A DNA stretch of 64,000 nucleotides from Brevibacterium sp. S111. GTDB lineage: Bacteria; Actinomycetota; Actinomycetes; Actinomycetales; Brevibacteriaceae. This document shows positions 1 to 64,000 of the stretch, piece after piece. How positions within the stretch are numbered: the first letter of the stretch is position 1; the number at the start of each line of letters is the position of its first letter. The notes beneath the pieces were generated by a model. That model was given only the letters and a program-made list of their open reading frames with translations. It searched no databases and was not told the origin of the DNA. Position numbers and translations under genes: made by a program. The DNA lies in NCBI RefSeq assembly GCF_004745075.1, contig NZ_RHFH01000004.1:186001-250000 (forward strand), given 5' to 3'.

Positions 1-254
1 TGGTGGATGGCCGGTTCGGCCACATTGCCCAAGAGGAGGGAACACACCGTGATGCCGAGCTGACAGATCGCCAGCATCAGCGAGACATGCTCCATCGCGT
101 AGAGCGCGGTCTTCGCGGCAGCCGAGCCTTCGGCGGCGCGCGGTTCGATCTGGGACCGCTTCGCAGCGACCACCGCGAATTCGGCGGCGACGAAGAATGA
201 GTTGCCCAGCAGGAGGACGACCAGCCAGATCAATCCGAGCCAATCGGCGCTCAT
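1..254 (-). CDS. CNNM/CBS-domain membrane protein (CorC/hemolysin-C family), N-terminal fragment
   Basis: Only the first 84 codons are in the window; the gene runs off the left edge. The visible protein begins MSADWLGLIWLVVLLLGNSF and continues with FVAAEFAVVAAKRSQIE, the first transmembrane helix and cytoplasmic edge typical of the CNNM (DUF21) domain, then a second hydrophobic stretch (MLAICQLGITVCSLLLGN). Family members are membrane proteins with cytosolic CBS and CorC_HlyC domains, linked to Mg2+/Co2+ efflux. The ATG overlaps the stop of the upstream CNNM gene by 4 nt (ATGA), so the two are translationally coupled. The CBS half cannot be seen. Confidence 0.85.
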   Translation of the reverse strand, partial: MSADWLGLIWLVVLLLGNSFFVAAEFAVVAAKRSQIEPRAAEGSAAAKTALYAMEHVSLMLAICQLGITVCSLLLGNVAEPAIH

Positions 255-1582
255 CGGCTCTCACCTCCTGTCTCGAAGGCGCTCGCGTCGGTAGCGCGCA
301 ACACCACCCGCAGGCGCTCGATGCGTCGTCCGTGCATCCGCTCGACGCGGATGAGCGCATCATCGGTGCGCACGTGGTCCCCGGGTTCGGGAATCCGCCC
401 GAGTTCCTTGAGCACGAAACCTGCCAAGGTCTCATAGTCAGAATCTTCGGGGATGGTGATCCCGATCGTCGAGGAGATCTCATCGGGGCGCAGCTGGCCG
501 GGCACGATCCAGGACCCGTCGCGGGCCGGTCGCGCCGCGATCCGCATCCGGTCATGCTCATCCGCGACCTCACCGACGAGTTCCTCGACGACGTCTTCGA
601 GGGTGACGACTCCGGCGGTGCCGCCGAATTCGTCGACGACCACCGCCATCTGCAGGCCCGTGGCGCGCAGTTCCATGAGGAGCGGATCGAGCCGCTGGGT
701 CTCTGGGATCTCACGCACCTCGGTCATCAGTCCCCCGGCGTAGGCGTCGTCTCGGTTTGCGGGTGGAACAGCGAACGCCTGCTTGACGTGGACGACGCCG
801 ACGATGTGGTCTTTGTCCTCGGCGGCGACCGGGAACCGGGAGAAGCCGGTGTCTCGTGCCTGCTCGATGATCCTTCGCGCCGTGGTGTCCTTCTCCACGC
901 TCGACATGCGGGTCCGCGGAGTCATGACGTCTTCGGCGGTGCGTTCCGAGAAGCTCAGCGTCCGTTCCAACAGGTCGGCCGTCTGCTCATCGAGCACGCC
1001 TTCCTCCGCGGAGTGGCGCACCAGGGAGGTCAGCTCCTCCGGCGACCGCCCGACCGACCCCTCCTCCTGCGGCTCGATGCCCATGGAGAGCAGGATCTTG
1101 TTGGCCGTGCCGTTGAGGAACGCGATGACGGGTCGGAACACGATCGAGAAGACGTACTGGATCGGAGCGGCGATCCGTCCGGTGGCCAGAGGGACTGCGA
1201 TCGCAAGATTCTTCGGGACGAGCTCACCGAAGATCATCGACGCCACCGTGGAGAAGATGAGAGCGATCGTCAGCGCCAAGGACGCGGAGAGCCCGGGGCC
1301 CACTCCCCACGTTTCGAAGACCGGAGCCAGCAGTCGACCCAGGGACGGTTCCATGAGGTAGCCGGTGAGCAGCGTGGTGATCGTGATGCCGACCTGCGCC
1401 GCCGAGAGCTGGGTGGACAGGTGCGTCATCGAGGCGCGCAGGGTCTTGGCCCCGACGACGCCTTCGTCAACGGCCTTATCGGCCGTATGACGATCGAGGG
1501 TGAGCAGTGAGAACTCGGCCGCGACGAAGAGGCCGGTGCCGAGGATGAGGACCAGGGCAAGGGCAAGGAACAGCCATTCCAT
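251..1582 (-). CDS. CNNM/CBS-domain membrane protein (CorC/hemolysin-C family)
   Basis: A complete 443-aa member of the CNNM transporter family. An N-terminal CNNM (DUF21) domain has about four hydrophobic segments in the first 160 residues (FVAAEFSLL, SAAQVGITITTLLTGY, MIFGELVPKNLA). A CBS pair follows at roughly residues 215-335 (EDVMTPRTRMSSV, VVDEFGGTAGVVTLEDVVEE), and a CorC_HlyC domain closes the protein (about 350-430). The family acts at the cytoplasmic membrane, probably in divalent-cation (Mg2+) export, with the CBS pair binding adenine nucleotides. It is the first gene of a tandem pair with a second CNNM gene overlapping its stop codon. Substrate is inferred from the family. Confidence 0.92.
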   Translation of the reverse strand: MEWLFLALALVLILGTGLFVAAEFSLLTLDRHTADKAVDEGVVGAKTLRASMTHLSTQLSAAQVGITITTLLTGYLMEPSLGRLLAPVFETWGVGPGLSASLALTIALIFSTVASMIFGELVPKNLAIAVPLATGRIAAPIQYVFSIVFRPVIAFLNGTANKILLSMGIEPQEEGSVGRSPEELTSLVRHSAEEGVLDEQTADLLERTLSFSERTAEDVMTPRTRMSSVEKDTTARRIIEQARDTGFSRFPVAAEDKDHIVGVVHVKQAFAVPPANRDDAYAGGLMTEVREIPETQRLDPLLMELRATGLQMAVVVDEFGGTAGVVTLEDVVEELVGEVADEHDRMRIAARPARDGSWIVPGQLRPDEISSTIGITIPEDSDYETLAGFVLKELGRIPEPGDHVRTDDALIRVERMHGRRIERLRVVLRATDASAFETGGESR

Positions 1583-1668
1583 CAGCGACTGTCCTCGCTC
1601 CGTGCAGACCGAAGATCACAGTAGGTGAAGTGACGGACCCTCACGGGGTGAGGATCATCATCTGGGGC

Positions 1669-1685
1669 GCCGGCTTCCCGCCGGC
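1669..1685 (-). terminator. Weak GC hairpin downstream of guaB1
   Basis: A 6-bp perfect stem (GCCGGC, loop of five, GCCGGC) lies about 30 bp past the guaB1 stop, with a second small hairpin (CCTCAC-GGG-GTGAGG, 1639-1653) further on. There is no T-tract, so intrinsic termination is uncertain. Confidence 0.35.
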
Positions 1686-1713
1686 CGAGACTGTCACTGT
1701 GCATGAACTGATC

Positions 1714-3171
1714 TTACCAACTTCCCGACAGCGGGCGGCCCTCTTCGTATCCGGCAGCGCTTTGGACTCCGACGGCGGCCACCCGCGCGAATTCCGCGAG
1801 ATCGCCGGCGCCGGCGTAGGTGAAGGAGCTGCGCACTCCCGACGTGATTCCGTCGAGCAGGTCCTCGACTCCGGGAGACTCGGGATCGATGTACATGGTT
1901 GACGACGAGATGCCCTCTTCGAACAGCCCCTTCCGGGCCCGTGCGAACGCCGTCTCCGACCGAGTGCGGTTGGCCACCGCTCGGGCCGAAGCCATGCCGA
2001 AGCTCTCCTTGTACTTCCTGCCTTCGCCGTCGACCAGGAGGTCCCCCGGCGATTCGTGCGTACCCGCGAACCAGGAACCGACCATCACCTGCGAGGCCCC
2101 GGCGGCCAACGCGAGAGCGACATCGCGGGGATAGCGCACTCCCCCGTCGGCCCAGACGTGGGCGCCGAGCTCCCGAGCCGCCTCGGCGCATTCGAGTACG
2201 GCGGAGAACTGCGGGCGACCGACAGCTGTCATCATGCGTGTCGTACACATCGCACCCGGCCCCACACCGACCTTGACGATCTGGGCCCCGGCCGCCACGA
2301 GGTCGCGGACACCGTCGGCGGTGACGACGTTGCCGGCGACGATCGGCACCCCGAGGTCCGCCTCGGCGATCGAAGACAGCGTGTCGAGCATCTTCACCTG
2401 GTGGCCGTGGGCGGTGTCGACGACGAGGACGTCGGCGCCGGCCTCGACGAGGGCACTCGCGCGTTCGACGGCAGCACCGTTGACGCCGATGGCCACGGCG
2501 ATCTTGAGACGGCCCCGCTCATCGACGTTCGGCGTGTAGATCGACGACCGCAGCAGCGACTTCGGCGTCAGCGAACCCAATACCGTGTTCGCATCATCGA
2601 CGACAGCGGCGAATTCGGCCCGCGAGTCGGTCATCGATTCGAACAGCGACTCCAGCTGCGCATCATCGGACCAGTCGATCTCGGAGGCGCGGATGACATG
2701 GGGTGAGGAGTCGAGGAGCTCGGCGACCGAGGTGAACCGGTCGACGCCGCGCAGATCGGCGGCGTTGATGATGCCTTCGAGTCGTCCGGCCGAGTCGACG
2801 ACGACGCCGAATCCGTGGGGACGCTTCGCCAGCACATGCAGGGCGTTGAGCACCGTGTCCTCCGGCGCGAAGCGCAGAGCCGATTCGAAGATCCGGTCCC
2901 GGCTCTTGACCCAGGAGATGGTGTCCTTCGCGGCGGTGAGCGGAATGTCCTGGGGCAGCACAGCCAGTCCGCCCCGGCGAGCCATCGTCTCGGCCATCCG
3001 GCGTCCGGACACAGCGGTCATGTTCGCGGCCACGAGCGGTGTCGTCGACCCCGTCGGATCGGTCGTGGTGAGGTCGACTTCGAACCGGGACGTCAACGAT
3101 GACGAGTTCGGGACGAGGAAGACATCGGAGTAGGTCAGATCGCTGTTCGGGTCATTTGAGATGAAACGCAT
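1714..3171 (-). CDS. guaB1: GuaB1 family IMP dehydrogenase-related protein (probable GMP reductase)
   Basis: A 485-aa protein of the IMPDH/GMPR TIM-barrel family with a CBS pair inserted at about residues 95-200. The catalytic-loop cysteine is visible in [13 protein letters not shown], with the phosphate-binding region before it ([17 protein letters not shown]) and after it ([19 protein letters not shown]). In mycobacteria the GuaB1 paralogue lacks IMPDH activity and works as a CBS-regulated GMP reductase (purine salvage, NADPH-dependent GMP to IMP). This protein looks like that clade. The start is placed at the ATG reading [11 protein letters not shown] because the family starts there; the frame stays open 12 codons upstream. 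It is divergent from kgd across about 100 bp. Confidence 0.87.
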
Positions 3172-3214
3172 AACACTATTGTCCCCTATGTGCACATTGC
3201 AGGGCACATCGCGT

Positions 3215-3220
3215 TAGGCT
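3215..3220 (+). promoter_or_regulatory. -10 hexamer for kgd
   Basis: TAGGCT lies 53 nt upstream of the kgd GTG, in the guaB1/kgd divergent region. It matches the TAGNCT form recurring before genes in this window. No good -35 was found at 16-18 nt, and a leader of about 45 nt is implied. Confidence 0.45.
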
Positions 3221-3273
3221 GGGTGTTGTCGTTAAGCAGCAAGTCTTGAATCAGGAAGTAGGCGATCAACGCC

Positions 3274-6200
3274 GTGTCCGTCAATACTCCGAACCGCACC
3301 GTTGAAGACTTCGGGTCGAACGAGTGGCTGGTCGAGGAATTGTATGAGCAGTACAAGTCAGATAAGAACTCCGTCGACAAGTCCTGGTGGCCGTTCTTCG
3401 ACAAGTACGAGAAGAACAGCGGCGGCGCGAAGCCGGCCGCTGACAAGTCCGCTGCGAAGCAGGAGGCGGAGCCGACTGCGAAGAAGTCGGAGGCGAAGTC
3501 CTCTGCCCCCGCTGCGGCACAGACGACCTCACGTGAGACCTCTCGCGGGGTCTCACCGTCTTCGGCCGAGTCCGAGACGCTGAAGGCCGAGACGAAGTCC
3601 GTGCCCCAGGTCTCGGCCAAAGACACCGAGCCCAAGCCCGCCCCGGAGGAGACGATCACTCCGCTGCGCGGCCCCGCCAAGCTCATCGCCAAGAACATGG
3701 ATGACTCAATCGAGGTGCCCACCGCCACCTCGGTGCGGGCACTGCCTGCCAAGGCGCTCATCGACAACCGCATCGTCATCAACTCACACCTCAAGCGCAC
3801 CCGCGGCGGCAAGGTCTCCTTCACCCACCTGATCGGCTTCGCCGTCATCCGGGCACTGAAGAACTTCCCTTCGCAGAACGTCTCCTACGATGTCCGCGAC
3901 GGCAAGCCCGTGATGATCTCGCCGGCCCACATCAACTTCGGGCTGGCCATCGACGTGCCGAAGAAGGACGGCTCGCGCACCCTGCTGGTGCCGAACGTCA
4001 AGAAGGCCGAGACCTTGACCTTCCGCCAGTTCGTCGATGCCTATGACGGCCTCGTCGACAAGGCTCGCAAGGGCAAGCTGACCGCCGACGACTTCGCCGG
4101 CACCACTGTGTCCCTGACCAACCCCGGCGGCATCGGCACCGTCCACTCAGTGCCGCGTCTGACCAAGGGCCAGGGCTGCATCATCGGCGTCGGAGCACTC
4201 GACTACCCGGCCGAGTTCCAGGGCGCGAGCCAGCAGACCATCAACTCCCTGGCCGTGTCCAAGGTGCTGACCCTGACCTCGACCTATGACCATCGCGTCA
4301 TCCAGGGCGCCGGTTCCGGTGAGTTCCTCAAACTCGTGCACAGCTACCTGCTGGGTGAGGACGGATTCTACGATGACGTCTTCGAGTCCCTGCGCCTGCC
4401 GTATGAGCCTGTGCGCTGGGTCCCCGACGTCTCGGCCGAAGACCAGGACGACGTCAACAAGACCGCGCGTGTCATCGAGCTCATCGATGCCTATCGCACC
4501 CGCGGTCATCTCATGGCCAACATCGATCCGCTGGTCTACCGTCAGCGTTCGCACCCGGACCTCGACATCAACCAGCACGGTCTGACCCTGTGGGACCTCG
4601 AACGCGAGTTCCCCACCGGCGGCTTCGGCGCCAAACCGATGATGCCCTTCCGCAGCATCCTCGGACTGCTGCGCGAAAGCTACTGCCGGACCATCGGCTT
4701 CGAGTACATGCACATCGCCGACCCGGTCCAGCGCCGCTGGTTCCAGTCGAAGATCGAGATTCCGCATCAGGAGCTGACCCGGTCGGAACAGGGCCACATC
4801 CTCGGTCGTCTCAACGCTGCAGAGGCATTCGAGACCTTCCTGCAGACGAAGTACATCGGACAGAAGCGGTTCAGCCTCGAAGGCGGAGAGTCCGCGATCG
4901 TCCTGCTCGACGAGATCCTCAACCAGTCCGCTGACACCGGGCTCGACGAGGTCGCGATCGGAATGGCCCACCGCGGACGCCTCAACGTGCTCACGAACAT
5001 CGCCGGGAAGAGCTACGCGCAGGTCTTCCAGGAGTTCGACGGCACCATGTCCCCCGACAGCGTGCAGGGATCCGGTGACGTCAAGTACCACCTCGGCACG
5101 CAGGGTTCCTTCACCTCGCCGTCGGGCAACACCACCGGCGTCTACGTCGCGGCCAACCCCAGCCACCTCGAGACCGTCGACCCGGTCCTCGAAGGCATCG
5201 TCCGCGCCAAGCAGGACCTCATCGACCAGGGTGAGGCCGGCTTCTCCGTGCTGCCGGTTCTCGTCCACGGAGATGCCGCCTTCGCCGGTCAGGGCGTGGT
5301 CACCGAGACGCTCAACCTCTCGGAGCTGCGCGGCTATCGCACCGGCGGAACCGTTCACGTCATCATCAACAACCAGGTCGGGTTCACCACTCCCCCCGCC
5401 TCGGCGCGATCATCCTTCTACTGCACGGACGTGGCCAAGTCGATCAACGCCCCGATCTTCCACGTCAACGGAGATGACCCCGAGGCGGTCGTTCGGGCCG
5501 CACGACTGGCCTTCGAATACCGGCAGGAATTCAATCGGGACGTCGTCATCGACCTCGTGTGCTACCGCCGCCGCGGTCACAACGAGGGCGACGACCCGTC
5601 GATGACTCAGCCGCTGATGTACTCGCTCATCGAGAAGAAGGGTTCGGTGCGCAAGCTCTACACCGAGTCGCTCGTGGGCAGGAAGTGCATCACCGACGAA
5701 GAAGCCGCCGAGGCGCTCAAGGACTACCAGTCGAAGCTGGAATCGGCATTCGCCGAGACCAAGGAGGCCGAGACCGGTCCCTACGAGGGCGAAGCGTTCA
5801 ACGCTCCCTACGAGCCCAGCGACATCGAGACCTTCAACGATGCCGAGACGGCGATCAGCTCCGAGATGCTCCAACGCATCGGTGAGGCCTTCGCCGAAGT
5901 GCCCGAGGGCTTCACGGTGCACAAGAAGCTGCGGGCGCTGCTCGAGAAGCGCAAGGAGATGTCGCTGACCGGTGGCATCGACTGGGGCTTCGCCGAACTC
6001 ATCGCCTTCGGTTCGCTGCTCATGGACGGCGTGCCCGTGCGTCTGGCCGGCCAGGATTCGCGCCGCGGAACCTTCGTCCAGCGCCACTCAGTGCTCATCG
6101 ACGCCGTCAACGGCAACGAGTGGACTCCGCTGCAGAACCTCACCGAGGATCAGGCCCGCTTCTGGGTCTACGATTCCCTGCTCAGTGAGTACGCGGCTGT

Positions 6201-6999
6201 CGGCTTCGAGTACGGCTACTCCGTCCAGCGCAAGGACGCCCTCGTGGCGTGGGAGGCTCAGTTCGGTGACTTCGCACAGGGTGCGCAGTCGGTCATCGAC
6301 GAGTTCATCTCCTCTTCCGAGCAGAAGTGGCAGCAGAACTCCGGTGTCATCATGCTGCTGCCCCACGGATACGAAGGACAGGGACCCGACCACTCCTCGG
6401 GCCGCATCGAGCGGTACCTGCAGCTGTGCGCCGAGTCGAATATGACGGTCGCCTACCCGTCGTCCGGTGCTTCGTACTTCCACCTGCTGCGTCGCCACGC
6501 CGCGACGACGAACAAGCGTCCGCTCATCGTCTTCACTCCGAAGTCGATGCTGCGGCTCAAGGCCGCGGCGAACTCCCCGGAGGAATTCACCTCGGGCAAG
6601 TTCGAAACCGTCATCGACGATAAGGATGTCGACGCTTCGCAGGTCGAGCGCGTCGTCCTCGTCTCCGGCAAGCTCTACTGGGAGCTCAAGGCCAAGCGGG
6701 ACAAGGACAACGACACGAAGATGGCGCTCGTGCGTCTCGAGCAGCTCTACCCGCTCGACGAAGCCGCCATCACCGCCGTCCTCGACCGTTTCCCGGCCGA
6801 TGCGGAGGTCGTCTGGGCGCAGGAGGAGCCGGAGAACCAGGGCGCATGGCCGTTCATGGCTCTCAACCTGCCTCAGCTCCTCGGCGGTCGCGAAGTCAAT
6901 GTCATCTCGCGTGCGGCCTCTGCCGCCACGTCGACGGGACTCAAGCACTTCCATGAGGTGCAGCAGAAGGAACTCGTCGAGCGGATCTTCAGCCGGTGA
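3274..6999 (+). CDS. kgd: Multifunctional 2-oxoglutarate metabolism enzyme (E2o acyltransferase-E1o dehydrogenase/decarboxylase fusion)
   Basis: A 1241-aa protein with the actinobacterial Kgd/OdhA architecture: a short N-terminal E1o segment (WLVEELYEQYKSDK), an Ala/Lys/Glu-rich linker (about residues 50-115), an E2 acyltransferase core with the catalytic DHRVIQG near residue 340, and a full thiamine-diphosphate E1o domain (HGDAAFAGQGVV and INNQVGFTT near 665-705; HGYEGQGPDHSSGR in the transketolase-like half). The family converts 2-oxoglutarate to succinyl-CoA together with E2p/E3, or decarboxylates it to succinic semialdehyde. No lipoyl domain is present, as expected for this fusion. It is probably controlled by a GarA/OdhI-type FHA protein, which is not in the window. 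The start is GTG after an AGGA-rich stretch. The stop overlaps the next gene (GTGA). Confidence 0.95.
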   Translation: MSVNTPNRTVEDFGSNEWLVEELYEQYKSDKNSVDKSWWPFFDKYEKNSGGAKPAADKSAAKQEAEPTAKKSEAKSSAPAAAQTTSRETSRGVSPSSAESETLKAETKSVPQVSAKDTEPKPAPEETITPLRGPAKLIAKNMDDSIEVPTATSVRALPAKALIDNRIVINSHLKRTRGGKVSFTHLIGFAVIRALKNFPSQNVSYDVRDGKPVMISPAHINFGLAIDVPKKDGSRTLLVPNVKKAETLTFRQFVDAYDGLVDKARKGKLTADDFAGTTVSLTNPGGIGTVHSVPRLTKGQGCIIGVGALDYPAEFQGASQQTINSLAVSKVLTLTSTYDHRVIQGAGSGEFLKLVHSYLLGEDGFYDDVFESLRLPYEPVRWVPDVSAEDQDDVNKTARVIELIDAYRTRGHLMANIDPLVYRQRSHPDLDINQHGLTLWDLEREFPTGGFGAKPMMPFRSILGLLRESYCRTIGFEYMHIADPVQRRWFQSKIEIPHQELTRSEQGHILGRLNAAEAFETFLQTKYIGQKRFSLEGGESAIVLLDEILNQSADTGLDEVAIGMAHRGRLNVLTNIAGKSYAQVFQEFDGTMSPDSVQGSGDVKYHLGTQGSFTSPSGNTTGVYVAANPSHLETVDPVLEGIVRAKQDLIDQGEAGFSVLPVLVHGDAAFAGQGVVTETLNLSELRGYRTGGTVHVIINNQVGFTTPPASARSSFYCTDVAKSINAPIFHVNGDDPEAVVRAARLAFEYRQEFNRDVVIDLVCYRRRGHNEGDDPSMTQPLMYSLIEKKGSVRKLYTESLVGRKCITDEEAAEALKDYQSKLESAFAETKEAETGPYEGEAFNAPYEPSDIETFNDAETAISSEMLQRIGEAFAEVPEGFTVHKKLRALLEKRKEMSLTGGIDWGFAELIAFGSLLMDGVPVRLAGQDSRRGTFVQRHSVLIDAVNGNEWTPLQNLTEDQARFWVYDSLLSEYAAVGFEYGYSVQRKDALVAWEAQFGDFAQGAQSVIDEFISSSEQKWQQNSGVIMLLPHGYEGQGPDHSSGRIERYLQLCAESNMTVAYPSSGASYFHLLRRHAATTNKRPLIVFTPKSMLRLKAAANSPEEFTSGKFETVIDDKDVDASQVERVVLVSGKLYWELKAKRDKDNDTKMALVRLEQLYPLDEAAITAVLDRFPADAEVVWAQEEPENQGAWPFMALNLPQLLGGREVNVISRAASAATSTGLKHFHEVQQKELVERIFSR

Positions 7000-7610
7000 G
7001 CAGCGACGTCTCCACAACCATCGCCGTGGTCGGCGGCCCTCTGGTCGCCGGCCACGGTGATGGTCGTGGTCTCGGATGGGTCGGCAGGGTCACGGCCAGG
7101 ACCCTGCCGAGCCTGCCCGAGCTGAAGGTCTATCCGCTGGCAGTGCCCGCCGAGGACTCTGCGGGCCTCCATGCCCGCACCATCGCCGAGGCCTCGCTGC
7201 GGTTCACCCCCGACGGAGACAATCGTCTTGTCCTGGCCCTGGGGTCCGGTGACCTCGATACGGGACGTTCCGTGGCCCGGGCCCGGCTCGATGTGGCCAA
7301 TATCCTCGACGAGGCCCTGGCCCGCAAGGTCTCGACGTTCGTGCTCGGGCCCCCACCTGAGCACGACGGTGACCGCAATCGCCGCATCGCCGAGCTCAAT
7401 GCGAGCTTCTCCGATGTGGCCAAGAGGCGCGGCATCACCTATGTCGACACCTTCACTCCCCTTCTCGGCCATCCCGTCTGGCAGCGTGAGGTCGCGTCTT
7501 CGCGCGAGCATCTGCCGGCACAGGAAGGGTACGGTCTGCTGGCCTGGCTCGTCCTGCACCGCGGATGGTTCGGCTGGCTGGGAGTCCAGGACGTCCTCGG
7601 CGACAGCTGA
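6996..7610 (+). CDS. SGNH/GDSL-hydrolase-like protein lacking the catalytic serine
   Basis: A 204-aa cytosolic protein coupled to kgd by a 4-nt GTGA overlap. The fold signature of SGNH esterases can be followed: block I at the N-terminus (IAVVGGPLVAGHGDGRGLGW, where family members read GDSxTxGxG), block III (ALGSGDLD, normally GxND) and block V (SREHLPAQEGYGLL, normally DxxHP..GY). The block I serine is replaced (GGP instead of GDS) and the block III asparagine is missing, while the block V histidine remains. Hydrolase activity is therefore doubtful, although the gene keeps its place in the kgd operon. No signal peptide is seen. Assignment rests on motif spacing only. Confidence 0.65.
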   Translation: MSSDVSTTIAVVGGPLVAGHGDGRGLGWVGRVTARTLPSLPELKVYPLAVPAEDSAGLHARTIAEASLRFTPDGDNRLVLALGSGDLDTGRSVARARLDVANILDEALARKVSTFVLGPPPEHDGDRNRRIAELNASFSDVAKRRGITYVDTFTPLLGHPVWQREVASSREHLPAQEGYGLLAWLVLHRGWFGWLGVQDVLGDS

Positions 7611-7671
7611 GACTCGAAATCCGTCCGCTCTGCGGTGGGGCGAAGACGAGGTCAACGACTTCGTGATGACT

Positions 7672-7700
7672 TTGCCCTGCTCAGACGATCATGAGATAAT
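7672..7700 (+). promoter_or_regulatory. SigA-type promoter of the bL37 gene
   Basis: TTGCCC (7672-7677) and GATAAT (7695-7700) are separated by 17 nt, a near-consensus housekeeping promoter about 25 nt before the ribosomal-protein start codon. Confidence 0.7.
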
Positions 7701-7725
7701 GAACCGTCTATTGAAGGAGATCACC

Positions 7726-7800
7726 ATGAGCAAGCGTGGCCGCAAGCGTCGCGATCGCCGCCGTAACAAAGCAAACCACGGCAAGCGTCCGAACAGCTGA
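7726..7800 (+). CDS. Ribosomal protein bL37 (24 aa)
   Basis: A tiny, very basic 24-residue ORF (starts MSKRGRKRRDRRRNKANH, ends GKRPNS) of the kind described as bL37, an actinobacteria-specific protein of the large ribosomal subunit. It has a strong ribosome binding site (GAAGGAGA, 6 nt before the ATG), a near-consensus promoter and a strong terminator, so it is a complete monocistronic unit. The ending ANHGKRPN is what I remember of the family. The neighbouring sigR-rsrA operon points toward it. Functional assignment is from recall of the family, not a search. Confidence 0.75.
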   Translation: MSKRGRKRRDRRRNKANHGKRPNS

Positions 7801-7821
7801 TTCACTGATTCGCTCAGTGAA
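7801..7821. repeat. Perfect 8-bp hairpin after the bL37 stop
   Basis: TTCACTGA, five-nt loop, TCAGTGAA begins directly after the bL37 stop codon. It lies just before the larger terminator stem and may protect the mRNA 3' end or help termination. Confidence 0.5.
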
Positions 7822-7825
7822 TGAC

Positions 7826-7861
7826 GAGGGCGGGAAGAGATTCGTTTCTCTTCCCGCCCTC
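7826..7861. terminator. Bidirectional terminator between bL37 and rsrA
   Basis: A perfect 15-bp stem (GAGGGCGGGAAGAGA and its complement) with a 6-nt loop, between convergent genes. T-rich bases flank the loop rather than the 3' side, but stem strength and position support termination for both genes. Confidence 0.8.
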
Positions 7862-7892
7862 TTCTACTCGTTTCAGGCTCAAGCCATCCGGC

Positions 7893-8162
7893 TCAGACTC
7901 CCGGCCAGCTGTTCTGTTCGAGCGCGATCCGCTGCCGGATCTTCTCCCGCAGCCCCATCGGTGCCCGGTCGTGGCTGCAGGAACGACGAACAAGCTCCTT
8001 GAGCAGCGCTTCGATCTCATACTCGTCGTGGCATGAAGGACACTGATCGAGGTGAATGGAGATCTCACGGATCTCCGTCGTCGTCAGTTCGCCGTCCAGA
8101 TAATGGTAGATGCGCATCAGAGACTCGGCCCTGACGCTTTCGCAACATCCTTCGTCTCTCAT
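7893..8162 (-). CDS. rsrA: Mycothiol-system anti-sigma factor RsrA (zinc-binding)
   Basis: An 89-aa ZAS-family anti-sigma factor. The zinc/redox motif HLDQCPSC places His37, Cys41 and Cys44 at the same numbers as in Streptomyces RsrA, with additional cysteines at 6 and 7. The family holds SigR inactive in the reduced Zn-bound state. Disulfide stress oxidises the cysteines, releases zinc and frees SigR. The start ATG overlaps the sigR stop (ATGA), so the regulator is made in proportion to its sigma factor. Confidence 0.93.
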
Positions 8163-8815
8163 TTCGCACCTCCCTCCGGACTCACGAAACCACGTTCGGC
8201 GGCGTAGTCGGCGAGCATCTCCCGCAGTTGGCGACGCCCACGGTGCAGACGCGACATCACTGTGCCGATCGGGGTCTCCATGATCTCGGCGATCTCCTTG
8301 TAGGGCAGACCCTCGACATCGGCATAGTAGACGACCATGCGGAAGTCCTCAGGCAGCGCCGAGAGAGCTTCCTTCACGTCGTTGTCGGGCAGATGGTCGA
8401 GCGCTTCGAGTTCGGCGGAGCGACCGCCCGAGGACGAGTGGCTGTCCGCTTGGGCGATCTGCCAGTCCTCGATGTCCTCGCTGCCGTGTTCCTTCGGCTG
8501 ACGCTGCTTCTTCCGATAGTTGTTGATGAAGGTGTTCGTCAGGATCCGGTACAGCCAGGCCTTGAGGTTGGTGCCGGGCTTGTACTGATGGAAAGCCGCG
8601 TACGCCTTCGCGTAGGCTTCCTGTACGAGATCTTCGGCGTCAGCCGGATTGCGGGTCATGCGCAGCGCAGCCGCATAGAGCTGATTGACATATTCCAGAG
8701 CATCCCGCTCGAACCGCTGCGACCTCTCCGCAGCGGTTTCCGGGACTTCTTTGACTGATTCGGTCATCGCAGTCAATGGTACGCCCGTTCTCTCCAGGAC
8801 GGCAGTGGCGCTCAT
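8159..8815 (-). CDS. sigR: RNA polymerase ECF sigma factor SigR/SigH (thiol-oxidative stress)
   Basis: A 218-aa ECF sigma factor of the SigR/SigH clade. Region 2 is visible ([17 protein letters not shown], then [20 protein letters not shown]) and so is region 4 ([29 protein letters not shown]). It directs RNA polymerase to thioredoxin, mycothiol and proteostasis genes during thiol stress. I place the start at the ATG reading [11 protein letters not shown], preceded by GAAGGGAAGG, rather than at upstream in-frame codons. It is co-transcribed with rsrA, and a SigR-type promoter is found upstream, so autoregulation is likely. Confidence 0.92.
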
Positions 8816-8879
8816 AGACCTTCCCTTCTGCCTGTCGATTCGCGACGGGTTCGACCCGCCGAATAGCATCACTGTGTTC

Positions 8880-8907
8880 AACATCGGACCGAGGTCCCAC
8901 TATTCCC
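8880..8907 (-). promoter_or_regulatory. SigR-dependent promoter of sigR-rsrA
   Basis: On the minus strand GGGAAT (8902-8907) is followed after 19 nt by GTT (8880-8882). The SigR/SigH consensus is GGAAT, 18-19 nt, GTT. The predicted transcription start lies about 55 nt before the chosen sigR start codon, consistent with positive autoregulation. Confidence 0.7.
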
Positions 8908-8961
8908 GGATCAGCGGTTATGCTTGCCATTGAGATGCCCGCCACTGAAGGAAGGACCACC

Positions 8962-9459
8962 GTGTCTCCCATTCGCCTCATCGCACGGCCCATGTTGGCC
9001 GCCGGCTACATTCTCAACGGCGTCGACCGTCTGCTGAAGCCCGAGGCCGCCGCGGCTTCGGTCGGTCCGCTGCTCAACCAGGCTCGCAAACAGGTCGACG
9101 TGCCCGTCGACGCCGTCACTCTCGCTCGAGCGACCGGTGTCGCTCAGGTGGCGGCAGGCTCTCTGCTGGCCATCGGCCGTTTCCCCCGCGTGAGTGCCAC
9201 GATCCTCGTCGGCACCTACCTTCTGGACACCGTCGGCGAACGTCTGTCTGCAGAGAAGGCGACGACGAAGGAAGAGAAGAAGGCACGCAACGAACGCACC
9301 GTGCTGCGCACCTCTCTGCTCGGCGGTGCACTGCTGGCCAGCGTCGACACCGCCGGTCGCCCCGGGCTGTGGTGGCGCACCCAGCACGCAGCCGAGGATC
9401 TGTGGTCGAGCGTCGAAGACACCTCGAAACAGGCACTGAGCGCACTCGGAGTTGACTGA
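8962..9459 (+). CDS. DoxX family membrane protein
   Basis: A 165-aa protein of the DoxX superfamily, with about four hydrophobic stretches (ARPMLAAGYILNGVDRL; GVAQVAAGSLLAIGRFPRV; SATILVGTYLLDTVG; TSLLGGALLASVDTAG). DoxX-like proteins are small integral membrane proteins; in mycobacteria one member works with a superoxide dismutase and a thiosulfate sulfurtransferase in oxidative stress. The GTG at 8962 follows GAAGGAAGG. The gene is divergent from the redox sigma factor and its stop overlaps the proposed aroA start. Confidence 0.75.
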   Translation: MSPIRLIARPMLAAGYILNGVDRLLKPEAAAASVGPLLNQARKQVDVPVDAVTLARATGVAQVAAGSLLAIGRFPRVSATILVGTYLLDTVGERLSAEKATTKEEKKARNERTVLRTSLLGGALLASVDTAGRPGLWWRTQHAAEDLWSSVEDTSKQALSALGVD

Positions 9460-10807
9460 CATCCCTACGCACACTCCCCCGGTGACCGGCGATTGGCAAC
9501 CGCCGGTCGCCGGTTCCCGCATCACAGCCACCGTCTCCGTGCCCGGTTCGAAATCCCTGACGAACCGCTATCTCATTCTCGCGGCCCTTGCCCAGTCCGG
9601 CTCCGAGCTCAAGGGCTGGCTGCGCAGTCGCGACACCATGCTCATGATCGAAGCACTCCGTCGCCTCGGTGCCGTCATCGACGAAGACGGCGATGTGCTC
9701 CACATCGAACCCATCGCTCTGGCCGGCACCGACGTCGGAACCGGTCCGGGCAGCGCCCCCGGCACCGAGGAGGCCCGACCGATTGCCATCGATTGCGGTC
9801 TCGCCGGCACCGTCATGCGCTTCATCCCCCCGGTGGCGGCGCTGACCGGTCGTGAGGTCGTCCTCGACGGGGACGAACAGGCACGGGTGCGCCCGATGTC
9901 GGTCACCGTGGATTCGTTGCGCCGCCTCGGCGCGCAGATCACCTCGACCGAGGGCATGCTGCCGATGACCGTGCATGCCTCTTCGCAGGTGCGCGGCGGC
10001 CAACTCGACATCGATGCCAGCGCCTCCAGCCAGTTCGTCTCGGGTCTGCTGCTGACCGGTGCGGTCATGCCCTTGGGTCTCGAACTCGTCAACACCGGCA
10101 CGACCGTGCCCAGCCGCACCCATGTCGACATGACGATCGAGGTCCTCCGAGACGCCGGAGTCGACGTCAGCGAACCCGAGTCCGAACGCTGGATCATCGA
10201 ACCCGGGCAGCCGCGCGGGCTCGACGTCCAGGTCGAACCGGATCTGTCGAACGCCGCCGCCTTCGCCGCGGCCGCGATCGCCGCGGGCGGGACCGTGACC
10301 ATCGCTGACTGGCCCGCGCACACCACGCAGGCCGGCGACGGGTTCAGGAACATCGCCGAAGCCTTCGGCGCGCAGGTCTCGCTCGACCGGGACGGTCTGC
10401 ACGTCACGGGCCCCGAGGAGATCTCCCCCGTCGATCTCGACCTCTCGGCCGTCGGCGAGCTGACACCGGTGGTCTCGGCACTGGCTGCCCTGGCGAACGG
10501 CACCTCGCAGCTGCGCGGCATCGGACATCTGCGTGGTCACGAAACCGACCGACTGGCCGCCCTCACCCGGGAGTACACAGCCCTCGGCGTCGACGTCGTC
10601 GAGCACGCCGAGGCCCTGACGATCACGGGCACCCGCGAACTGCGTCCGGCACTGTGGCACACGTACCACGACCACCGCATGGTCATGGCCGGAGCCATCC
10701 TCGCCTCGTGCAACGATGGGATGATCATCGAAAACGCAGGCACCGTGGCCAAGACTCTGCCGGCCTTCACTCAGCTGTGGGAAGCCATGCTCACACCCGG
10801 AACCTGA
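9452..10807 (+). CDS. aroA: 3-phosphoshikimate 1-carboxyvinyltransferase (EPSP synthase)
   Basis: A 451-aa enzyme of the shikimate pathway that transfers the enolpyruvyl group of PEP to shikimate-3-phosphate. N-terminal VPGSKSLTNRYLILAALA carries the substrate-binding Lys/Ser, and the conserved GLAGTVMRF, SASSQFVSGLLL, DLSNAAAF and HDHRMVMAGAI follow in order. The proposed TTG start overlaps the doxX stop. GGAG abuts it directly, which is unusually close, so a GTG at 9481 is the alternative. It heads the conserved actinobacterial run aroA-rsgA-hisN. Confidence 0.95.
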   Translation: MTDIPTHTPPVTGDWQPPVAGSRITATVSVPGSKSLTNRYLILAALAQSGSELKGWLRSRDTMLMIEALRRLGAVIDEDGDVLHIEPIALAGTDVGTGPGSAPGTEEARPIAIDCGLAGTVMRFIPPVAALTGREVVLDGDEQARVRPMSVTVDSLRRLGAQITSTEGMLPMTVHASSQVRGGQLDIDASASSQFVSGLLLTGAVMPLGLELVNTGTTVPSRTHVDMTIEVLRDAGVDVSEPESERWIIEPGQPRGLDVQVEPDLSNAAAFAAAAIAAGGTVTIADWPAHTTQAGDGFRNIAEAFGAQVSLDRDGLHVTGPEEISPVDLDLSAVGELTPVVSALAALANGTSQLRGIGHLRGHETDRLAALTREYTALGVDVVEHAEALTITGTRELRPALWHTYHDHRMVMAGAILASCNDGMIIENAGTVAKTLPAFTQLWEAMLTPGT

Positions 10808-10808
10808 G

Positions 10809-11873
10809 ATGGGGAAGATCTACCGCGACGAGGACTACCGTCCCCGACCGAACCGACGCGGCTCGCGTCCCCGGACGAAGAACCGCCCCGACCACAAGGA
10901 CGCTGTGTCCGGACTGGTCACCGAGGTCGATCGAGGACGGTACCGAGTCATCCTCGCCGATGACGACGGGAAGTTCCCGTCTTCGGCCCACCGGCAGAAG
11001 ACGGCGGGGAAATCGGGGCGTCGGGCCGCCTCGGTCACGGCCGTGCGGGCCTCTCATCTGCGCCGTCAGGCGATCGTACCCGGCGACGTCGTCAGACTCG
11101 TCGGAGACACCTCGGGCGATGAGGGGACACTGGCTCGACTGGTCGAGATCACCGACCGCAAGACCTTGCTCAGACGCAGCGCCGATGACACCGACCCGAC
11201 CGAACGCGTCATCGTCGCCAACGTCGACGTCCTCGGAATCGTCACGGCCACGATCGACCCGGACCCCTCCTTCGGGCTCATCGACCGTGCTCTCGTCGCG
11301 GCCTTCGATGCCGGGATCACTGCCCTGCTCATCGTCACCAAGACCGATCTGCATCCGGCCACGGAGATCCGGCAGCGGTTCTCCGCCAGCGGGGTCGACA
11401 TCGTCGAATCGGCGATCGACCCGGATGCAGACACCGTGGAGTCGGATGCGGAGATCCTCGACCGCCTCGGCGGGCGCATCAGCGTCCTCGTCGGACATTC
11501 GGGCGTCGGCAAATCCACACTGACCAATGCCCTCGTCCCCGCCGCCGAGCGCGCCACCGGGCACGTCAACGATGTCACGGGACGTGGCAGGCACACCTCC
11601 TCCTCCGCGGTCTGCCTGCCGCTGGAACACGACGGATGGCTCATCGACACCCCCGGTGTGCGCAGCTTCGGTCTCGCGCATGTCGACCGGGAGAATCTCA
11701 TCTCCGCGTTCCCCGAACTCGTCGACGCCACAGCCGACTGCCCTCGAGGATGCACTCACCTCGCCGATTCCCCCGGCTGTCGCCTCGACGACTGGGTCGC
11801 GGAAGGCAAAGGCGGCCCCGGCGGAATCTCACGTCTGGAGTCGCTGCGCAGGCTGCTGCCCACGACTGGATAG
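10809..11873 (+). CDS. rsgA: Ribosome small-subunit-dependent GTPase A
   Basis: A 354-aa circularly permuted GTPase for late 30S subunit maturation. An N-terminal OB-fold (about residues 35-115) is followed by the permuted G motifs: G4 TKTD before the P-loop GHSGVGKST, then switch region TGRGRHTSS and G3 DTPGVRSFG. The C-terminal zinc site CPRGCTHLADSPGC ends the protein. It begins one nucleotide after the aroA stop codon and is probably co-transcribed. Confidence 0.95.
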   Translation: MGKIYRDEDYRPRPNRRGSRPRTKNRPDHKDAVSGLVTEVDRGRYRVILADDDGKFPSSAHRQKTAGKSGRRAASVTAVRASHLRRQAIVPGDVVRLVGDTSGDEGTLARLVEITDRKTLLRRSADDTDPTERVIVANVDVLGIVTATIDPDPSFGLIDRALVAAFDAGITALLIVTKTDLHPATEIRQRFSASGVDIVESAIDPDADTVESDAEILDRLGGRISVLVGHSGVGKSTLTNALVPAAERATGHVNDVTGRGRHTSSSAVCLPLEHDGWLIDTPGVRSFGLAHVDRENLISAFPELVDATADCPRGCTHLADSPGCRLDDWVAEGKGGPGGISRLESLRRLLPTTG

Positions 11874-11882
11874 GCTGGGAGC
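11871..11882 (+). promoter_or_regulatory. -10 element for a leaderless hisN transcript
   Basis: TAGGCT (11871-11876) is followed by 6 nt and the hisN ATG, so transcription should start at or within a base of the start codon. It overlaps the rsgA stop codon. Confidence 0.55.
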
Positions 11883-12674
11883 ATGAACGACCTCGACTTG
11901 GCGAGAGAGCTCGCCGATCTCGCCGATTCCATCAGCCATCCTCGCTTCCGGGACCAGGATTTCTCCGTCGAAACCAAACCGGATCTCACTCCCGTCACCG
12001 AATGCGACCGTGCGGTGGAGAGGGCGATCGTGGACCGCCTCGGCGAGGTGCGCCCGGATGACAGCGTTCTCGGTGAGGAGTTCGGCTCCCACGGCGAATC
12101 CTCCCGCCGATGGATCATCGATCCCATCGACGGGACGAAGAACTTCGTGCGCGGAGTGCCTGTGTGGGCAACCCTGATCTCCCTCTATGACGGCGAGGCT
12201 CCGCTGCTCGGGATGGTCTCGGCACCGGCGCTCGGACGACGCTGGTGGGCCGAGACGGGCAAGGGGGCGTTCGCCGCGGCGCTGGGGGCTCCGGCGAAGC
12301 CGATCTCCGTGTCCGAGGTCGCGAGCCTCGCCGATGCATCGCTGTCGTATTCTTCACTGATGGGGTGGAAGGATCTGGGGATCCTCGACGAATTCCTCGG
12401 ACTCTGCGAATCCCTGTGGCGCACACGCGGCTACGGCGACTTCTACTCGTACATGCTCGTGGCCGAAGGTGCTGTCGATCTCGCCTGCGAGCCCGAGCTC
12501 GCTCTCTATGACATGGGCGCGCTCGTGCCGATCGTGCTCGAAGCCGGAGGAACCTTCACCAACACCGCGGGAGTCCCCGGCCCCTTCGGCGGCAATGCCG
12601 TGGCCAGCAATTCCCATCTCCACGAAACCGCACTCGATCACTTCGGTCGGGTCTCCCCCGAGGCGATCGCATGA
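11883..12674 (+). CDS. hisN: Histidinol-phosphatase (inositol monophosphatase family)
   Basis: A 263-aa Mg2+-dependent phosphatase of the IMPase fold. Metal-binding motifs are GEEFGS, DPIDGTKNFVRG and, near the C-terminus, YDMGALVPIVLEAGG (WDxAA in classical IMPases). In actinobacteria the member next to rsgA/aroA is the HisN histidinol-phosphatase that completes the penultimate histidine step; that assignment relies on neighbourhood. A -10 six nt before the ATG suggests independent leaderless transcription. The stop overlaps the next start (ATGA). Confidence 0.87.
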   Translation: MNDLDLARELADLADSISHPRFRDQDFSVETKPDLTPVTECDRAVERAIVDRLGEVRPDDSVLGEEFGSHGESSRRWIIDPIDGTKNFVRGVPVWATLISLYDGEAPLLGMVSAPALGRRWWAETGKGAFAAALGAPAKPISVSEVASLADASLSYSSLMGWKDLGILDEFLGLCESLWRTRGYGDFYSYMLVAEGAVDLACEPELALYDMGALVPIVLEAGGTFTNTAGVPGPFGGNAVASNSHLHETALDHFGRVSPEAIA

Positions 12675-13939
12675 TGCCGGACATCCAAGGCAGCCGACTG
12701 TGGCATGACATGGCCGAGGCCGCAGGACTGACCAACCCCGACGGAACGATCGGTGAGACCATCTACGGGCAGATGACGAAGCTGGCCGCCGACCTCGGTG
12801 CCGTCAACCTCGGACAGGGCGCGCCCGGGACAGAACCGCCCGATGAGCTCATCACTGCCACCGCGGAAGCGATGCGCGCCGGTTTCAACCAGTACGCTCC
12901 CGGTCAGGGCTTCCCGCAGCTGCTGGAGGCTGTTGCGGCGCAGCGGCAACGCGACTTCGGCCAACGGGTCGATCCCGCCGAGGTGTTCTACACCGCCGGT
13001 GCCACCGAAGGGCTGACCGCCGCGATCCTCGCCCTCCTTCCCCGCGGCGGAACAGTCGTGTCATTCGAACCGTTTTACGACTCCTATCCGGCAGCGATCA
13101 CAGCGGCCGGCGGCAACCTGCACACCGTGGCGATTCTGCCCGACGGTCAGGGCGGCTTTGCGCCCGACTGGGCGGAATTCGATTCCGTGATCGCGCAGGT
13201 GCGGCCGACGATCATCCTTGTCAACACCCCGCACAATCCGACCGGGCACATCTTCTCTGCCGAAGAGCTCGCCCATATCGGTCGCGCGGCCGAGTCGGTC
13301 GATGCCTGGATCATCACCGATGAGGTCTACGAACAGCTCGTCCTCACCGGGGCCGCACACATTCCACCGGCTGTGGCCATCGAGGATGCGGAGCGGGTCG
13401 TCACGGTCTCTTCGGCAGGCAAGTCCTGGAACACGACCGGATGGAAGATCGGTTGGGTCATCGCCTCGCCCACTGTCCTGAAAGCCATTCAGACGGTCAA
13501 ACAGTTCCTCACCTTCACCGCCGGTGGGCCGATGCAGATCGGTATGGCCGAGCTGCTCTCAGGCAACTCCACGTTCGTCGCGGAGAACCGCGCATCACTG
13601 CGTGCCCGCGCAGATGTGCTCGTCCCGGCTTGTCGCAGCGTTGCCGGAGCGATGGTGTCGACACCGCAGGCCGGGTACTTCACCGTGATGGATTTCTCGG
13701 CGCTGACCGAGCTCGATGCCTTCGCGCTCAATGATCTGCTGGGCCGCGAGTTCGGCCTGGTCGGAATTCCCGTTCCGGCCCTGTGCCGACCCGGCAGTTC
13801 TGCCTACAGCGCTTACCGATCGTCGATCCGGTATTCGTTCTGCAAGTCGGTTGCCGATGTCGACCAGGGAGCCCAGCTGTTCATTGCACTCGGCACCCAC
13901 CTCCGGGAGCATCCCGACGCGCTTCGCCGCTCACGCTGA
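12671..13939 (+). CDS. PLP-dependent aminotransferase, class I/II
   Basis: A 422-aa fold-type I aminotransferase. Visible landmarks are NQYAPGQGFPQL, the cofactor aspartate region TPHNPTGHIF, ITDEVYEQL, and the PLP lysine in SSAGKSWNTTGWKIGW. It resembles the kynurenine/methionine aminotransferase (YbdL-like) and DapC-like branch. A true dapC is encoded separately at 62444-63565, so this gene is more likely a broad-specificity amino-acid aminotransferase. It is translationally coupled to hisN by a 4-nt overlap. Substrate is not decidable from sequence alone. Confidence 0.88.
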   Translation: MMPDIQGSRLWHDMAEAAGLTNPDGTIGETIYGQMTKLAADLGAVNLGQGAPGTEPPDELITATAEAMRAGFNQYAPGQGFPQLLEAVAAQRQRDFGQRVDPAEVFYTAGATEGLTAAILALLPRGGTVVSFEPFYDSYPAAITAAGGNLHTVAILPDGQGGFAPDWAEFDSVIAQVRPTIILVNTPHNPTGHIFSAEELAHIGRAAESVDAWIITDEVYEQLVLTGAAHIPPAVAIEDAERVVTVSSAGKSWNTTGWKIGWVIASPTVLKAIQTVKQFLTFTAGGPMQIGMAELLSGNSTFVAENRASLRARADVLVPACRSVAGAMVSTPQAGYFTVMDFSALTELDAFALNDLLGREFGLVGIPVPALCRPGSSAYSAYRSSIRYSFCKSVADVDQGAQLFIALGTHLREHPDALRRSR

Positions 13940-13988
13940 TCCGTTCCCGCAGCCTTTCGGCTGCGCCCTGAGGAAGCAGCTGCGAAAA

Positions 13989-14034
13989 CGATGGGAGGGG
14001 CGAACCGCTTTTGAGCGGTTCGCCCCTCCCATCG
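13989..14034. terminator. Strong bidirectional terminator
   Basis: A perfect 21-bp stem with a TTTG loop lies between the aminotransferase and the convergent yceI gene. Confidence 0.9.
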
Positions 14035-14111
14035 TCAGTGCCCGATCGGGCCGGCGCTGAGACTTCTCTGCTCGATACCAGCTTGTTGCCGGGCCGATGG
14101 TGAAGGCCGAA

Positions 14112-14660
14112 TCAGGCCTTGACGAGCTCGAGTTCGAGTTCGATCTTGACCTTATCGGAGACGAGGAGCTCGCCGCCGCCGAGCACGGCTTCGAAGGACA
14201 TTCCGAAGTCCTTGCGATTGACCGTGGCAGTCGCCGACAGACCGGCGACCTGGTTTCCGTTGGGATCGGTGGCAGCGCCGCCGAACTCTGTCTTGAAGGC
14301 GACCTCCTTGGTCACGCCGCGCATGGTCAGCTCGCCGACGGTCTCGAACTCTTCAGAGTCAGAGGCCTTGATCGCGGTGGACGTGAAGGTCAGTTTCGGA
14401 TGTTCTTCGGCAAGGAAGAAGTCACCGCTCTTGAGGTGGCCGTCGCGCTGCTCCTGGCGGGTGGAGATCGAATCGACGAGTGCCTCGGCGGAGACCGAGC
14501 TGTTCTCGAGAGTCTCGCCGACATCGACGCTGCCGCCGATCTCTTCGAACAGGCCACGGACCTTCGAAACGCCAGCGTGGCGGGCGGTGAACGTGAACTC
14601 CGAGTGGATGGGATCGATGTTCCAGGTTCCGGCGGTGAGTCCCTGAGGAAGTGCAGTCAT
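14112..14660 (-). CDS. YceI family lipid/isoprenoid-binding protein (first copy)
   Basis: A 182-aa single-domain YceI lipocalin-like protein (GTWNIDPIHSEFTFTARH, SKVRGLFEEIGG, RDGHLKSGDFFLAEEHP, MRGVTKEVAF). Family members bind long polyisoprenoids; in actinobacteria they are often cytosolic and stress-induced, and this one has no signal peptide. AGGAG lies 5 nt before the chosen ATG (MTALPQGL). The promoter region contains a large inverted repeat. A second copy is encoded at 15958-16551. Confidence 0.88.
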   Translation of the reverse strand: MTALPQGLTAGTWNIDPIHSEFTFTARHAGVSKVRGLFEEIGGSVDVGETLENSSVSAEALVDSISTRQEQRDGHLKSGDFFLAEEHPKLTFTSTAIKASDSEEFETVGELTMRGVTKEVAFKTEFGGAATDPNGNQVAGLSATATVNRKDFGMSFEAVLGGGELLVSDKVKIELELELVKA

Positions 14661-14673
14661 CATGTCTCCTTTT

Positions 14674-14719
14674 GGTTGAAATTTGAAGTACAAGACTGAC
14701 TTTAGTTCAACTTTCAATC
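14674..14719. promoter_or_regulatory. Inverted repeat (probable operator) upstream of yceI
   Basis: Two 17-nt arms (14674-14690 and 14703-14719), separated by 12 nt, match at 14 of 17 positions as an inverted repeat. Each arm contains TTGAAA-N-TTGAA. This TTGAA-rich dyad resembles operators of MarR-type regulators. No regulator gene is adjacent. Confidence 0.55.
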
Positions 14720-14763
14720 ATGCGCAAGCCCCTCGGGTGAATGGCAAGTGGCCATGTGTCGGA

Positions 14764-14810
14764 GGTCACCTGTACTCGGTTTGGCCGCCAGGTGACCCCT
14801 CGTGTAGAGT
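14764..14810 (+). promoter_or_regulatory. Promoter of the initiator tRNA with an overlapping inverted repeat
   Basis: TTGGCC (14781-14786) and TAGAGT (14805-14810) are 18 nt apart and end 11 nt before the tRNA. A perfect 9-bp inverted repeat GGTCACCTG (14764-14772) / CAGGTGACC (14789-14797) brackets the -35. Confidence 0.6.
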
Positions 14811-14821
14811 TAAGAACACGC

Positions 14822-14898
14822 CGCGGGGTGGAGCAGTTCGGTAGCTCGCCGGGCTCATAACCCGGAGGTCGGAGGTTCAAATCCTCCCCCCGCCACCA
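14822..14898 (+). tRNA. Initiator tRNA-fMet (CAU)
   Basis: A 77-nt cloverleaf with the CCA end encoded. The acceptor stem has an unpaired C1-C72 and pairs 2-71 to 7-66; anticodon loop CUCAUAA; anticodon stem CCGGG/CCCGG with the three consecutive G-C pairs of initiators; T arm GGAGG-TTCAAAT-CCTCC. The unpaired 1-72 position and the GGG/CCC stem identify it as initiator rather than elongator tRNA-Met. It has its own promoter and terminator. Confidence 0.95.
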
Positions 14899-14906
14899 AG
14901 GTGGCA

Positions 14907-14945
14907 GAACCCCCAGTCAGTTGAACTGACTGGGGGTTCTTCTCA
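14907..14945 (+). terminator. Intrinsic terminator of tRNA-fMet
   Basis: A stem of about 15 bp (GAACCCCCAGTCAGT and its complement) around a very short loop is followed by a T-rich tail (TTCTTCTC). Confidence 0.88.
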
Positions 14946-15149
14946 TTCACACACCTCGGCCTCGGGACTCCGGGGTTAAGGGTTATAGGCCAAAATGTGT
15001 GTACAGCAGCGGCGTGTCACGGACACTGATGTCATCGTGATCGACCGCCCCAGCCCTTTTGGATTCCGTTGCCGACCTCGATGCTGAACCCGGTCCCATA
15101 CAGTCGGTTCGTTTCGTCTCTGCCTGTTCCGGAATCGACTATGGCGGGG

Positions 15150-15660
15150 CGTTGACGGTCGTTGTCCCATGCCTGCGGGGTGACGAAAGACCACGGTTTC
15201 CTGGGAGCCTGGGTCTGCAGGTACAGCAACCAATCGATACCACGGCGGGCGTGTTCGATCGACGGGCCCCGATGAGCACGGAGGAAGTCCTTGATCGCTT
15301 TGTCCGCGCCTCCTTCCAAGGCACTCGTCGCTCGCGCCGCGGCCTCGTCGAGAGTCGTGACTTTCGGCAACCGTTGGATCCAGGACGCGGTGATCTGGTC
15401 ATGGATCTCCTCGGTGGGGGCCACTTTGGAGTCACGTTCCAGCATCACCGGGTGCGGCGAGGAAACGTCGCGATCGACTGGGCCTGTTCGGCCAGGCGAT
15501 GGCTGCCGAGCAGCCAGTTCAGAAACGCCTGGAACAGCGATTTCCGAGTGATATCTGTCTTGGACTGGGTCGTCGAGGCCTTTTACAACGCCACCTGGTG
15601 CGGCCTGAGCTGGTCCTGCCGTTCTTGACGAGCTTGCTGGCGCATAACCCCTCGTTTCCA
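15150..15660 (-). pseudogene. Decayed IS1249-like transposase remnant
   Basis: Pieces of one transposase lie in order in three frames on the minus strand. An N-terminal zinc-ribbon segment (KLVKNGRTSSGRTRWRCK, about 15580-15650) is followed in a second frame by KTDITRKSLFQAFLNWLLGS (about 15445-15580). A C-terminal segment in a third frame reads LEGGADKAIKDFLRAHRG and GIDWLLYLQT (about 15150-15430). The order and motifs match IS1249-type transposases, normally near 390 aa. Here the catalytic middle is deleted and two frameshifts plus internal stops break the rest. No intact terminal inverted repeats were found. The element is dead. Confidence 0.7.
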
Positions 15661-15802
15661 ACGATACGTCGACGACTGTGGCGAAGACCCAGCGCGGGCA
15701 CTCGAAGCTCTATGAGTGGAATGTCGAAGCCGGACAAGCGCTGGTGCACGACATCGCTCACTTTGGGGTAACACTGGGCAACGCCGATGATGCTGCGGTC
15801 TC

Positions 15803-15834
15803 GGCCACATGGCCCTACGGCCACGTGGCCCTAC
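15803..15834. repeat. Tandem 16-bp direct repeat
   Basis: Two adjacent copies of GGCCACRTGGCCCTAC differ at one base, each with a near-palindromic GGCCACRTGGCC core. It lies in the gene-poor stretch between the transposase remnant and the second yceI. Confidence 0.7.
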
Positions 15835-15957
15835 GTAAAGCACTGGCTCCTTCACCCAGAGTCACCTGCCGTGATGCCCAGCTACCTGAGCCGAAAATCG
15901 AAGCTTGACTGACGATCACTGATCCTTCGCTCGGTCCGGCCAGCATGGCCGCCCTTC

Positions 15958-16551
15958 TCAGCTGCTCCGCTTGTCCTGCGACGATTTCGACGGTACCTCC
16001 GGGTCCTGCGACTTGATGAGCGAGAGTTCGAACTCCAATGTGATCTTGTCGCTGACGAGCAGGCCGCTCGAGTCCAGTGCCTTGTTCCACGACACCTCCC
16101 AGTCCTTGCGGTCAATGCGTCGAGTGCCCTCCAGACCCGCACGCAGCATCCCCATGTGGTCAGTGTTGATCCCGATGAGCTCAAGCGGCAGCGACACTGT
16201 CTTCGTCACTCCGCGGATGGTGAGAGGGCCGGTGACGACGAACGAGTTCTCGTCGACTTCATCGATCCCCGTGGCCTCGAATCGCATCTCCGGGTATTCC
16301 TCGACGTTGAAGAAATCAGCGCTGCGCAGGTGCTCGTCTCTGCCCTCATTGCGGGTGTCGACACTGGCCGTTCCGATCACCACGCTCACTGTCGACGAAG
16401 CCACGTCTCCGCCGTCGATCAGAGCCTCCCCCGACACATCGCTGAATGCCCCGCGAACGCGCGAGACCATGGCATGGCGGGTTGAGAACCCGACCCGCGA
16501 ATGCGCTGGGTCGATCTCCCAGATTCCAGTGATTGCTGCTTCCTGTGGCAT
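15958..16551 (-). CDS. YceI family lipid/isoprenoid-binding protein (second copy)
   Basis: A 197-aa YceI protein, clearly paralogous to the one at 14112-14660 (GIWEIDPAHSRVGFSTRH, SRVRGAFSDVSGEA, RDEHLRSADFFNVEEYP, IRGVTKTVSLPLEL) but diverged, with a Ser/Lys-rich tail (DPEVPSKSSQDKRSS). No signal peptide. AAGGAG lies upstream of the ATG. The pair flanks the tRNA-fMet and the dead transposase, so it is either an old duplication or two separately retained genes. The ligand is unknown. Confidence 0.87.
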   Translation of the reverse strand: MPQEAAITGIWEIDPAHSRVGFSTRHAMVSRVRGAFSDVSGEALIDGGDVASSTVSVVIGTASVDTRNEGRDEHLRSADFFNVEEYPEMRFEATGIDEVDENSFVVTGPLTIRGVTKTVSLPLELIGINTDHMGMLRAGLEGTRRIDRKDWEVSWNKALDSSGLLVSDKITLEFELSLIKSQDPEVPSKSSQDKRSS

Positions 16552-16627
16552 GTTCTGACTCCTTCATTCGGCACCCATGACGGCAGTCATGAGGCAGGAT
16601 CTTGGTAATGAGGCGGACGAAGACGAA

Positions 16628-17455
16628 TCAGACGCCGTCTTCATCTCGGTGCGACATGGTGGCCGCAAGTCCGTAGACACGGTCGGCTCCCGAGGCTCGA
16701 GCAAGTCGGGCGATCGCCGTCATCGTCGCCCCGTCGGTCCAGATATCGTCAACGACGAGGCAGGGGCCGTGAAGACGCCGTTCAAGGGCACTGGCCCTCA
16801 GCGCTCCCCCGGCGATCCGCCACGCGGGCCATTGGAGAATCACCAGGTCCTTTCCCGTCGCTGCGGCCAGACCACGGGCGAGCCGTGTGCGCAGGTTGGG
16901 CACTTCACCGAGTGAATCCGGCCCACCGATGATGACGGTGGCGGATCTGTATGCCGGATGACTTCTGACAACTCGAGTCAGGTCGTCGACGAGTGATTGC
17001 GTCGCCAATGCCCCGGAGCGAGGTCGTACAGGGAATGTCTTCGCTCGCTCGATCTGGTCGCCGGGGACACGGGATCTGTGCTGGTGGACGCTGCCAAGAG
17101 CATTTCTCGCACCTTCCACCGACCAGTCGAGCACAGAGACCAGATCCAGATCACTGACGTTGGGCAGGCTGAGCGTCTCGTTGAGGACGGTGACGAGGTC
17201 CTCCTTGTCACGGGTGAGAGATGACAGCATCCATCTGACCCGGACATTGAATTGAGATCTTCGCCGCTCGGGCACCTCCGCGTATCTGAATTCAGCACCG
17301 AAGCAGTACTCCAGATGTTCCAACGGCCCATCCGAGTCGACGGACAGATACATATCGAGATCGGGCGCGCCTGAACTCGTCGCAGACTCACGCAGAAGAA
17401 CGTCGTGAATCCGTCCTGATCGGCGAGCGGCGACTACCGTGTACCCTCTGCTCAT
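16628..17455 (-). CDS. Phosphoribosyltransferase-domain protein of unknown function
   Basis: A 275-aa protein. The C-terminal half has a type I phosphoribosyltransferase fold with a clear PRPP loop, CLVVDDIWTDGATMTA, near residues 240-255. The N-terminal half (about 130 residues) shows no family I recognise. ComF-like competence proteins share the PRPP loop but normally carry N-terminal zinc cysteines, which are absent here. I chose the ATG at 17455 (MSRGYTVVAARR); a TTG 15 nt upstream is also possible and neither has a strong ribosome binding site. It has no operon partner and sits in a gene-poor segment beside the transposase remnant, which hints at an accessory gene. Substrate not assignable. 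Confidence 0.65.
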   Translation of the reverse strand: MSRGYTVVAARRSGRIHDVLLRESATSSGAPDLDMYLSVDSDGPLEHLEYCFGAEFRYAEVPERRRSQFNVRVRWMLSSLTRDKEDLVTVLNETLSLPNVSDLDLVSVLDWSVEGARNALGSVHQHRSRVPGDQIERAKTFPVRPRSGALATQSLVDDLTRVVRSHPAYRSATVIIGGPDSLGEVPNLRTRLARGLAAATGKDLVILQWPAWRIAGGALRASALERRLHGPCLVVDDIWTDGATMTAIARLARASGADRVYGLAATMSHRDEDGV

Positions 17456-17888
17456 AGAATCGGGCCCCAACCACGCCCATACGCACTCCTTCTGCTCATT
17501 CGACTCCTTCTCCAGCGCCCCGATATCCGTCTCGACACGACGACTGCTGCGCGGCTATCGCCTGTCCTGCCAAAAGGCATACCCGACAAAGCTATCTGTG
17601 GTCTTGAGCCAGAATTGCCAGATTGCGGTGGCTGTGGGGAAGTCTGCGCCGTTCAGCGGGCTTTGCGGCAGCGGGTTGCGCTGACATCGACACGGACCGG
17701 GCCCTGGTCAAACGCGGGAACCGCCCAGAAGACTGAGAGAGCTCGTGGCGGATGAGATCCCTTCAATCCTCAAGGACAAAAACGATTCCCCTAGCCGTCA
17801 CCGGTGCTCGTCCGGTCCTCGCTGAGGAATCCGTCGAGCACCGAAGCATCGCGCTGCTTGCTCAACCTCGTAGAAGCCCCTGCCCACC
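17456..17888. other. Gene-free stretch upstream of the phosphoribosyltransferase
   Basis: About 430 bp without a credible ORF, RNA gene or IS. Short open frames here lack ribosome binding sites and recognisable protein sequence. It presumably holds the promoter of the minus-strand phosphoribosyltransferase gene. Confidence 0.5.
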
Positions 17889-17957
17889 AAAAAAGGCGGG
17901 TTCACGGCTCGTCACAACACTCTCGATGAGAGGTTGCGACGAGCACGTGAACCCGCC
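17889..17957 (-). terminator. Long-stem intrinsic terminator of the UPF0182 operon
   Basis: An imperfect hairpin spans 17895-17957: outer GGCGGGTTCACG/CGTGAACCCGCC, then GCTCGTC/GACGAGC, CAAC/GTTG and CTCTC/GAGAG. On the minus strand it is followed by six T (17889-17894), a textbook rho-independent terminator about 40 bp past the stop. Confidence 0.9.
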
Positions 17958-17994
17958 GATCGATCCTCGCGGCGTTCGCGTCAGGCGGCGGGAC

Positions 17995-20900
17995 TCAATT
18001 GCCCGAGTCGCCTCCACTGTCGGCAGGCTCCGAAGCCGGGGCGGAGGAATCGCTCTTCGCTCCGTCCTCCGCGATCGAAGGATCGGCGGCCACCGCATCC
18101 TCAATCGCGTTCTTCAGGCGGTCCTGAGCCTTTCCGTACTCCTCGAAGTCACCCTTCTTCAGCGCAGCGTCGGAGTCTTCCATGGCCTTCTTCGCCTGCT
18201 GCAGCGCATCGTTGAGCGCCTTGTCCGGCGAAGCGGGCTTCGAGTCGTCGTCCGAACCGGACGAGGAACCGGACTGGCCCTCTTCACTCTCCTCGGTGCC
18301 GGCGTCTCCCGCGGTCGCACCGGAGTCGCCGCCGAACACCTGGTCGAGAGCCTCGTCGAGGGTCGGCGCGAAGCCGATGTCCTCGCCGAAGGCCACGAGC
18401 ACGTGCTGGAGCAGCGGGTAGGAGGTCTCGCCGGCGGACCGGACGTAGACCGGCTGCACGTAGAGCAGACCGCCGCCGATGGGCAGAGTCAGCAGGTTGC
18501 CGTTCTCCACCTCGGACTCACCCTGACGCAGCAGGTTCAGGCTGCGCTGGACGTCGGGCGCGGTGTTGAAGTTGTTCTGCGCCTGACCCGGTCCGGGCAC
18601 GGTCGTGTTGCGCGGCAGCTGCAGCAGCCGGAGCTTGCCGTAGCCTTCGGCAGTCTCGCCCTTCTTGCTGCCTGCGTCGGCATCGGCCGAGAGGAATCCG
18701 GTGAGGTTGTTGCGCGATTGTCCCTCAGACGACCGAGCCGGGATGTACGAGCTCGTCAACGAGAACGACGGTGACTCCTGACCGGGCATCTGCAGCGTCA
18801 TGTAGAAGGGAGGCTGCGTCAGTCCGCTGCTGGCCTTCTTCGTCGGGTCCGTCGGCAGGGTCCAGAAGTCCTGTCCGGTATAGAACTCGCTGGCCGTGCT
18901 CACGTGATACTTCGCGAGCAGGTCGCGCTGAACCTTGAACATGTCCTCCGGGTAGCGGACGTGGCTCATCAGGTCACCGGACATCTCCGAGGAGGATTTG
19001 ATGAGTCCTGGGAAGACCTTCATCCAGGTCTTGAGGACCGGGTCGTCCTTGTCCCACTGATACATGTCGACCGAACCGTCATAGGCATCGACGGTGATCT
19101 TCACGGAGTTCCGGATGTAGTTGACCTCATCATCCGGCAGTGTCGCCACAGCGTTCGGGGCAGTCGCCGTAGTCGAGTCCTCGGTGGCCTGCTGCAGCGG
19201 CTGCGGTGTCGAATAGGGATAGTCCTCGGCGGTGGTGTAGCCGTCGAGAATCCACTTGATCTTCCCATCGACGACGGCCGGGTACGGATCACCGTCGATC
19301 TTGAGGAACGGAGCGAGCTTCTCCACGCGCTCACGCGGGTGGCGCTCGTAGAGGATCTGCGACTTCTCATTGAGCGCATCGGAGAGCAGGATCTGCTCGT
19401 CCTGGAATTTCAGTGCGTAGGCCAGGCGATTGAACACACCGCCCACCGAGGGCCCGCCGTCACCGGTGAAGGTGTTGTTGACCTGGCCGGCGCCGCCCTT
19501 CTCATCCGAGGGATAATCGAGCTCGCGCGGGGTCGCTCCCTTCGGGGCACCGACGATCGAATAGTCAGGAGAGGACTCGCCGAAGTAGATACGCGGTTCG
19601 TACTCCGGGAACTCGCCCTTCGGAGGGATGTCCGACTCCATGAACGTCGGTTCGCCGTCGGAATTGCGCTGGTTGCCGTTGGCGGCCACCACACCGAAAC
19701 CGTGAGTGTAGACGATCGCCCGGTTGAACCAGCTCTGGTTATTCACCGAGCTCGGAGCCAGCTCACGCACCGCGATGACGGTGTCGCGCATGTCGCCGTC
19801 GATGTCGTAGCGATCGACATCGAGCTTCTGCACGAACGAGTAGTAGGGTCGCACCTGCTGCAGCTGCCGGAACGTGTCGGAGACGAGATTCGGGTCGAGC
19901 AGGCGGATCGAGGCAGCGGTCTCGGCGTCCTTGCGCAGGGCGCCCTTCTTACCGCTGGTGCTCGGCTCATAGGGAGTCACCTCGATGTCGTCGAAGTCGA
20001 AGGCATCGCGGGTCGCGTCGATGTTGTGCTGGATGTACTTCGACTCCAGGCTCTGCTGCGAGGGATTGACCTGGAACTGCTGGATCATCGCCGGGTAGGC
20101 GATGATCGAGACTCCGCCGAGGACGATGAGCGTGAGGGTCGCGATGATCGAGATCCGCCAGTTGCCCTTCCACGCGGTGTACACGAACAGCAGTGCCACG
20201 AGCACAGCCGCGATCGCGACGATCGCCATCGCCGGAAGTGCTGCACGGTCGTCAACGTAAGTGACGCCGGGAACGACTCCTCCGGTCGCGGTCAGCCGAT
20301 CGTAGCGGGCCAGCCAGAGGCGTCCCGCCTGAACGATGACGAGCAGGGCCACCGTGATGCCCAGCTGCCACTGCGCCGTCTTCGTCAGGATCACGCCCTT
20401 CTGCTCCCCCGGGCGGATTCCGCCGAAGAGATAGTGAGCGACGAGCGCGGCGATGAGCGAAAGCAGCAGGACCATGCCGAGCTGGTTGCCGATGAGACGC
20501 AGTCCCGGCAGAACGAAGACGAAGAAGGAGTTGTCGAGTCCGAACTGCGGATCGGTCGAGCCGAAGGACGTGGAGTTGATCCATTCGAGGATCGTGTTCC
20601 AATTCGCCGAGGCGGTGATGCCGGCAAGCGCACCGACGACAGCGGGAATCGCGATCGTGGCGACCTTGCGCAGAGGTTCGATGGCCTCACGGTAGCGGTC
20701 GAGGTTCTCCTGGCGCGGTGTCGTCGGAGCATAGACCGGGCGATTGCGGTAGGCCAGATGCAGGCTCAGCCAGACGGGCACGGCCATGAGGATGAACCCG
20801 CCGATGAATGCCAGTCCGCGAGTGACCCACATGGTGCGGAAGACCTGGGCGGCCTCGATCTGACGGAACCACAGCACCTCGGTATAGACCTGGGTGAAGG

Positions 20901-21012
20901 CGATGAAGGCGATCAGCAGAATCGCCACGGATACGAGGGTGAGCAGCAGCGGCGAACGTCTGGGCCGATTCGCCGGCATGCGTGCGGAGGTGGGTGAGGA
21001 CGAAGAGCTCAC
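17995..21012 (-). CDS. UPF0182 family large membrane protein
   Basis: A 1005-aa protein of the conserved actinobacterial/cyanobacterial UPF0182 (COG1615) family. The first 330 residues hold about seven transmembrane helices (LLLTLVSVAILLIAFIAF, LAFIGGFILMAVPVWLSL, IAIPAVVGALAGITA, MVLLLSLIAALVAHYLFGG among them). A large, presumably extracytoplasmic region follows, with family blocks such as YGFGVVAANG-like VYTHGFGVVAANGNQ and QPPFYMTLQMPGQ. The C-terminus is acidic and Ser/Gly-rich. Molecular function is unknown. Its GTG start shares one base with the stop of the Lon-like protease, so the two are coupled; this order is conserved in mycobacteria. Confidence 0.92.
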   Translation of the reverse strand: MSSSSSPTSARMPANRPRRSPLLLTLVSVAILLIAFIAFTQVYTEVLWFRQIEAAQVFRTMWVTRGLAFIGGFILMAVPVWLSLHLAYRNRPVYAPTTPRQENLDRYREAIEPLRKVATIAIPAVVGALAGITASANWNTILEWINSTSFGSTDPQFGLDNSFFVFVLPGLRLIGNQLGMVLLLSLIAALVAHYLFGGIRPGEQKGVILTKTAQWQLGITVALLVIVQAGRLWLARYDRLTATGGVVPGVTYVDDRAALPAMAIVAIAAVLVALLFVYTAWKGNWRISIIATLTLIVLGGVSIIAYPAMIQQFQVNPSQQSLESKYIQHNIDATRDAFDFDDIEVTPYEPSTSGKKGALRKDAETAASIRLLDPNLVSDTFRQLQQVRPYYSFVQKLDVDRYDIDGDMRDTVIAVRELAPSSVNNQSWFNRAIVYTHGFGVVAANGNQRNSDGEPTFMESDIPPKGEFPEYEPRIYFGESSPDYSIVGAPKGATPRELDYPSDEKGGAGQVNNTFTGDGGPSVGGVFNRLAYALKFQDEQILLSDALNEKSQILYERHPRERVEKLAPFLKIDGDPYPAVVDGKIKWILDGYTTAEDYPYSTPQPLQQATEDSTTATAPNAVATLPDDEVNYIRNSVKITVDAYDGSVDMYQWDKDDPVLKTWMKVFPGLIKSSSEMSGDLMSHVRYPEDMFKVQRDLLAKYHVSTASEFYTGQDFWTLPTDPTKKASSGLTQPPFYMTLQMPGQESPSFSLTSSYIPARSSEGQSRNNLTGFLSADADAGSKKGETAEGYGKLRLLQLPRNTTVPGPGQAQNNFNTAPDVQRSLNLLRQGESEVENGNLLTLPIGGGLLYVQPVYVRSAGETSYPLLQHVLVAFGEDIGFAPTLDEALDQVFGGDSGATAGDAGTEESEEGQSGSSSGSDDDSKPASPDKALNDALQQAKKAMEDSDAALKKGDFEEYGKAQDRLKNAIEDAVAADPSIAEDGAKSDSSAPASEPADSGGDSGN

Positions 21013-22151
21013 TACTGCCCTTTCTCATTGTTGTCGGCACCGTCGGCGGAACACTTCGGCAGATCGGAAGTGTTGCCGGCGGCGTACTGCTCCACGGCGG
21101 TCCGCGCGTCATCGAGGGTATCGATGCGCGCCACCGTGATCTTGGACTGGTCTGCAGCGGTCAGGACCTCGGCGCAGTTGTCTGCAGGCGAGAGGAACAG
21201 CGTTGCACCGTTCTCGGTCGCTGCCGCCACCTTCTGGCGGGCACCGCCGATGGGTCGAACCGTACCCGATGGAGTGATCTCTCCGGTGCCGGCGACGTGT
21301 TTGCCGCCGGTCATGGCTCCTGGGGTCAGTTCGTCGACGATAGCGAGGGCGAACATCGTTCCTGCCGAAGGCCCTCCGACGCCGTCGACGTTGAACTTCA
21401 CGTCGACGGGGAATTCGAAGTCCTGCTTCATCGTGATGCCGATGGCCTTGCGACCGTCGATGTCGGCCGGGGTCAGGGTGATGTCCTCGGACTTCCCATC
21501 ACGGTCGACGACGAGGTCGACTTCGTTTGTCGACTGCACCGTTTCGCTCATGGTCTGGGCGGCGTCCGGATCGGAGTCGAGCTTCTTGCCGTTGACCGAC
21601 GTGAGACGATCACCTTTGCGCAGCTTGCCCTCGGACGGCGACTTCGCCACGATCTCATCGACGAGCAGGTGCACCGAATAGGGTTTGTCGAGCTGCCCCA
21701 TGGCCGCGGCCACCGCGACGTCCTGACTCGAAGACATCTCGACGGCGTTCGACGCGGTCACGTCTTCGCGAGTCGTGTCCAGCGGGTAGTAGGCCTCGGT
21801 CGGGACCACCGTCTCCTTGCCGTTGAGCACCGCGCCCAAGGCCTGCGAAGCGTAGACATCACGCCCGGGCCCGCCGCTGACGGCGACGGTGAGCATGTCG
21901 ATGCGCCCGTCGGTGGGATACGTCTTCGCCCCGGAGACACTGATCATCGAGTCGCCCTGGTAATCACCGAGGGTGTTGAAAACCGGTCCCGGCAGCTGAA
22001 GCATATAAGGGACCGGCAGAAGTACGGCCAACGCGATGAAGACGTAGGTGAGGACACCCGAAGTCGTGGCCAGACGCGGAGTCTGTCGGCGTCTGGTGTC
22101 GCGACGTGGTTCCGCAGACACCGGCACGGCCCGAGGGGCGTTCTCTGTCAT
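21012..22151 (-). CDS. PDZ-domain Lon-like (S16) membrane-anchored protease
   Basis: A 379-aa protein: one N-terminal transmembrane helix (about residues 30-55, VLTYVFIALAVLLPVPYML), a PDZ-like region (about 140-230, SPSEGKLRKGDRLTSVNGKK), and a C-terminal Lon protease domain with the Ser-Lys dyad (Ser in GVGGPSAGTMFAL; Lys in PIGGARQKVAAA). The active site probably faces outside. Family members occur throughout actinobacteria beside UPF0182, suggesting a shared envelope quality-control role; that role is inference. AAAGGA precedes the chosen ATG (MTENAPRAV). Confidence 0.9.
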   Translation of the reverse strand: MTENAPRAVPVSAEPRRDTRRRQTPRLATTSGVLTYVFIALAVLLPVPYMLQLPGPVFNTLGDYQGDSMISVSGAKTYPTDGRIDMLTVAVSGGPGRDVYASQALGAVLNGKETVVPTEAYYPLDTTREDVTASNAVEMSSSQDVAVAAAMGQLDKPYSVHLLVDEIVAKSPSEGKLRKGDRLTSVNGKKLDSDPDAAQTMSETVQSTNEVDLVVDRDGKSEDITLTPADIDGRKAIGITMKQDFEFPVDVKFNVDGVGGPSAGTMFALAIVDELTPGAMTGGKHVAGTGEITPSGTVRPIGGARQKVAAATENGATLFLSPADNCAEVLTAADQSKITVARIDTLDDARTAVEQYAAGNTSDLPKCSADGADNNEKGQ

Positions 22152-22255
22152 GTATTCCTTTCGCTGCACCGCCCCACCAGTCTAGTTGAAAGCTGAGGCT
22201 CCGCTTCACAGACTCCTTTCGCCCGGTGCGAACATCCTGCGAAACCTCGGCGAAT

Positions 22256-22269
22256 TGGGAAGCTTCCCA
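22256..22269. promoter_or_regulatory. Perfect 14-bp palindrome in a divergent promoter region
   Basis: TGGGAAGCTTCCCA lies between the divergent Lon-like protease and metalloprotease genes, 14 nt upstream of a possible -10 (TAACGT, 22283-22288) of the metalloprotease gene. It is a candidate operator. Confidence 0.4.
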
Positions 22270-22322
22270 CATTCGGAACCGTTAACGTGGGAGTCAAACC
22301 GATTCTTGGGGGCTGTAGAACA

Positions 22323-23795
22323 ATGACCGATGACAACAACAATGAGCAGAATCCGTTCGAGCAGATCTTTGGGATGCTCTTCGGCGCCAATGGCCCCGGT
22401 TCCGGTGAGGGCGAGGACAAAAACGAGTCCGGCATGCCGCAGGGTTTTCAGATCGATCCATCGATGATGGCGACGATCATGAACCAGATGCAGGGGCTGT
22501 TCGGGCAGGGCGCCGATCCGCAGGCTCAGGCTGTGTCGATCGCGCAGAAGGCCGTGCCGACCCCTGACCCCGCAGTCACCGATGAAGCCGAACGTGCGAC
22601 GACCGATGCTTTCCGTCTGGCGGAGCTGTGGCTCGCCGAAGCGACGGAATTCTCCGTGGCCAATCGCTCTGCGCGTCCGCTGCGCCGCACCGACTGGGTG
22701 AAGGAGACGATGCCCGGGTGGCAGAAGTTCGTTCTGCCCATCAAGGAGAACATGTCGACGGCGCTGACCGAGACGCTCGAGTCACAGGTGCCGGCGGAGA
22801 TGAAGGGCATCCTCGCGGGAGCATCGTCGATGTTCGGATCAATGAGCGATTCGATGTTCGCCATGCAGATCGGCCAGGCCGTGGGCGCGCTGTCGGAAAG
22901 CGTCCTCACCGGCACCGAGGTCGGACTTCCCCTGCTCCCCCACGACTCTGCCGTCCTGGTGGAGACGAATGTGGAGTCCTTCGCCGCCGATATCGATATC
23001 GACGCCTCCGAGGTCCGGATCTACCTTGCCGCTCAGGAGCTCGCCCATCTCGCACTGTTCGAACGTGCACCGTGGCTGAGCGCCCAGGTCGAGACCGCTC
23101 TGACCCGCTATGCCCAGGGGCTCAAGGTCGACACCTCGCAGATCGAGGACATGGCGTCGAATATCGATCCGTCGAACATCTCCGACCTCAGCGACAACAT
23201 CCGTCAAGGCCTGTTCAACCCCCCGACGACGGACGACCAGAAGCAGGCTCTGACATCCCTGGAGAACCTTCTCGCCGTCATCGCAGGCTGGGCCGACGTC
23301 GTCGTCTACGAGGCATGCAAACATCTGCCCGGTCGCGACCAGGTTCGTGAAGCGCTGCGCCGTCGCCGAGCGACTGCTGGACCGGCCGAGAAGACCTTCT
23401 CCACGCTGGTCGGCCTGCAGCTCAACCCGCGCCGCCTGCGCGATGCCGCTGCACTGTTCGCTTACCTCGAGACGCAGGGCGGGGCCGAAGCCAGGGACCA
23501 GGTGTTCTCTCACCCAGACCTGCTGCCGACGACTCAGGACCTCGATGACCCACTCGGATATTCGGAGCGCCGTCAGGCCGAATGGACCAACGAATCGAGC
23601 ATCGACGAGGCCCTCAGCCGCATCCTCGCTGAAGGACTCGACGGCGCCGGCGGCACCGGAGACGAAACTCCTCAGGCTTCGGACTCCGACGCAGACTCCT
23701 CCGCCGACGCCTCGACGGACTCGGACTCGGACTCGGACTCGGACTCGGACTCGGACTCGGACGAGGATGACACGGACGCGAGTGACGATCGCTGA
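22323..23795 (+). CDS. Zinc-dependent metalloprotease-like protein (DUF2342 family)
   Basis: A 490-aa protein of the actinobacterial DUF2342/zincin-like family (Rv3195 type). The core has a putative metal motif QELAHLALFERAPWL in the middle; the extended helical flanks (FQIDPSMMATIMNQMQ, SSMFGSMSDSMFAMQIGQAV) are typical. The C-terminus ends in an acidic low-complexity tail containing a Ser-Asp repeat encoded by a tandem hexanucleotide. I start at the ATG reading MTDDNNNEQN. The motif lacks a clean HExxH, so protease activity is not proven. It is followed with no gap by a Nudix gene and divergent from the Lon-like gene. Confidence 0.85.
   Translation: MTDDNNNEQNPFEQIFGMLFGANGPGSGEGEDKNESGMPQGFQIDPSMMATIMNQMQGLFGQGADPQAQAVSIAQKAVPTPDPAVTDEAERATTDAFRLAELWLAEATEFSVANRSARPLRRTDWVKETMPGWQKFVLPIKENMSTALTETLESQVPAEMKGILAGASSMFGSMSDSMFAMQIGQAVGALSESVLTGTEVGLPLLPHDSAVLVETNVESFAADIDIDASEVRIYLAAQELAHLALFERAPWLSAQVETALTRYAQGLKVDTSQIEDMASNIDPSNISDLSDNIRQGLFNPPTTDDQKQALTSLENLLAVIAGWADVVVYEACKHLPGRDQVREALRRRRATAGPAEKTFSTLVGLQLNPRRLRDAAALFAYLETQGGAEARDQVFSHPDLLPTTQDLDDPLGYSERRQAEWTNESSIDEALSRILAEGLDGAGGTGDETPQASDSDADSSADASTDSDSDSDSDSDSDSDEDDTDASDDR
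23718..23762 (+). repeat. Tandem hexanucleotide repeat (GACTCG) inside the metalloprotease gene
   Basis: About 7.5 perfect copies of GACTCG encode an (Asp-Ser) run near the protein's C-terminus. Copy-number change would stay in frame and alter only tail length. Confidence 0.95.
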
Positions 23796-24347
23796 ATGAT
23801 CGAGCTCGAAACGGCCCGTCGGGAGATCGACCTGGCCCCTGCCGGACCGTTCCTCGAGGACTTCGTCGAACTCTTCGGCCTGCAGGGAGCGGATTCTCTG
23901 CGACGTGACGGCGGAGCTCACCACGTCACCGCGAGCTGTCTGGTCGTCGACCCCGATACGGAGTCGGTCCTGCTCAATCACCATCGCAAAGCCGGACTGT
24001 GGGGGCAGTTCGGCGGTCATCTCGAACCCGAGGACCTCTCTCTGCATGCTGCCGCCCGCAGAGAGGCCGAGGAGGAGAGCGGCATGCAGCTCCTCCACGT
24101 CTCCCCCGCCCCCGTCGACCTGCACGTGCATGACCTGTCATCGTCGTTCGGCAGCTGCACGCGGCACTTCGACGTCGTGTTCGCGGCCTACGCCTCGGTG
24201 ACGGAATCGCCGAGCGTATCCGCGGAATCACTCGACGTGGCGTGGTTTTCGATGCGAGATCTGCCCGCAGCGCTCATGCCGGACCTGCCGGCACGCCTGC
24301 CGGGGCTCTACGCTGCAGCTCTCCGCTCGTCCGATGCTCATCGCTGA
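23796..24347 (+). CDS. Nudix hydrolase
   Basis: A 183-aa protein with a complete Nudix box (GGHLEPEDLSLHAAAR then REAEEESG) at about residues 69-92. It starts immediately after the metalloprotease stop (TGA ATG) and is surely co-transcribed. The domain hydrolyses a nucleoside diphosphate linked to another group; the N-terminal extension and the sequence HHRKAGLWGQFGGHLE resemble uncharacterised actinobacterial members. Substrate unknown. Confidence 0.9.
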   Translation: MIELETARREIDLAPAGPFLEDFVELFGLQGADSLRRDGGAHHVTASCLVVDPDTESVLLNHHRKAGLWGQFGGHLEPEDLSLHAAARREAEEESGMQLLHVSPAPVDLHVHDLSSSFGSCTRHFDVVFAAYASVTESPSVSAESLDVAWFSMRDLPAALMPDLPARLPGLYAAALRSSDAHR

Positions 24348-24392
24348 CGGGCTCCGGGCTCTCAACACCCGCAACCGACGCCCTCCGGTCAG

Positions 24393-24944
24393 TCAGCTCC
24401 CCCGGCCGAACCGCTCACCATCACTGAAGCCTTCGAGGTAGAGCTTCGCATCCGCCTGCCTGGGGTGCCGGTTCGCCAAGGCGTGGAATTCCTTCGAATG
24501 CGGGCCGATCTGCAGATGAACGAGTTCATGGACGACCACTGTCTCAAGCACCCACCGGGGGACGGCCTGAAGCCGGTGGGAGATGCGGATGTCGCCCGTC
24601 GAGGTCGTCGTCGACGCCCACCTGCTGAGGTTCTGGTTCGTCACCCACCTGATCGAGGCAGGGCACAGCCGCCCAGCGAAATAGCGGCGGCTCATCTCCT
24701 CGGCCAGTTCGACGAGATCGGCGGCGGAGGAATGATCGCGGGCGGAGAGACGATTGAACAGATCTGTCAGCGACCTGATGTTGTGCTCGACGCTGTAACG
24801 CACAGGTGTGCGCAGGACATAGGTCTCAATCTCCTTCGACACGGCCACGGTCTTCTTCCGCCTGGCCGATCGGCGCACTTCGATCTCACCGCGGGCGATC
24901 GCTCGCAGCACTTCCTCTTCGGTCCACCGCTGTCCTCTGGTCAC
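24393..24944 (-). CDS. YgjP-like (DUF45/M48-type) zinc metallopeptidase domain protein
   Basis: A 183-aa protein with the zinc motif VVVHELVHLQIGPHSKEFHA (HExxH plus a downstream His), the signature of the WLM/YgjP/SprT-like group. The N-terminus (EVRRSARRKKTVAVSKE) is basic, as in other YgjP-like proteins. No signal peptide or membrane segment, so cytosolic. Convergent with the Nudix gene. Substrate unknown; some YgjP-like proteins have been described as acting on nucleotides. Confidence 0.85.
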   Translation of the reverse strand: MTRGQRWTEEEVLRAIARGEIEVRRSARRKKTVAVSKEIETYVLRTPVRYSVEHNIRSLTDLFNRLSARDHSSAADLVELAEEMSRRYFAGRLCPASIRWVTNQNLSRWASTTTSTGDIRISHRLQAVPRWVLETVVVHELVHLQIGPHSKEFHALANRHPRQADAKLYLEGFSDGERFGRGS

Positions 24945-25477
24945 TGCACCATCATAGGAAACGGCACTGACATCGCCGGGAGATCTCCATCACCGCTCCC
25001 CAACTTGTGAGTTTCCTGAGTATCACGGTTCTTTCGTCCTCGATCCGGTCGTCCACAGCCGCCTCGGCGATCGGAAACCGCCTCGAAGTGGTGTTGGCAC
25101 CGACTGATGGATGGCTTATCAACAGATTCGACCGCGTACGAGCCGCCTTCCCTCCACAGCCCTACCAGCGATTCCCACAGCTTATCCACAGGCTGTTGAC
25201 GTGTCTGTGCATGACGGTGCATTGACGCGGCGGCGAATGCGGAATAAGTTCTATGCTTGACCCCGGAAAACCCGGAGATACGTGCGGAAGGGGAAGCCGC
25301 ACGAGTCTTCGCGAGCGCCTGGGGCATGATGCGGTTGAGGGCAAGCCCGAACATGTCTTCCGGCTTGTCCTCAACCGTTTCCCACAGGGTTATCCACAGT
25401 TCGCTGCGGCCCATGGCTATTCGCCCTCCGGTTCACTACCGTGGAAGTCTCAGAGCTGCCGAGGCGAAGGTGCCGAG
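24945..25477. other. Non-coding region with several DnaA-box-like 9-mers
   Basis: About 530 bp without a credible gene, between the YgjP-like and TOMM-like genes. It contains two perfect TTATCCACA (25182-25190, 25390-25398) and one TTATCAACA (25116-25124), all on the plus strand, plus a weaker TCGTCCACA (25049-25057). These match the bacterial DnaA box. No dnaA, dnaN or gyr gene is nearby, so this is not oriC by context. The long minus-strand frame here has no recognisable protein and is not called. Confidence 0.65.
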
Positions 25478-26380
25478 ATGTTCAGGATCTTTCCCAGTGT
25501 TCCCATCACATGGCGTTCGTCGTCGTGCGTCCAGTTCGGTGCCGATGATCCTGTGCTCATCGACGGGCTGCTTCCGGCCGATGTCAGTCTCATCGAGGAT
25601 CTGCGGCTGGGCATCGGCTCTTCCCAGTTCTATGCGCGCGCTCAGGAGCTCGGGGCAGATCTCAGTCGGGCCAGCTCCCTCATCACGCTGCTCGGCGAGG
25701 CCGGCGTGCTGGTTCCTGAAGGTCCGGACTCGGGAGCCGTTCGGAAAGGCTCGCCCGTCTTCGCCGCCGCACGTTCCTTCGGTCTGGCTCCCGACCGAGT
25801 CTCACAGATCCTCGGTGCTCGTCCCGTGCTGGTCACCGGTCCGCTGCGGGCGCAGGCAGAAGGGCAGCTCGCTGCACTCGGCTTTGCGATCTCCTCAGCC
25901 CGTCGCATTGACGAGCTGAACCTGATGAGCGCTCCCATCGTCGTTGCGAGTTCCCATCTGGTTCCGGACCTGCATGCGGCCATATGGCTGAACGACCGTG
26001 AGATCGACCATTGCCAGGTGGTGCTCGGTGAACATGCCGTGGAGATCACAGGGCTCATCCGTCCCGGGCGGACTCCGTGCACGATGTGTCAGTGCCTGCA
26101 TCGCAAGGACAGCGATTCCGGATGGCTCGAGCAGTATCCTCGCCTGCGGGCCCTTGCCGATCGCGAGACTCTGTGCGATCCCGCCGCGCGCATCCTCGGC
26201 TCGGCACATGTCGCTCAGCTGCTCCGGCAGGCTCTCCTGCGTCCCGAACTCGCTCTCGTCGCCCGGAGCATCTCGCTCGAGTCAGGAGGTGTGGACGACC
26301 ACGGGCCGACCTTCCACGAGCGATGTCGATGTCGGGCGCCCGTGCCCGATTTCGGTTCACTCGGAGAGCAGGCTCAATAG
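25478..26380 (+). CDS. Orphan TOMM-cyclodehydratase-like/ThiF-like protein
   Basis: A 300-aa protein that resembles the actinobacterial group annotated as bacteriocin-biosynthesis cyclodehydratase or TOMM-precursor-binding. The N-terminal half looks like a winged-helix leader-binding region (DGLLPADVSLIEDL, ASSLITLLGEAGVLVPE). The C-terminal half is ThiF/E1-like but lacks a clear ATP-binding loop, and carries four cysteines (PGRTPCTMCQCLHRKD and HERCRCR) that could hold zinc. No YcaO, precursor peptide or oxidase gene is adjacent, so it is not part of a visible RiPP cluster. GAAGG precedes the ATG. Its 3' end overlaps that of uvrD2 by 24 bp. Function unknown. Confidence 0.65.
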   Translation: MFRIFPSVPITWRSSSCVQFGADDPVLIDGLLPADVSLIEDLRLGIGSSQFYARAQELGADLSRASSLITLLGEAGVLVPEGPDSGAVRKGSPVFAAARSFGLAPDRVSQILGARPVLVTGPLRAQAEGQLAALGFAISSARRIDELNLMSAPIVVASSHLVPDLHAAIWLNDREIDHCQVVLGEHAVEITGLIRPGRTPCTMCQCLHRKDSDSGWLEQYPRLRALADRETLCDPAARILGSAHVAQLLRQALLRPELALVARSISLESGGVDDHGPTFHERCRCRAPVPDFGSLGEQAQ

Positions 26381-28396
26381 ACTCTTTCCGTACAGCTCGA
26401 GCTTCGTCGCCCCGACCCCGGGCACGCGTGCAAGCTCCTCGAAATCACGTGGACGGACCTCGGCGATGACGGACAGGGACGTGTCGGTGAGCACCAGGTA
26501 GGGCGGAAGCCCCTGTTCCATACCTACTCGAACCCTCCAACGCCGAAGTCGGTCGAGGAGATCGAAGTCGATGTCTGCGGGGCATTCGGAGCAGCGCCCC
26601 ACAGCCCTGTCGACTTGCGAGACCAACGCTCGTCCGCATCCGCGACAGCGGTTGAGGCTCGCCGTATTCGCAGGCTTTCGCCCTCCGCCCCTCGCGTGGC
26701 CGACCTGTCCGAGTTCCGAGAGGAACCGGGAAGCCTTGCGTGGTTTCTGCTTCGACTCGAAGCGGGCCAGCGACCAGCTCATCGCCAGCTCCTTGCCGGC
26801 ACGGGTCAGCGCAACGTAGAACAGGCGCCGTTCTTCGGCAATCGCGCGGGGCGTCTGCGCATAGCTGATCGGCAGGAGTCCTTCGCTCAGGCCCACAAGA
26901 TGGACGCTGTCCCATTCCAGACCTTTGGCAGCGTGGAACGACGCCAAGGTGACACCTTCGATGTCGGGAGCGAACTGGTGTTCGGCCCGGTCGGCCAGAT
27001 CATCGAGGAAGGCTCCCATCGGCACAGGCAGTTCCTGACCCGTTTGATGCTCCTCGGCGAGGTCCACGAGCGCTTTGAGCGATTCCCACCGCTGCCGGCT
27101 TGCTCCGGGACCGGGCGGTTCGCGTGTGAAGCCGAGAGACCCGAGCACCTCCATCACGGCATCGGGCAGCCGCTGCCCGCTCGAGGTCGCACGCGCAGCC
27201 TTGAGCATGAGGACCGCTTCCTTGACCTCCTTGCGTGCGAAGAAGCGTTCACCCCCACGCAGCACATAAGGGATCCCCGCAGCGGCCAGTGCCTGCTCAT
27301 AGGCGGGACTCTGCCCGTTCGTGCGGAAGAGCACCGCAATGTTGCGGGGACGACGCCCCGCCCGGATCTCAGCCGAGATCGCTTGGACGACACCGTTCGC
27401 CTCTGCTTCGTCGCTCGGGTATTCGGCCATGCTCGGGGGCTTGCCTTCGGCATTGTCGGTACGCAGGGTCAAGGCGGTCTTTGCCGTGTACCGGAGCAGA
27501 TTGTTCGCTGTGGTCACGATCGACTGCGAAGACCTGTAGTTGCGCACCAGCCGGACCGTTCTGGCTTCGGGCATCGCAGTGCCCAGAGAACCGAGCAGAC
27601 TCGCGTCGGCTCCGGCGAAGGAGTAGATGGTCTGTGCGGGGTCGCCGACGACGCAGAGATTGTCGCGTGGGCCCAGCCACCGAGAGAGCACATCGAACTG
27701 CAGCGGAGAGACGTCCTGGAACTCGTCGACGACGAAGTGTCGGTACTGTTCGCGGATCTCTGCAGCGATGGCCGGGTATTCGGCGAGGACGCCCGAGAGC
27801 ACGAGCAGCACATCGTCGAAGTCGAGCAGGCGCCCGCGTGTCTTCGCCTCCCCATAGGCTTCGAAGATGCGGACCATGTCATCGACACCCAACTGTCCGG
27901 GCAGATCACGCGCCGCCGCCTTCGTCGCATAGTCGTCGACGCCGAGCAGCGAGGCAGCGGCGAATTCGATCTCCGAGGCGACGTCTCGGGTCAGCTCCCG
28001 GCTGGTCTCCAGACCGAGACTCTGCATGACCGATCCGATGATTCCGGCCTTGTTCTCGATGATGCGGGGAAAATCGCCTTCGGCGAATCGGTCCCAGAAG
28101 AAGCGCAGCTGGCGCAGAGCCGCCGAGTGGAAGGTCCGAGCCTGCACGGCGGGCACGCCGAGGCCCCGCAGCCGCGACCGCATCTCACCGGCCGCCTTTG
28201 CAGTGAATGTCAGGGCCAGAACATGGTTGGGAGGAAACACTTCGGTGGCGATTCCATAGGCGATGCGGTGTGTCATGGCGCGTGTCTTGCCGGTGCCGGC
28301 TCCGGCGAGGACGATCACCGGGGAGTCGAAGTGAGTCGCGACTTCGCGCTGCTCCTCGTCCAGGGCCTCCAGCAGGGCCGTGGCCGAAGCGTTCAC
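26357..28396 (-). CDS. uvrD2: ATP-dependent DNA helicase UvrD2
   Basis: A 679-aa superfamily 1A helicase. Motif I is AGAGTGKTR (residues 31-39), motif II DEFQDVSPLQFD (near 224), motif III PAQTIYSFAGA and motif VI VALTRAGKEL. A CxxC...CxxC zinc segment (RCRGCGRALVSQVD, RCSECPAD; near 580-605) links to a C-terminal HRDC domain (FEELARVPGVGATKLELYGK). This domain order is the mycobacterial UvrD2 type, a 3'-5' DNA translocase in genome maintenance. I start at the GTG overlapping the nudC stop (GTGA); the open frame extends about 110 codons further but only as a nudC shadow. Confidence 0.92.
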   Translation of the reverse strand: MNASATALLEALDEEQREVATHFDSPVIVLAGAGTGKTRAMTHRIAYGIATEVFPPNHVLALTFTAKAAGEMRSRLRGLGVPAVQARTFHSAALRQLRFFWDRFAEGDFPRIIENKAGIIGSVMQSLGLETSRELTRDVASEIEFAAASLLGVDDYATKAAARDLPGQLGVDDMVRIFEAYGEAKTRGRLLDFDDVLLVLSGVLAEYPAIAAEIREQYRHFVVDEFQDVSPLQFDVLSRWLGPRDNLCVVGDPAQTIYSFAGADASLLGSLGTAMPEARTVRLVRNYRSSQSIVTTANNLLRYTAKTALTLRTDNAEGKPPSMAEYPSDEAEANGVVQAISAEIRAGRRPRNIAVLFRTNGQSPAYEQALAAAGIPYVLRGGERFFARKEVKEAVLMLKAARATSSGQRLPDAVMEVLGSLGFTREPPGPGASRQRWESLKALVDLAEEHQTGQELPVPMGAFLDDLADRAEHQFAPDIEGVTLASFHAAKGLEWDSVHLVGLSEGLLPISYAQTPRAIAEERRLFYVALTRAGKELAMSWSLARFESKQKPRKASRFLSELGQVGHARGGGRKPANTASLNRCRGCGRALVSQVDRAVGRCSECPADIDFDLLDRLRRWRVRVGMEQGLPPYLVLTDTSLSVIAEVRPRDFEELARVPGVGATKLELYGKSLLSLLSE

Positions 28397-29379
28397 GCGT
28401 TGTCCAACCAGCTGCAGAGAAGCTGACCGGCGATCGAGATCGTCGACGGGGCGCGAACGGCCTTCTCGGCTATGGCTGTGCGAAGCTCGTCGCGGGTGAA
28501 CCAGCGCAGTGAAGCGATCTCGGACCTGTCCGCGGCGAATTCCCGGTTCGGTGCCTCTGCAGAGAACCCCAGCATGAGCGAACAGGGGAAGGGCCAGGGT
28601 TGGGAACCGAGGTACTGCGGGTTCGTGACCTCGAGGTGGGCTTCCTCCCAGATCTCGCGGATCACCGCATGTTCGAGAGTCTCGCCCGGTTCGACGAATC
28701 CGGCCAGAAGGGAATACCGGTCGGCTTCCCAAGCGGCGTTGTTGCCCAGCAGCACGCGTTCGACTCCGTCCTCATCCGTGTTGACGATGACGACGATGAC
28801 GGCGGGGTCCGTGCGGGGAAAGTGCTCGCTGCCGGTCTCCGGGTCGCGGCGCACCCACCCGCCGAGAACCGGTGTGGTCGGAGCTCCGGTACGCGGAGAG
28901 AACCGGTGGGCCCGGTGCCAGTTCCCGACGCCGACGACTTCGACAGCAAGCGACACCTGCACATCGTCGAGAGCCTCGGCCAAATGCCGCAGCGGCAGCC
29001 AAACGGGTTCGGAGCTTTCGATGCCCTCCCCCGGAGCGGTGAGCAGATCGCTGGCATCACGTGCGCGGGAGACGTCGAGAGCGGAATCGAGGTGGCTGCG
29101 CCCCTCGTCATCGAGGGAGACTCCGATGTACCGGGTGCCCAGACGATCCCGACCGAGATAGATCTCCGTCTGCCCGTCCGGCACCAGACTGCGATCGCTG
29201 AGGAAGAGACCGCCGGCGGAGACGAGCAGCGTCCCGCGATGTTCGAAGACAGGCACGGCCCCCGCGGCCCAGATCTCAGACAGGTCGCCGTCCTGACCAC
29301 GGGTGAGATGGTCACGATCGATTCCATGACGGGCGAGACTGATCGGCTGCACGGGAGGCAATGGCTTCATGTCTTCCAC
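28393..29379 (-). CDS. nudC: NAD(+) diphosphatase, NudC type, lacking the zinc-finger cysteines
   Basis: A 328-aa Nudix protein: an N-terminal NudC-like domain, a central zinc-ribbon-like region, a Nudix box GFVEPGETLEHAVIREIWEE, and the NudC signature SQPWPFPCSLMLGF. NudC hydrolyses NADH/NAD+ to NMN and AMP and removes NAD caps from RNA. In the central region the expected zinc cysteines are replaced: HRFSPRTGAPTTP and GGWVRRDPETGSEHFPRTDP where typical members have Cys at the S, T and D positions. The fold may survive without metal. The start (GTG at 29379 or ATG three codons later) is uncertain. It is followed by uvrD2 with a GTGA overlap. Confidence 0.9.
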   Translation of the reverse strand: MEDMKPLPPVQPISLARHGIDRDHLTRGQDGDLSEIWAAGAVPVFEHRGTLLVSAGGLFLSDRSLVPDGQTEIYLGRDRLGTRYIGVSLDDEGRSHLDSALDVSRARDASDLLTAPGEGIESSEPVWLPLRHLAEALDDVQVSLAVEVVGVGNWHRAHRFSPRTGAPTTPVLGGWVRRDPETGSEHFPRTDPAVIVVIVNTDEDGVERVLLGNNAAWEADRYSLLAGFVEPGETLEHAVIREIWEEAHLEVTNPQYLGSQPWPFPCSLMLGFSAEAPNREFAADRSEIASLRWFTRDELRTAIAEKAVRAPSTISIAGQLLCSWLDNA

Positions 29380-29472
29380 GATAACTTAAGCCCCTGACGC
29401 AGGCGGGCCCGAGCGAGGCAGCCTCCAGACACGCTCGACGGCGAGTCCCGTGTCTCAGCGCAAGGCAGACGG

Positions 29473-29485
29473 TAGATTGGGGAAG
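29473..29485 (+). promoter_or_regulatory. -10 element for a leaderless transcript of the kinase-fold gene
   Basis: TAGATT (29473-29478) lies 7 nt before the GTG at 29486; any Shine-Dalgarno-like GGGGAAG directly abuts the start codon, which favours leaderless initiation. Confidence 0.5.
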
Positions 29486-30703
29486 GTGGATACCAAGGCG
29501 CTCAAGTTGACTGCGATCGCGGCGACGATGCTCGACGGCTTCGCACCGACGAAATGGACACCCCTGCCGCCCCTCGACGCCGGAGTCCGAGTACTTCTCG
29601 GCGATGACCGGCAGGAGCTTGTCGCGACGGCCCAGACCCAGCTCGATCGCACCGCGGACATCGGATCCGCTGCCGAGGCGGGTCGGATCTACGATTCCAT
29701 GTACCCGCACGCGGACTTCACCTGGCCGCATCTGCGCGCCATCACCGAGGTGGATGCCGAGTACTTCGAGACCTCCACGCCGACGGCGGTCACCCTGGTC
29801 GATCCCCTGCCGGGTGCACCGCTCGGCGATGTGCCCATCGCCGATACGGCCCGGGCCAGTTCCTTCGCGCAGGCGCTGGCAACCGTGCATTCGGCAGCCC
29901 CCGAACCGGTGTCCGAAGCCGGGTTCCCCGTCGAAGACCCGTCCCGATCCCAGTTCCTCATCCTCGAACGACTCGATCAGGCAGCGAGCACCGGACGGGT
30001 GCCCTCAGCGCTGCTCCAGCATTGGGAAGAGGAGTTCGAGAAGGTCGCTCTCTGGCATTTCCTCGCCACGCCGATCCATGGGTCCATCGATGAGACCAGC
30101 GTCTACACCGATCAGGAGCGAGTGCTGGCCCTGTCCGAGATCGGCAGACTGCGTGTCGCCGATCCTGCCATCGATCTGGCCGCAGCCTCGGCGCTCATCG
30201 ATCCGGCCGCGCTGCCGACGTTCTACGAGGAATACCGCAGCGCGCGCCCCCGAGCCGATGAGCACGTCATTGCACGTGCCGAGCTGCTCGCCGAATTCGC
30301 GGTCGTCGACTGGCTGCTCGAAGCCGTCGACTCCGGCGACGAATCTGCGATCAACGATGCCGCCGATCTGCTGACCTCGTTCAACGACGTGCTCTTCGCC
30401 GGCTCCGCCGATGCACAGACGGATCAGGCTTCGGCGGCCTCTGCTGAAGCGGACACTGGGAACTCGAACCCTGCCGAAGCGTCGCAATCGGCCGGTGACA
30501 GGGCAGAACCGGACGTCGAAGCCGCCATCACCGAGAACGATCCCTCCGATGTGTTCATTCCCCGGGCACGGCCGACCGACACTGCGTCCGACGGCACTTC
30601 CGACCTCGATTCCGAACCCGGATCCGGTGTCACCACCGAACCCACTCCGGACGCGGTCGACGGTGACGAAACCGGTCCGATCTCACGGCCGGATCGTCCC
30701 TGA
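29486..30703 (+). CDS. Aminoglycoside-phosphotransferase-like protein, probable pseudokinase
   Basis: A 405-aa protein with a phosphotransferase (APH/kinase) fold in the first 290 residues and a long acidic, Ser/Thr/Pro-rich disordered tail of about 110 residues. The catalytic loop reads HGSIDETSVYTDQERV where active APH enzymes have HGDLxxxNV, so the catalytic Asp and the metal-binding Asn are gone; the later region ADPAIDLAAAS still matches the family's GDPAxDLA. A homologue sits between nudC and adnB in other actinobacteria. I prefer the GTG at 29486 because a -10 lies 7 nt upstream; a GTG at 29450 is also open. Enzymatic activity is doubtful. Confidence 0.7.
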   Translation: MDTKALKLTAIAATMLDGFAPTKWTPLPPLDAGVRVLLGDDRQELVATAQTQLDRTADIGSAAEAGRIYDSMYPHADFTWPHLRAITEVDAEYFETSTPTAVTLVDPLPGAPLGDVPIADTARASSFAQALATVHSAAPEPVSEAGFPVEDPSRSQFLILERLDQAASTGRVPSALLQHWEEEFEKVALWHFLATPIHGSIDETSVYTDQERVLALSEIGRLRVADPAIDLAAASALIDPAALPTFYEEYRSARPRADEHVIARAELLAEFAVVDWLLEAVDSGDESAINDAADLLTSFNDVLFAGSADAQTDQASAASAEADTGNSNPAEASQSAGDRAEPDVEAAITENDPSDVFIPRARPTDTASDGTSDLDSEPGSGVTTEPTPDAVDGDETGPISRPDRP

Positions 30704-30797
30704 ACTCACGGGTTCTGCCCCCAGGCTTCCGATCCGCCCCTGAAGCGAATCGAACCTGCCCGGGGCGCCACGCGGGCGATCGGTGGAACAGAGGCGT

Positions 30798-33700
30798 TCA
30801 GCCGAGGTCGTTGGCGTCGAGCCACTGGATGACGTCGTCCTCGTCGGGCAGTTCCGTGAAGCGGACGACCTCGTCGCTGCCGACGAAGTAGAACGTGCCC
30901 GTAACCTCGGTGATCTCCGGATGTGCACGCAGAATCGCGAATCGGTACAGCGCCAGCTGCCACTTCATCACCTCGAGCACCTGAGTGTCGGGCTTCTTCG
31001 ACGTCTTCCAGTCGACGACCTCGGCATGGCCGTCGGTGATGAAGACCGCATCGATCTTTCCGGGCACCCGGAACCGACCGAGGACGAGCTCGAACGACAT
31101 CTCGACATGGTCGGCCCGTCGGGTGGCGAACTCTGAGGCGAGGAAGGTCGACTGCAGCCGTTTGATCGTGGCGGCATCGATCGGGCGGACGGCTTCGTCC
31201 TCGCCGATGTCGATGCTCGACTGGCCGAAGTGCTGTTCGACCCAGGAGTGGAAGTTCGTGCCGATCTCAGCCGCCCGACTCGGTGGCGTCGGAATCGGTC
31301 GCAGCACCTGTGTGCGGAATCCCTGCGGATCCCGTCGCCACGAGACGAGAGCGGTTGCGGACAGGCGGTCGGGCATGCCGGCCGTCGCTGCCGCCCCCGG
31401 CCGGGCACCGACCCGCAGTGCTTGAGCGGCGTACCGGCCGACGTCCCCGTGAACGTCAGCCAGCGTCTCCAGACTCACCTCGGGACTGGCTTCGACCCAT
31501 GATGCTGCCTGTTGCGCCGCGGCGACCTGCCGGGTGCGCGGCACCGGCCATTCGGTGGTCTCGATCCTGTCTTCTCCGGATTCATCGGCCGGCTCTGGAA
31601 TGTCGACCGTCAGTCCCAACGCTTCGACCGCTTCGGTGAGGAATGGGGACAGCTCGTCGGGTTCCGTCCGCGATCCCATCAGTTCCGCGCCGAGCCACAG
31701 GTGGCGTTTGGCACGAGTGAAGGCGACATATGCCAGCCGTCTCTCTTCGGCCACATGTGCATCGGCGATATGTGGGCGGATGAAGTCTCCGATCCATTCG
31801 TCGAGTGCCTTCTTCGTGTCGAACTGTGCTTCCCGCAGGTCGAAGTCGACGAGGTGTGCGCGGTCTCCGCGCAGCGGATACGGCAGTGCGGTGCGGTCCA
31901 TCCACCCCTCCTTGTCACGCGGTTCGGTCGGGAAGTCCTTGACCACCAGCGACGGCACGGCCACAGCATCGAATTCGAGCCCCTTCGAAGCGTGAACGGT
32001 CATGATGTTGATCGCCTCAGCGGCGGCCGTCGGTTCGGCCGTGCTCAGCGCATCATGGGCCTCCATGAGGCTCAGCCATGACAGGAACCCGGGAATCGAA
32101 GGGCGGTCGTCGGCGGCCGAATACTGGCTGGCTGCGGACAGGAACGCATCGAGGGCCGACCGATGCAGATTGCGCAGCGAATCGCTCAACCCCCAGACGT
32201 CGGAGTCGATTCCGGTCTCCGTCATAGCGGTTCGGATGATCGAGGAGATCGTGCCGGTGCCTGATCGAGTGGTGCGCAGGGCACGGGCAAGACGGACCAG
32301 CCGCTGCAGCGCTTCGGTGCTCAGACCAGAGCTGCGGTAGTCAGACAGCAGCGCTTTGTCGGTCGCCGAGCGCGGACCGTGGTCGAGTGCTCGGTCCACT
32401 TCGACGAGTTCGTCGAGACCTTCGACGATCGTCGCCTGATCGATGGCTTCGACGATGACCTCGGCGGGATCGGCAGCGGTCTCGGCGCGCTCTGCCTGGC
32501 GTCGTTCGGTCTGCCGGCGGGTGAAGGCCTGCAGCCCGGCGATGTCGGCGGCGCCGAGGCCGAGCATGCGGCCGCTGATGAGCCGCATGAGTTCGTCTCC
32601 GGCCATGGGATCGATCGCGGCGGTGAGCACCGACCGCAGGTCGGCGACGAAGGGGTCACTGAGGAGCCCGGAGGATCCATGCACGTGGACGGCGAACCCG
32701 GCGGCTTCGAGCGCGGCGGCCACCGGCGCGAAGTGTGCGCGTTTTCGGCACAGCACGGCCTTCGTCGCACCCTCGGGGATGGTGGCGAACCAGTCGGTGA
32801 CTGCTCTCAGACCGTTGGTCAGATAGTCCGGGTCATGAGCGCCCGAGCTGACCTCGACACTCACCTCACCATCGCCGGCCCCGTCCCTGGCCGACAGTGG
32901 GGGTTCGCTGCTGTCGGTGAGCCCGTCGGCGATGCGGTTGGCAACCTGGAGAATGGTTCGGTCGTTCCTCCAACTTGTGCTCAGGGTCAGCGATTCGACG
33001 TTGTGGAAGTCGGAGGAGAAGCGGATCATATTGTCGGCACTGGCGCCGCGCCAGCCGTAGATGGCCTGCCTCGGATCGCCGACCGCGGTCACAGCGGTGG
33101 AGTGGAAGAGGTCGCGCAGCAGTGTGAGCTGGGCGACCGAGGTGTCTTGGAATTCGTCGAGGAGGACGATCTTCCACCGCGCCCGTTCGGCGGCGGCCGC
33201 TGCCGGCACCTGATCGATGATGCGTTGGGCGAACCGCACCTGGTCGGAGAAGTCCATCGCCAGGTTGCGTCGTTTCTCGCGCATATAGGCGTCGGCCAGT
33301 CGCGCTGTCCGGATCTTCGCTTCGAGCTTCGCCCGTCGCCCGTTGGGGTCGACAGGTCTGCCTTTGCTCGACACGAGGGCGGCCAGACACTGTTCGAGGT
33401 ATTCGGTGACTTCACCGACATCGCGACCGTGGTCGTTCATCGCGCCGGCGAATGCGATGACATCGGAGATCATCGTCTCGCGGGAGAAGTTTCCGGGGAT
33501 CTCATCCGGCGGGGTGGCGTCGATGAGGTCTCCGGCGATGGTGTGTGCGGTGGCATCGTCGAGGAGCACTGTTTCGGGTTCGATGCCGATGCTCACTGCG
33601 TGTTCGCTGACGATTGAGGCGGCGTAGGAGTTGTAGGTCGACACCGTCGGATTGTCCAGTCCCGGCAGGGAGAGCTCCTGTCCCATGCCGAGGTTGTGAC

Positions 33701-33983
33701 GCAGTCGGGACAGGAGGACCCGGATGCGGCCGCCGAGCTCGCCGACGGCCTTGCGGGTGAAGGTGAGGCCGAGGATCTCCTCCGGGGACACGTGGCCGTT
33801 GGCCACGAGCCACACCACACGTTGGGAGATGACCGTGGTCTTGCCCGATCCGGCACCGGCAGTGACTTTCATCGACTGCGCCGGGTCGGCTTCGATGATG
33901 ACCCGCTGCTCGGGGCTCGGTGGGAAAGCCTGCGCGGGCTCGGCCGCGGTCAGACGGGCCAGCTGCTCGGCGCTGTAGCGCAT
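30798..33983 (-). CDS. adnB: ATP-dependent helicase-nuclease subunit AdnB
   Basis: A 1061-aa UvrD-like helicase fused to a C-terminal RecB-type nuclease. Motif I is TAGAGSGKTT (near residue 45), motif II LLDEFQDTSVAQL (near 280), motif III DPRQAIYGWRGA and motif VI YVAFTRAKRHLWL. The nuclease core GKIDAVF and EVVDWKTSKK (near 970-995) retains the Asp and Lys. With AdnA it forms the mycobacterial-type AdnAB motor-nuclease that resects double-strand breaks in place of RecBCD/AddAB. Its ATG overlaps the adnA stop by one base (TGATG). Confidence 0.92.
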   Translation of the reverse strand: MRYSAEQLARLTAAEPAQAFPPSPEQRVIIEADPAQSMKVTAGAGSGKTTVISQRVVWLVANGHVSPEEILGLTFTRKAVGELGGRIRVLLSRLRHNLGMGQELSLPGLDNPTVSTYNSYAASIVSEHAVSIGIEPETVLLDDATAHTIAGDLIDATPPDEIPGNFSRETMISDVIAFAGAMNDHGRDVGEVTEYLEQCLAALVSSKGRPVDPNGRRAKLEAKIRTARLADAYMREKRRNLAMDFSDQVRFAQRIIDQVPAAAAAERARWKIVLLDEFQDTSVAQLTLLRDLFHSTAVTAVGDPRQAIYGWRGASADNMIRFSSDFHNVESLTLSTSWRNDRTILQVANRIADGLTDSSEPPLSARDGAGDGEVSVEVSSGAHDPDYLTNGLRAVTDWFATIPEGATKAVLCRKRAHFAPVAAALEAAGFAVHVHGSSGLLSDPFVADLRSVLTAAIDPMAGDELMRLISGRMLGLGAADIAGLQAFTRRQTERRQAERAETAADPAEVIVEAIDQATIVEGLDELVEVDRALDHGPRSATDKALLSDYRSSGLSTEALQRLVRLARALRTTRSGTGTISSIIRTAMTETGIDSDVWGLSDSLRNLHRSALDAFLSAASQYSAADDRPSIPGFLSWLSLMEAHDALSTAEPTAAAEAINIMTVHASKGLEFDAVAVPSLVVKDFPTEPRDKEGWMDRTALPYPLRGDRAHLVDFDLREAQFDTKKALDEWIGDFIRPHIADAHVAEERRLAYVAFTRAKRHLWLGAELMGSRTEPDELSPFLTEAVEALGLTVDIPEPADESGEDRIETTEWPVPRTRQVAAAQQAASWVEASPEVSLETLADVHGDVGRYAAQALRVGARPGAAATAGMPDRLSATALVSWRRDPQGFRTQVLRPIPTPPSRAAEIGTNFHSWVEQHFGQSSIDIGEDEAVRPIDAATIKRLQSTFLASEFATRRADHVEMSFELVLGRFRVPGKIDAVFITDGHAEVVDWKTSKKPDTQVLEVMKWQLALYRFAILRAHPEITEVTGTFYFVGSDEVVRFTELPDEDDVIQWLDANDLG

Positions 33984-36900
33984 CAGTCATCCTCCAACAT
34001 CTTCGGACCGATCGCCGGGCAGGACGATCGCACGGGGCAGGACTTGCATTTCTGCTGCTCGACTCGGGCAGGGAAGCTCGCCGCCCGCATCCGGCCGGAC
34101 ACGTCGTCGATGAGCTCGCGTGCCCACTTCGGGTTCTCGTCGATCTCGAGTGCCGGCTGCTCCCGGACGGTGCGGGAGGACTTGCGGAGGAAGACGAGCT
34201 CGGCCCCGAAGGCTTCAGCGTCGAGTTCCTCATCCTCGCCGATCCGGATGGTGCCGGAGTTGATCGCCTCCTGATACACCCCGAGTTGCGCGTGGCGGTC
34301 CATCTCCTTTCCGGCGACGACGTTGCGGCCGGTTTTGAAGTCGACGATGCGCAGTCCCCCGGAGACCTCCTCGACCCGATCGAGGCGACCGGTCACCTTC
34401 CACCGGCGCCCTGCGTCATCGACGCCGGCGGCATAGACCTGCGCTTCGACTCCGATGAGGCTGCCGGGAGCGTTCTCAATGTATTCGCCGAGGCGGTCGG
34501 CCATCTTCATCGCCACATCGAGTTCCCGTTCGCGTTCCCACTCGGCATCGAATTCGAGAGAGGAGAATTCGCCTGCGACGAAGTCGCGGATCGCTGAGGT
34601 CGGTCCTTCGGGGTAGTTCTCGGCGGCTGCGTGGATGATGGTGCCCAGGTTCTGTGCGGTCGAACTCGCGCGATCGCCGCCATTGCGAGTGAGGAACCAG
34701 CGCAGAGAGCAATCGGTGAAGGCTTCGACCTGGGACGGCGAGACACGGACAGTGTCGGAATCGGTGTACAGCGGATCGAACGAAGTGATGTCTTCGGATT
34801 CACGCCAGCGGCTCGGGTCTTCGACTGCCGGGCTGGCCGCGGAGAACGCCCGCATCAGCTGCGCCCAGCTCAGGGTCTCGGAATCCGGAGCGTCTGCCTG
34901 CTGGGCTGCCGCGGTCTGCAGCAGATGGGCTCGGGCGTGTGCTGCCATCTCCGGCAGAGTCAGCGGCGGCAGCTCGTCTTCATGGGTGATCGCATAGCCG
35001 TCGGCGACCTCGGTGCCCTTGGCGGTTCCCGCCGCCAGCACGTCGAAGAAAGGGGAGGGTTCGGTCTCGGCATCGGTGACTGCGGTGACGATGACCTTCT
35101 GCTGGGCACGGCTGAGCGCGGTGTAGAAGAGCTCGCCCTCTTCCCGCAGGTTCGTCTTCTTCGCATGAGCGTGATATCCAGGGTCGGCTGTCACGGTCTC
35201 TCCGCTCGTCAGCACGGACGCGAGGTCGGTCAGTCCGAGGATGCCGCCGCGCAGCTTCGGGTTCGGCCACACTCCCTCGTTGACTTCGGCGATGATGACC
35301 AGCGGCACGCGCACATGAGCCAACGATGAGGGCGTGCCGACGCGAACATGGTCGGCGAATCCCGCAGTGTCGGCCAGGGAGTCCTGAGCGATGTCCTGTT
35401 CGGCGACGATCCCCGCGAAGGATCGTGCGGTGAAGCCGCCGCGGTCGGCGATCTTCTCGGCCAACGCGAACAGGCGCAGCACCGAGTCGAGGTAGCCGTT
35501 GGTCACGGACTCGGGGTCCTGCAGGGCTTCGTTCTGCCACTTCTGCGCGACACCGGCGGCTTCCCAGATCGTCCACAGTGCTTGGTGGGGGTCGTCGGTG
35601 CCGACCGCAGCGGCGGCGTGGAGCATGCGCGAGATCGTCGCCAGTGCCTGCGGGGACGAATCGTCGATGGGGCTGCGCAGCGCCAGCGCGAGAGAGGCGG
35701 TGCTGCTGGGCGCGGGGAACCGGCGGCGCACGGTGCGGCGGAAGCGGCGGATCTGCACGGGGTCGAGCCGAACGTAGATGCTGCCGGCCAGGGACAGGGC
35801 GAGTTCGGCGATGGACTCATCGTCGTCGAAATCAGGCGTCGTCGACAGCAGCTCCAGGAGCGGAGCTGTGGCCGGGTCGACGTTGAGCGGCTGCATCAGA
35901 GTGGCGATGGAGACACCGGAGGCCCGCAGCTCATTGGCGATCGACCGCGCGCTGTTCGCGTTTCTGCAGATGAGGGCCACATCCGACCAGGAGTGTCCAT
36001 CTTCGACGAAGTTCGTGATCCGCCGGGCCAGATACCGGGTGCCCGAAGCGCTGCCCTCGAACACGTGAGTCTCCAGATGCGCGTCCAGTGCCGTCTCCGG
36101 AGACACCGACTCCGCGGGGACCTCGGCAGGTGCTCGTGTGTTCGCCGCCGACTCGTCGCCCAAACCACCAGCGGAGTCGAAGGACGAGTCCGCGGAGGAA
36201 TCGGCGGCGGGTGCTGCTGTGGGGCGTGGTCGGGGCATATGGCCCAGTGACCACCGGGTCGTGATTCGGGCACCGAAGCCGTCGATGGTCTCGGCCAGAG
36301 CGGGGTCGACGTCCCACAGTTCGTTGAGGACGATGGTGTCGAATCCCGTGTCCGCGGTGGCCCGGTCGATGATCGAGGCGTCCGCACCGTGGAAGCGCCC
36401 GGTCACCGTCTCCGGAGTTCCGAACAGGGCGATCGCGCTGCCGCGGTCACGCAGCTGTTCGAGGATGCCCCAGCTGGCCGCCGGGAAATCCTGCACACCA
36501 TCGGCGAGGACCACCGTCGGCACCCGATCGGGAGCGAACGACCATGTTCTGCCGGCGGTCGCCTCGGCGGGTTCACGGAAGATCTCGAACGCCGCCAGAG
36601 CGAGCACGGTGGCGGAATCGACACCGCCGTAACCGGGCATCGACAGGATGCCGAGGTATTCGTCGAGGATCTCGGCGATCGCTTCCCACCGCGGATCGGG
36701 GCACCGGGCGAGGACGCGGCCGAGAGCGGTGCGACCGAAGTCGAAGATGTGCTCGCTCGGGCCGGTGACGGTCGATGACGGTTCGGGCGTGCGGATCCCG
36801 AAGTCGAACTCCATCACTCGGTTGAGTGCATCGCGGACCTCGGTGCGGAAAGCCGAGGTCGAGCGCACCTCGGCGGTGAGTTCCGAGGGCCACAGCGGTC

Positions 36901-37279
36901 CACGGGAGTGACCGAGCTCATGCCCTGCCAGCAGGTCGGCCAGGAACACGTCCTGGTCGGCTCCGGAGATGAACTCGAGGTCTTCGCCTGTGCGTGTCGT
37001 GTGTGCGGCACGGGCGATTCCGTAGGCGTAGGAGGCGAGGCTGCGGGCGGCGGCGCCGGTGAGGACCGCATCGGCGGGCGGCTGCAGCCGGTTGCGCAGA
37101 ACATCGGCGTGATCGCGGTCGGGGGTGAGGACGAGGACCGCGGCCGGGTCGATCCGTGTGACCAGATCCGCGTAGACGGATTCGAGCAGCGTCGTCTTCC
37201 CGGTGCCCGGTCGGCCGATGATGTTCAGGCAGCGGCCCGAGAGCAGAGCGCCGCCCATCTGCTGGGTCATCTCATCCAT
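33983..37279 (-). CDS. adnA: ATP-dependent helicase-nuclease subunit AdnA (Fe-S nuclease)
   Basis: A 1098-aa partner of AdnB. N-terminal GRPGTGKTTLLES (residues 22-34) is the Walker A. The position of motif II reads VVLADGVQDFPAASW instead of DExQD, so this motor may be weak or inactive, in line with AdnB being the main motor in mycobacteria. The C-terminal nuclease has LRIVDFKTGRN (near 980) and an AddB-like four-cysteine iron-sulfur arrangement: FTDCSLRW (near 858) and CKSCPVRSSCPAIG (near 1079-1088). A disordered acidic insert lies near residues 350-400. First gene of the adnA-adnB operon. Confidence 0.92.
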   Translation of the reverse strand: MDEMTQQMGGALLSGRCLNIIGRPGTGKTTLLESVYADLVTRIDPAAVLVLTPDRDHADVLRNRLQPPADAVLTGAAARSLASYAYGIARAAHTTRTGEDLEFISGADQDVFLADLLAGHELGHSRGPLWPSELTAEVRSTSAFRTEVRDALNRVMEFDFGIRTPEPSSTVTGPSEHIFDFGRTALGRVLARCPDPRWEAIAEILDEYLGILSMPGYGGVDSATVLALAAFEIFREPAEATAGRTWSFAPDRVPTVVLADGVQDFPAASWGILEQLRDRGSAIALFGTPETVTGRFHGADASIIDRATADTGFDTIVLNELWDVDPALAETIDGFGARITTRWSLGHMPRPRPTAAPAADSSADSSFDSAGGLGDESAANTRAPAEVPAESVSPETALDAHLETHVFEGSASGTRYLARRITNFVEDGHSWSDVALICRNANSARSIANELRASGVSIATLMQPLNVDPATAPLLELLSTTPDFDDDESIAELALSLAGSIYVRLDPVQIRRFRRTVRRRFPAPSSTASLALALRSPIDDSSPQALATISRMLHAAAAVGTDDPHQALWTIWEAAGVAQKWQNEALQDPESVTNGYLDSVLRLFALAEKIADRGGFTARSFAGIVAEQDIAQDSLADTAGFADHVRVGTPSSLAHVRVPLVIIAEVNEGVWPNPKLRGGILGLTDLASVLTSGETVTADPGYHAHAKKTNLREEGELFYTALSRAQQKVIVTAVTDAETEPSPFFDVLAAGTAKGTEVADGYAITHEDELPPLTLPEMAAHARAHLLQTAAAQQADAPDSETLSWAQLMRAFSAASPAVEDPSRWRESEDITSFDPLYTDSDTVRVSPSQVEAFTDCSLRWFLTRNGGDRASSTAQNLGTIIHAAAENYPEGPTSAIRDFVAGEFSSLEFDAEWERERELDVAMKMADRLGEYIENAPGSLIGVEAQVYAAGVDDAGRRWKVTGRLDRVEEVSGGLRIVDFKTGRNVVAGKEMDRHAQLGVYQEAINSGTIRIGEDEELDAEAFGAELVFLRKSSRTVREQPALEIDENPKWARELIDDVSGRMRAASFPARVEQQKCKSCPVRSSCPAIGPKMLEDD

Positions 37280-37402
37280 ACTCGTATTCCATCACGAGCC
37301 GCTGACACGAGGTTCCCGAAGCTGGAACCGGCGCGTCGCCGAACGGGCGGCTCGCGCGTCGCCGATGCCGACCTGATGCCTGGGGAGAGGGTGGACTTCG
37401 CG

Positions 37403-37414
37403 TAGCATTGAAGA
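37403..37414 (+). promoter_or_regulatory. -10 element for a leaderless tetR-type transcript
   Basis: TAGCAT (37403-37408) is followed by 6 nt and the ATG of the TetR regulator; no ribosome binding site is present in between. Confidence 0.5.
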
Positions 37415-38008
37415 ATGTCGAGTCCACAACAGAGATTGCCCCGTGACCAACGCCGCGACCAATTGGTAGGTGTCGCACGCTCCGTCTTCGCCACCCGTGG
37501 ATACCGAACGACCTCCATGGACATGATCGCCGAGGCTGCCGGGGTGTCCAAGCCCGTGCTCTACCAGCACTTCGACTCGAAGCAGGACCTCTACCTCGCG
37601 CTCATCGACTCCTCGGCCGCGCACCTGGATTCCCGGCTCGCTGCAGCGCTGGAATCGACGAACGACCCGCATGAGAAGATCCGGGCCACCTACCGCGCCT
37701 ACTTCGACTTCGTCGTTTCGCACCGCGAAGAGTTCGTCATCATCTTCAATTCGGATGTCTACGAGCCGAAGGCGGAGCAGAAGCTTCGCGCCCTTCGTGA
37801 GAGTTCGGCCTCCCGCGTCGTCGCCGCACTGCAGGATTTCGCCCGGCTGCGCGATGATGAAGCGCGATTCCTGTGTCGTGCTCTCATCGGCACCGCCGAG
37901 GTCGTCGTCAAACAGCTCGACTCCCAGCGCGGCATCGACGTCGATTCCGCCGTCTCTCTGCTCACGCAGATGAGCTGGGGAGGCTTGAAGTCGTTCGCCG
38001 AACGCTGA
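37415..38008 (+). CDS. TetR/AcrR family transcriptional regulator
   Basis: A 197-aa regulator with an N-terminal helix-turn-helix (RDQLVGVARSVFATRGYRTT, SMDMIAEAAGVSKPVLYQHF) and a TetR C-terminal ligand domain. The position next to DUF3107, a ferritin-like protein and a DEAD-box helicase matches mycobacterial Rv3208 and neighbours. It appears to be transcribed as a leaderless mRNA. Regulon and ligand unknown. Confidence 0.92.
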   Translation: MSSPQQRLPRDQRRDQLVGVARSVFATRGYRTTSMDMIAEAAGVSKPVLYQHFDSKQDLYLALIDSSAAHLDSRLAAALESTNDPHEKIRATYRAYFDFVVSHREEFVIIFNSDVYEPKAEQKLRALRESSASRVVAALQDFARLRDDEARFLCRALIGTAEVVVKQLDSQRGIDVDSAVSLLTQMSWGGLKSFAER

Positions 38009-38180
38009 CCGTTACGCTCAGGCACCGGGCATCCGGACACCGGGTACGGGCACAGCGGCTCGCGCCTCACGGTTCGTCAGCCCACAGCGGAATCCGGCGG
38101 GAAGAAACCCTCCCCCGCTGACGTTAAGCTGGACACAGTCCAATCCATCATCCGCCACCCAGATCGGCACAAGGAGCACT

Positions 38181-38402
38181 ATGGAAATCAAGATCGGCGT
38201 CAAGCAGACCCAGCGCGAGATCACCCTCGAAACCGACGAAGACTCGAAGGCGCTGGCCGCCCGCGTCGAGGAGAAGATCCAGTCCGATGGACTGCTGACG
38301 TTCACGGACACGAAGGGTCGCCAGATCTTCGTTCCCGCCGCTTCGCTGGGCTACCTCGAACTCGGCACGGAAACCGCGCGCCGCGTGGGCTTCAGCGCCT
38401 GA
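38181..38402 (+). CDS. DUF3107 family small protein
   Basis: A 73-aa acidic protein (MEIKIGVKQTQREITLETDE ... RQIFVPAASLGYLELG) of the actinobacteria-specific DUF3107 family, called TB9.4 in M. tuberculosis. Function unknown. AAGGAG precedes the ATG. Downstream of a TetR gene as in mycobacteria, and followed by a strong terminator. Confidence 0.92.
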   Translation: MEIKIGVKQTQREITLETDEDSKALAARVEEKIQSDGLLTFTDTKGRQIFVPAASLGYLELGTETARRVGFSA

Positions 38403-38434
38403 GCACACTGAAGCGCATGAATGCGGAACTGACA

Positions 38435-38467
38435 GATGGGCCCCGGTCGCAATGACCGGGGCCCATC
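38435..38467. terminator. Bidirectional terminator between DUF3107 and the ferritin-like gene
   Basis: A perfect 14-bp stem GATGGGCCCCGGTC and its complement around a 5-nt loop, between convergent genes. Confidence 0.88.
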
Positions 38468-38480
38468 CGCATTCACTCTC

Positions 38481-39113
38481 TCAGGCGACGAGGCCGAGCG
38501 CGGACATCCGCTTCGAATGGTTCGAGGTCACCGCCGGGATCAGCTCGACGACCATGTCCTCGTCGAGGCCGAGGAAGGGATCGGTGAGCAGGCTGCGTGC
38601 CCGCCCGAGGGTCTCGGCGACGAGCTTGCGGCCCCACAGCGCCAAACGCGACGCCAACTGCGTGTCGACGGCCACTTCGGATGTCAGACGATTGCGCGCA
38701 TATTCACTGGCACGTGTATCATCGAGAATTGCAATAGCCAGGCTGTATCCGGGCTCCGCGAGTTCGTCCACCGCCGTGCGGTAGAAATCATTCATGATTC
38801 CGTCGAAGACGAATCCCTTCATGAGGCTTTCGTACCAGTCGCGAGGACGAGTCCTTTCAGCCAGCGTGTTGAAGGTCGGCTCGAAGTGCTGACAGAGCTC
38901 GATCACATCCTGGCCCATCTGATCGATGTGCTGTGAGAGCTGCTCGAAGTTCGCGAAGGACTGAGAGGCCAACCGCGCCAGGATGACCTTGTCATCCAGA
39001 TCCGCTGCGGTCGTCGCGTTGGTGGCCATACGTTCGAAACCGGTCAGCTCGCCGAACGCAAGAAGAGCGAGCGTTGCAGCATCATTACCGGCCAATGGGA
39101 CAGAATCGGGCAT
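38481..39113 (-). CDS. Ferritin-like fold protein (Rv3210c type)
   Basis: A 210-aa all-helical protein of the actinobacterial ferritin-like group next to rhlE and DUF3107. The four-helix-bundle character is clear (LALLAFGELTGFERMATNA, LASQSFANFEQLSQHIDQMG, GIMNDFYRTAVDELAE), but I cannot confirm the di-iron E/ExxH set. Some members are annotated as MiaE-like tRNA hydroxylases. Divergent from the DEAD-box helicase gene. Confidence 0.82.
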   Translation of the reverse strand: MPDSVPLAGNDAATLALLAFGELTGFERMATNATTAADLDDKVILARLASQSFANFEQLSQHIDQMGQDVIELCQHFEPTFNTLAERTRPRDWYESLMKGFVFDGIMNDFYRTAVDELAEPGYSLAIAILDDTRASEYARNRLTSEVAVDTQLASRLALWGRKLVAETLGRARSLLTDPFLGLDEDMVVELIPAVTSNHSKRMSALGLVA

Positions 39114-39174
39114 AGTTCAAGACTACCGGTTCTGGGCCATGACAAGCGCGAATGCGCTAAAAGGAGTTTGGAAT

Positions 39175-40707
39175 ATGGCGGAGACAGAACCGGATTTCGC
39201 AGAGCTGGGAGTCGCCGGACCGATCGTGGCCTCACTGGCCTCAGCAGGAATCACCCACCCCTTCCCGATTCAGGCACTGACGCTGCCCGTGGCGCTGTCA
39301 GGTGCCGACATCATCGGACAGGCCAAGACGGGCACCGGAAAGACCCTGGGATTCGGAATCCCCCTGCTCCAGCGCGTCGTCGGCAAGACCGAGGACTCCT
39401 CGGTGACCACCCACCCCGAGGCGACTCCCGACAGCGTCAACGACTCCAAGGAACCGCGTCTGCCGCAGGCCCTCGTCGTCGTGCCCACCCGTGAACTGGC
39501 CAAGCAGGTCGCAGCCGATCTCGTGACCGCCTCGGTGCAGCGTGACATCGACATCATGACGATCTACGGCGGCATGGACTTCGACCCGCAGATCAACCGG
39601 CTCAAGGCCGGTGTCGATGTCGTCGTCGGCACCCCCGGCCGCCTCCTCGACCTCTACGGACGCAAGATCCTCCGCCTTCACCGCGTGCGCACCGTCGTCC
39701 TCGACGAGGCCGATGAGATGCTCGACCTCGGGTTCCTGCCCGATGTGGAGAAGATCATCAACGCCGTGCCCGCACACCGGCAGACGATGTTGTTCTCGGC
39801 GACCATGCCGGGTGCCGTCATCACACTGGCCCGTCGGTACATGAGCCAGCCCACGCACATCCGGGCCCAGGACCACGAGGACCTGTCCATGCTGGGCAAG
39901 AACACGACTCAGTTCGTCTATCGCGCCCATTCGATGGACAAGTCCGAACTCGTCGCTCGCATGCTCCAGGCCGAGGGCCGGGGCCGCACGATCATCTTCA
40001 CCCGCACCAAACGGACCGCCGACAAGCTCGCGGCCGAACTCGGCGACCGCGGCTTCGACGTCAAGGCTCTGCACGGCGACCTCGGTCAGTCGCAGCGGGA
40101 GAAGGCGCTGAAGTCCTTCCGCGACGGCAAGGTCGATGTGCTCGTGGCCACCGATGTCGCCGCCCGCGGAATCGACATCGACGATGTCACCCATGTTGTC
40201 AACTACCAGTGCCCCGAAGACGAGAAGACCTACGTCCACCGCATCGGTCGCACCGGCCGCGCGGGTCACTCGGGTGTGGCCGTGACCCTTGTCGACTGGG
40301 ACGACATGCCCCGTTGGCGACTGATCAACAAGGCCCTCGGCCTCGACTTCGACGAACCGGCCGAGACTTATTCGACGTCTCCGCACTTCTTCGCCGACCT
40401 CGACATCCCGAAGGGCACCAAGGGTCGCCTGCCGCGCCAGCACCCCGAAGGTGAGGACGAGACCGGCGGGGAGAAGAACCGCGGGTCCGAGCGTCGCGGG
40501 TCCGACCGTCGCGGCTCCGGCCGTGGCGGCTCCGATGACCGCCGAGGCGGCTCCTCCGACCGTCGCGGCTCCTCTTCCGGTGCCGGTGAGGAAGGCCGCA
40601 AGCCGCGCCGCCAGCGCAATCGTCGGCGCACCCGCGGCGGCAAACCGGTCAACCGCGGCCATGCCGGCCAGGGTGGGCACTCGGCCACCGACGCCAGCGA
40701 GGACTGA
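39175..40707 (+). CDS. DEAD/DEAH-box ATP-dependent RNA helicase (RhlE type)
   Basis: A 510-aa RNA helicase. All motifs are visible: Q motif (FPIQALTLP), motif I AKTGTGKT, Ia PTRELAKQ, GG, Ib TPGRLLD, II VLDEADEMLD, III SAT, IV IIFTRTKR, V TDVAARGIDI and VI HRIGRTGRAG. The C-terminal 80 residues are a low-complexity Arg/Gly/Ser tail for RNA binding. AAGGAG lies 8 nt before the ATG. The role is RNA unwinding in ribosome assembly or decay; the exact role is inferred. Confidence 0.95.
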   Translation: MAETEPDFAELGVAGPIVASLASAGITHPFPIQALTLPVALSGADIIGQAKTGTGKTLGFGIPLLQRVVGKTEDSSVTTHPEATPDSVNDSKEPRLPQALVVVPTRELAKQVAADLVTASVQRDIDIMTIYGGMDFDPQINRLKAGVDVVVGTPGRLLDLYGRKILRLHRVRTVVLDEADEMLDLGFLPDVEKIINAVPAHRQTMLFSATMPGAVITLARRYMSQPTHIRAQDHEDLSMLGKNTTQFVYRAHSMDKSELVARMLQAEGRGRTIIFTRTKRTADKLAAELGDRGFDVKALHGDLGQSQREKALKSFRDGKVDVLVATDVAARGIDIDDVTHVVNYQCPEDEKTYVHRIGRTGRAGHSGVAVTLVDWDDMPRWRLINKALGLDFDEPAETYSTSPHFFADLDIPKGTKGRLPRQHPEGEDETGGEKNRGSERRGSDRRGSGRGGSDDRRGGSSDRRGSSSGAGEEGRKPRRQRNRRRTRGGKPVNRGHAGQGGHSATDASED

Positions 40708-40739
40708 ACTGACGCCGGCGACGGCGCACAGACTTCGTT

Positions 40740-40775
40740 GAAGGGGCCCCAACCGTGCTCGGTTGGGGCCCCTTC
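40740..40775 (+). terminator. Intrinsic terminator after the DEAD-box helicase
   Basis: A perfect 16-bp GC-rich stem (GAAGGGGCCCCAACCG and complement) with a TGCT loop; the 3' side is not T-rich. Confidence 0.85.
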
Positions 40776-40879
40776 GCCGTCCCGTGTCCGGATCACGGAG
40801 CCTCGTTCACTCTGCGTTCAACCTGATCTCCGAAGGCGTTCAATTCGGTGGTCAAGACTGTTCTGACGCCCTGTCTCCG

Positions 40880-42070
40880 ATGACGAACGAGAGCGATTCA
40901 TTGTTCAGTTCACGCCGTGTGGATGCCCCCTCCCCCGCAGCACCTGCCGGGGTCTCCGATCTCTCCCCGAAGAGTCAGGAGCTCGCGGCCGGTCTGGACC
41001 CGGCTTCCGAGTCGTCAGCGTCCGACCGCGCCTCGGACGCGGCCACCTCCCCCGGCACCCGCACCGGCAGGCGCCACCGGCACGATGTCGATGTCATGCG
41101 CGTCCTCGCCGGACTGACCGTGATGATCGGCCACTCCGGCGGTGTGCTCATCGGCCGCAGCGAGGAAGGCTCCGACGCCTGGTGGCTCGGTCATCTCGCC
41201 GAGGCTGTCAATCCCTGGGCCGTGCCCATGTTCTTCATGATCGCCGGGTGGGCCGTGCTCGCCGGTGCGCCCCCGCGCACAGAAGCCAAGATGTGGGACC
41301 GGATCGTGCGCCACCTGGTTCCCCTCGCCTCGTGGTCGGTCATCTTCGTCCTGGGATTCAACCTCTTCGACACCGACGAGGTGAATGTCCGCCATGACCT
41401 CGTGCGCAGCTTCCTCGAAGCCGGTCGCCCCGGCTTCCACCTGTGGTATCTCTACGCGTACATTCCGCTCATCCTCGTCTTCGGCACGCTCGTCCTGTTC
41501 TGGAGGAACGAGCGCCCGTGGAGGCTCGCGGCTCTCGCCCTGGTGCTGGCCGGATCGACGGTGTGGGCGCCGTTTCTGCTCGACCTCGTCGGCTCCGATC
41601 AGGACGCCTGGAAATGGGGATTCGCCACCTATCAGGTCGTCTACTTCGTCATCGGTGCCTTCGTCATCCAGCACGCCGGGGAGCTGCGTCCGCCGATCTG
41701 GACGCTGTGTCTGCTCTTCGCCGCCTCGGCGCTCGGTGTCCTCTGGTGGGAGTCGCAGAAGTCCTATCCGATCGAGAACGCGAATCCGCTCATCGTGGGG
41801 CTGGCGATCAGCGTGATCCTCCTCGTCTCCCGCTTGCGCCTCGGCACCCGCACGAAGAAGATCTTCGCGCGTCTGGCGTCAGCGTCGTTCGGCGCGTTCC
41901 TCGTCCATGTGTTCTTCCTCGAACTCTTCTTCGAACGCCTCTACGATGTCGAGGCCGGACCGGTCGTCCTCGTCATCCAGTACCTCGGTTTCCTTGCCGC
42001 CATGGCCGCCGTGTCCTATGCGCTGAGCTTTGCGTGGGGACGGCTGCGGCTGCGGCGAATCCTCGGCTGA
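40880..42070 (+). CDS. Acyltransferase family (Acyltransf_3) membrane protein
   Basis: A 396-aa protein with a disordered N-terminal stretch of about 65 residues followed by around ten hydrophobic helices. The family signature of O-acyltransferases begins with DVDVMRVLAGLTVMIGHSGG (catalytic His region) and continues with PMFFMIAGWAVLAG. Members modify cell-wall or surface glycans with acyl groups at the membrane; the target here is unknown. The ATG at 40880 (MTNESDSLFSS) is chosen since upstream codons fall in the intergenic region after the terminator. Confidence 0.82.
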   Translation: MTNESDSLFSSRRVDAPSPAAPAGVSDLSPKSQELAAGLDPASESSASDRASDAATSPGTRTGRRHRHDVDVMRVLAGLTVMIGHSGGVLIGRSEEGSDAWWLGHLAEAVNPWAVPMFFMIAGWAVLAGAPPRTEAKMWDRIVRHLVPLASWSVIFVLGFNLFDTDEVNVRHDLVRSFLEAGRPGFHLWYLYAYIPLILVFGTLVLFWRNERPWRLAALALVLAGSTVWAPFLLDLVGSDQDAWKWGFATYQVVYFVIGAFVIQHAGELRPPIWTLCLLFAASALGVLWWESQKSYPIENANPLIVGLAISVILLVSRLRLGTRTKKIFARLASASFGAFLVHVFFLELFFERLYDVEAGPVVLVIQYLGFLAAMAAVSYALSFAWGRLRLRRILG

Positions 42071-42072
42071 GC

Positions 42073-42930
42073 TCAGCCTTGGATGTAGTCGACGCCGCCG
42101 GGTCGTGAGGCGGCGCGGTCGAGGAGTCTGGTGAGCATGTGGTCGGAGGTGACGTGTTCGCCGAGGCGGTTGGGTTTGCCCGTGCCGTGGTAGTCGCTCG
42201 ACCCGGTGATGATGAGGTCGTTCTCATGGGCGAGTCGACGCATCGCCTCCCGTTCCTGAGGCGGGTTGTCCCGATGGTCGACTTCGAGCCCGTCGAGACC
42301 GGCGGCGATGAACTCGGTCATCGCTGAATCGGGCACGACCCGTCCGCGCATGGCGGCACGAGGATGGGCGAAGACCGAGACTCCTCCGGCTTCGCGGATG
42401 AGACCGATCGCGGTGATCGGGTCGATCGTCGGCAGCGCCACATGGTATTTGCCGCGGCTGGACAGGATGGAGGAGAACGCTTCAGTGCGGTTCTCCACGA
42501 CACCGGCGGCCACGAGGGCATCGGCGATGTGCGGTCGCCCGATCGTCGCGTCTTCGCCGGAGACCGAGAGGACTGCGTCCATGTCGATGGGATAGTCCTC
42601 GGCAAGGCGCTCGATGATGAGGTGCGTGCGGTGCAGACGTGCCCGCCTGGTCTCCTGCACGACTTCGGCCAGTCCTGTGTTGTACGGGTCATGAAGGTAG
42701 GACAGCAGGTGCACACTGATGCCTTCGTAACGACAGGAGATCTCCATTCCCCGAACCAGCCCGAGCCCGTAGACGCGTGCGGCGTCCTCGGCCAGGGTCC
42801 AGCCCGCGGTGGTGTCGTGGTCGGTGATGCCGACGACGTCGATGCCCTCCATCGAGGCTTCGGAGATGAGTTCGGAAGGAGTTTGGGTCCCGTCCGAGAA
42901 TGCGGTGTGCACATGGAGATCGATGACCAT
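42073..42930 (-). CDS. PHP-domain phosphoesterase (TrpH/nucleoside bisphosphate phosphatase type)
   Basis: A 285-aa PHP-family metal-dependent phosphatase. Metal ligands follow the family order: DLHVHTAFSDG, GITDHDTTAG, RGMEISC, SVFAHPRAA and GSSDYHGTG. The E. coli relative (YciV) hydrolyses 3',5'-nucleoside bisphosphates and has RNase activity; the precise substrate here is inferred. The start is the ATG reading MVIDLHVHT, which has a -10 six nt upstream. The convergent acyltransferase gene ends 2 bp from this stop. Confidence 0.88.
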   Translation of the reverse strand: MVIDLHVHTAFSDGTQTPSELISEASMEGIDVVGITDHDTTAGWTLAEDAARVYGLGLVRGMEISCRYEGISVHLLSYLHDPYNTGLAEVVQETRRARLHRTHLIIERLAEDYPIDMDAVLSVSGEDATIGRPHIADALVAAGVVENRTEAFSSILSSRGKYHVALPTIDPITAIGLIREAGGVSVFAHPRAAMRGRVVPDSAMTEFIAAGLDGLEVDHRDNPPQEREAMRRLAHENDLIITGSSDYHGTGKPNRLGEHVTSDHMLTRLLDRAASRPGGVDYIQG

Positions 42931-43009
42931 GATCACAGTCTATCTGCAACTGTCGTTCCCTCTTCCACATGTGCCGACGATGTCAGCCCCGACGCATAGA
43001 CTGGGTGGC
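42931..43009. promoter_or_regulatory. Divergent leaderless promoters of the PHP gene and pepP
   Basis: Minus strand: TAGACT (42937-42942), then 6 nt to the PHP ATG. Plus strand: TAGACT (42997-43002), then 7 nt to the pepP ATG. Both starts should be leaderless; 54 bp separate the two hexamers. Confidence 0.6.
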
Positions 43010-44530
43010 ATGACAGAGCAGAATTCAGATTCACCAGACACGTCTCAGGCCCTTTCCGACCGCGTCAACAACCGCTCGCATCGCCCCAATTCCCAGGCCT
43101 TCCGCGATTTCGTCGCCTCCGGCTGGGACCGCACCCCGCTCGACGCCGAGGCGTTGGCCGCTGCGGGCTTCACCCCAGCACGCCGGGCACAGGTCTCGGC
43201 CGCTTTCCCCGGTGAGCGCCTCGTCGTCCCTGCCGGCGGACTCAAGGTCCGCTCGAACGACACCGACTACCGCTTCCGTGCGCACTCGGCGTTCATCCAC
43301 CTCACCGGGTTGGAGACCGATTCGGAACCCGATGCCGTCCTCGTCTTCGAGCCCGAGGACGATGGTCATGAGGTGACCCTGTACTTCCGTCCCCGCGCCG
43401 GTGCGGACACGGAAGAGTTCTTCTCCGACTCCCGCTACGGCGAATACTGGGTCGGTCCTCGCGCAGACCTCGAGGCCATGTCGACGATGACCGGCATCGC
43501 CACGGCGAACTCCGCCATCGTCGATGACGTCATCACGAAGGACCTCGGGGCGATCTCCGTACGTCTCGTGCGCCAGGCCGACACCCGCATCGACGCAGTC
43601 ATCGACCTCGCCCGCACCCAGGTCCAGGCCGATCTCGAGACCTCCGAGGCCGGCGATGCGGAACTGGCTCAGCTGCTCTCCGAGCTGCGACTGATCAAGG
43701 ATGACCATGAGGTCGCGGCCCTCCGCGAGGCCGTCGCGATCACGCGAGCCGGCTTCGACAATGTCGTCGGCGCGCTGCCGCAGGCCCTGGGACACCGACG
43801 CGGTGAGCGCGTCATCGAAACCGCTTTCGAGACCGCGGCACGTTCCGACGGCAATGGGGTCGGCTATGACACGATCGCAGCATCGGGCAACAATGCCTGC
43901 ACCCTGCACTGGATCCGCAACGACGGTCAGGTCAGAGACGGCGACCTCGTCCTCGTCGACGCCGGTGCCGAAGCCGATTCGCTCTACACCGCTGACATCA
44001 CCCGCACCCTGCCGGTGTCGGGGACCTTCACCGAGGTGCAGGCGAAGATCTATGATGCCGTGCTCGCGGCCTCGGACGCGGCATTCGCCGTCGCCGCCGA
44101 TCACGTCAACCGTCCCGTGAGATTCCGTGAGGTCCACGAGGCGGCAATGGAAGTCATTGCCGAACGTCTCGAGCGCTTCGGAGTCCTGCCGGTCTCGGCC
44201 GCCGAGTCGCTCTCCCCCGAGGGGCAGCAGCACCGCCGCTGGATGGTCCACGGCACCAGCCACCACCTCGGACTCGACGTCCACGACTGTGCGCAGGCGC
44301 GAGCCGAGATGTACCTCGATGCCACGATCGAACCGGGCATGGTCTTCACGATCGAACCCGGTCTGTACTTCAAGGCCGACGACCTGCTTCTGCCCGAGGA
44401 GTTCCGCGGCATCGGTGTGCGCATCGAGGACGATGTCCTCGTGACTGCCGAGGGTGTGGAGAATCTCTCCGCGGACTTCCCACGCACCCGCGCCGAGGTC
44501 GAAGCTTGGGTCCAGGGTCGGAATCGCTGA
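43010..44530 (+). CDS. pepP: Xaa-Pro aminopeptidase (aminopeptidase P, M24B)
   Basis: A 506-aa dinuclear-metal peptidase. After an N-terminal creatinase-like domain (about residues 45-215), the pita-bread domain shows the five metal ligands: LVDAGAEADSLYTADITRT (two Asp), HGTSHHLGLDVHD (His), TIEPGLYF (Glu) and GVRIEDDVLV (Glu). It removes N-terminal residues before proline. The ATG at 43010 has a -10 seven nt upstream. Its stop overlaps the next gene (TGATG). Confidence 0.93.
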   Translation: MTEQNSDSPDTSQALSDRVNNRSHRPNSQAFRDFVASGWDRTPLDAEALAAAGFTPARRAQVSAAFPGERLVVPAGGLKVRSNDTDYRFRAHSAFIHLTGLETDSEPDAVLVFEPEDDGHEVTLYFRPRAGADTEEFFSDSRYGEYWVGPRADLEAMSTMTGIATANSAIVDDVITKDLGAISVRLVRQADTRIDAVIDLARTQVQADLETSEAGDAELAQLLSELRLIKDDHEVAALREAVAITRAGFDNVVGALPQALGHRRGERVIETAFETAARSDGNGVGYDTIAASGNNACTLHWIRNDGQVRDGDLVLVDAGAEADSLYTADITRTLPVSGTFTEVQAKIYDAVLAASDAAFAVAADHVNRPVRFREVHEAAMEVIAERLERFGVLPVSAAESLSPEGQQHRRWMVHGTSHHLGLDVHDCAQARAEMYLDATIEPGMVFTIEPGLYFKADDLLLPEEFRGIGVRIEDDVLVTAEGVENLSADFPRTRAEVEAWVQGRNR

Positions 44531-45678
44531 TGTCCTCGGCACACGACGCCCATCCGGGGACGGACGCGGACGCCGAGTCGATGCCGGTTGACGGCATCGG
44601 CCCGGTGCGCGGCCGGGGCATCCTCGAGGTCCCGGGACTCGGTCTCGGCCATGCCGGTGAGTTCACCCCGGGGCGCCTGACCGGGCTGAGCGTCGTGGCC
44701 CCTCCGTCCGGGTCCACCATCGGCGTCGATGTCCGCGGCGGCGGTCCCGCCACTCATGAGACCGATGTCATCGCCCCGGGCACGCATTCCTATGGTGCCG
44801 ATGGCATCGTCCTCACGGGTGGTTCGGCTCTCGGCCTCGCCGCCGTCAGCGGCGTCGTCGATGCCCTCGCCGAGGCGGGGCGCGGTTTCCCCGCACCCGG
44901 TCTGCCCGGAACCGTCATCCCACTCGTCCCGGCCGCCGCGATCTTCGACCTCGGTCGCGGGGCGGGGCCGGTGGCACCGCCGCGACCCGACGAGGGCGCG
45001 CAGGCGGCGAGGGACGCTCTGTCGACCGGCGCCGAATCGACCGCAGGGAAACCGAGTGCGGTGCCGCGGAGAGAGGTCAGGGGCAGCCTCGGTGCCGGTG
45101 CCGGTGCCCGTTCGGGGTTCCAGACGCTTCGCAGCGGACTCGGATCCGTCGCTGTCCGCCTGCCCGGCGGTGTCACTGTCGCCGCACTTGTCGCGGCGAA
45201 CTCCCTCGGTTCGATCGGCACCTCGACCGGCGGTCTGTGGTTGGATCCACTGCTGCGGTCCTACGGATTCGATCTGCCGAGAGTCCGGGGGCTGCCGGTC
45301 GCGGCACCACCGGATGCGGCGGCGAAGAACACGACGATCGCGATCGTCGCCACCGACGCCGCTCTCGACCCGGCACAGGTGACTCGGATGGCATCGGGGG
45401 CGCATGCGGGCATCGCCCGAGCCGTCCAGCCTTCGCATACGCTCTATGACGGCGACACCGTCTTCGGCATCGCCACCGGAGAACACGCTCTTCCGACCGA
45501 CTACGAGGCTGCCACCCGCGAACTCGTGACGATCACCGCGGCGGCCGCCGACGCGCTGAGCCTGGCGATCCTCGACGCTCACGTCTCGGCGGCCCCGGCG
45601 GGACCCGGATGTCAGCAGCCGCAGACCCTGAGCGAGATCGCTCCGGACTTCGCCTCGGCCTTCACCGCCGCGTTCTGA
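44530..45678 (+). CDS. P1 family (S58, DmpA-like) peptidase
   Basis: A 382-aa member of the DmpA/BapA group of Ntn-type, self-processing aminopeptidases. Characteristic regions are VPGLGLGHAGE at the N-terminus, VDVRGGGPATHETD, ADGIVLTGGSALGLAA, and VAANSLGSIGT, where the nucleophile would be the residue at the cleavage site. The chosen ATG shares one base with the pepP stop, making a two-gene peptidase operon. Whether it self-cleaves cannot be told from sequence. Confidence 0.85.
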   Translation: MSSAHDAHPGTDADAESMPVDGIGPVRGRGILEVPGLGLGHAGEFTPGRLTGLSVVAPPSGSTIGVDVRGGGPATHETDVIAPGTHSYGADGIVLTGGSALGLAAVSGVVDALAEAGRGFPAPGLPGTVIPLVPAAAIFDLGRGAGPVAPPRPDEGAQAARDALSTGAESTAGKPSAVPRREVRGSLGAGAGARSGFQTLRSGLGSVAVRLPGGVTVAALVAANSLGSIGTSTGGLWLDPLLRSYGFDLPRVRGLPVAAPPDAAAKNTTIAIVATDAALDPAQVTRMASGAHAGIARAVQPSHTLYDGDTVFGIATGEHALPTDYEAATRELVTITAAAADALSLAILDAHVSAAPAGPGCQQPQTLSEIAPDFASAFTAAF

Positions 45679-45715
45679 GCTCGCCGGCCCGGGGCTCGAG
45701 TCCCTCCTGACAGTG

Positions 45716-45743
45716 ACGGGGCCCGCCGAGCAGCGGGCCCCGT
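45716..45743 (+). terminator. Intrinsic terminator after the P1 peptidase
   Basis: An 11-bp perfect stem ACGGGGCCCGC/GCGGGCCCCGT with a 6-nt loop, followed by TTCTGTG. It can serve the plus-strand operon and probably the convergent phosphoesterase gene. Confidence 0.8.
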
Positions 45744-45817
45744 TTCTGTGCTCTCAGCGCTGGTGCCTCTCAGCAGGGCTGCGGATCAGTGTTCCTGACT
45801 GTGGGCACCGGTGACGC

Positions 45818-47743
45818 TCAGTCCTCGCGGGCGGACTGAGCTTCCTCGGAGTCCAGACCCTGCGGATCCTTGCTGCTCTTCTCCATCTGAACGTCGAAGC
45901 CGTCCTGGCGCAGCAGCTTCTGGGATTCGCTGTTCGCCTGGGCCTCGTCTTCGACCACGGTGAAGCGGACCGTCTGCGTGAAGTCACGACCGTAGCGGTC
46001 GGTTCCGGTCACCTCTGCGGTGTGAGTGCCCAGATCGAGGTTCGAGGGGATCTCGGTGCGCCACAGGTGCGAACTCGACTGTCCGACATTGCCCGAGGTA
46101 CGCAGGTTCTGCGAGGCCGTGTACGGATCCGTGAACTCCCACCCCTTGGCCAGAGCCTCGCCCCGGCCGGGCTGTGTGTGCTCGCTCTGCTTCGGAGCCT
46201 GGCCGTCAAAGCTGACTTCGACTCGGGCATCGGAGGTGCCGGCCAGGAAGCTCGAGGTCAGCCATGTCTGCCCCTCCTTCAGATCATCACGGGTGACGAC
46301 CCGTTCGGAGACCGGCTCCGGAGCGGTGCCCGCCTTGTCCGCGTCCTGCCAGTCCTGGGCCTTCTGGGCCCAGTCGCGCCACGCCGGCGAATTCACACCG
46401 AGCAGCAGCTGATGATCATCGGATTCGTTGCGCACGGTGTAGCGCTCGCTGCGCGAGGCACCGTCGAACTCCAGGGTGAGCACTCCCGGCTCCGAAGCGT
46501 CCTGAGTGAACGAGTACGGCAAGCCATCGGCGTTGAGCCCTCCGGAGTACCAGTCGCCGGAGACCGCACCGGCGACGATCTGCGTGTTCGGCAGCTTCTC
46601 GATTCCGGCTGCGGCCCATTCCTCGCGCGACTCACCGGCGATGAGGTTCTCCTGCGTGTGGGTGTGTCCGCCCACGGTCACGGCGTTCGGGTAGTCGGCG
46701 ATGACATCGTAGAAGTCCTTCGCGTTGTCGACGACGACCTCTGTGTGCGTGACGATGGGCGCGTGTGTGGCGATGACGACCTGCGCGTTCTTCGGCACAT
46801 TCTTCAGATCGTTCGCCAGCCAGGTCAGCTGCTCCTCGGTGATCCTCTCCTTGTACTTCTTCCCATTCGCCTTGCCCTCGTAGTCGATGCTGTCGAGCAC
46901 GACGAAGTGGGTCTTGCCCACGTCATAGGAGAAATACGACGGCCCGAACTGGTCGCGGAAGGTGTCGAGGGCGTGAGAGTCGTCGACGGCGTCGTAGTCC
47001 TGATCGTGGTTGCCGGGGGCCACCCGCACAGGACCGTTCGTCTGCGCGTAGATGTCGCGCAGTTCGTCGTTGAGGCTGAGGTCGTCACCGACGTTGTCAC
47101 CGAGCAGCAGCACACCGCAGGCACCGTAGTCCTCACGGTCGGCGAGGTCCCCGACCGCGCCGTCACGGGCATAGCCCATCTCGGTGGTGTCATAGGCCTG
47201 CGTGTCAGCGGCGATCGGGCAGTTCTGGTCCGACTTCGCCGACGCCGTCGATTCGACCATCGGGAAGTTCACTGCCTTCGGAGTCTGCCCGGTCGGTTCG
47301 ATCCCGCCGAACTCGAGGTCACCGGATCCTTCGGGCAGATGGTTGTAGCTGAATTGGGCGACCTTGTCTTCATCGACGGGAACCTGCCATCCCGCCGGCT
47401 GGGTCACGGACACGGTCATGTTCTCCCGCACGGGCAGCTCATAGACCCCCTGGCCGTCGGTCTGGACGACGTCGACGCCGTTGGTGACCGCGACTCCGGC
47501 CACGCCCTCCTCGTCGTCGTCGAGCTTCGAATTCTCGTTGGCATCGTCGAAGACCCGACCCGTGAACTTCTGCGGATCGGCGGCCTGGCCCCGATCGACC
47601 TGCACGTGTCCCTCATAGAGTTCGGCCGGTGCCCCCGCCGCCGTCGCAGCGGTCGGTGACAGCAGCGGAGCGAAGAGTGTCAGCACGGCACAGGCACCCA
47701 GACCTGCGACGGTGGTGCGAGGGCGGATTCGGCGTATCTGCAT
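45818..47743 (-). CDS. Secreted calcineurin-like metallophosphoesterase
   Basis: A 641-aa protein with an N-terminal signal peptide (basic MQIRRIRPRTTVAG, then a hydrophobic run ending SPTAATAAGA). A SdrD-B-like beta domain follows (FTGRVFDDANENSKLDDDEE). The calcineurin-like domain has GDNVGDD, GNHDQDY, ATHAPIVTH and GGHTHTQ in order. The remaining 230 residues form the C-terminal beta domain typical of this secreted family. It is exported and probably dephosphorylates environmental organic phosphates. AGGAG precedes the ATG. Monocistronic; regulation by phosphate cannot be seen. Confidence 0.88.
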   Translation of the reverse strand: MQIRRIRPRTTVAGLGACAVLTLFAPLLSPTAATAAGAPAELYEGHVQVDRGQAADPQKFTGRVFDDANENSKLDDDEEGVAGVAVTNGVDVVQTDGQGVYELPVRENMTVSVTQPAGWQVPVDEDKVAQFSYNHLPEGSGDLEFGGIEPTGQTPKAVNFPMVESTASAKSDQNCPIAADTQAYDTTEMGYARDGAVGDLADREDYGACGVLLLGDNVGDDLSLNDELRDIYAQTNGPVRVAPGNHDQDYDAVDDSHALDTFRDQFGPSYFSYDVGKTHFVVLDSIDYEGKANGKKYKERITEEQLTWLANDLKNVPKNAQVVIATHAPIVTHTEVVVDNAKDFYDVIADYPNAVTVGGHTHTQENLIAGESREEWAAAGIEKLPNTQIVAGAVSGDWYSGGLNADGLPYSFTQDASEPGVLTLEFDGASRSERYTVRNESDDHQLLLGVNSPAWRDWAQKAQDWQDADKAGTAPEPVSERVVTRDDLKEGQTWLTSSFLAGTSDARVEVSFDGQAPKQSEHTQPGRGEALAKGWEFTDPYTASQNLRTSGNVGQSSSHLWRTEIPSNLDLGTHTAEVTGTDRYGRDFTQTVRFTVVEDEAQANSESQKLLRQDGFDVQMEKSSKDPQGLDSEEAQSARED

Positions 47744-47939
47744 GGATGACTCCTGTTGTCGACTGTGGCTGGATCTGCCGTGACACGACGCTAGGCAGGC
47801 CGAACGACAAGGGAGTGAAGTCGTCAGTACAGCTTGATGAATAGGAGAAGTGAGCGCGTGGAACACCTCCCCCAGACCGTCCGCGATTCGAGGTCACAGC
47901 AGCGTTCATGAGGCCGTCATCCCGGGATCGGCGGAATGT

Positions 47940-47955
47940 GAATTGAGTTCAATTC
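47940..47955. promoter_or_regulatory. Perfect palindrome GAATTGA-GT-TCAATTC upstream of the MgtE-like gene
   Basis: A 7-bp perfect inverted repeat with a 2-nt spacer lies 34 bp before the -10 of the downstream gene, a plausible operator position. Confidence 0.45.
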
Positions 47956-47989
47956 GCCGAGGCGGCCCCGCAGGACTCCGCCCACCCCG

Positions 47990-48001
47990 TAGTCTGAGAA
48001 C
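47990..48001 (+). promoter_or_regulatory. -10 element for a leaderless MgtE-like transcript
   Basis: TAGTCT (47990-47995), then 6 nt to the ATG at 48002. Confidence 0.55.
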
Positions 48002-49276
48002 ATGTCTGGTCCACCGAAAAGAGTCTTCGTCGCCCGGCTCGTCTCCGCGCCCGTATTCGACCCTCTCGGCGATCAGGTCGGACGGGTTCGTGACGCCGTC
48101 ATCGTCTATCGCGCGACCATGCGGCAGTCCCCACGTGTCATCGGCCTTGTCGTCGAAGTCCCGGGCAGACGCCGCGTCTTCGTCCCCATGGGTCGGGTCA
48201 CCGCCATCGACTCCGGACAGGTCATCACCACCGGCCTGGTGAACATGCGCCGCTTCGAACAGCGCGGATCGGAGACGCTGGTCATGAACGATCTCCTCGA
48301 CCGCAGGCTGCGTCTGCGGGCAGACGATTCCCCCGTCCTCGTCGAGGACGTCGGCATCGAGCAGCAGGTGAACAAGGACTGGGAGGTCACGCGCCTCTTC
48401 GTGCGTCGAGTCCCCGAACGCACCGCCTTCGCCGCGTTCCGCCGGCGCGGTGAGACGAAGCAGATCGACTGGACCGACGCCGACCATCCGGCCGACTCCG
48501 ACATCGATCAGGAAGCCACCCAGCTCATCGCCGCCTACCAGGACACGAAGCCTGCCGACCTCGCCGATGTGCTCTTCGAGATGAACTCGGCGCGCCGTCT
48601 CCAGGTCGCCCGGGCCCTCGACGACGAGCGCCTCGCCGACGTCATCGAAGAGCTCCCGGCCGACACGCAGATCGAGATCCTCGCCGGCCTCGATACCGAA
48701 CGTGCCGTGACGGTGCTCGAAGAGATGGAACCCGATGACGCCGCTGACCTGCTCGGCGAACTCAGCGACGACCAGGCCGAACGGTTCCTCGCCCTCATGG
48801 AACCCGATGACGCCGAGGATGTGCGGACGCTGCTGGCGTACGACGATGACACCGCCGGTGGCCTGATGACGACCGAACCGGTCATCCTCACCCCCGAGAC
48901 CACCGTCGCCGAGGCGCTGGCCCACGTCCGCCGGGAAGACCTGCCTGCGGCCCTGGCCGCCGCGGTCTTCGTCTGCAGACAGCCCGTGGAGACACCGACG
49001 GGCAAGTACCTCGGGCTCGTCCACATCCAGGAGATGCTGCGTCATCCGCCGCATGAAGCGGTGGGCATCATGCTCGACACCGAGGTCGAACCGCTGCCGC
49101 CGGAAGCCCCTCTGGGCGAGGTGTCGAAGCTTCTGGCCGCGTACAATCTGGTCTCGGTGCCGATCACGGATGAGAACGACCGCCTCGTCGGAGTCGTCAC
49201 CGTCGACGACGTCCTCGACGAGCTTCTGCCCGAGGATTGGCGCACGACCGGCCGTGATGAAATCAGGAGGGGGTAG
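48002..49276 (+). CDS. MgtE N-domain and CBS-domain protein without transporter domain
   Basis: A 424-aa cytosolic protein: a PRC-barrel-like N-terminal region (about residues 1-85), an MgtE intracellular N domain (about 165-280, KPADLADVLFEMN, EEMEPDDAADLLGELSDDQ) and a CBS pair (about 285-405, AGGLMTTEPVILTP, LVGVVTVDDVLDELL). It lacks the membrane domain of MgtE, so it cannot transport Mg2+ by itself; it may sense Mg2+ or adenine nucleotides. First of a run with DUF1003 and mrp, the order known from mycobacteria. Confidence 0.88.
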   Translation: MSGPPKRVFVARLVSAPVFDPLGDQVGRVRDAVIVYRATMRQSPRVIGLVVEVPGRRRVFVPMGRVTAIDSGQVITTGLVNMRRFEQRGSETLVMNDLLDRRLRLRADDSPVLVEDVGIEQQVNKDWEVTRLFVRRVPERTAFAAFRRRGETKQIDWTDADHPADSDIDQEATQLIAAYQDTKPADLADVLFEMNSARRLQVARALDDERLADVIEELPADTQIEILAGLDTERAVTVLEEMEPDDAADLLGELSDDQAERFLALMEPDDAEDVRTLLAYDDDTAGGLMTTEPVILTPETTVAEALAHVRREDLPAALAAAVFVCRQPVETPTGKYLGLVHIQEMLRHPPHEAVGIMLDTEVEPLPPEAPLGEVSKLLAAYNLVSVPITDENDRLVGVVTVDDVLDELLPEDWRTTGRDEIRRG

Positions 49277-49278
49277 AC

Positions 49279-49890
49279 ATGGCTGTTGACGATTTCGAGA
49301 TCCCACGGTCGAGCAAACGCAAACTGCCGAACTTCGCCATGTCGCCTGAGACCTTCGGCCGCGGCGCCGAGGCGTTCGCCCGGTTCATGGGCACCCCCGC
49401 GTTCCTCGTGGGGATGACCGTCTTCTGTGCGGTCTGGCTTGGGTGGAACACTCTGCTTCCCGAGTCCTGGCAGTTCGACCCACGGTCGCTGAACTTCACT
49501 CTGCTCACCCTCATTCTTTCCCTGCAGGCCTCCTATGCCGCTCCGCTGATCCTCCTCGCGGAGAACCGCAGCACCGACCGTGACCGCGTCGAATTCGAAC
49601 ACGATCGGCAGCGTGCCGAACGCAACCTCGCCGACACCGAGTATCTGGCCCGAGAGGTCGCGGCGCTGCGGATCGCCATGCGAGAGGTCGCAACCCGCGA
49701 CTTCATCCGCTCCGAACTCAAGGATCTGCTCAGGGAACTCGAAGAGGAGAGCAGAGAGCCCGGACGGTCCGCCGCGGAACCGAAGGACCCCGGGTACAGG
49801 GGCCAGGGGCCGGATGACGGCGCCGATTCCCAAGGGGTAGGGTTGAAGCCCCAGGAGCACTCATCCGGGGAGGAAAGGACGTGGACATGA
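49279..49890 (+). CDS. DUF1003 family membrane protein
   Basis: A 203-aa protein with two transmembrane helices (FLVGMTVFCAVWLGWNTLL, LTLLTLILSLQASYAAPLIL), the DUF1003 hallmark region QASYAAPLILLAENR, a basic/acidic coiled-coil-like segment (about 100-145) and a disordered tail. Function unknown. It begins 2 nt after the upstream stop with AGGAGGGGG as ribosome binding site, and its 3' end overlaps mrp. Confidence 0.9.
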   Translation: MAVDDFEIPRSSKRKLPNFAMSPETFGRGAEAFARFMGTPAFLVGMTVFCAVWLGWNTLLPESWQFDPRSLNFTLLTLILSLQASYAAPLILLAENRSTDRDRVEFEHDRQRAERNLADTEYLAREVAALRIAMREVATRDFIRSELKDLLRELEEESREPGRSAAEPKDPGYRGQGPDDGADSQGVGLKPQEHSSGEERTWT

Positions 49891-51008
49891 CTGGTCCCGA
49901 TGTGGACACGGTGAGAGAGGCACTGACCGGCGTCATCGATCCCGAGATCCGCCGCAACATCGTTGAGCTCGATATGGTCGACGACATCAGCATCGACGGC
50001 GGCGAAGTCACCGTCACAGTTCTGCTCACCATCGCCGGCTGCCCGCTCAAGGACACGATCTCCAGGGACACGAAGGCTGCGGTGGCCCGCGTCGAGGGAG
50101 TCACCGAGGTGACGGTCGTCCTGGGGACGATGACACCCGAACAGCGGAAGGCGATGAAGGAGAAGCTGCAGGGAACCGGTACTCGCGACATCCCCTTCAA
50201 CCGGCCCGACTCCCTCACCAAGGTGTACGCGATCGCGTCCGGCAAGGGCGGGGTCGGCAAATCCTCGGTGACGGCGAACCTCGCGGTTTCGCTCGCGGCC
50301 AAGGGTCTGCGCGTCGGCCTCGTCGATGCCGATATCTACGGTTTCTCCATCCCGGGCATGCTCGGACTTTCGGGCAAGCCGACCCGGGTCGACGAGATGA
50401 TCCTGCCGCAGATCGGCCACGACGTGAAGGTCATGAGCATCGGCATGTTCGTCCCGCCGAGCCAGGCCGTCGTGTGGCGAGGCCCCATGCTCCACCGTGC
50501 CCTGCAGCAGTTCCTCACCGATGTGTTCTGGGGCGATCTCGACGTCCTTCTGCTCGACCTGCCGCCGGGCACCGGTGACATTGCGATCTCCGTGGCCCAG
50601 CTGCTGCCCGGTTCGGAGCTGCTCGTCGTGACCACCCCGCAGGCGGCCGCGGCTCAGGTTGCCGAACGTGCCGGCTCCATCGCCACCCAGACGAAGCAGA
50701 CGCTGTCCGGGGTGATCGAGAACATGTCCTGGATGGAGATGCCCGACGGCAGCCGTCTGGATGTCTTCGGCACCGGCGGCGGCACCAGTGTGGCCGAGAA
50801 CCTCTCGCAGACGCTCGAGACCACGATTCCTCTGCTGGCGCAGATTCCCCTCGACACACAGGTGCGCGAAGGATCCGACGCCGGCACCCCCGTCGTGCTC
50901 AGCCACCCCGAGTCCCCCGCTGCACAGGCCTTCGACACGTTGGCCGAGTCCCTGCGCAGGCGCTCTCGCGGACTGTCCGGCAGGTCTCTGGGTCTCAGCC
51001 CGGTCTGA
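49887..51008 (+). CDS. mrp: Mrp/NBP35-type P-loop ATPase (Fe-S cluster carrier)
   Basis: A 373-aa protein: an N-terminal MIP18/DUF59 domain (VIDPEIRRNIVELDMVDDI, residues 15-95) and the Mrp ATPase domain with the deviant Walker A SGKGGVGKSSVT (about 112), DADIYGFSIPGML and LLLDLPPGTGD. It loads or transfers Fe-S clusters. The CxxC cluster-binding pair of NBP35 is not evident in the region that usually carries it, which is common in actinobacterial Mrp. The ATG at 49887 is 8 nt after GGAGGAAAGG; a GTG 6 nt upstream is possible. Overlaps DUF1003. Confidence 0.9.
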   Translation: MTGPDVDTVREALTGVIDPEIRRNIVELDMVDDISIDGGEVTVTVLLTIAGCPLKDTISRDTKAAVARVEGVTEVTVVLGTMTPEQRKAMKEKLQGTGTRDIPFNRPDSLTKVYAIASGKGGVGKSSVTANLAVSLAAKGLRVGLVDADIYGFSIPGMLGLSGKPTRVDEMILPQIGHDVKVMSIGMFVPPSQAVVWRGPMLHRALQQFLTDVFWGDLDVLLLDLPPGTGDIAISVAQLLPGSELLVVTTPQAAAAQVAERAGSIATQTKQTLSGVIENMSWMEMPDGSRLDVFGTGGGTSVAENLSQTLETTIPLLAQIPLDTQVREGSDAGTPVVLSHPESPAAQAFDTLAESLRRRSRGLSGRSLGLSPV

Positions 51009-51012
51009 GACA

Positions 51013-52470
51013 GTGCGGTTGCCTGTCCGTGGAGACGGTCTCGTCTACACACTGTTCTCCTGTGCGCTCGCGCTCAGCCTCTTCATCCTCCTGCCCGGTG
51101 CCGTCGTCACCGCGAACCGTCACGCCCCGCCGAGCGCGAAGGACCTGACTGCACAGCAGCATCGGACCACGGCGGCTGAGAACCGCGCCCTGGTGACCGA
51201 ATCGATGCGCAGCTACGCGATCATCGCCGAGAAGCGAAGCCCGCGGCTGAACATCCATGTCTTCGGCGTGCCCGGGGCACCCTCGTTGAACTCAGCCGTC
51301 GAGTCTCGGCTGTCGACGATGATCGAGAAGGCGGGCGGATTCGACGGCAGAGCTGAGTTCTCTCCCCCGCAGACCTCGCCGGTCCACCGGTGGCCGACGG
51401 CGACATTCGCTCCGCTGCGGACTGCCTCAGGCGAACCCGCATCGGAATCTCAGGATGCGGCTCCCGGCCCCGGCAGAGATGCGCCCGATCCGGACTCGCT
51501 CGACATCGACAACTCGGTCCTCGTCGGAGGGGGCCGCTACCTCGTGACCACCGTCGAACAGCATTCACCGCAGCCGCATACCGCGGTGCTGCTCACCGAC
51601 CTCGACGCCGAGACCACGGTCGATGCGCGCAGTCTCTTCACCGCCGCAGTGGACCCTGCGACGGTCTCCGGCGATGAATTCGGAAGGCTGACCATCGAGG
51701 GCACACCGGTGTCGGATGCGGAACTCACACCGCTGGGGACACAGGTCGCCGATGAGCTGCACACCCCGCTGAGACTGGTCCAGCCTGCCGACCAGCGGTC
51801 TCCCGACTTCTCCTGCGCACTGCTGCCCTGCGTAGCACTGACCTATGACGACGGTCCGGGAGAGGCCGCGACCGAACAGGCCATCCTCGATGCCGCCGCT
51901 GAGGCCGACATCCGCGTGACCTACTTCTTCCTCGGCAAGAACATCGATCACTTCCCCGAAGTGGCTCGCAAGGTCATCGCCGACGGTCACGAGGTCGACA
52001 ACCACACCTATCGGCATCCGCGACTCAGCCAGATCCCCTCCGCGAAGATCCGTGCGGAGATCCGCCGGACCCGGAAGTCACTGAATTCGGTCGGTGTCGA
52101 CACTGATCCTATGGTCCGCCCGCCCTATGGTGCGCTCGACAAACGGTCCGCCCATGTCGTGGGCGTACCGTCGATCATCTGGGACGTCGACACCGGCGAC
52201 TGGCAGCACAGGGATCCGAAGAAGATCGTCAAGGCGGTGAAGGCACATGCCCGTCCCGGCTCGGTCGTGCTCATGCACTCCATCCACCCCTCTACCGCGA
52301 AAGCCGCACCGGCCGTATACGCGACCGTCGCGGACAAGGGGTTGTATGCGGTGACCGTACGCGAGCTCTTCGCCGGAATCCCCTGGGAGAAGGCCGGGTC
52401 CTACTTCTGCCGCGGCTACGCCGATCCGCTGTGTTCGAACCCCGAGCACCCATCGGTGCAGAAGAACTGA
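51013..52470 (+). CDS. Polysaccharide deacetylase (NodB domain), membrane-anchored
   Basis: A 485-aa protein with one N-terminal membrane segment (YTLFSCALALSLFILLPGAVV), a non-conserved extracytoplasmic region and a C-terminal NodB deacetylase domain (from about 270). Catalytic motifs: LTYDDGPG (motif 1, catalytic base and metal Asp), NHTYRHPRLSQ (metal His pair), RPPYGA (motif 3), WDVDTGDW and MHSIH (motif 5). It probably deacetylates peptidoglycan or another wall glycan outside the membrane. It starts at a GTG 4 nt after the mrp stop, with no strong ribosome binding site. Confidence 0.88.
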   Translation: MRLPVRGDGLVYTLFSCALALSLFILLPGAVVTANRHAPPSAKDLTAQQHRTTAAENRALVTESMRSYAIIAEKRSPRLNIHVFGVPGAPSLNSAVESRLSTMIEKAGGFDGRAEFSPPQTSPVHRWPTATFAPLRTASGEPASESQDAAPGPGRDAPDPDSLDIDNSVLVGGGRYLVTTVEQHSPQPHTAVLLTDLDAETTVDARSLFTAAVDPATVSGDEFGRLTIEGTPVSDAELTPLGTQVADELHTPLRLVQPADQRSPDFSCALLPCVALTYDDGPGEAATEQAILDAAAEADIRVTYFFLGKNIDHFPEVARKVIADGHEVDNHTYRHPRLSQIPSAKIRAEIRRTRKSLNSVGVDTDPMVRPPYGALDKRSAHVVGVPSIIWDVDTGDWQHRDPKKIVKAVKAHARPGSVVLMHSIHPSTAKAAPAVYATVADKGLYAVTVRELFAGIPWEKAGSYFCRGYADPLCSNPEHPSVQKN

Positions 52471-52537
52471 CAGTCGAGCTCTCCGCTCGAACCCGCCTCC
52501 GCTTTCGTCCCGGCGAACCGAAAGGGGTCCTGGTCCT

Positions 52538-52990
52538 TCAGGTGGCTTCGGAGTCGAACGGGGCGGCCGCGGATCGGTCTCGCAGGTCGACCTGGGCTTG
52601 GAACCGTTCGATCGGTGACTTCTCCCGCACAGTCGCCTCGGTGCCGGAGCTTTCCGCCGCAGTCGCCGGGTCCGCAGCGTCGACGGCGGGAGCCTCGAGC
52701 GGATCCCGACGTTTGGATTCGCGGATCGCAGCATCCTCTTCGACGAGGGCCTCTCGGACGATGCGCCGGGGGTCGTACTGACGCGGATCGAGCTTCTGCC
52801 AATCCACGTCGTTGAAGTCGTCCCCGAAGTCACGACGGACGCTGTCCTTCGCTCCCTCGGCCATCCGCCGCATCTGGCGGACGAAGTCACGCAGCTTCTC
52901 TGCGTATTCGGGCAGGCGCTTGGGTCCGATCACGACCAAGGCCACAACGACCAGGATCACCATTTCGGTGCCGTTGATACCCATGAACAT
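52538..52990 (-). CDS. tatB: Sec-independent protein translocase TatB
   Basis: A 150-aa protein with a short N-terminal transmembrane helix (TEMVILVVVALVVIGPKRLP; the GPKRLPE hinge is diagnostic), an amphipathic helix and a charged disordered tail. With TatA and TatC it forms the twin-arginine receptor for folded proteins. The ATG at 52990 lies 7 nt after TAGACT on the minus strand, indicating a leaderless transcript. Convergent with the deacetylase gene; tatA/tatC are not in the window. Confidence 0.92.
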   Translation of the reverse strand: MFMGINGTEMVILVVVALVVIGPKRLPEYAEKLRDFVRQMRRMAEGAKDSVRRDFGDDFNDVDWQKLDPRQYDPRRIVREALVEEDAAIRESKRRDPLEAPAVDAADPATAAESSGTEATVREKSPIERFQAQVDLRDRSAAAPFDSEAT

Positions 52991-53003
52991 GTCACCCAGT
53001 CTA
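52991..53003 (-). promoter_or_regulatory. -10 element for a leaderless tatB transcript
   Basis: On the minus strand TAGACT (52998-53003) is 7 nt before the tatB ATG. Confidence 0.55.
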
Positions 53004-53072
53004 CCGTGGACGGCTGTAGCATCGACTCATGGTCAGCACAGGTTCGACGAGCGCCGGGTGCCGGGAGCGTCG

Positions 53073-53405
53073 ATGGATGAGATAGCGGTCGAGCGCGTGC
53101 TGCGCATCGTCGAACTCGTCCCCGAAGCCCGTGTCGTCGCCTACGGAACCGTGGGTGCCGTCGCCGGCTGCTCGCCCCGCTATGTCGGGCGGGTGATGAG
53201 GGAATTCGGCTCGAACGTCACATGGTGGAGGGTGATCAACGCCGCGGGAGTCCTGCCGCCGGAGATCTTCGCCCGCGCCCGCAGCCACTGGGCCGATGAA
53301 GGCACTCCGCATTCCCATGCCCGGGTCGACCGGAGTGCGTTCCTCGACGTCGATGAGCTCGATGAGCTGTGGCGCACTCACGGAATCGAGCCCGAATGCG
53401 GTTAG
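53073..53405 (+). CDS. Alkyltransferase-like (ATL, MGMT-family) DNA-binding protein
   Basis: A 110-aa protein of the MGMT/Ogt C-terminal DNA-binding fold (VERVLRIVELVPEARVVAYG, then TVGAVAGCSPRYVGRVM). The alkyl-acceptor motif PCHRV is replaced by TWWRVINAAG, so the acceptor cysteine is Trp; this is the ATL class, which flags O6-alkylguanine for nucleotide excision repair instead of removing the alkyl group. GGGAG lies 5 nt before the ATG. Divergent from tatB, upstream of the O-methyltransferase. Confidence 0.87.
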   Translation: MDEIAVERVLRIVELVPEARVVAYGTVGAVAGCSPRYVGRVMREFGSNVTWWRVINAAGVLPPEIFARARSHWADEGTPHSHARVDRSAFLDVDELDELWRTHGIEPECG

Positions 53406-53408
53406 ACT
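53403..53408 (+). promoter_or_regulatory. -10 hexamer for the O-methyltransferase gene
   Basis: TAGACT overlaps the stop codon of the ATL gene; the start is 34 nt downstream, with a strong GGAGGGGG ribosome binding site, so this transcript would be leadered. Confidence 0.4.
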
Positions 53409-53442
53409 TGGGAGGACTCAGCAACGGAAAGGAGGGGGCCGA

Positions 53443-54078
53443 TTGTCACGTGAAATTGCAGGTGATCTCACCTTCTCCGAACAGTACAACGGCCCCGATC
53501 CCCTGCTCGATGCCGCCCGGACCCACTCTCACGAATTCGGTCTTGCGCCGGTGTCCCAGACGACGGCGAAGACGCTGACGCTCCTCGCCCGACTCCTCAC
53601 CCCGGTCGCCGCCGTCGAAGTCGGAACAGGAGTGGGCACCTCGACTCTGGCTCTGCTGCGCGGTATGCCCACCGCCGGCATACTGACCTCCATCGACACG
53701 AACTCCACAGCACAAGGTGCCGCCCGCGACCTCGTCGATATGGCGGGAATTCGCCCGGGCCGCCTGCGGCTGATGAGCGGACGGGCCGAAGAGGTACTCA
53801 AGAAACTCGCTCCGGCCGCTTATGACATGGTCTTCATCGACTCTGAGCCGAGCAACCTCGAGCGCATGATCCAGCCATCGCTGCGTCTGCTCGACGCGCA
53901 CGGTCTCCTCGTCATCCACCAGACGATGCTCAAGGGCGCTGTCGCCGACCCCGTCGACCGCAGCCCGCGGACCCAAGCGGCTCGCGGAATGCTCAACCGC
54001 CTCGCCCAGCAGGAAGACCTCGACCGGGTACTGTTGCCCATCGGCCAAGGACTGCTGCTGCTGCAGAAGAGCAGGTGA
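53443..54078 (+). CDS. Class I SAM-dependent O-methyltransferase
   Basis: A 211-aa enzyme of the catechol/caffeoyl-CoA O-methyltransferase type. The SAM-binding motif I is VEVGTGVGTSTLALLRG; then TSIDTNSTAQGAARDL, MVFIDSEPSN (metal-site region) and LLVIHQTMLKG. Similar to the mycobacterial protein Rv1220c. The TTG start is favoured because GGAGGGGG stands just upstream and no ATG/GTG is in frame. Substrate unknown. Confidence 0.88.
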   Translation: MSREIAGDLTFSEQYNGPDPLLDAARTHSHEFGLAPVSQTTAKTLTLLARLLTPVAAVEVGTGVGTSTLALLRGMPTAGILTSIDTNSTAQGAARDLVDMAGIRPGRLRLMSGRAEEVLKKLAPAAYDMVFIDSEPSNLERMIQPSLRLLDAHGLLVIHQTMLKGAVADPVDRSPRTQAARGMLNRLAQQEDLDRVLLPIGQGLLLLQKSR

Positions 54079-54085
54079 ATGCGAC

Positions 54086-54152
54086 AACAGCAGAGACTTC
54101 CGAGAAGTCTCTGCTGTTCGTGCGGTTCTGTCCGGCCGCTTCAGCGGCCGGA
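54086..54152. terminator. Two tandem hairpins between convergent genes
   Basis: A 15-bp perfect stem (AACAGCAGAGACTTC/GAAGTCTCTGCTGTT, loop CGA, 54086-54118) is followed by a 10-bp stem (TCCGGCCGCT, 54131-54152). They lie between the O-methyltransferase and the convergent DUF3117 gene and probably terminate both. Confidence 0.75.
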
Positions 54153-54155
54153 GGC

Positions 54156-54326
54156 TCAGAGCCCCAGAGTCTCTGCCAGAGTGTCGTGCAGTCCTGTGGC
54201 TTCGTCTCTGCTGAGCTCGATCACCAGACGTCCTCCGCCTTCGACAGGAAGCCGCATCACCATGCTTCGGCCTTCTTCGGTCACTTCCAGAGGTCCGTCG
54301 CCGGTGCGGGGTTTCTGGGCTGCCAT
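54156..54326 (-). CDS. DUF3117 family small protein
   Basis: A 56-aa protein (MAAQKPRTGDGPLEVTEEGR ... VMRLPVEGGGRLVIELSRDE) matching the conserved actinobacterial DUF3117 family, which is essential in mycobacteria by transposon screens as far as I recall. Function unknown. GGAAGGAAGAG stands 5 nt before the ATG. Longer upstream frames are not supported. Confidence 0.9.
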   Translation of the reverse strand: MAAQKPRTGDGPLEVTEEGRSMVMRLPVEGGGRLVIELSRDEATGLHDTLAETLGL

Positions 54327-54441
54327 GTGGGCTCTTCCTTCCGTTGTCATGCAAAGACGGTTCACACCAGGTGTACCGAATGTTGTACTTCGATTATTCC
54401 ATGATCCGGACGATCCGGGTAACTTTCTCATAAACGATCGT

Positions 54442-55677
54442 TCACGGCGGCAGATCCGCCGGCGGGGTGAAGTGCCACAGGTAGGCCACCCAGATGATCT
54501 GGAACAGGATATATGCGACGAGCAGCGCGGCCCGGTAACCGCGTGAGCGCACCAGAGCCAGTGTCAGCGCCAAGGGGAACAGCGGCAGCAGCAGTCGCAG
54601 AGTCGAGGTCTGCGGGTTGAAGAAGATGAGCAGGTAGATGCCGTAGCCGAGGCAGAACAGCTGCAGCGTCCGCCCCATGCGCGCTCCGGCCGGAGAGAAG
54701 ATCAGGCCGAGCATTCCCGCGACGACGATGATGAGCAGAACCGGGCCCAGGGGTCCGATGAGGTTGATCGACTGCGCCACCCATTGGACGACGAACGTCG
54801 TCTCTCCGGTGTGCCAGGCCGCCTCGGTGTCGGTGTAGGCGGTCAGCGACCCCGTCGCCCACCACGCGTGGAGCGGATGGATGAGGGCGGCCGCACATGA
54901 CAGCACACCCAGGGTCCAGGATCGGACCACCTCGGCGGTGGGATAGGGGTCCTGGCGACGGTGGACGAACCGGTCGATGAGATGGAGGAGCATGAAGAAC
55001 GAGAACGCCACTCCGACCGGTCGGGACAGGTCCATGAGGACGACGACCGGCAGCGCTGTCAGGTACCGGCGTTCGACGAGGAGGAACAGAACCATCGCCT
55101 GCAGCAGCAGTGTCAGGGATTCGGCGTAGCCGGTGGAGAGGATCGGCGCCGATGGGAAGAACATCACCAGCGCCAGTCCCATGAGCGCCTGGCCGGGATC
55201 AACGTATTTGCGGAAGAGGTGGAGGATGACGACGGCCGCCAACCCGGCGGCCACAGTGGATACGATCGGAGACAGGACTGCGTAGCTGACCCCGGTGAGG
55301 TCGGACAGGGTGCCGACGACCGAGGGGTGCAGCGGGTAGAAGGCCCACTGGTTCTCGGCGACCGCGCCGCTGTCGTCGGCGGGCAGGACGTGCGGGTAGC
55401 CCTCCTCGGCGACGCGGGCGTACCAACCGCCGTCCCAGAAGTTGAGGAAGTCGTTGAGGGTCGTCGTCACCGGCGATGATGACCAGTTCGCCGGATCCTG
55501 CCATTTGAGGACAGAGGCGAAGATCGACAGGCTCACGACACGGGAGACGAAGTACACGGCCAGGGCCTGCAGCCACACGGGCAGCACGATGAACAGTGCG
55601 CCGAGGCGGGAGAGTCGGGACGAGTCGAAGACTTCGGGGGCGAGGGTGATTCCGGGCAGGTCGGAAGGACGGCTCAT
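54442..55677 (-). CDS. PIG-V/GPI-mannosyltransferase-like membrane glycosyltransferase
   Basis: A 411-aa integral membrane protein with about 10 transmembrane segments. The signature FWDGGWYARVAEEGYP (near residue 80) is that of PIG-V/PIG-M-like GT-C mannosyltransferases, which use polyprenyl-phosphate mannose. In actinobacteria such enzymes build lipomannan, mannoproteins or other envelope glycans; the acceptor is unknown. Its start overlaps the end of the DivIVA-like gene (ATGA), so it is the last gene of the dapE operon. Confidence 0.85.
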   Translation of the reverse strand: MSRPSDLPGITLAPEVFDSSRLSRLGALFIVLPVWLQALAVYFVSRVVSLSIFASVLKWQDPANWSSSPVTTTLNDFLNFWDGGWYARVAEEGYPHVLPADDSGAVAENQWAFYPLHPSVVGTLSDLTGVSYAVLSPIVSTVAAGLAAVVILHLFRKYVDPGQALMGLALVMFFPSAPILSTGYAESLTLLLQAMVLFLLVERRYLTALPVVVLMDLSRPVGVAFSFFMLLHLIDRFVHRRQDPYPTAEVVRSWTLGVLSCAAALIHPLHAWWATGSLTAYTDTEAAWHTGETTFVVQWVAQSINLIGPLGPVLLIIVVAGMLGLIFSPAGARMGRTLQLFCLGYGIYLLIFFNPQTSTLRLLLPLFPLALTLALVRSRGYRAALLVAYILFQIIWVAYLWHFTPPADLPP

Positions 55678-56066
55678 CGTGGTTCGGCAGCCGTTTCCGG
55701 TGCCTCATTCGCGGTGTCGACGGGGACAGGGGATGTGGAGGGTGCGGGAGTTTCGGGCCCGGCAGGGTCAGCGGCTGCAGAGTCGACGGGCGTCTGGGCG
55801 CTCACATCGGTCGCGGATTCGAGGACGCGCAGGCGGTCCTGCAGGATCTGCATGGCCTCGTCGACGTCTTCCATTCGGTATCCGCGCAGTGCGGGCCTGA
55901 AACCCACCGTGTCGAGGTCCGCACTGGTGAATCCTTCGGGCAGGCCGGTCCACCGTTCCTGCGCCTCATCACCGGTTTCGGCGGCGAAGACGTTGAAGCT
56001 GGCCGCGATGACGATCACAAGGACGAAGATCGCGGCCGCGACACCGATCACAATCCACAAAGGCAT
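55674..56066 (-). CDS. DivIVA-domain membrane protein
   Basis: A 130-aa protein with one N-terminal transmembrane helix (PLWIVIGVAAAIFVLVIVIA), a short DivIVA-like segment (FRPALRGYRMEDVDEAMQIL) and a Pro/Ala-rich tail. Resembles mycobacterial Rv1209, next to dapE/folP2. The DivIVA motif suggests a polar or septal location through curvature sensing; function unknown. Starts about 35 bp after the folP2 stop. Confidence 0.85.
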   Translation of the reverse strand: MPLWIVIGVAAAIFVLVIVIAASFNVFAAETGDEAQERWTGLPEGFTSADLDTVGFRPALRGYRMEDVDEAMQILQDRLRVLESATDVSAQTPVDSAAADPAGPETPAPSTSPVPVDTANEAPETAAEPR

Positions 56067-56101
56067 GCGCCCATTTTCGCACAGACCCCGGTTGCGAACT
56101 C

Positions 56102-57001
56102 TCAGCGCAGGCCGCGCACGGTGTGTCTCGGCACGACTTCACCGGTGATCGCCAGGGTCACATCGATGGCGTCGGCGGTGGCGCGGACATCATGGGTCCG
56201 GATCATCGCCGCTCCCTTCTCGACAGCCAGCGCAGTTGCTGCGATGGTTCCGTGCAGCCGGTCCTCGGGCGCGACATCGCCGATGGCTTCGCCGACGAAG
56301 TCCTTCCTGGAGATCGCCAGCAGCACCGGAAGTCCGGTCGCGGTGAAACGGTCGAGCTCCCGCAGCAGACGCAGCGACTGATAGGTGTTCTTCCCGAAGT
56401 CCGGGGTGGGGTCGATGATGATCTTCTCGTCGGGGACACCGGCGGCACGGGCCGCCTCGGCGAGGTCGATGACTCCGGCAAGTGCTGCGTCGACGATGTC
56501 CCCGGCATGGAGGCCGTAGCGATTGCGGTGCGCATCGGTGCGGGGATCCAATCCCCCGGTGTGGGAGCAGACGAGGCCGACCTTGTTCCGGGAAGCCACC
56601 TCGGCCATCTGCGGATCGACCCCGGCCCACGTGTCGTTGAGAAGACCGGCGCCGGCCCGGCAGGCCGCTTCGGCGACTTCGTGGCGCCAGGTGTCGACGC
56701 TGATGAGCACGTGCGGGTGGGCTCGGGCCACGGCCTCGATCGTTGGGCACACGCGGTCGATCTCCTCGGCGACGGAGATCTCCCGACCCCTCCCCGCACG
56801 CACTCCCCCGATGTCGACGATGTGCGCGCCGTCGTCGGCGGCCGCGGCAACCGCGGTGATCGCCTCGTCCAAGGTGGCGGCGGATTCGTAGAACGAATCG
56901 GTCGTGCGGTTGATCACCGCCATGATCGCCGGTGCCCCCGCCCGGGCCTGGCTGAGGTCGAAGCGGGACATATCCGCGGCAGCGTCGGTGCGATCTTTCA
57001 C
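56102..57001 (-). CDS. folP2: Dihydropteroate synthase paralogue (FolP2 type)
   Basis: A 299-aa TIM-barrel protein of the DHPS family. It has the N-terminal block AIMAVINRTTDSFYESA (classical DHPS: NVTPDSFSDGG), DIGGVRAGRG, ISVDTWRHEV, LLNDTWAG, IIDPTPDFGKN and AISRKDFVG. The altered N-terminal loop is that of mycobacterial FolP2, for which no DHPS activity was found, so a role in folate synthesis is uncertain. The GTG overlaps the LOG stop (GTGA). Confidence 0.87.
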   Translation of the reverse strand: MKDRTDAAADMSRFDLSQARAGAPAIMAVINRTTDSFYESAATLDEAITAVAAAADDGAHIVDIGGVRAGRGREISVAEEIDRVCPTIEAVARAHPHVLISVDTWRHEVAEAACRAGAGLLNDTWAGVDPQMAEVASRNKVGLVCSHTGGLDPRTDAHRNRYGLHAGDIVDAALAGVIDLAEAARAAGVPDEKIIIDPTPDFGKNTYQSLRLLRELDRFTATGLPVLLAISRKDFVGEAIGDVAPEDRLHGTIAATALAVEKGAAMIRTHDVRATADAIDVTLAITGEVVPRHTVRGLR

Positions 57002-57804
57002 GATGTGCTTCCCGCTTCGATCGTGGCCACGGCCTCGTCGATATCGTCGGTGAGGGTAAAGAGGGACAGATCCTTGTCGCTGATCGTGCCGTTGGCGAGC
57101 AGGCTATCGCGCATCCAGTCGACGAGACCCTGCCAGTAGGCGGTGCCGAAGAGGACGATCGGGAATGACGTCACCTTGCCTGTCTGGACCATGGTGAAAG
57201 CTTCGAAGAGTTCGTCGAGGGTGCCGAAGCCGCCGGGCATGACGACGAAGCCGCGGGAGTATTTGAGGAACATCGTTTTGCGGACGAAGAAGTAGCGGAA
57301 GTGCACGCCGAGCTCGACGTGGTCGTTCAGGCCCGATTCGAAGGGCAGTTCGATGCCCAGGCCGATCGACACCCCTCCGCCGTCGACGGCGCCGAGGTTG
57401 CCTGCCTCCATGATGCCCGGTCCCCCGCCGGTGATGACGGCGTTGCCGGATTCGGCCAGCCGGCGGGCGATCTCACGAGTGTCCGCATACGCCTGAGTGT
57501 CGGCGTGGAGCCGGGCTGAGCCGAAGATCGCGACGGCCGGTCCGACCTCGGCCAGGGAGCTGAAGCCTTCGACGAATTCGGCTTGGATGCGCATCACCCG
57601 CCACGGGTCTTCGTGCACCCACTCCGCACTCGTCCCCGCTTCGAGCAGACGCTGGTCCGTCGTCGTCTCCGGCACCTGGTCCCCGCGCAGACGCAGCGGG
57701 CCCTTGCTGTAGTACTCGGGCTGCCTGTCGCTCGGGGCGGGGCCGTCACCGCTCGGGACGGCGCCGTAGTCAGCGGATTCGCCTCTGTCGTTCACCGTGT
57801 TCAC
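56998..57804 (-). CDS. LOG family protein (cytokinin riboside 5'-monophosphate phosphoribohydrolase type)
   Basis: A 268-aa protein with the LOG lysine-decarboxylase-like fold and motif pair GGGPGIMEAGNLGA and PGGFGTLDELFEA. LOG enzymes release free base from nucleoside 5'-monophosphates; in mycobacteria the homologue Rv1205 makes cytokinins. An N-terminal extension of about 60 residues is poorly conserved. The GTG at 57804 overlaps the dapE stop (GTGA). A GTG three codons later is possible. Confidence 0.88.
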   Translation of the reverse strand: MNTVNDRGESADYGAVPSGDGPAPSDRQPEYYSKGPLRLRGDQVPETTTDQRLLEAGTSAEWVHEDPWRVMRIQAEFVEGFSSLAEVGPAVAIFGSARLHADTQAYADTREIARRLAESGNAVITGGGPGIMEAGNLGAVDGGGVSIGLGIELPFESGLNDHVELGVHFRYFFVRKTMFLKYSRGFVVMPGGFGTLDELFEAFTMVQTGKVTSFPIVLFGTAYWQGLVDWMRDSLLANGTISDKDLSLFTLTDDIDEAVATIEAGSTS

Positions 57805-58967
57805 CGGCCTTCGAGGTAGCTGAGCAGGGTCCGGGTGGCCTGCTCCACCTCGGCGACTCTGACATGCTCGTCGGACTTGTGGGCATACAGCGGGTTCCCG
57901 GGACCGAAATTCACCGCCGGGACCCCGAGCGCACTGAACCGCGACACGTCGGTCCACCCCAGCTTCGGCGCCGGCGACAGGCCGAGTGTGTCGATGAAGT
58001 CCTGCGCAATGGGCCGGTCGAGGCCGGGCCGGGCACCCTCGGCAGCGTCGGTGACGACGATGTCGAAGCCGGTGAAGAACTCGCGCAGGAACGCTTCGGC
58101 TTCCGCGGCGGACCTGCTCGGGGCGAACCGGTAGTTCACGGACACGACGCATTCGTCGGGAACGACGTTGCCGGCCACACCTCCGCTGATGTTCACCGCG
58201 GACAGGGATTCGCGGTAGTCGAGCCCGTCGACCGTGACGGTCTCCGTCTCATGTTCGGCCAAACGGGAGAGCACCTGCGCAGCGGCATGGATGGCGTTGA
58301 CGCCCATGAACGCGCGCGCCGAATGCGCGCGCACCCCGGTGGTGGTGACGTCGACGCGGATGGTGCCGTTGCAGCCGCCTTCGACCGAAGCATTCGAGGG
58401 TTCGCCGAGGATCGCGAAATCGCCTGTCAACCAGTCCGGATGAGTGCGCGCGACCCGGCCGAGACCGTTGAGTGAGGCGTCGACTTCCTCATGGTCGTAG
58501 AAGACCCAGCTGACGTCGCGGCTCGGGTCCTCAAGGGCTGCGGCCGTGGACAGCTGCATGGCGACTCCGGCCTTCATATCGCAGGATCCGCGTCCCCAGA
58601 TCACTTCGTCCGTGGGGTAGTCCGCCCCGGTCATCGTGGTCCTCACCGGCGGCAGGTTGTCTTCGACGGGAACGGTGTCGAGGTGTCCGGCGACGACGAT
58701 CCGTTCGGCCCGGCCCAGGCTGGTGCGGGCGACGACCGTATCTCCGTCGCGAAGGATCTCGAGTTCCGGTCCCGGGCCGCCGCTGATGCGTTCGAGCACC
58801 TCGACGACGGCGTCGGCCAACACGGTTTCGTTGCCGGAGACGGATTCGACCGCGCAGAGGCGGCCGGTGAGTTCGGCCGGGTCGCCGAGGGCGGCGAACA
58901 GGTACTCACCGAGCTCAGTCGTGGGTGCGAAGATGGACTCGGTCTCAGCAGATGGATCGACAGTCAT
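57801..58967 (-). CDS. dapE: Succinyl-diaminopimelate desuccinylase
   Basis: A 388-aa M20 family metallohydrolase of the DapE type: AGHLDTVP, WGRGSCDMKAG, FYDHEEVD and LGEPSNASVEGGC carry the di-zinc ligands and catalytic Glu. It hydrolyses N-succinyl-LL-diaminopimelate in lysine and wall synthesis. First gene of dapE-LOG-folP2-divIVA-like-mannosyltransferase. The frame is open far upstream, but the ATG reading MTVDPSAETES has a -10 (TAGGCT) 7 nt upstream, so I take it as a leaderless start. Confidence 0.93.
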   Translation of the reverse strand: MTVDPSAETESIFAPTTELGEYLFAALGDPAELTGRLCAVESVSGNETVLADAVVEVLERISGGPGPELEILRDGDTVVARTSLGRAERIVVAGHLDTVPVEDNLPPVRTTMTGADYPTDEVIWGRGSCDMKAGVAMQLSTAAALEDPSRDVSWVFYDHEEVDASLNGLGRVARTHPDWLTGDFAILGEPSNASVEGGCNGTIRVDVTTTGVRAHSARAFMGVNAIHAAAQVLSRLAEHETETVTVDGLDYRESLSAVNISGGVAGNVVPDECVVSVNYRFAPSRSAAEAEAFLREFFTGFDIVVTDAAEGARPGLDRPIAQDFIDTLGLSPAPKLGWTDVSRFSALGVPAVNFGPGNPLYAHKSDEHVRVAEVEQATRTLLSYLEGR

Positions 58968-59009
58968 GTCCCTTAGCCTAGTACTGCCCCCACCGTCTAG
59001 GCTTAAGGC
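58968..59009. promoter_or_regulatory. Divergent leaderless promoters of dapE and dapD
   Basis: TAGGCT on the minus strand (58975-58980) lies 7 nt before the dapE ATG, and TAGGCT on the plus strand (58998-59003) lies 6 nt before the dapD ATG. Only 42 bp separate the two start codons, so the upstream halves of the two promoters overlap. Confidence 0.65.
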
Positions 59010-59954
59010 ATGACAGAACGCATCGTATCCGCACGTGGACTTGCCACGATCCATTCCGACATCGTCCTCTCCGTCTGGTATCCCACCCTGAGCACGGCTG
59101 ATACCCCCGAATCCGCCGAGGCGGCCGCCACCGCCCGCGCTGCCGACGACGGTCTCGACGCTCTCGTGGGCACCGACGACGCTCGCGGCACCCGCGCCGA
59201 AGTCGTCACCACCACGATCGATCTCGACGCAGGCCCCGCCTCGGCGGCGGATGCCTACCTGCGTCTGCACGCCCTGTCCCAACGACTGGTGACGCCCAAC
59301 GACGTCAACCTCGACGGGATCTTCGGGCACATCGCCAACGTCGTGTGGACGTCGTTCGGCGCCTGCTCCCCCGATGAGTTCGAGGCCACCCGCGCGAAGC
59401 TGCTCGCTCGCGGTCCCGTCGCCGTCTACGGACTCGACAAGTTCCCCCGCATGACCGACTTCGTCATTCCCTCCGGTGTGCGCATCGCCGATGCCGACCG
59501 TGTCCGCCTCGGCGCCCATTTGGCCCCCGGCACCACCGTCATGCACGAGGGCTTCGTGAACTTCAACGCCGGCACGCTCGGTTCGGCCATGGTCGAGGGA
59601 CGCATCTCCCAGGGCGTCGTCGTCGGCGACGGCTCGGACATCGGTGGCGGCGCGTCGATCATGGGCACGCTTTCCGGAGGCGGCACGCACCGAATCTCGA
59701 TCGGTTCGGGCAGCCTCTTGGGTGCCAACGCCGGTGTCGGCATCTCGATCGGAGATGACTGCATCGTCGAAGCCGGCCTCTACATCACCGCCGGCACACG
59801 TGTGACGGTCCCCGGTGAGGACGGCGCGGTGGTCAAGGCCGGCGAGCTCAGCGGCAAGAACAACATCCTCTTCCGCCGCAATTCGGTCTCCGGTGCCGTC
59901 GAGGCCATCGCTCGTGATTCCAAGGGCATCGAGCTCAACCCCGACCTGCACTGA
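59010..59954 (+). CDS. dapD: 2,3,4,5-tetrahydropyridine-2,6-dicarboxylate N-succinyltransferase
   Basis: A 314-aa acyltransferase of the actinobacterial DapD type, with the C-terminal left-handed beta-helix of hexapeptide repeats ([55 protein letters not shown]). It uses succinyl-CoA to succinylate tetrahydrodipicolinate in the diaminopimelate/lysine pathway, one step before DapC and two before DapE, which are also in this window. Leaderless start, divergent from dapE. Confidence 0.95.
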
Positions 59955-60036
59955 TCGCTGGCTGAGCCTCGGCGGTGTTTGAGGTTCCGCGGTCGGCTGC
60001 CGGCATCTGCGGCCGACAGTCCATCTGACCACTGAC

Positions 60037-60127
60037 GTTTCGGTCCGAGGCGACCGCCTGACTTGGGGTTTCGGCCGAGACGACCGCCTGACGTGGGGTT
60101 TCGGCCGAGGCGACCGCCTGACGAGGG
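60037..60127. repeat. Three tandem 30-31-bp direct repeats
   Basis: Copies at 60037-60067, 60068-60097 and 60098-60127 share GACCGCCTGAC and GTTTCGG. They lie between dapD and its terminator, with no spacers between copies, so this is not a CRISPR array. Confidence 0.9.
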
Positions 60128-60155
60128 CGCGTTCACATGAAGTGAGCGCGCCCTC
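60123..60155 (+). terminator. Terminator-like hairpin downstream of dapD
   Basis: A 14-bp stem (GAGGGCGCG plus TTCAC, one T-G pair) around ATGAA, without a T-tract. It overlaps the last of the 30-bp repeats. Confidence 0.7.
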
Positions 60156-60517
60156 GCCGCATTCACTCGCACAATCACTCGCGTCAACGAGCAGATCCCC
60201 AAGCATCCGGTACCCGCAGCATCGCCCCCGGCAGCACCCCTCACCCCTGCAGTCACCACTCACCGTCTCCGCCAATTCCAACAGCAATCATCACAACCCC
60301 GTGGTCCTGCAGGGCGTTGTGCGGCTAACGGTGACGGATGCCTGTGATGGGAAGCGTCAGCAGCTGCCGGAGGGGCTTCCAGCGCTGTACAATCCTCCGA
60401 CTCAGCGGTCCTACTCCAGCCCCGTCCACGAGGACACCGGGCCGATACCCACGACCCATTCGCGAAGAGAGTGGACCGCGCCGAGGCAATTTCGGACCGG
60501 GTTTCAAGCATCACCCA

Positions 60518-60608
60518 CCGCTAGCCGCACACCACCGTGGTCCTACAGGGCGGTGTGAAGCTACCGGTGATGGATGCAGTCGCCAGCTGTAGATGAAACG
60601 GCTAGCGG
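60518..60608. repeat. 91-bp segment bounded by a perfect 10-bp inverted repeat
   Basis: CCGCTAGCCG (60518-60527) and CGGCTAGCGG (60599-60608) are exact complements. Inside, CACACC and GGTGTG (about 60529-60557) can form a second stem, and CTAC/GTAG a third, giving a multibranched fold on paper. Confidence 0.6.
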
Positions 60609-60690
60609 TACAAAGCAGCGGAAACGGTGAGGGCCGCTTCCCTTTAGGCGGCAGATGCCTAGCCCAAGTGCGAGGCTGCCGGGGTGAGGC

Positions 60691-60765
60691 GGTGCGGAGA
60701 GAGATTCCCAGGGTGCGGCAGCGGCGGGAAGCGGGGTGCGGAGCGAGGTTTCCGGGGTGCGGCAG
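60691..60765. repeat. G-rich direct repeat, period 44 bp
   Basis: Two 31-nt copies (60691-60721 and 60735-60765) differ at four positions; each begins GGTGCGGAG and ends GGGTGCGGCAG. Confidence 0.85.
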
Positions 60766-60828
60766 CAGCGCTCGGCGGGGCCGCCGGGGCATGGCGGTGA
60801 GGTGCGGCCGAAGTCGGTGAATGCGCAA

Positions 60829-60861
60829 CGGCGCCGGGCAGAGAAATCTGCTCCGGCGCCG
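60829..60861 (-). terminator. Terminator-like hairpin of gltA
   Basis: CGGCGCCGG plus CAGA pair with TCTG and CCGGCGCCG around a GAAA loop with a small bulge; about 20 bp past the gltA stop. No T-tract. Confidence 0.7.
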
Positions 60862-60882
60862 CTTGACGCTGTCTCAGTCGAC

Positions 60883-62166
60883 TCAGCGGTCGCTGATCTC
60901 CTTGTAGTCGCGGGAGTGCGCACCCGTGTAGATCTGGCGCGGGCGGCCGATCTTCGTCTCGGGATCCTTGATCATTTCGCGCCACTGAGCGATCCAACCG
61001 GGCAGACGACCGACGGAGAAGAGCACAGTGAACATGTTCGTCGGGAATCCCAGAGCCTTGTAGATGAGGCCCGTGTAGAAGTCGACGTTCGGGTAGAGCT
61101 TGCGCTCGACGAAGTAGTCGTCGGCCAGCGCGATCTCCTCGAGCTGCTGAGCGAGCTCGAGCAGCGGATCGCCACCGGAACGAGCGAGCACCTCATCAGC
61201 GGTCTTCTTGATGATCTTTGCTCGCGGGTCGTAGTTCTTGTACACGCGGTGTCCGAAGCCCATGAGACGCACACCGTCTTCCTTGTTCTTCACCCGCTCC
61301 ATGAACTTCTTCGGACCGTCGTCCGAGGCGGCGATGTTCTGCAGCATCTCGAGCACTGCGGAGTTCGCTCCCCCGTGCAGCGGGCCGGCCAGGGCGTTGA
61401 CGCCGGCCGAAATCGACTGGAAGACGTTGGCCTGGGACGAGCCGACAAGACGCACGGTCGACGTTGAGCAGTTCTGCTCGTGATCGGCGTGGAGGATGAA
61501 CAGCTGATCCATGGCCTTCACAGCCAGCGGGTCCGGTTCGTACTCCTCGGCGGGAACACCGAAGTTCACGCGCAGAAAGTTTTCGACCAGGCTCAGCGAA
61601 TTGTCCGGGTGGATGACCGGCAGGCCCATGTTCTTCCGATGAGCGAGAGCCGCGATGGTCGGCATCTTCGCGAGCAGGCGGAACGATGAGGTATCGATCT
61701 GATCTTCGTCAAAGACATCGAGGTCATCTTGGTAGAACGTCGACAAAGCCGCGACCGCCGCTGCAACCATAGGCATCGGATGCGCATCGTAGGGGAAAGC
61801 GCGGAAGAACCGGCGCAGATCCTCATGCACGATCGTGTGTCCGCGCAGGCGGGCGTCGAAGGCATCGTACTGTTCCTGCGTCGGCAGCTCACCGTAGATG
61901 AGGAGGTAGCAGACTTCGACGAAGTTCGACTGTTCAGCGAGCTGTTCGATCGGATAGCCGCGGTACTGCAGCACACCTTCGTCACCATCGATGAAGGTGA
62001 TCGACGACGAGGTGGATGCAGTGTTGGCAAACCCTGGATCGTAGGTCACCGAGCCGGTCTCTTTCAGCAGAGAGCCGATACGGTATCCGTTGTTGCCCGC
62101 TGACGCCGACACCTCGGGCAGCGTCAGCTCCGTATCAGCGATCCTGAGGTTCGCCTCCGAAGTCAT
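60883..62166 (-). CDS. gltA: Citrate synthase
   Basis: A 427-aa type II (hexameric, NADH-sensitive family) citrate synthase. Active-site regions are HADHEQNCSTSTVR, NALAGPLHGGANS (catalytic His), GFGHRVYKNYDPR (His) and the Asp in NVDFYTGLIY. It condenses oxaloacetate and acetyl-CoA. AGGAG with 6-nt spacing precedes the ATG. A -10-like TAGTCT stands at 62230-62235 on the minus strand. Monocistronic between repeats and dapC. Confidence 0.96.
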   Translation of the reverse strand: MTSEANLRIADTELTLPEVSASAGNNGYRIGSLLKETGSVTYDPGFANTASTSSSITFIDGDEGVLQYRGYPIEQLAEQSNFVEVCYLLIYGELPTQEQYDAFDARLRGHTIVHEDLRRFFRAFPYDAHPMPMVAAAVAALSTFYQDDLDVFDEDQIDTSSFRLLAKMPTIAALAHRKNMGLPVIHPDNSLSLVENFLRVNFGVPAEEYEPDPLAVKAMDQLFILHADHEQNCSTSTVRLVGSSQANVFQSISAGVNALAGPLHGGANSAVLEMLQNIAASDDGPKKFMERVKNKEDGVRLMGFGHRVYKNYDPRAKIIKKTADEVLARSGGDPLLELAQQLEEIALADDYFVERKLYPNVDFYTGLIYKALGFPTNMFTVLFSVGRLPGWIAQWREMIKDPETKIGRPRQIYTGAHSRDYKEISDR

Positions 62167-62297
62167 TCGATCTCCTCACCGTTGACGTACCCCAAGAACT
62201 TCCTGAGGTGTCTTGCACAGTTCCTTCAAAGACTACCGACAAGTGCAGGAATGAGAAAATCAGTTCACCCTGCATCTACTCGTCAGTAATACTGTTG

Positions 62298-62316
62298 ATC
62301 TCGACAAATACGAGAT
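62298..62316. promoter_or_regulatory. Inverted repeat ATCTCG-N7-CGAGAT upstream of gltA
   Basis: A 6-bp perfect dyad with a 7-nt AT-rich spacer lies in the most AT-rich part of the gltA/dapC intergenic region, about 130 bp before the gltA start. Followed by T5 on the plus strand. Candidate operator. Confidence 0.4.
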
Positions 62317-62443
62317 TTTTCGTCCTGAATGCAGCCTCTGCGGACACTTGGCAGAAGCTTAGAATTCAAGGGTTCCTTCCTGATCGGACCCAGCACAGGG
62401 ATGCGCCCAGCGCAGAGTCCGCACGCCCGACCGATCCGCTCGG

Positions 62444-63565
62444 CTAGGCCGCTGCCTGACGAAGCCGCTCGGCTGCGGCCGAGATGCGCTCATCGGTGGC
62501 CGTCAACGCGATCCGCACATGGTCATCGGCTGCCTCACCATAGAATTCGCCCGGTCCGGCAACGATGCCCAGCTCAGCGAGATCGGCCAGTGAGTCCCAG
62601 CAGCTCTTCCCAGCCGTCGACCACAGGTAGAGTCCCGCGCTCGAATGATCGATGCGGAATCCGAAGTCGACGAGTCCAGAACGCAGCAGTTCCCGCCGCT
62701 GTCGATAGACCTCTTTCTGAGCCAGCACGTGTGCGGTGTCCCGCAGGCCGGCGATCATGGCCGCCTGGACCGGGAAGGGCACGATCATTCCCGCGTGCTT
62801 GCGCGAACGGGTCAGGTCGGCGATGAGCTCGCCGTCACCGGCGACGAACGCGGCACGGTAGCCGGCGAGATTCGACTGCTTCGACATCGAGTAGACGCTG
62901 AGCACACCCGTATGGGACTCCCCCGCGACCGAGAGCACGCTGGGAGCCGGTCCGTCCGATTCCCAGTTGAGCAGTCCGTAACATTCGTCGGACGCGAGAA
63001 CGACTCCGGCGGCACGAGCCCGGCGGACCACCTCGGCGAGGGTGTCGGCATCGAGCACCTCCCCGGTCGGGTTGCTCGGGGTGTTGATCCACACCAAGCC
63101 GATGCCCTCGAGCGAAACTCCGGCGACGATGTCGGCGGCGTCGATGCGACGGCACTCGACTCCCGCGATCGTTGCCCCCATCTCGTAGGTCGGGTAGGCC
63201 GCGGACGGGCAGGCCACGGCCAGCCCCCGCTGTCGAAGACCCAGCAGCGTGGGCAGCCAGGCCACGAGCTCCTTCGAGCCTACCGTCGGCAGGATCTCGG
63301 TGGCGGGATCGAGCTGGACGGAATGCCAGTTCTCATACCACCAGGCGATCGCTTCGCGCAGCTCGGCGGTTCCCGCCGTCGTCGGGTACCCGTGGGCGTC
63401 TGACGCATCGGCCAGAGCCCGACGGATCACCTCAGGCGTGGGATCGACGGGCGTGCCGATCGACAGATCGCACACACCATCGGAGTGTTCGGCCGCGCGG
63501 CGGCGGAAGTCGGTGAGCCGGTCCCAAGGGTAATCCGGCAGCTCAAGTCCGTAGGAGGTCACCAT
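62444..63565 (-). CDS. dapC: Succinyldiaminopimelate transaminase
   Basis: A 373-aa PLP-dependent aminotransferase (NTPSNPTGEVLDADTL, ASDECYGLLNWE, catalytic Lys in SMSKQSNLAGYRAAF). In actinobacteria the gene directly after this type of ferredoxin is dapC, which makes N-succinyl-LL-diaminopimelate from the keto acid. Starts 3 nt after the ferredoxin stop with GGAGG upstream; certainly co-transcribed. Confidence 0.92.
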   Translation of the reverse strand: MVTSYGLELPDYPWDRLTDFRRRAAEHSDGVCDLSIGTPVDPTPEVIRRALADASDAHGYPTTAGTAELREAIAWWYENWHSVQLDPATEILPTVGSKELVAWLPTLLGLRQRGLAVACPSAAYPTYEMGATIAGVECRRIDAADIVAGVSLEGIGLVWINTPSNPTGEVLDADTLAEVVRRARAAGVVLASDECYGLLNWESDGPAPSVLSVAGESHTGVLSVYSMSKQSNLAGYRAAFVAGDGELIADLTRSRKHAGMIVPFPVQAAMIAGLRDTAHVLAQKEVYRQRRELLRSGLVDFGFRIDHSSAGLYLWSTAGKSCWDSLADLAELGIVAGPGEFYGEAADDHVRIALTATDERISAAAERLRQAAA

Positions 63566-63568
63566 TGC

Positions 63569-63895
63569 TCAGACGTCGTGGCTCTGCGGGGGAAGGGCGG
63601 AGATGATCGGATGATCCTTGTGGGTGTTGCCGAGCTTCGCGGCACCACCGGGCGATCCGAGGTCATCGAAGAATTCGACGTTCGCCTTGTAGTACTCTTC
63701 CCATTCGTCCGGGACATCGTCCTCGTAGAAGATCGCCTCGACGGGGCAGACAGGTTCACAGGCACCGCAGTCGACACACTCATCGGGGTGGATGTAGAGA
63801 CTGCGTTCGCCCTCGTAGATGCAGTCGACAGGGCATTCGTCGATGCACGCCTTGTCTTTGAGATCGACACAGGGCTGGGCAATGATGTACGTCAC
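63569..63895 (-). CDS. fdxA: 7Fe ferredoxin ([3Fe-4S][4Fe-4S])
   Basis: A 108-aa ferredoxin. The cysteine pattern is TYIIAQPCVDLKDKACIDEC, then ECPVDCIYEG and DECVDCGACEPVCPVEAI, typical of the 7Fe type. A GTG start at 63895 lies 8 nt after GAGGAG; the upstream ATG in the same frame is less well placed. Immediately upstream of dapC, the arrangement of mycobacterial fdxC-dapC. Electron partner unknown (the gene may be called fdxC in other schemes). Confidence 0.92.
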   Translation of the reverse strand: MTYIIAQPCVDLKDKACIDECPVDCIYEGERSLYIHPDECVDCGACEPVCPVEAIFYEDDVPDEWEEYYKANVEFFDDLGSPGGAAKLGNTHKDHPIISALPPQSHDV

Positions 63896-64000
63896 TGGAC
63901 TGACTCCTCGCAAGACTCACAGATGGTGCGCATATACGTCCCACAATACGCCTTCGCCCGATCTCCTTGCCCACCCGTCTCGGGTGATTCGCATTGCATC

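Follow-up and report, generated by a model that had tools for sequence, protein, structure and literature searches.

What does a cluster of DnaA-type boxes do when it lies in GC-rich DNA with no replication gene beside it? The question is raised by a 64,000-nt stretch of the Brevibacterium sp. S111 genome (contig NZ_RHFH01000004.1, positions 186,001 to 250,000; the whole stretch is hereafter the window), in which a first-pass annotation had marked several such boxes in a 530-bp gap said to hold no gene. Three roles had been offered for them: titration of DnaA in the manner of datA, accessory initiation or regulation, and control of the adjacent genes.

A rare cluster of DnaA-type boxes far from dnaA

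As reported, the window holds two perfect copies of TTATCCACA, both on the plus strand (25182-25190 and 25390-25398), and no others; over 100 shuffles the mean expectation was 0.04 copies per window and no shuffle had two. Also present are TTATCAACA at 25116 and, by sequence reading, the distal DnaA-type box TCGTCCACA (25049..25057, plus strand). The list of boxes was correct as far as it went but incomplete, as it lacked CCCTCCACA on the plus strand (25150..25158; 69 bp upstream of the -35 element described below, counted to its TCC). The two perfect boxes, listed as single sites, each turned out to have a partner just before it on the same strand, with which it forms a double box: upstream, ATTCCCACA at 25171 and TTATCCACA at 25182 are separated by a gap of 2 bp (25171..25190, plus strand), and downstream, TTTCCCACA at 25378 and TTATCCACA at 25390 by a gap of 3 bp (25378..25398, plus strand).

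Such density is not a general property of the genome to which the window belongs (G000; 4.04 Mb in 70 contigs). It has 12 copies of TTATCCACA and 63 of TTNTCCACA, and neighbouring TTNTCCACA pairs within 250 bp were found only four times in the whole genome, against 0.24 expected: one pair is the locus studied here, two lie beside dnaA (C27:256.8-258.9 kb, with the dnaA domain at C27:257604) and one lies 83 kb from dnaA. At that same distance from dnaA we noted a second tight box cluster (C27:173.60-173.75 kb; L307, minus strand at about 2750-2860), composed of TTGTCCACA, CTATCCACA, TTATCCACA and one inverted box, beside a gene that by eye presumably resembles crgA. The earlier remark that the locus lacks a dnaA/dnaN context was borne out: dnaA sits on another contig in G000, and in six members of the genus whose genome is a single contig, 36-43% of the chromosome separates it from the locus.

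A conserved structured RNA lies between the box groups

The gap is not devoid of genes, as had been thought: a conserved RNA gene with its own promoter sits between the two groups of boxes. When the gap was compared with 59 genomes, 29 matched (the window's own genome counted, all of the same genus), and conservation was deepest in the part between the box groups. The structured core of the RNA, as delimited by covariance models R1-R3 (25261..25324, plus strand), comprises a stem P1, an internal loop and a stem P2 capped by a AAGGGGAAG loop, and its consensus runs in the order P1, GGAUAAC, P2 with a GC-AAGGGGAAG-GC loop, GNGCG and P1'. In the folds predicted for the 28 distinct sequences, the P2 hairpin was seen by eye every time.

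Covariance searches extended the distribution of this RNA well beyond the genus. Model R1, built from 15 genus sequences, matched 25 of 297 genomes in a scan of the order, 24 of them from the same genus and one from another family. Model R2, built from 24 sequences (a candidate at L035:496-547, E 0.0024, was left out as a chance match), found the RNA in 91 of 394 genomes and 40 of 137 genera of the class, with one match per genome. A scan of the phylum with R3 returned two of 296 genomes, one being the window's own, and of 38 genomes chosen by hand, known carriers among them, 14 matched at E 0.05. Scans of more than 40 genomes used stricter filters after a loose first look, so sensitivity differs between scans and the lack of a match, as seen in many families of the class, is weak evidence of absence. 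The RNA is present in 35 of 36 same-genus relatives; the match was absent in G014, of the same genus and in 90 contigs. An exact-pattern scan of named genomes gave at least 120 stretches, and among the matches listed 77 of 80 bear actinobacterial names, with Candidatus Planktophila lacus MMS-21-148 and actinobacterium IMCC26103 among the carriers. When R3 was run on 53 loci (52 exact-pattern stretches plus the viral-contig locus L223), 49 matched; L115 and L181, two of the three loci with non-actinobacterial names, gave no R3 match.

The fold is upheld by compensatory changes of the kind expected of a structured RNA gene. In an alignment of 68 matches (63 distinct), which was fitted to the tested structure itself, 97.2% of the cells at paired positions are paired, and double-sided changes occur at 18 of 20 pairs, in 267 cells compared to 68 after shuffling. 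The covariation score is 0.597, versus 0.210 in the shuffled alignment and at most 0.122 when the structure is slid along it. Since G-U cells (128) far exceed A-C cells (8), the plus strand is the sense strand of the RNA. Outside the genus P1 is extended outward, with a median of 7 pairs, and in family f44, which we take to be acI, P1 was seen by eye to close the whole RNA, with U-runs after it.

Several other readings of the same DNA were considered and set aside. No known Rfam family reached its gathering score when the region 23700-26600 of the window and 16 other loci were searched with the 4227 models of Rfam 15: the best overlapping hit in the window was mir-335 (21.5 bits against a gathering score of 64), and the sub-threshold hits otherwise included CRISPR-DR8 in the window and gabT, ncS01, toga_FSE and others elsewhere. 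Coding readings fared no better, as the minus-strand open reading frame 24941-25414 has no Pfam match, and the plus-strand frame listed from 25253 starts within the RNA, with gaps between RNA and ATG 25478 that vary widely in length among relatives. The start of the downstream gene is likely this ATG at 25478, not the 25253 of the listed frame. A mobile origin was likewise dismissed: the stretch 25130-25410 was unmatched in plasmids or phages, and L223, the sole exact-pattern hit in viral contigs, is not among the R3 matches. The RNA appears to represent an undescribed family, strongly conserved in many actinobacteria, with a predicted length of about 80-130 nt. Such a family could have been missed, the scans being negative in some of the families with the largest sampled genomes (f37 and f22), which we presume may include well-studied model genera.

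The RNA gene has its own promoter and a probable 3' end

Just upstream of the core lies a sigma-70-type promoter, TTGACG-N17-TAAGTT (25222..25250, plus strand), that is conserved across genera. TTGA is found at this place in 39 of 41 genera, being missing in two f38 genera, and TANNNT follows it at 17-18 bp in 37 of 41 (best of spacers 16-19). On the other side, the core is followed by a long hairpin formed by an inverted repeat (25332..25377, plus strand), which is probably the 3' end or terminator of the RNA in this genus. It was seen by eye in the predicted fold of all 24 genus loci examined, and its sequence is wholly different between subgroups. Judged from the sequence, the gene would therefore be bounded by its own promoter at one end and by either the closing P1 or the hairpin at the other.

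Conservation of the boxes within the genus, a point on which the first-pass annotation had made its proposal depend, was confirmed. Among 23 same-genus loci (the window's included) TTNTCCACA occurs upstream of the RNA in 19, downstream in 22 and on both sides in 18. The double box immediately 3' of the hairpin is particular to this genus, such boxes being nearly absent downstream in others: over 33 genera, one of which is the window's own, TCC[AC]CA was counted twice on the plus strand and four times on the minus strand in the 200 bp that follow the RNA. The individual upstream sites are kept to different degrees. TTATCAACA precedes the RNA in just 3 of 24 genus loci, that of the window being counted. 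In 20 of the 24 some form of NNNTCCACA stands 178-234 bp ahead of the core (the copy at 25049 lies at 212 bp), and a box at 67-69 bp from TTGA, counted by hand, is present in 19 of 23.

The upstream boxes form a one-strand array in phase with the promoter

We then analyzed the 200 bp upstream of the RNA in one locus per genus, taken from 33 genera of 21 families, with f44 set apart; these loci were returned by the scans or fetched, and are not a random sample. TCC[AC]CA was found 132 times on the RNA strand and 3 times on the other strand, compared to 10.8 occurrences expected from dinucleotide shuffles (maximum 19). At least three upstream boxes are present in 29 of the 33 genera, versus a mean of 0.1 and a maximum of 2 in the shuffles. 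In G000 the GC content of these 200 bp is 0.57.

The distances from box to -35 are not spread evenly. They cluster at 13-14, 23-26, 34-37, 46-47, 68-69, 78-80, 91-92 and 102-104 bp, and for the 31 genera with TTGA and distances of 9-110 bp they follow a period of 11.15 bp (R 0.845, n=120, null maximum 0.28). From one box to the next the distance is 11 or 12 bp in 43 of 99 cases, and in 91 of 99 it is 11-12, 21-23, 32-34 or 43-46 bp; the promoter itself is free of RNA-strand boxes in the 78 loci examined. Spacing and phase are compatible with DnaA oligomers, and the sequence pattern is that of one-turn stacking in phase with the promoter. By contrast, in f44 (8 genera, one locus each) RNA and promoter are kept with only 5 stray boxes, and hence the RNA does not depend on control by DnaA in every lineage.

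The boxes resemble those at the origins of the same genomes

The annotation of the sites as DnaA boxes finds support in the sequences (substitutions in relatives, gaps of the double boxes, stacking and the variants at oriC), and DnaA is accordingly the probable, though predicted, ligand. In the densest 600 bp near dnaA, by which the oriC clusters were chosen, box variants are similar to those of the array in the same genomes, namely TTATCCACA and TTTTCCACA in this genus and TNGTCCCCA with others in GC-rich families. Unlike those upstream of the RNA, the boxes of the oriC clusters lie on both strands, and at the third box base A is as frequent as G near dnaA, whereas G predominates (63%) before the RNA. 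The proportions of boxes with C at position 7 near dnaA and before the RNA are correlated (rho 0.60, p 0.006, n=19 genomes); this raw correlation is confounded by GC content, which may explain part of it. G339 is an exception: none of its boxes at oriC has such a C, against 3 of 5 ahead of the RNA. Outside the genus many boxes are degenerate, with C at position 7 in 27% and the first two bases free.

Two published observations bear on the ligand. According to the available text of PMC11317965, DnaA of Escherichia coli prefers double boxes with gaps of 2-3 bp, and the gaps at our locus (2 and 3 bp) are these preferred ones; TTGTCCACA is listed as the high-affinity box of Streptomyces coelicolor and Mycobacterium tuberculosis in the available part of PMC4285127. 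In five genomes (G335, G696, G028, G355 and G002) the DnaA domain (PF00308) is partially matched not just by dnaA but also by additional proteins of about 240-460 aa.

Neighbouring genes and syntenic regions lacking the RNA

The gap is bordered on one side by a YgjP-like metallopeptidase gene, our synteny anchor (24393..24944, minus strand; PF01863, E 5.7e-13), and on the other by a gene (25478..26380, plus strand) that is homologous to proteins with a ThiF match. The latter, presumably Rv3196-like, has no Pfam or NCBIfam match of its own, and outside the genus its homology to the ThiF-matching proteins is weak. YgjP-like homologues adjoin the RNA in other families too: in blastp comparisons with the window's proteins a divergent YgjP-like gene was its neighbour in 14 of 34 loci and Zincin_2 homologues were found in 8, both being lower bounds because calling flanks by the longest open reading frame is crude in GC-rich DNA. 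These recurrent neighbours speak for vertical inheritance. The Zincin_2 protein of the window ends in a long Ser-Asp repeat (SDSDSDSDSD; about 23700-23795).

Downstream, the next gene differs between lineages. A same-strand ThiF-like homologue follows in the window's genus and, further away, in L079, L098 and L076, and in six loci (L077, L081, L088, L094 from f44, L164 and L136) the next gene is a convergent Zincin_2, an arrangement that favours a free-standing RNA and disfavours a riboswitch.

We also examined 20 syntenic windows from 16 families, mostly chosen because the genome scans had given no RNA hit. R3 found no match at E < 0.01 in them or in G074, except in G372 (f38; a weak match, E 0.0008). 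Among the 20 windows that gave no hit (19 of these and G074), 13 have at most one box per any 160 bp of a strand; two boxes within 160 bp occur in G043, G044, G053 and G039, and three in G406, G049 and G048. The triplets of G406 (L290, about 5585-5680) and G049 (L294, about 1800-1840) each lie on one strand, beside a gene that by eye is DUF5679-like, and possibly mark a divergent RNA or a relic.

A model of DnaA-controlled transcription and its alternatives

Taken together, fold, conservation, promoter, box array, phase and synteny lead us to consider it likely that the locus is a structured small RNA gene under the control of DnaA, which would stack on the phased same-strand array and probably activate transcription. 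DnaA, probably as DnaA-ATP, would line up on the array with one molecule on each turn of the helix until it reaches the -35 element, where it could recruit or stabilise RNA polymerase. Boxes that point one way, are phased to the -35 and spare the promoter form an activator geometry; repression of the RNA gene by DnaA is possible. RNA output may then track the level or nucleotide state of DnaA, and hence the replication cycle. In this genus the double box behind the terminal hairpin might in addition help to end the transcript by making DnaA a roadblock, a role in promoting termination that is described for DnaA in the available text of PMC11317965.

The RNA is predicted to work in trans through its apical loop (AAGGGGAAG) and its internal loop (GGAUAAC / GNGCG). 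With its conserved, purine-rich loop the RNA might bind a protein or a target rich in C and U; in a quick look at 16 genomes, sites antisense to the loop had no consistent place around dnaA. More tentatively, and as an idea we would not yet favour, the RNA might be the dedicated output of DnaA, a small RNA that signals competence for initiation and in turn influences replication, division or growth. Of the three roles first offered, regulation fits best, with the RNA gene as its object and not primarily the flanking protein genes, because the phase of the boxes is locked to the -35 of the RNA.

Titration comes next to mind, in the form of a chromosomal DnaA reservoir or nucleotide-exchange site, similar to datA or DARS, whose boxes would set the free level or ATP state of DnaA with the RNA gene as a passenger or transcriptional helper. 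A box cluster that lies far from oriC and is kept over the genus agrees with this, as do the boxes on both sides of the RNA in this genus and the three syntenic windows that hold three boxes with no RNA hit. Yet phasing with a promoter is not predicted for a datA-like reservoir, the boxes of the array keep step with the -35 of the RNA and lie almost all on one strand (132 versus 3), and 13 of the 20 syntenic windows lacking the RNA have no more than one box per any 160 bp; the part of the titration proposal that places a DnaA-box cluster away from oriC stands, and titration as its purpose becomes less likely, to the point that we regard it as improbable. We would put slightly below it the reading in which another transcription factor with a TCCACAG-like site occupies the boxes and DnaA is uninvolved. 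The many degenerate boxes outside the genus leave room for such a factor, DnaA binding being deduced from sequence; against it speak the similar variants near dnaA of the same genomes, the 2-3 bp gaps that match those of DnaA in the available text of PMC11317965, and TTGTCCACA itself, the high-affinity box of S. coelicolor and M. tuberculosis as listed in the available part of PMC4285127.

If the RNA instead acted in cis, as a riboswitch or attenuator in the leader of the gene after it, with the hairpin as its terminator, the ThiF-like homologue about 100 nt after the hairpin on the same strand in this genus would be its natural target, and the more distant same-strand homologues in L079, L098 and L076 could be read likewise. 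A riboswitch would be expected at a fixed place upstream of one class of same-strand genes, and such a place was found to be kept within the genus only; the convergent Zincin_2 genes in six loci, the variation of the next downstream gene between lineages, and the f44 RNA that P1 closes entirely before the U-runs (by eye) make a leader unlikely. Least probable by far is an accessory replication origin. The cluster does contain oriC-like variants, but no replication gene adjoins it, neither dnaA nor dnaN, the dnaA region has box clusters of its own elsewhere (36-43% of the chromosome away in the six genomes), and a promoter and an RNA are present instead, so that the proposed extra origin receives no support.

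Relation to known systems

Control of replication initiation is less understood in actinobacteria than in E. coli, and the genes whose transcription DnaA is known to regulate encode proteins. An RNA gene that is conserved and preceded by a phased DnaA array would give a direct readout of the DnaA state in actinobacteria, and the locus would offer a ready reporter, a testable activation geometry and an RNA family awaiting its target. The array before the RNA suggests that the replication switch also controls an RNA, and a group of DnaA boxes away from oriC does not have to serve titration.

Like our locus, E. coli nrdAB, Caulobacter gcrA, ftsZ and mipZ and Bacillus subtilis sda have DnaA-type boxes at or upstream of the promoter; those are protein genes, whereas here a structured RNA is preceded by a long array, on its own strand and in phase with the -35. 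A review of transcription by DnaA (PMC8203912) nowhere uses the terms "small RNA", "sRNA" or "noncoding RNA" in its text. The gaps of 2-3 bp are shared with the double boxes of E. coli as presented in the available text of PMC11317965, from which the present type differs in having arrays, typically of 3-6 boxes over about 100 bp, in many families.

As here, datA, DARS1 and DARS2 are non-coding DnaA-box clusters away from oriC. datA is defined by an IHF site and the hydrolysis of DnaA-ATP, and DARS by a box core in defined mixed orientation and the release of ADP; the boxes here lie nearly all on one strand (132 to 3). We know of no RNA gene phased to the boxes of datA, DARS1 or DARS2.

EcpR1, CcnA and the B. 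subtilis dnaA antisense RNA are, as we propose for this RNA, tied to the control of replication or the cell cycle. They belong to different phyla; as far as the available accounts show, they act on dnaA or on cell-cycle regulators, and control by a DnaA array was not seen there. Among titles and the openings of abstracts, with subscription papers thinly covered, we found no account of this RNA and no DnaA-controlled small RNA in actinobacteria. Similar to our RNA, the Actino-pnp, msiK, mraW and ykkC-III motifs are actinobacterial RNAs from comparative genomics (available text of PMC2864571); those with Rfam numbers would have appeared in our Rfam scans, and, in contrast to the actinobacterial RNAs of Rfam, this one stays below the gathering score of every Rfam 15 model. 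In our judgement the locus represents a new RNA family and an equally new type of DnaA-box promoter, inside the known field of DnaA-regulated transcription.
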